A stretch of DNA of 8,011 bases from Chitinophagales bacterium (GTDB lineage Bacteria; Bacteroidota; Bacteroidia; Chitinophagales; UBA2359): NCBI GenBank assembly GCA_020629335.1, contig JAHDDN010000240.1:1-8011 (forward strand). The letters run 5' to 3'. The translations under genes and the position numbers were made by a program. Below the pieces are notes generated by a model. That model saw only the letters and a program-made list of their open reading frames with translations. It was not told the origin of the DNA and made no database searches. Positions 1 through 8,011 of the stretch are shown piece by piece; the stretch's first letter is position 1; each line of letters begins with the position of its first letter.

Positions 1-7
1 TACTTAC

Positions 8-1000
8 TTAACAGCCTCCTTTAGGACGAAATGCAAATCCCCAAGAACGAAATCCATTTTTATAACTTTCCAATATTAATGATACGGGCTTTCCAATAAT
101 GATATCTAAAAGTCCATCGCCATTTATATCTTCTAAGCCAGACAAACTAAAATCATCGCCATAATATTGTTGCTGAATATTATCTATAGGAGTTAAAATC
201 AACTGTTTATTTTTCTCAACATAATATATTCCCTGCCATTTTATTTCTTTAGACGGACCAAATTTTTCTACATCTTTTGATTCATACCAAGCCTCTGCTG
301 TTACCTCTGCTAAAAAACAATCCTGCTTTCCAACATAATTATAAAGAGTTACTTTTTTATTTTTAGTATTTTTAGGTGTTTCTAAAACGGATAGATTCAA
401 CCATTCTGGAATACTTGTTTCCTCTAAACCAGCTTCTTTATAATATTTTTTGCTATCTGACTCAACAGCCATGCTGGTAATAAATAATGGCTCCATTGCT
501 GGTTTTTTATGTTCGATCCAAATCAATGGTAATACATCTCCACAAACATTTTGAGAATCTACTATTAATTGAGCATCTTCTATTGGATGATTTATTTCTG
601 AACCTACTGCGTACAAATTTATATTACAGTTTGGTCTACAGGGATAGATTCCATTCATAAATCCATACTCTAACCATGAATCATAAATTATCGTTTTTTC
701 GTCGCCATACTTATAAAAAAAATCTTCTCGCTCTCTATCAATAGCAGTATTTTTATCCCATCCTAAATTTATTTCGTATCTAATCCCATTATCGGAAGTA
801 AGGTGTTGCTTTGAAATATTTGAATAGTCTATTGCTTTAAGCTCTTGGGCAGTATTATTTCGTGTTTGTAACTCTTCCTGTTCTTGAGTCTTTTCAACAA
901 ATTTATTTCGCTCCTGTCCAGTTTCAAAATTCTGACAGGAAGGAAATAGCCAACATACTACTAATGCCACTAATCCCAATATTTTCAACTTTAACATCAT
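8..1000 (-). CDS. Putative lipoprotein with C-terminal DxNxDG calcium-type loop
   Basis: The protein is about 330 residues long and of unknown function. The N-terminus (MMLKLKILGLVALVVCWLFPSC) has a short basic start, a hydrophobic core and a lipobox-like FPSC, so Cys22 is probably lipidated and the protein anchored in an envelope membrane. Phe and Pro before the Ser-Cys are not the classical lipobox residues, which lowers certainty a little. Near the C-terminus DINGDGLLD (about residues 291-299) matches the DxNxDGxxD loop of FG-GAP/VCBS or EF-hand-like calcium sites; only one copy is seen, so it is not a full propeller. Several cysteines (CRPNC, NVCGD, QDCF and the last residue) could form disulphides. 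The frame can be opened five codons earlier at a TTG (1015), but I prefer the ATG at 1000 because it follows an A-rich leader typical of the phylum. It lies 84 nt downstream of the 786-residue gene on the same strand and might share its transcript. Confidence 0.75.
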   Translation of the reverse strand: MMLKLKILGLVALVVCWLFPSCQNFETGQERNKFVEKTQEQEELQTRNNTAQELKAIDYSNISKQHLTSDNGIRYEINLGWDKNTAIDREREDFFYKYGDEKTIIYDSWLEYGFMNGIYPCRPNCNINLYAVGSEINHPIEDAQLIVDSQNVCGDVLPLIWIEHKKPAMEPLFITSMAVESDSKKYYKEAGLEETSIPEWLNLSVLETPKNTKNKKVTLYNYVGKQDCFLAEVTAEAWYESKDVEKFGPSKEIKWQGIYYVEKNKQLILTPIDNIQQQYYGDDFSLSGLEDINGDGLLDIIIGKPVSLILESYKNGFRSWGFAFRPKGGC

Positions 1001-1022
1001 TTGTTGTTTTTTCAATTTATTT

Positions 1023-1073
1023 GCACAATGTGCGCTTAGACACTCGGGAAGATAGTTGTTAGTTTCAAACTAA
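1023..1073. promoter_or_regulatory. Two short dyads between the 786-aa gene and the lipoprotein gene
   Basis: The 84-nt spacer holds a perfect small dyad GCACA-A-TGTGC (1023-1033) just upstream of the lipoprotein start, and TTAGTTT-C-AAACTAA (1059-1073) just after the stop of the 786-residue gene. The first could be an operator, the second a weak transcription-end or protein-binding site. No convincing TAnnTTTG promoter box was found for the lipoprotein gene, so read-through from upstream is possible. Functions are guesses from symmetry alone. Confidence 0.25.
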
Positions 1074-1084
1074 AACGATCAATA

Positions 1085-3445
1085 TTAGATTTTGGCTTTG
1101 CCGTTAGACTTGATGTTTAGGAAGAGGCTTTTGATGTGTGGATCTAGTGTCCATTGGCCTTTTTTATCTTCGTAAATGATATTAAGGATTTTGCCGTATT
1201 CAAGATATTGAGCGATTTCTTGCATTTCAAAATTGTAGTCGCTGGCTTGCTCGTTAAGGAGAGTGAAGAGAGCTGACTTTGGAATGCTGTCACCGAAGAT
1301 GACGAATTGGTTAAAGAGACTTCGGGCTTTGGGACTATCAATGCCAAAACTTTTGATGAGTTTGTCTACCAATATTGGGTATTCAAATTGCTCTGCCATT
1401 TCCCAGAGATAGACTTCCCACTTGTCTGGATAATGTCGGGCTTCTGTGTAAAATTCATTGATTAGAGCGTGCCAGTTGCCTACTACTGCATTGAGTCGTT
1501 TGAGCTCGAAGTTTTTGAAACCTTTTGCTTTGAACCACATATAAATTAACTCATCCTCCCAATTGCGAAGGCTAATCATATTGCTTTTTTCGGCTTTGAT
1601 TAATTCGTGTAGTGTTTGGGCATTATTGCCAAGGAGATTTAAGAGTTGTGGGGGATGAATTAGAAAGACAATTTTGAAAGGAATTTCTTGGTATTCCTTG
1701 AGTAGTTTATTGGCTAATTTCAAAAATGCTAAGCAGTTAACTTCCTCCACTTGAATTAGGAAGATGGGAGCCTTTTTGGGATTTTCTTTTAATTCATCTA
1801 TGACGTCATACTTGAAATCGATGAGTTCTTTTTGGGTATTTTTGTAGCTTTTATCAATGACTCTTTTGCCCAATGTATTTTGTAAAAATTCACTGATTAG
1901 CACGATGCCAGACATGGCGCTACCTGCCACCATTAGCAGACCTGACTTTTTGGATTTAATGTAGTTGTAATCGTTTGCTAAAAGCGGGCTCAAAATCTCG
2001 GTCGAATAAAGCTTAGATTCATAAAGGACTCGACTATGTGGATGAAGTGGTGCAATGGAAGGTGCTGAATGTTTTAGAATCCATTTAGCTGGATTTTTAT
2101 CGCTATTTCCATTCTCAATGCGAATTTTATTAAATGGTTTTAAGGTAGCGAATTTAGTTTTTTCCTTTTTTTCTTGGGCTGGTATATTTTTCTTTTCTGC
2201 TGGAATTTCAAATAGCTCGTCTACTTGTTTTTGATTGAGTGGATCGTCGAGTTCTATAAGAGGTTTAGCCAACTGCTTCTTGTTTTCTTTGACCATTTGT
2301 ATATTACCCAGGAGAATCGCTCTATTAAATTCTTTTCCTAATGCTTCTACGATAATTGATTCGTAGACGCCTAATTTATTTTCATCTAATGATTGATTTT
2401 CTGTAACATGTTTTACATAATCCACCAAGTAATTGAAGAGGTGTTTGCCAGCATTCAGGCTTTGAATATAACTCGGTATATGATTGATGCTGATTTTATC
2501 TAATGCTATTTGCATTTCAATGGCTGCATCAAAACATCTTACCAGTGGTTTATAATGGGCTTTTTGTTTGTGGTATAGATTCAAAACTGACTCTAAATAT
2601 AAGGCTGGTTTCTTCTTGAGTTGGTTTAATTCTTCAGATGAACGCTCTGCTTCTATGCTTCTTTTCCAAAGGACTTTTAGGTGTTCGATATTCGCAATAT
2701 CTTCCACATTAAATGCTAGGCCTATTTGTCGGGCTTTATGAATGACGTAACCACGAAGTGCTTTAAATTGTTGTTCTGCTTTTCTGTATTTTCTTTGGAG
2801 CGTCTCAAAATCTGCTAATTTACCTTTGGCTAATTCTTGTGAAGCTTCTTGTAACATTTGCGCCACTTCATCAAAGACATATTGCATTCTTTCCGTCAGC
2901 TCAATGGTGATTTCATTGCCTTCAATTAAGCCATCTAATTCTTCAAAAATATCGTTTTCGGTATCTTCTGGAAAGCCTTTGAGCATGTTAAAGTAAGGAC
3001 TCCAACCTAACAAATGGGCCATCAGTGAGATACCTTCTTCTGAGTCTTTATCGATTTTTAGATGGGCAGGATTGAATAGATAACAAGCATCAGATTCTTT
3101 TACATCATTGGGGAGGAGCAACTTAAATTCCCCATTCAGATTAGCTCTCCAATCTTGATCTGGCTCATATCCACTGCTTTCTAATAGCTGAGTGGTGCGA
3201 TCTTTTAAGTCTGTATTTAGAATATACCAACGTTCAATCAAAAAAATGCAGAGCTGATCACTCTTCAAAGCCTTTTGGTAAATAATCTCTTTAATTTTAG
3301 GCAGAGGCTCGGCTCTAAGGGCAGCAATATCTTGAGCGGAAAACTCCCCTAATTGGAGGATACGGCTTTTATTTCGGGCGTACACCTCCTCTATGATTTG
3401 ACAACCAAAAGCATAGCTAAATTGATGAAATAGATTGGGACTCAT
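1085..3445 (-). CDS. Large protein of unknown function with degenerate P-loop ATPase-like domain
   Basis: I do not recognise this 786-residue protein. It has no signal peptide and no clear membrane segment, so it is probably cytoplasmic. Residues 1 to about 420 are helical and rich in charged residues, with a coiled-coil-like stretch near 175-235. A lysine-rich, low-complexity linker near 405-435 leads to a C-terminal half that reads like a STAND/AAA-type ATPase. There, LLMVAGSAMSGIVLISEFL has a Gly at 508 and 513 spaced as in GxxxxGK[ST], but Ile514 and Val515 replace Lys and Ser/Thr. IFLIQVEEV (about 561-569) sits where a Walker B strand would be, and FKIVFLIHPPQLL resembles a sensor strand. 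The last 100 or so residues look like helical and winged-helix segments. If this reading is right it is a pseudo-ATPase that may act as a scaffold or ligand sensor. The ATG is preceded by no obvious ribosome site, as usual in Bacteroidota. The gene is intact. The fold assignment is inference; coding status is secure from length and composition. Confidence 0.8.
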   Translation of the reverse strand: MSPNLFHQFSYAFGCQIIEEVYARNKSRILQLGEFSAQDIAALRAEPLPKIKEIIYQKALKSDQLCIFLIERWYILNTDLKDRTTQLLESSGYEPDQDWRANLNGEFKLLLPNDVKESDACYLFNPAHLKIDKDSEEGISLMAHLLGWSPYFNMLKGFPEDTENDIFEELDGLIEGNEITIELTERMQYVFDEVAQMLQEASQELAKGKLADFETLQRKYRKAEQQFKALRGYVIHKARQIGLAFNVEDIANIEHLKVLWKRSIEAERSSEELNQLKKKPALYLESVLNLYHKQKAHYKPLVRCFDAAIEMQIALDKISINHIPSYIQSLNAGKHLFNYLVDYVKHVTENQSLDENKLGVYESIIVEALGKEFNRAILLGNIQMVKENKKQLAKPLIELDDPLNQKQVDELFEIPAEKKNIPAQEKKEKTKFATLKPFNKIRIENGNSDKNPAKWILKHSAPSIAPLHPHSRVLYESKLYSTEILSPLLANDYNYIKSKKSGLLMVAGSAMSGIVLISEFLQNTLGKRVIDKSYKNTQKELIDFKYDVIDELKENPKKAPIFLIQVEEVNCLAFLKLANKLLKEYQEIPFKIVFLIHPPQLLNLLGNNAQTLHELIKAEKSNMISLRNWEDELIYMWFKAKGFKNFELKRLNAVVGNWHALINEFYTEARHYPDKWEVYLWEMAEQFEYPILVDKLIKSFGIDSPKARSLFNQFVIFGDSIPKSALFTLLNEQASDYNFEMQEIAQYLEYGKILNIIYEDKKGQWTLDPHIKSLFLNIKSNGKAKI

Positions 3446-3460
3446 AGGATCTATTTACCA

Positions 3461-3479
3461 AAGGTTAATCAATAACCTT
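3461..3479. promoter_or_regulatory. Perfect 7-bp dyad just upstream of the 786-aa gene
   Basis: AAGGTTA-ATCAA-TAACCTT is a perfect inverted repeat with a five-base loop, 15 nt upstream of the ATG at 3445. In the minus-strand transcript it would form a 5'-leader hairpin, or in DNA a dimeric repressor site. It overlaps the imperfect promoter-like TAACCTTTG, which is where a repressor would be expected to act. Only the symmetry is seen; the role is inferred. Confidence 0.35.
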
Positions 3480-3538
3480 CAAGTTGACACTTTAACAGTG
3501 GCATAAATTAATTAAATTCTGTCTATTTTCCTGCAAAA

Positions 3539-3552
3539 AACAAATATTTGTT
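3539..3552. promoter_or_regulatory. 14-bp AT-rich palindrome, possible operator
   Basis: AACAAATATTTGTT is a perfect 14-bp palindrome about 95 bp upstream of the 786-residue gene. It lies inside a wider dyad with ATTTTCCT (3525-3532) and AGGAAAAT (3553-3560) as outer arms. The nested symmetry is compatible with a regulator-binding site, but AT-rich DNA produces such palindromes by chance and no regulator gene is nearby. Confidence 0.3.
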
Positions 3553-3619
3553 AGGAAAATGTTTGATTTTTCCTCAGTTGAAAAAAAAATCACGCAAATT
3601 GGCTAGGAAATGGTTAATA

Positions 3620-3779
3620 GAGCTCATTTAAAGTTTTATGATGAAGCTGAAAATAAGGTGATTTTTCGTAGTTCAAGGCATTTTTGAGGTTCATAGCAGA
3701 GCTATGGGCCGATAAAATAACGCAGAAATACGGAAAATCAACTATTTTCTAAGCCAGCAGAAAAACTTTAAATGAGTTC
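3620..3779. repeat. Family-1 palindromic repeat, long form (160 nt)
   Basis: The two arms (3620-3697 and 3701-3779) are 78 and 79 nt and meet at a tip CATAGC-AGA-GCTATG. The outer ends are nearly perfect: GAGCTCATTTAAAGTTTT against AAAACTTTAAATGAGTTC, with one mismatch. The mid-arm sequences AAAATAAGGTGATTTTTCGTA and their partner near 3729-3749 also pair well, and the rest pairs imperfectly. No coding potential is seen. A shortened relative lies at 6884-6932. This looks like a dispersed REP/MITE-like intergenic element able to fold into one long hairpin; it could also affect transcription end or mRNA stability for the glycosyltransferase upstream on the minus strand. Confidence 0.8.
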
Positions 3780-3803
3780 ATATAGTAGATTAAAAGGCTT
3801 CAA

Positions 3804-3825
3804 CATTATTGTCTTATAAATAATG
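3804..3825 (-). terminator. Weak AT-rich hairpin after the glycosyltransferase gene
   Basis: CATTATT and AATAATG form a 7-bp stem around an 8-base loop about 50 nt beyond the glycosyltransferase stop codon. On the minus strand it is followed by TTGAAGCCTTTTAATC, a poor T-tract. With no G-C-rich stem it would be a weak terminator at best. Confidence 0.25.
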
Positions 3826-3875
3826 CTTCTTCATAATACCCACCTTAGATTATACTTACAATTGGTGGTTCGTCA

Positions 3876-4988
3876 CTAGGAAATTTTTAAGTTTTCAAAT
3901 TCTTTATCGTATTCTTTAATCATTGATTCCCAATCGTATTTCTCGACAAATTGTTGGGTGTTCTGTTTTCTTAATAATGCGATGTGAAAAAGCTGTCCTT
4001 GTAGGCGCTTGACCAACTCTTTTTCTTCTTGATAATAAAAAGTCGTATGATAAGCTTTAGGGCTATGCTCTGGATAGGCTAATCTGTTGGGTAATAAAGG
4101 AATACAATTGCAATACATAGCTTCTACCACGCTTCCTCCAAAAAAATCCTGAATGGAAGTCACCGCTAAAATATCTGATTTCCAAAGCAATTGGGCGTAT
4201 TCTTCTTTAGAGGCCGCATAACCCCAATGCAAAATATGCTCGGATAATCGTTCTTTGGCTGCTGCAAAAATAGGTGGATGCTTCGTCGTCTGTTCTCCCA
4301 TAACGATTAAATGAAATTTCATCCCTCGATCTTGTAAAGTAAATAAGGCATCAAAAAAGGCGACTGGATTTTTATCATATTCCCAACGATGATTCCAAAC
4401 AATGGTTCCAAAACGCTCCTTTTCTTGCGCAGCATCTTCAAAGGCATCAAAGTATTGCAAATCCAATCCTAAATAGAGCACTTGACTCTTTTGGGCAATC
4501 AGATCTACTGTAGCCAATTCTTTTTTATCTGGAAACTGCCCTAAAAATTCAGGCAATGCATTTAGAAAACTCTCTTGATGATAAGCCGAATTAAAGAAGA
4601 TTTTATCGGCTGAAAGTGCAGAGGTATAATTAATAAATGAATAGTGATTATCTCGCTTAAATGCCACATCCTGATCATTAGGTGACCAAGGATAAGTCAA
4701 CTGATTCTCATGGAAATATATGGCTGTAGGTAAATGAGCTGTTTGGCTTCTTGTTAAGCTCAAAAAGGTGCTCAAATCCAACATATCAGTCGCTAAAATC
4801 AAATCTGCTTCAAAGTCCGACTCTAAATACATTTGAGCAAGCGTAACAGCTCCACCATGCATACGCCACTTCCAATGCCTACCTGGCAAACTGAAAATTT
4901 GAATTTGATGCTTAGAGAATTTCTGCAAGGCATCTGCCCACTGTTGATGAGAGCCACTGTAAAAAGGTTCTATTAAAGCGATTTTCAT
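3876..4988 (-). CDS. Glycosyltransferase, DUF3524 / tRNA-queuosine mannosyltransferase-like
   Basis: This 370-residue cytosolic protein has the layout of the family containing vertebrate QTMAN (GTDC1), which adds mannose from GDP-mannose to queuosine in tRNA-Asp. The N-terminal DUF3524-type half shows IEPFYSGSHQQWADAL, GRHWKWRMHGGA (residues 36-47), ATDMLDLSTFLSL and YFHENQLTYPW (His93-Glu94-Asn95-Gln96). The C-terminal half is a GT-B nucleotide-sugar domain: IVWNHRWEYDKNP, FHLIVMGE and GGSVVEAMYCNCIPLLP (Glu289 in the position of the conserved acidic residue of the EX7E-type region). Length and motif order are complete. The start is supported by a TACCTTTG promoter box ending seven bases before the ATG. 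Bacterial members share the fold, but whether this one acts on tRNA queuosine or another acceptor cannot be read from the sequence. No queuosine synthesis gene is in the window. Family call is firm; substrate is inference. Confidence 0.88.
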   Translation of the reverse strand: MKIALIEPFYSGSHQQWADALQKFSKHQIQIFSLPGRHWKWRMHGGAVTLAQMYLESDFEADLILATDMLDLSTFLSLTRSQTAHLPTAIYFHENQLTYPWSPNDQDVAFKRDNHYSFINYTSALSADKIFFNSAYHQESFLNALPEFLGQFPDKKELATVDLIAQKSQVLYLGLDLQYFDAFEDAAQEKERFGTIVWNHRWEYDKNPVAFFDALFTLQDRGMKFHLIVMGEQTTKHPPIFAAAKERLSEHILHWGYAASKEEYAQLLWKSDILAVTSIQDFFGGSVVEAMYCNCIPLLPNRLAYPEHSPKAYHTTFYYQEEKELVKRLQGQLFHIALLRKQNTQQFVEKYDWESMIKEYDKEFENLKIS

Positions 4989-4994
4989 AGTTTA

Positions 4995-5002
4995 CAAAGG
5001 TA
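4995..5002 (-). promoter_or_regulatory. TACCTTTG minus-7 box of the glycosyltransferase gene
   Basis: TACCTTTG on the minus strand is a perfect match to the Bacteroidota TAnnTTTG box and ends only six bases before the ATG at 4988, so the transcript would be leaderless or nearly so. No TTG is found at the usual 19-21 base spacing, because that position falls at the edge of the GC-rich repeat starting at 5019. That makes this a half-promoter by sequence. Confidence 0.5.
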
Positions 5003-5018
5003 CAAACAATTTTTATTT

Positions 5019-5174
5019 GGGCGCATCCCTTCGGGTCAGGCTGTCCGCTCTTATGTGGCTATGCTACTCCTACTTTGCTAAGCGCTGCTTGTCTGCCCTG
5101 CGGGCCAGCCATCGCATCACTAAGCGCCGTAAGTCGCAGCATGGCCGCCACATACCGCTTCCATCCTTTGCGCA
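5019..5174 (+). repeat. Family-2 GC-rich palindromic repeat, copy A (156 nt)
   Basis: The element runs from GGGCGCATCCCTTCGGG to CCTTTGCGCA and stands out as much richer in G+C than the flanking DNA. It matches the reverse complement of 7798-7952: the first 17 bases are identical, the next part (CCGCTCTTATGTGGCTAT) is identical too, and the last 29 or so differ at a few positions, while the centre has diverged. It is also an imperfect palindrome within itself: GCGCA against TGCGC at the ends and TATGTGGC (5052-5059) against GCCACATA (5147-5154). It sits between two divergent genes, immediately before the ATPase promoter. No coding frame is seen. Confidence 0.85.
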
Positions 5175-5190
5175 TAGATTTTGAATAGAC

Positions 5191-5221
5191 TTGTATAACA
5201 CACTAATTTTTAATACATTTG
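5191..5221 (+). promoter_or_regulatory. Bacteroidota-type promoter of the ATPase-nuclease operon
   Basis: TTG (5191-5193), a 20-base spacer and TACATTTG (5214-5221) match the primary sigma-factor consensus of this phylum (TTG, 19-21 bases, TAnnTTTG). Transcription would start near 5226-5229, giving a leader of about 12 nt before the ATG at 5240. The leader is A-rich (AACAAAAAATT) and has no Shine-Dalgarno sequence, as is normal in these bacteria. The promoter begins 17 bp after the end of the GC-rich repeat. Confidence 0.75.
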
Positions 5222-5239
5222 ATTAAATAACAAAAAATT

Positions 5240-6469
5240 ATGAGGGAAAGCCTATACATAAGTAATTTTGCAGGAATTAAAGAATTGGAGTTGTCATTTA
5301 CTTCTATTAACATATTGATTGGCCCACAAGCTTCTGGGAAAAGTGTAATTGTTAAATTGATGTATTTTTTTAAAAAATTCTTTTGCGAAATTAAAGATGG
5401 TATTGAGAGAGGTGAAAACAAAAGAACTATTGACAATAATCAAAAAGCAAAGTTCATTAAATACTTCCCAACCGAATCATGGCCTAAAGGAAGCTTTACT
5501 ATTAAGTACCAAGTAGATCAAGTAGTTTTCACTATTGAAAAGACTCGAAAATCTACTCTCAAATTCGGCTATTCTGATGTTCTCATTAATACTTTTAATA
5601 ATTATAAAAAAGTTTTTTCTAATTATAAAGAACAGCATCAATTCTCCAATATTCTACCCAAATTAAACAAACAGTATTATGATCAAATAAGTGAAGAACT
5701 ATCTCCTATATCCTCTAATATGCAAAGATTTATTCCAGCAGGAAGAAGTTTTTTCGCTAATATACAAGCTAATATATTTTCACTTTTAAGCACTAATCAA
5801 TCATTAGACCCTTTCTTAATAGAGTTTGGGGCTTTTTACGAACAATATAAAAGCTTGTTACAAAAAAGAAAACTACAGAAACAATCTAAAGATTTTGATA
5901 AAATCATATCTACAATTTTAAAAGGAAAGTATATTCGTAAGAGAGACAAAGATTATTTAATACATGATGATGGTAGAGTGATCAATCTCTTAATGGCTTC
6001 TTCAGGTCAACAAGAGATATTACCATTAATGATCGTCTTAAAAGCATTCCACGATTATCAAGTTAGTGAGAACAGAGGCTTATCTTTATACATTGAAGAA
6101 CCAGAAGCTCACTTATTCCCAAATGCTCAGAAAAGTATCGTACAATTATTAGCACGAACTTTTAACTCAAATAGTAATTATCAACTTTTTATTACGACTC
6201 ACAGTCCTTACATTCTTGCCGCCTTTAATAATTTAATTGAAGCTGGTCGACTTAACACGCACATCAATGGAAGTGGAGAAAAACTATACAAGATTGTTCC
6301 AGTTGAAGAAATGATTGATCCAAAAAAAATAATCGCTTACTCCTTAAATAATAGCAAGAAAAAATCATTAATTAATAAATCTACTTCCCTAATCTCTTAT
6401 AACGATTTAGATGCTGTTTCTAATGATATTGCTGTCCAATTTGAAAAATTATTAGACCTAGAGTTTTAG
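5240..6469 (+). CDS. OLD/RecF-like AAA ATPase without nuclease domain
   Basis: This 409-residue ATPase has the ABC-type head seen in OLD, RecF and SMC-like proteins. The N-terminal strand pair (LYISNFAGIKELELSF) leads to Walker A GPQASGKS (28-35). FIPAGR (164-169) matches the IPAxR motif common in AAA_15/AAA_21 proteins. A signature-like ASSGQQEILPL lies at 253-263, Walker B LSLYIEEPEAHLFP at 281-294 with catalytic Glu286/Glu287, and the switch histidine is in ITTHSPYIL (His321). Residues 36-160 and 170-250 are lysine-rich helical insertions in place of a long coiled coil. After His321 only about 88 residues remain, too few for the TOPRIM domain of OLD or Gabija GajA, so it has no nuclease of its own. 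It is not a transporter: no membrane partner is present. The stop codon is two bases before the next gene, so the two are almost certainly co-transcribed and likely form a complex. It appears more A+T-rich than the glycosyltransferase by eye, consistent with transfer. Biological role (defence) is inferred from architecture. Confidence 0.9.
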   Translation: MRESLYISNFAGIKELELSFTSINILIGPQASGKSVIVKLMYFFKKFFCEIKDGIERGENKRTIDNNQKAKFIKYFPTESWPKGSFTIKYQVDQVVFTIEKTRKSTLKFGYSDVLINTFNNYKKVFSNYKEQHQFSNILPKLNKQYYDQISEELSPISSNMQRFIPAGRSFFANIQANIFSLLSTNQSLDPFLIEFGAFYEQYKSLLQKRKLQKQSKDFDKIISTILKGKYIRKRDKDYLIHDDGRVINLLMASSGQQEILPLMIVLKAFHDYQVSENRGLSLYIEEPEAHLFPNAQKSIVQLLARTFNSNSNYQLFITTHSPYILAAFNNLIEAGRLNTHINGSGEKLYKIVPVEEMIDPKKIIAYSLNNSKKKSLINKSTSLISYNDLDAVSNDIAVQFEKLLDLEF

Positions 6470-6471
6470 AA

Positions 6472-6885
6472 ATGGAATCAAAAGAAAAGTGTACTAAAAC
6501 GACTGAAAATCCACTTATTAAAATTAAGGAAAAAACAAGTCAACTTATTTTTGTTAACAAACACAAAAAGTTAGTTAAGCTTGTTGAAGTAGACGGCTGT
6601 CAAATAGATGATGACGGTGTAAAGTGCGATTTTGCCGCTTGTATTGAAGATAAGGAATATTATATTGAACTAAAAGGTCAAGATATTCGACACGCTATTA
6701 AACAAATTAAAAGAACAATTCAATTATTGAGTGAAGCTCCTAAACATAAGCCTAAAATTTGCTTCGTGATTTGTAATAGAGTTCCATTGGCTTCTGCGCA
6801 AATTCAAAATATTCAAGTAGCTTTCAAAAGGGAATTTAATTCTAAATTGATTGTTAAAAGGTCGCCATATCGCTATATTATATGA
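6472..6885 (+). CDS. Small putative PD-(D/E)XK nuclease paired with the AAA ATPase
   Basis: This is a 137-residue soluble protein without a signal peptide. The centre reads KCDFAACIEDKEYYIELKGQ: Asp53 and then Glu66-Leu67-Lys68, 12 residues apart. This is the D...ExK arrangement of PD-(D/E)XK nucleases, with the acidic and lysine residues at the ends of two neighbouring beta strands. A helix follows (DIRHAIKQIKRTIQLL) with Gln78 and basic residues placed as in Holliday-junction-resolvase-like and restriction folds, then a strand KICFVICNR (95-103) and a final strand IVKRSPYRYI. Glu39 in LVEVDG could be the first-helix acid. The fold could alternatively be a non-catalytic relative. The gene starts two bases after the ATPase stop (translational coupling likely), so its job is probably to cut or bind nucleic acid under ATPase control. 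Its stop codon overlaps the first bases of the 49-nt repeat at 6884. No close named family is recognised. Confidence 0.7.
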   Translation: MESKEKCTKTTENPLIKIKEKTSQLIFVNKHKKLVKLVEVDGCQIDDDGVKCDFAACIEDKEYYIELKGQDIRHAIKQIKRTIQLLSEAPKHKPKICFVICNRVPLASAQIQNIQVAFKREFNSKLIVKRSPYRYII

Positions 6886-6932
6886 ACTCATTTAAAGTTT
6901 TATGGTGAAGCAGAAAAACTTTAAACGAGTTC
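6884..6932. repeat. Family-1 palindromic repeat, short form (49 nt)
   Basis: GAACTCATTTAAAGTTTT (6884-6901) and AAAACTTTAAACGAGTTC (6915-6932) form an 18-bp stem with one mismatch around a 13-base loop. The sequence matches the two ends of the 160-nt element at 3620-3779 joined at an AGC, lacking exactly 111 nt of its centre. It overlaps the last two bases of the nuclease stop codon, and in the transcript would form a strong hairpin that could act as a 3' stabiliser or partial terminator between the ATPase-nuclease pair and the next gene. There is no T-tract directly after it. Confidence 0.8.
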
Positions 6933-6947
6933 TATAAATCAAAACAA

Positions 6948-7790
6948 ATGAACGCTAAATTTTTAACCCTCCCTATTCTACTCCTCTTAACAAGCTTTAC
7001 CCAACTTACTTATGGACAAATCGCTATAGGTACGGGAGGAGACTTAATGAGAAGTCGTATATATTTTGCCAACAATCAATTGTACTATTTAGGCATCGAT
7101 AGTATTTCTACTAATGTATATACTGTCATGCCTAGTGATAAATATAATTGGAGTTATAGTACCAGCATTTATTTTCAAAAGCAACTGAGCTCTCATTTAA
7201 TCCTTGAAGTGGCAATTGCTCAGAGCATGATAAAGGATAAAGTTAAGATAAACGAGTACTTTGATCCCTCCTCTCCTACTCCTTATATTTTTGAAGAGTA
7301 CTCGAGTCTTCTAAATAATTATGGTGAATTGACAGAAATACCATTTCTAGGTGTCTTTCCTAGTATTACTGATGTAGTTAACGAAACAAATGAAATAGAC
7401 ATTCGGTTAAGAACTTTCAATATCCCGCTTTCCCTTATGTATACCCCCAATATCACTCCTCGATCTAAAATGCTATTCAAAATTGGCCTAAGTGCAAATC
7501 TCATTGTCAATCATGATATAGACACAAAACTCGAATTTCACTTATACGATATCAATGCCGAAAAGGCATTTAAATTAGTTCAAACAGCTCATGTATTAGG
7601 TATGGGATACCGCTTTTCTTTCTCAAATTCCAAATATTTCGACCTTATATTTCAAACTAGTACAAGTTTATATTCTATTTCTAATATTCAAGCATTTAAA
7701 CCTTATGAAGATCAGTCTTCCATAGACGTTCCTCCTATTAAAAGAAGGGGCTTTGGTATTCAGCTGAAGTATTTTTGGGGGAAGCTTTAA
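6948..7790 (+). CDS. Predicted exported protein, probable outer-membrane beta-barrel
   Basis: The 280-residue product starts with a Sec signal peptide (MNAKFLTLPILLLLTSFTQL), probably cut after Gly23 in LTYG-QIAIG. The mature part is rich in alternating aromatic/polar strands, for example WSYSTSIYFQKQL, LILEVAIAQSM, RTFNIPLSLMYTP, MLFKIGLSANLIV, MGYRFSFS and the last strand FGIQLKYFWG. This is the pattern of small PorT-like or OmpA-like outer-membrane barrels of Bacteroidota. No periplasmic binding domain or enzyme motif is visible. The gene lies 62 nt after the nuclease gene with the short palindrome in between, and no separate TAnnTTTG promoter is evident, so it may be read from the ATPase promoter or be an unrelated neighbour. 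The ATG follows an A-rich leader (ATCAAAACAA). Function is not known; barrel assignment is from strand pattern and signal peptide. Confidence 0.72.
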   Translation: MNAKFLTLPILLLLTSFTQLTYGQIAIGTGGDLMRSRIYFANNQLYYLGIDSISTNVYTVMPSDKYNWSYSTSIYFQKQLSSHLILEVAIAQSMIKDKVKINEYFDPSSPTPYIFEEYSSLLNNYGELTEIPFLGVFPSITDVVNETNEIDIRLRTFNIPLSLMYTPNITPRSKMLFKIGLSANLIVNHDIDTKLEFHLYDINAEKAFKLVQTAHVLGMGYRFSFSNSKYFDLIFQTSTSLYSISNIQAFKPYEDQSSIDVPPIKRRGFGIQLKYFWGKL

Positions 7791-7797
7791 CGTTTTT

Positions 7798-7952
7798 TGC
7801 GCAAGGGATAGGAGCGGTATGTGGCGTAATGAGGCAGCTTATGGAGCTTAGGCAGACGCAGGCTGGCCTGCAAGGCAGACAAGTATGCCTTAGCGGAATA
7901 GCTGCCGAATAGCCACATAAGAGCGGATAGCCCGGCCCGAAGGGATGCGCCC
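7798..7952 (-). repeat. Family-2 GC-rich palindromic repeat, copy B (155 nt, inverted)
   Basis: Read on the minus strand this copy starts GGGCGCATCCCTTCGGG and ends CCCTTGCGCA, mirroring 5019-5174 with almost the same length. The TATGTGGC (7818-7825) and GCCACATA (7912-7919) arms are kept, while the centre has diverged from copy A. It begins eight bases after the stop codon of the barrel gene. The two copies point their GGGCGC ends outward, so together they frame the ATPase, nuclease and barrel genes like long inverted repeats. Confidence 0.85.
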
Positions 7953-7954
7953 AG

Positions 7955-7998
7955 AATAAAAAAAGGGTAGCCTTGAAAATAAATTCATGAGGCTACCC
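7955..7998 (-). terminator. Rho-independent terminator for a minus-strand gene right of the window
   Basis: GGGTAGCCT (7965-7973) and AGGCTACCC (7990-7998) form a perfect 9-bp G+C-rich stem, extended by TGAA/TTCA. On the minus strand the stem is followed by seven T residues (7964-7958) and then ATT, which is the classical layout. It therefore ends transcription coming from the right, implying a minus-strand gene just outside the window that converges on the barrel gene. Confidence 0.85.
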
Positions 7999-8011
7999 AT
8001 CGCAATTAAAC

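What the first reader, a model, noticed from the sequence alone, without database searches (positions are those of the whole stretch)
5240..6885. Two-gene AAA ATPase plus small PD-(D/E)XK-like nuclease module, candidate anti-phage system
Seen: an ATPase with full Walker A (GPQASGKS), signature-like SSGQQ, Walker B (YIEEPEAH) and switch His321, ending without a nuclease domain; two bases later a 137-aa protein with Asp53...Glu66-x-Lys68. Known: OLD-family ATPases normally carry a TOPRIM nuclease (OLD, GajA), and split ATPase-effector pairs such as Septu (ATPase + HNH) and PARIS (ATPase + TOPRIM) defend against phage. Inference: this pair has the same logic with a different type of effector. The module has its own good promoter and sits in repeat-bounded, AT-rich DNA, as defence genes often do. 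I do not match it to a named system.
Basis: partly seen in the sequence, partly recalled or inferred. Interest (0 to 1): 0.72.

Follow-up and report, generated by a model that had tools for sequence, protein, structure and literature searches.

The report
WonAB-like phage-defence gene pair
Two neighbouring bacterial genes encode an ATP-using sensor and a small enzyme that looks able to cut DNA or RNA; the pair closely resembles WonAB, a recently described anti-phage system that shuts down an infected cell before new phages form, so it looks like a new branch of a known kind of immunity rather than a new kind.

Summary
Window 5240-6469 encodes a 409-aa OLD/AAA_15-type ABC ATPase (A); two bases after its stop, 6472-6885 encodes a 137-aa protein (B) with Asp53 and Glu66-x-Lys68. 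The pair is a conserved unit: of 80 ATPase relatives from GTDB genomes, 76 have enough contig to judge; 71 carry a B frame downstream, 4 a partial or disrupted B, 1 none. D53, E66, K68, N29 and Q78 are identical in 70 of 70 aligned B proteins. B is modelled at pLDDT 94 with PD-(D/E)XK topology; A's fold is closest to Septu/retron PtuA, then PARIS AriA.

It is not an unnamed kind. WonAB, a published and tested system, has the same design, and its five essential residues have invariant counterparts here. PADLOC's nearest specific models are PDC-M29, a sister candidate. An E. coli relative sits in the P2-prophage defence hotspot. Defence-gene enrichment around chromosomal relatives was not significant. 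Best reading: a divergent WonAB-like abortive-infection pair, probably from Bacteroidota. WonA/WonB sequences could not be obtained; nuclease activity, target (RNA likelier than DNA) and trigger are inferred.

The parts
5191..5221 (+). possible Bacteroidota-type promoter, TTG-N20-TAnnTTTG (consensus recalled)
   Evidence: only match in the window; 0.28 expected, 53 of 200 shuffles have at least one; weak
5240..6469 (+). gene A: 409-aa OLD/AAA_15-type ABC ATPase, proposed sensor/regulator; K34 (Walker A), R169 (PAGR), SSGQQ 254-258, E286/E287 (Walker B), H321
6472..6885 (+). gene B: 137-aa (15.9 kDa) PD-(D/E)XK-like protein, proposed nuclease effector; invariant N29, D53, E66, K68, Q78; near-invariant C7, D41, C43, C52, P105
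6876..6941 (+). palindromic hairpin at the end of B, possible terminator; related to the repeat at 3611-3787
   Evidence: -20.2 kcal/mol, z -6.5, 0 of 200 shuffles fold as well

Best explanation
A divergent member of the WonAB-like kind of two-gene abortive-infection system, on a contig probably of Bacteroidota origin. A is an OLD-type ABC ATPase that dimerises on ATP (inferred from motifs and fold) and acts as sensor and regulator. B is a small PD-(D/E)XK nuclease held and licensed by A, probably at A's C-terminal extension (by analogy with the published WonAB prediction). On phage infection A activates or releases B, which cuts nucleic acid and stops the host before phage assembly; by analogy with WonB an RNA needed for translation is a likelier target than genomic DNA. 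Shown here: a conserved gene pair, invariant catalytic-type residues, predicted folds, co-variation of A and B, carriage of relatives in prophages. Inferred: nuclease activity, target, trigger, complex formation, and phage defence by this copy.
Confidence: 0.72

Rival explanations
1. A Septu/Gabija-like module in which A licenses B to cut DNA (phage or host) rather than RNA.
For: A's fold is closest to PtuA; B's weak structural matches are mostly to DNA-acting enzymes such as Mus81-Eme1, Hjc, EndoMS and FokI, and to Can2/Cdn1.
Against: WonB, the closest tested analogue, stops translation without genomic DNA degradation; B's structural matches are too weak to decide.
Confidence: 0.3
2. A DNA repair or recombination complex (Rad50/Mre11-like ATPase with an Hjc-like resolvase), not defence.
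Against: Relatives occur in prophages, one of them at a published defence hotspot; E. coli relatives in only 10 of 5426 genomes; A scores higher with PtuA than with Rad50.
Confidence: 0.1
3. A toxin-antitoxin pair in which A merely sequesters toxic B.
For: Small B directly after A, often overlapping it; WonB is toxic when overproduced.
Against: In WonAB, B's toxicity needs WonA with working ATPase, which argues against simple sequestration; ATPase motifs are invariant here.
Confidence: 0.08

Closest known systems
WonAB (PMC12137116) and the 'OLD-ABC ATPase + Novel REase' operon cited there
   Same: Two genes in the same order; OLD-type ABC ATPase without TOPRIM; small PD-(D/E)xK protein (16.1 against 15.9 kDa); essential residues of WonA/WonB have invariant counterparts here
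   Different: Sequences could not be compared directly; K-to-R spacing 135 against 148; this copy is untested and probably from Bacteroidota
PDC-M29 (PADLOC candidate)
   Same: Same two-gene design; both partners homologous by profile comparison, A E 3.5e-41, B probability 96.9%, E 1.4e-10
   Different: Core PDC-M29 proteins score 595 (A) and 206/331 bits (B) with the PADLOC models, the window proteins 97 and 29; core pairs sit at separate loci in two Chitinophaga genomes that also hold this family
Septu (PtuAB) and retron PtuA
   Different: PtuB is an HNH nuclease (recalled; HNH also named in PDB titles); B has PD-(D/E)XK motifs and no HNH match
PARIS, OLD, Gabija GajA, PD-T4-4
   Different: AriB is DUF4435/TOPRIM; OLD and GajA carry TOPRIM in the ATPase chain (recalled); no PD-T4-4_B match for B

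Membership tests
WonAB-like (OLD-ABC ATPase + novel REase) | OLD-type ABC ATPase with the four residues essential in WonA (K34, R182, E300, H333) | tested here: met
   By position and motif only: K34, R169, E287, H321, invariant in 50 of 50 A proteins
WonAB-like (OLD-ABC ATPase + novel REase) | small PD-(D/E)xK protein encoded next to it, with the Lys essential in WonB (K71) | tested here: met
   K68 with D53 and E66, invariant in 70 of 70 B; B frame in 71 of 76 judgeable loci
WonAB-like (OLD-ABC ATPase + novel REase) | sequence homology to WonA and WonB themselves | not testable with these tools
   AWB73975.1/AWB73976.1 not obtained; fingerprint search in fetched loci and proteins did not identify them
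WonAB-like (OLD-ABC ATPase + novel REase) | anti-phage activity by abortive infection and translation arrest | not testable with these tools
   needs bench work
PDC-M29 | both proteins score like core members with PADLOC models | tested here: not met
   A 96.6 bits against 594.9; B 28.6 against 205.7/331.2
PDC-M29 | homologous two-gene design | tested here: met
Septu | PtuA-like ATPase fold | tested here: met
Septu | HNH nuclease partner PtuB | tested here: not met
   B shows PD-(D/E)XK motifs and topology; no HNH or PtuB family match
PARIS | AriB partner (DUF4435/TOPRIM) | tested here: not met
   no DUF4435 match for B; no AriB match
OLD / Gabija GajA | TOPRIM domain in the ATPase chain | tested here: not met
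   A is 409 aa and its Pfam matches hold no TOPRIM family; not examined residue by residue in the model

The most novel reading that the evidence does not exclude
B belongs to a widespread clade of minimal PD-(D/E)XK effectors (Bacteroidota, Cyanobacteria, Pseudomonadota and others) that act as ATPase-licensed RNases blocking translation; three near-invariant cysteines (C7, C43, C52, the last beside D53) form a metal or redox element of the switch; and WonAB, PDC-M29 and this family are branches of one large, mostly unexplored OLD-ATPase plus REase superfamily.
Probability: 0.2. Interest if true: 0.5.

Novelty: new member of a known kind. Interest (0 to 1): 0.3.

Why it matters
It extends a newly described and little-studied defence design (OLD-type ATPase with a separate small PD-(D/E)XK effector) to a diverged branch seen in Bacteroidota, Cyanobacteria, Pseudomonadota and other phyla. 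PADLOC's models recognise it only weakly, and RefSeq labels the E. coli relatives 'AAA family ATPase' and 'hypothetical protein'. It gives a residue map for tests and links WonAB with the candidate PDC-M29.

Tried and rejected
Defence-island test. Positions of N6_Mtase, HsdS and cas1 in 42 genomes were held by eye against the B positions. Type I R-M genes lie within 20 kb in 2 of 42 (G021, G033); expected 0.93 for N6_Mtase and at most 1.17 for HsdS, P 0.24 and 0.33. The expectation ignores short contigs. cas1 lies within 20 kb in 1 of 42 (G007, about 7 kb); no expectation was computed. Not significant. Integrases were searched, but the list was cut and not used.

Shared neighbours. Of 788 flanking ORFs in the 80 loci, shared clusters were ABC-transporter-like proteins, ordinary genes and same-genus synteny; none suggests a third component (names by eye).

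Plasmids: no tblastn match at 1e-30 with window A, or 1e-20 with the E. coli A. Phage records: 2 matches at 1e-10, one full-length at 25.5%. Viral contigs: 12 and 41 loci, overlapping, many of the 41 short and weak.

Identifying WonA/WonB by residue positions failed: L088/L089/L094 (E. coli) fit the WonB numbers (K71, 16.1 kDa) but not the WonA ones; L107 does not fit. The last protein search showed no Vibrio name among its 95 rows, most of which carry no name.

Papers: PMC12137116, sections 7 and 32 in full plus passages; PMC12409358, PMC12988326, PMC9519451, PMC9122126, passages only; Krishnan et al. 2020, nothing (not held), known only through PMC12137116. The term PDC-M29 gave 0 papers and WonAB 2; a wider search gave no further WonAB paper among the 25 listed of 1,476.

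Full report
What is there. The window holds two co-directional genes, A (5240-6469, 409 aa) and B (6472-6885, 137 aa), 2 nt apart. A matches Pfam AAA_15 and AAA_21, with no TOPRIM family among its matches; B has no Pfam match above a cut-off. A single-sequence search of the large protein database found, besides the window's own B on this 8011-base contig, two other proteins at E up to 0.001. No whole genome is held for the window. The 16 best GTDB matches of A are all titled as Bacteroidota, so the contig is probably from that phylum.

The pair is a unit. The GTDB scan with A kept 80 loci (of 108 relatives), titled as Bacteroidota, Cyanobacteria, Pseudomonadota, Verrucomicrobia and others. Four end before B could be seen (L025, L038, L054, L074). 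Of the other 76, 71 have a B reading frame directly downstream, 4 a partial or disrupted B (L010, L019, L036, L042) and one none (L009). Of the 71, three run off the contig (L018, L026, L072), and two (L064, L066) are short frames where the genome search reports an in-frame stop. In 64 of 71 the gap is -17 to +8 nt, with start codons chosen by script. The loci were picked by likeness of A to the window, so this says nothing about AAA_15 ATPases at large. In each of 42 of these genomes the B profile finds one strong copy; four weak extra matches include the two core PDC-M29 copies. Distances among A and among B proteins correlate at r 0.857 over 46 pairs, no shuffle of 5000 exceeding 0.405; that shows joint inheritance, not contact.

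What it is called. PADLOC's only match for B is PDC-M29B (28.6 bits); for A, after a generic AriA model (110 bits), comes PDC-M29A (96.6 bits). At E up to 0.01, 59 of 70 B match PDC-M29B; at 1e-10, 50 of 50 A match PDC-M29A, but also AriA, NsnB and PDC-M56A models. Core PDC-M29 proteins score 595 and 206/331 bits and sit at separate loci in two Chitinophaga genomes that also hold this family. Profile comparison supports homology of both partners. I read this family as a sister of PDC-M29. Passages of PMC12988326 say PDC candidates came from a 'guilt-by-embedding' approach and that most lack validation.

The key precedent is WonAB (PMC12137116; sections 7 and 32 and passages): an OLD-type ABC ATPase and a 16.1-kDa PD-(D/E)xK protein from a prophage. 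Both genes are needed; WonA K34A, R182A, E300A, H333A and WonB K71A abolish protection; infection is aborted, with translation arrest and no genomic DNA degradation on WonB overproduction; WonB toxicity needs active WonA. The authors relate it to an in silico 'OLD-ABC ATPase + Novel REase' operon and to PD-T4-4. The counterparts here by motif and position are K34, R169, E287, H321 and K68. R-to-E spacing is 118 in both and E-to-H 34 against 33, but K-to-R is 135 against 148. I could not obtain the WonA/WonB sequences, so membership in WonAB proper is not shown; 'works like WonAB' is the better-supported claim.

Mobile context. E. coli relatives (A 36%, B 29% identical to the window's) occur in 10 of 5426 complete genomes. 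In the one region examined (E24377A) the pair lies in a P2-like prophage between the replication endonuclease and the portal gene, the locus that PMC9122126 describes as a hotspot for anti-phage systems (passage). Other relatives lie on contigs classed as viral in IMG/VR.

Evidence that did not help. Near chromosomal relatives, type I R-M genes lie within 20 kb in 2 of 42 genomes (expected about 1) and cas1 in 1 of 42; not significant. No recurrent neighbour suggests a third component. Plasmid searches found nothing.

Mechanism. Most likely A senses infection and holds B, and activation lets B cut nucleic acid and stop the cell. The WonB data favour RNA; B's weak structural resemblance to DNA enzymes keeps DNA open. 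Trigger and target are unknown.

Verdict. This is a new member, on a diverged branch, of a known kind.

Noticed in passing
window 5010-5174 and 7798-7961: 165-nt imperfect inverted repeat (78% alike) bracketing A, B and the 280-aa ORF; no similar copy in the loci searched, so whether it bounds a mobile cassette is open.
   Followed up: partly
window 6876-6941 and 3611-3787: Related palindromic intergenic repeats; the copy after B folds as a strong hairpin, z -6.5.
   Followed up: partly
window 1085-3445 (-): 786-aa ORF without any Pfam match up to E 1.
   Followed up: no
window 3876-4988 (-): Probable tRNA-queuosine alpha-mannosyltransferase (QTMAN_N, 2.7e-62).
   Followed up: no
window 6948-7790 (+): 280-aa protein with a signal-peptide-like start (by eye) and no Pfam match; lies inside the inverted repeat.
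   Followed up: no
window 6472-6885, residues C7, C43, C52 of B: Three near-invariant cysteines, one beside D53; possible metal or redox site.
   Followed up: no
L009 630-1868: The one relative of A with no B in the 8.0 kb that follows.
   Followed up: no
L081, L082: Core PDC-M29 pairs in two Chitinophaga genomes that also carry the window's family at another locus.
   Followed up: yes
L083 194-2034: A further variant pair in the Hymenobacter genome G009: ATPase plus a 194-aa protein with D...EFK, a weak PDC-M29B match.
   Followed up: partly
L100 6007-7754: E. coli relative of the pair in a P2-like prophage, between replication endonuclease and a partial portal gene; the tape-measure gene is interrupted by an IS21-like element.
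   Followed up: partly
G007 contig C57: cas1 about 7 kb from the B gene.
   Followed up: no
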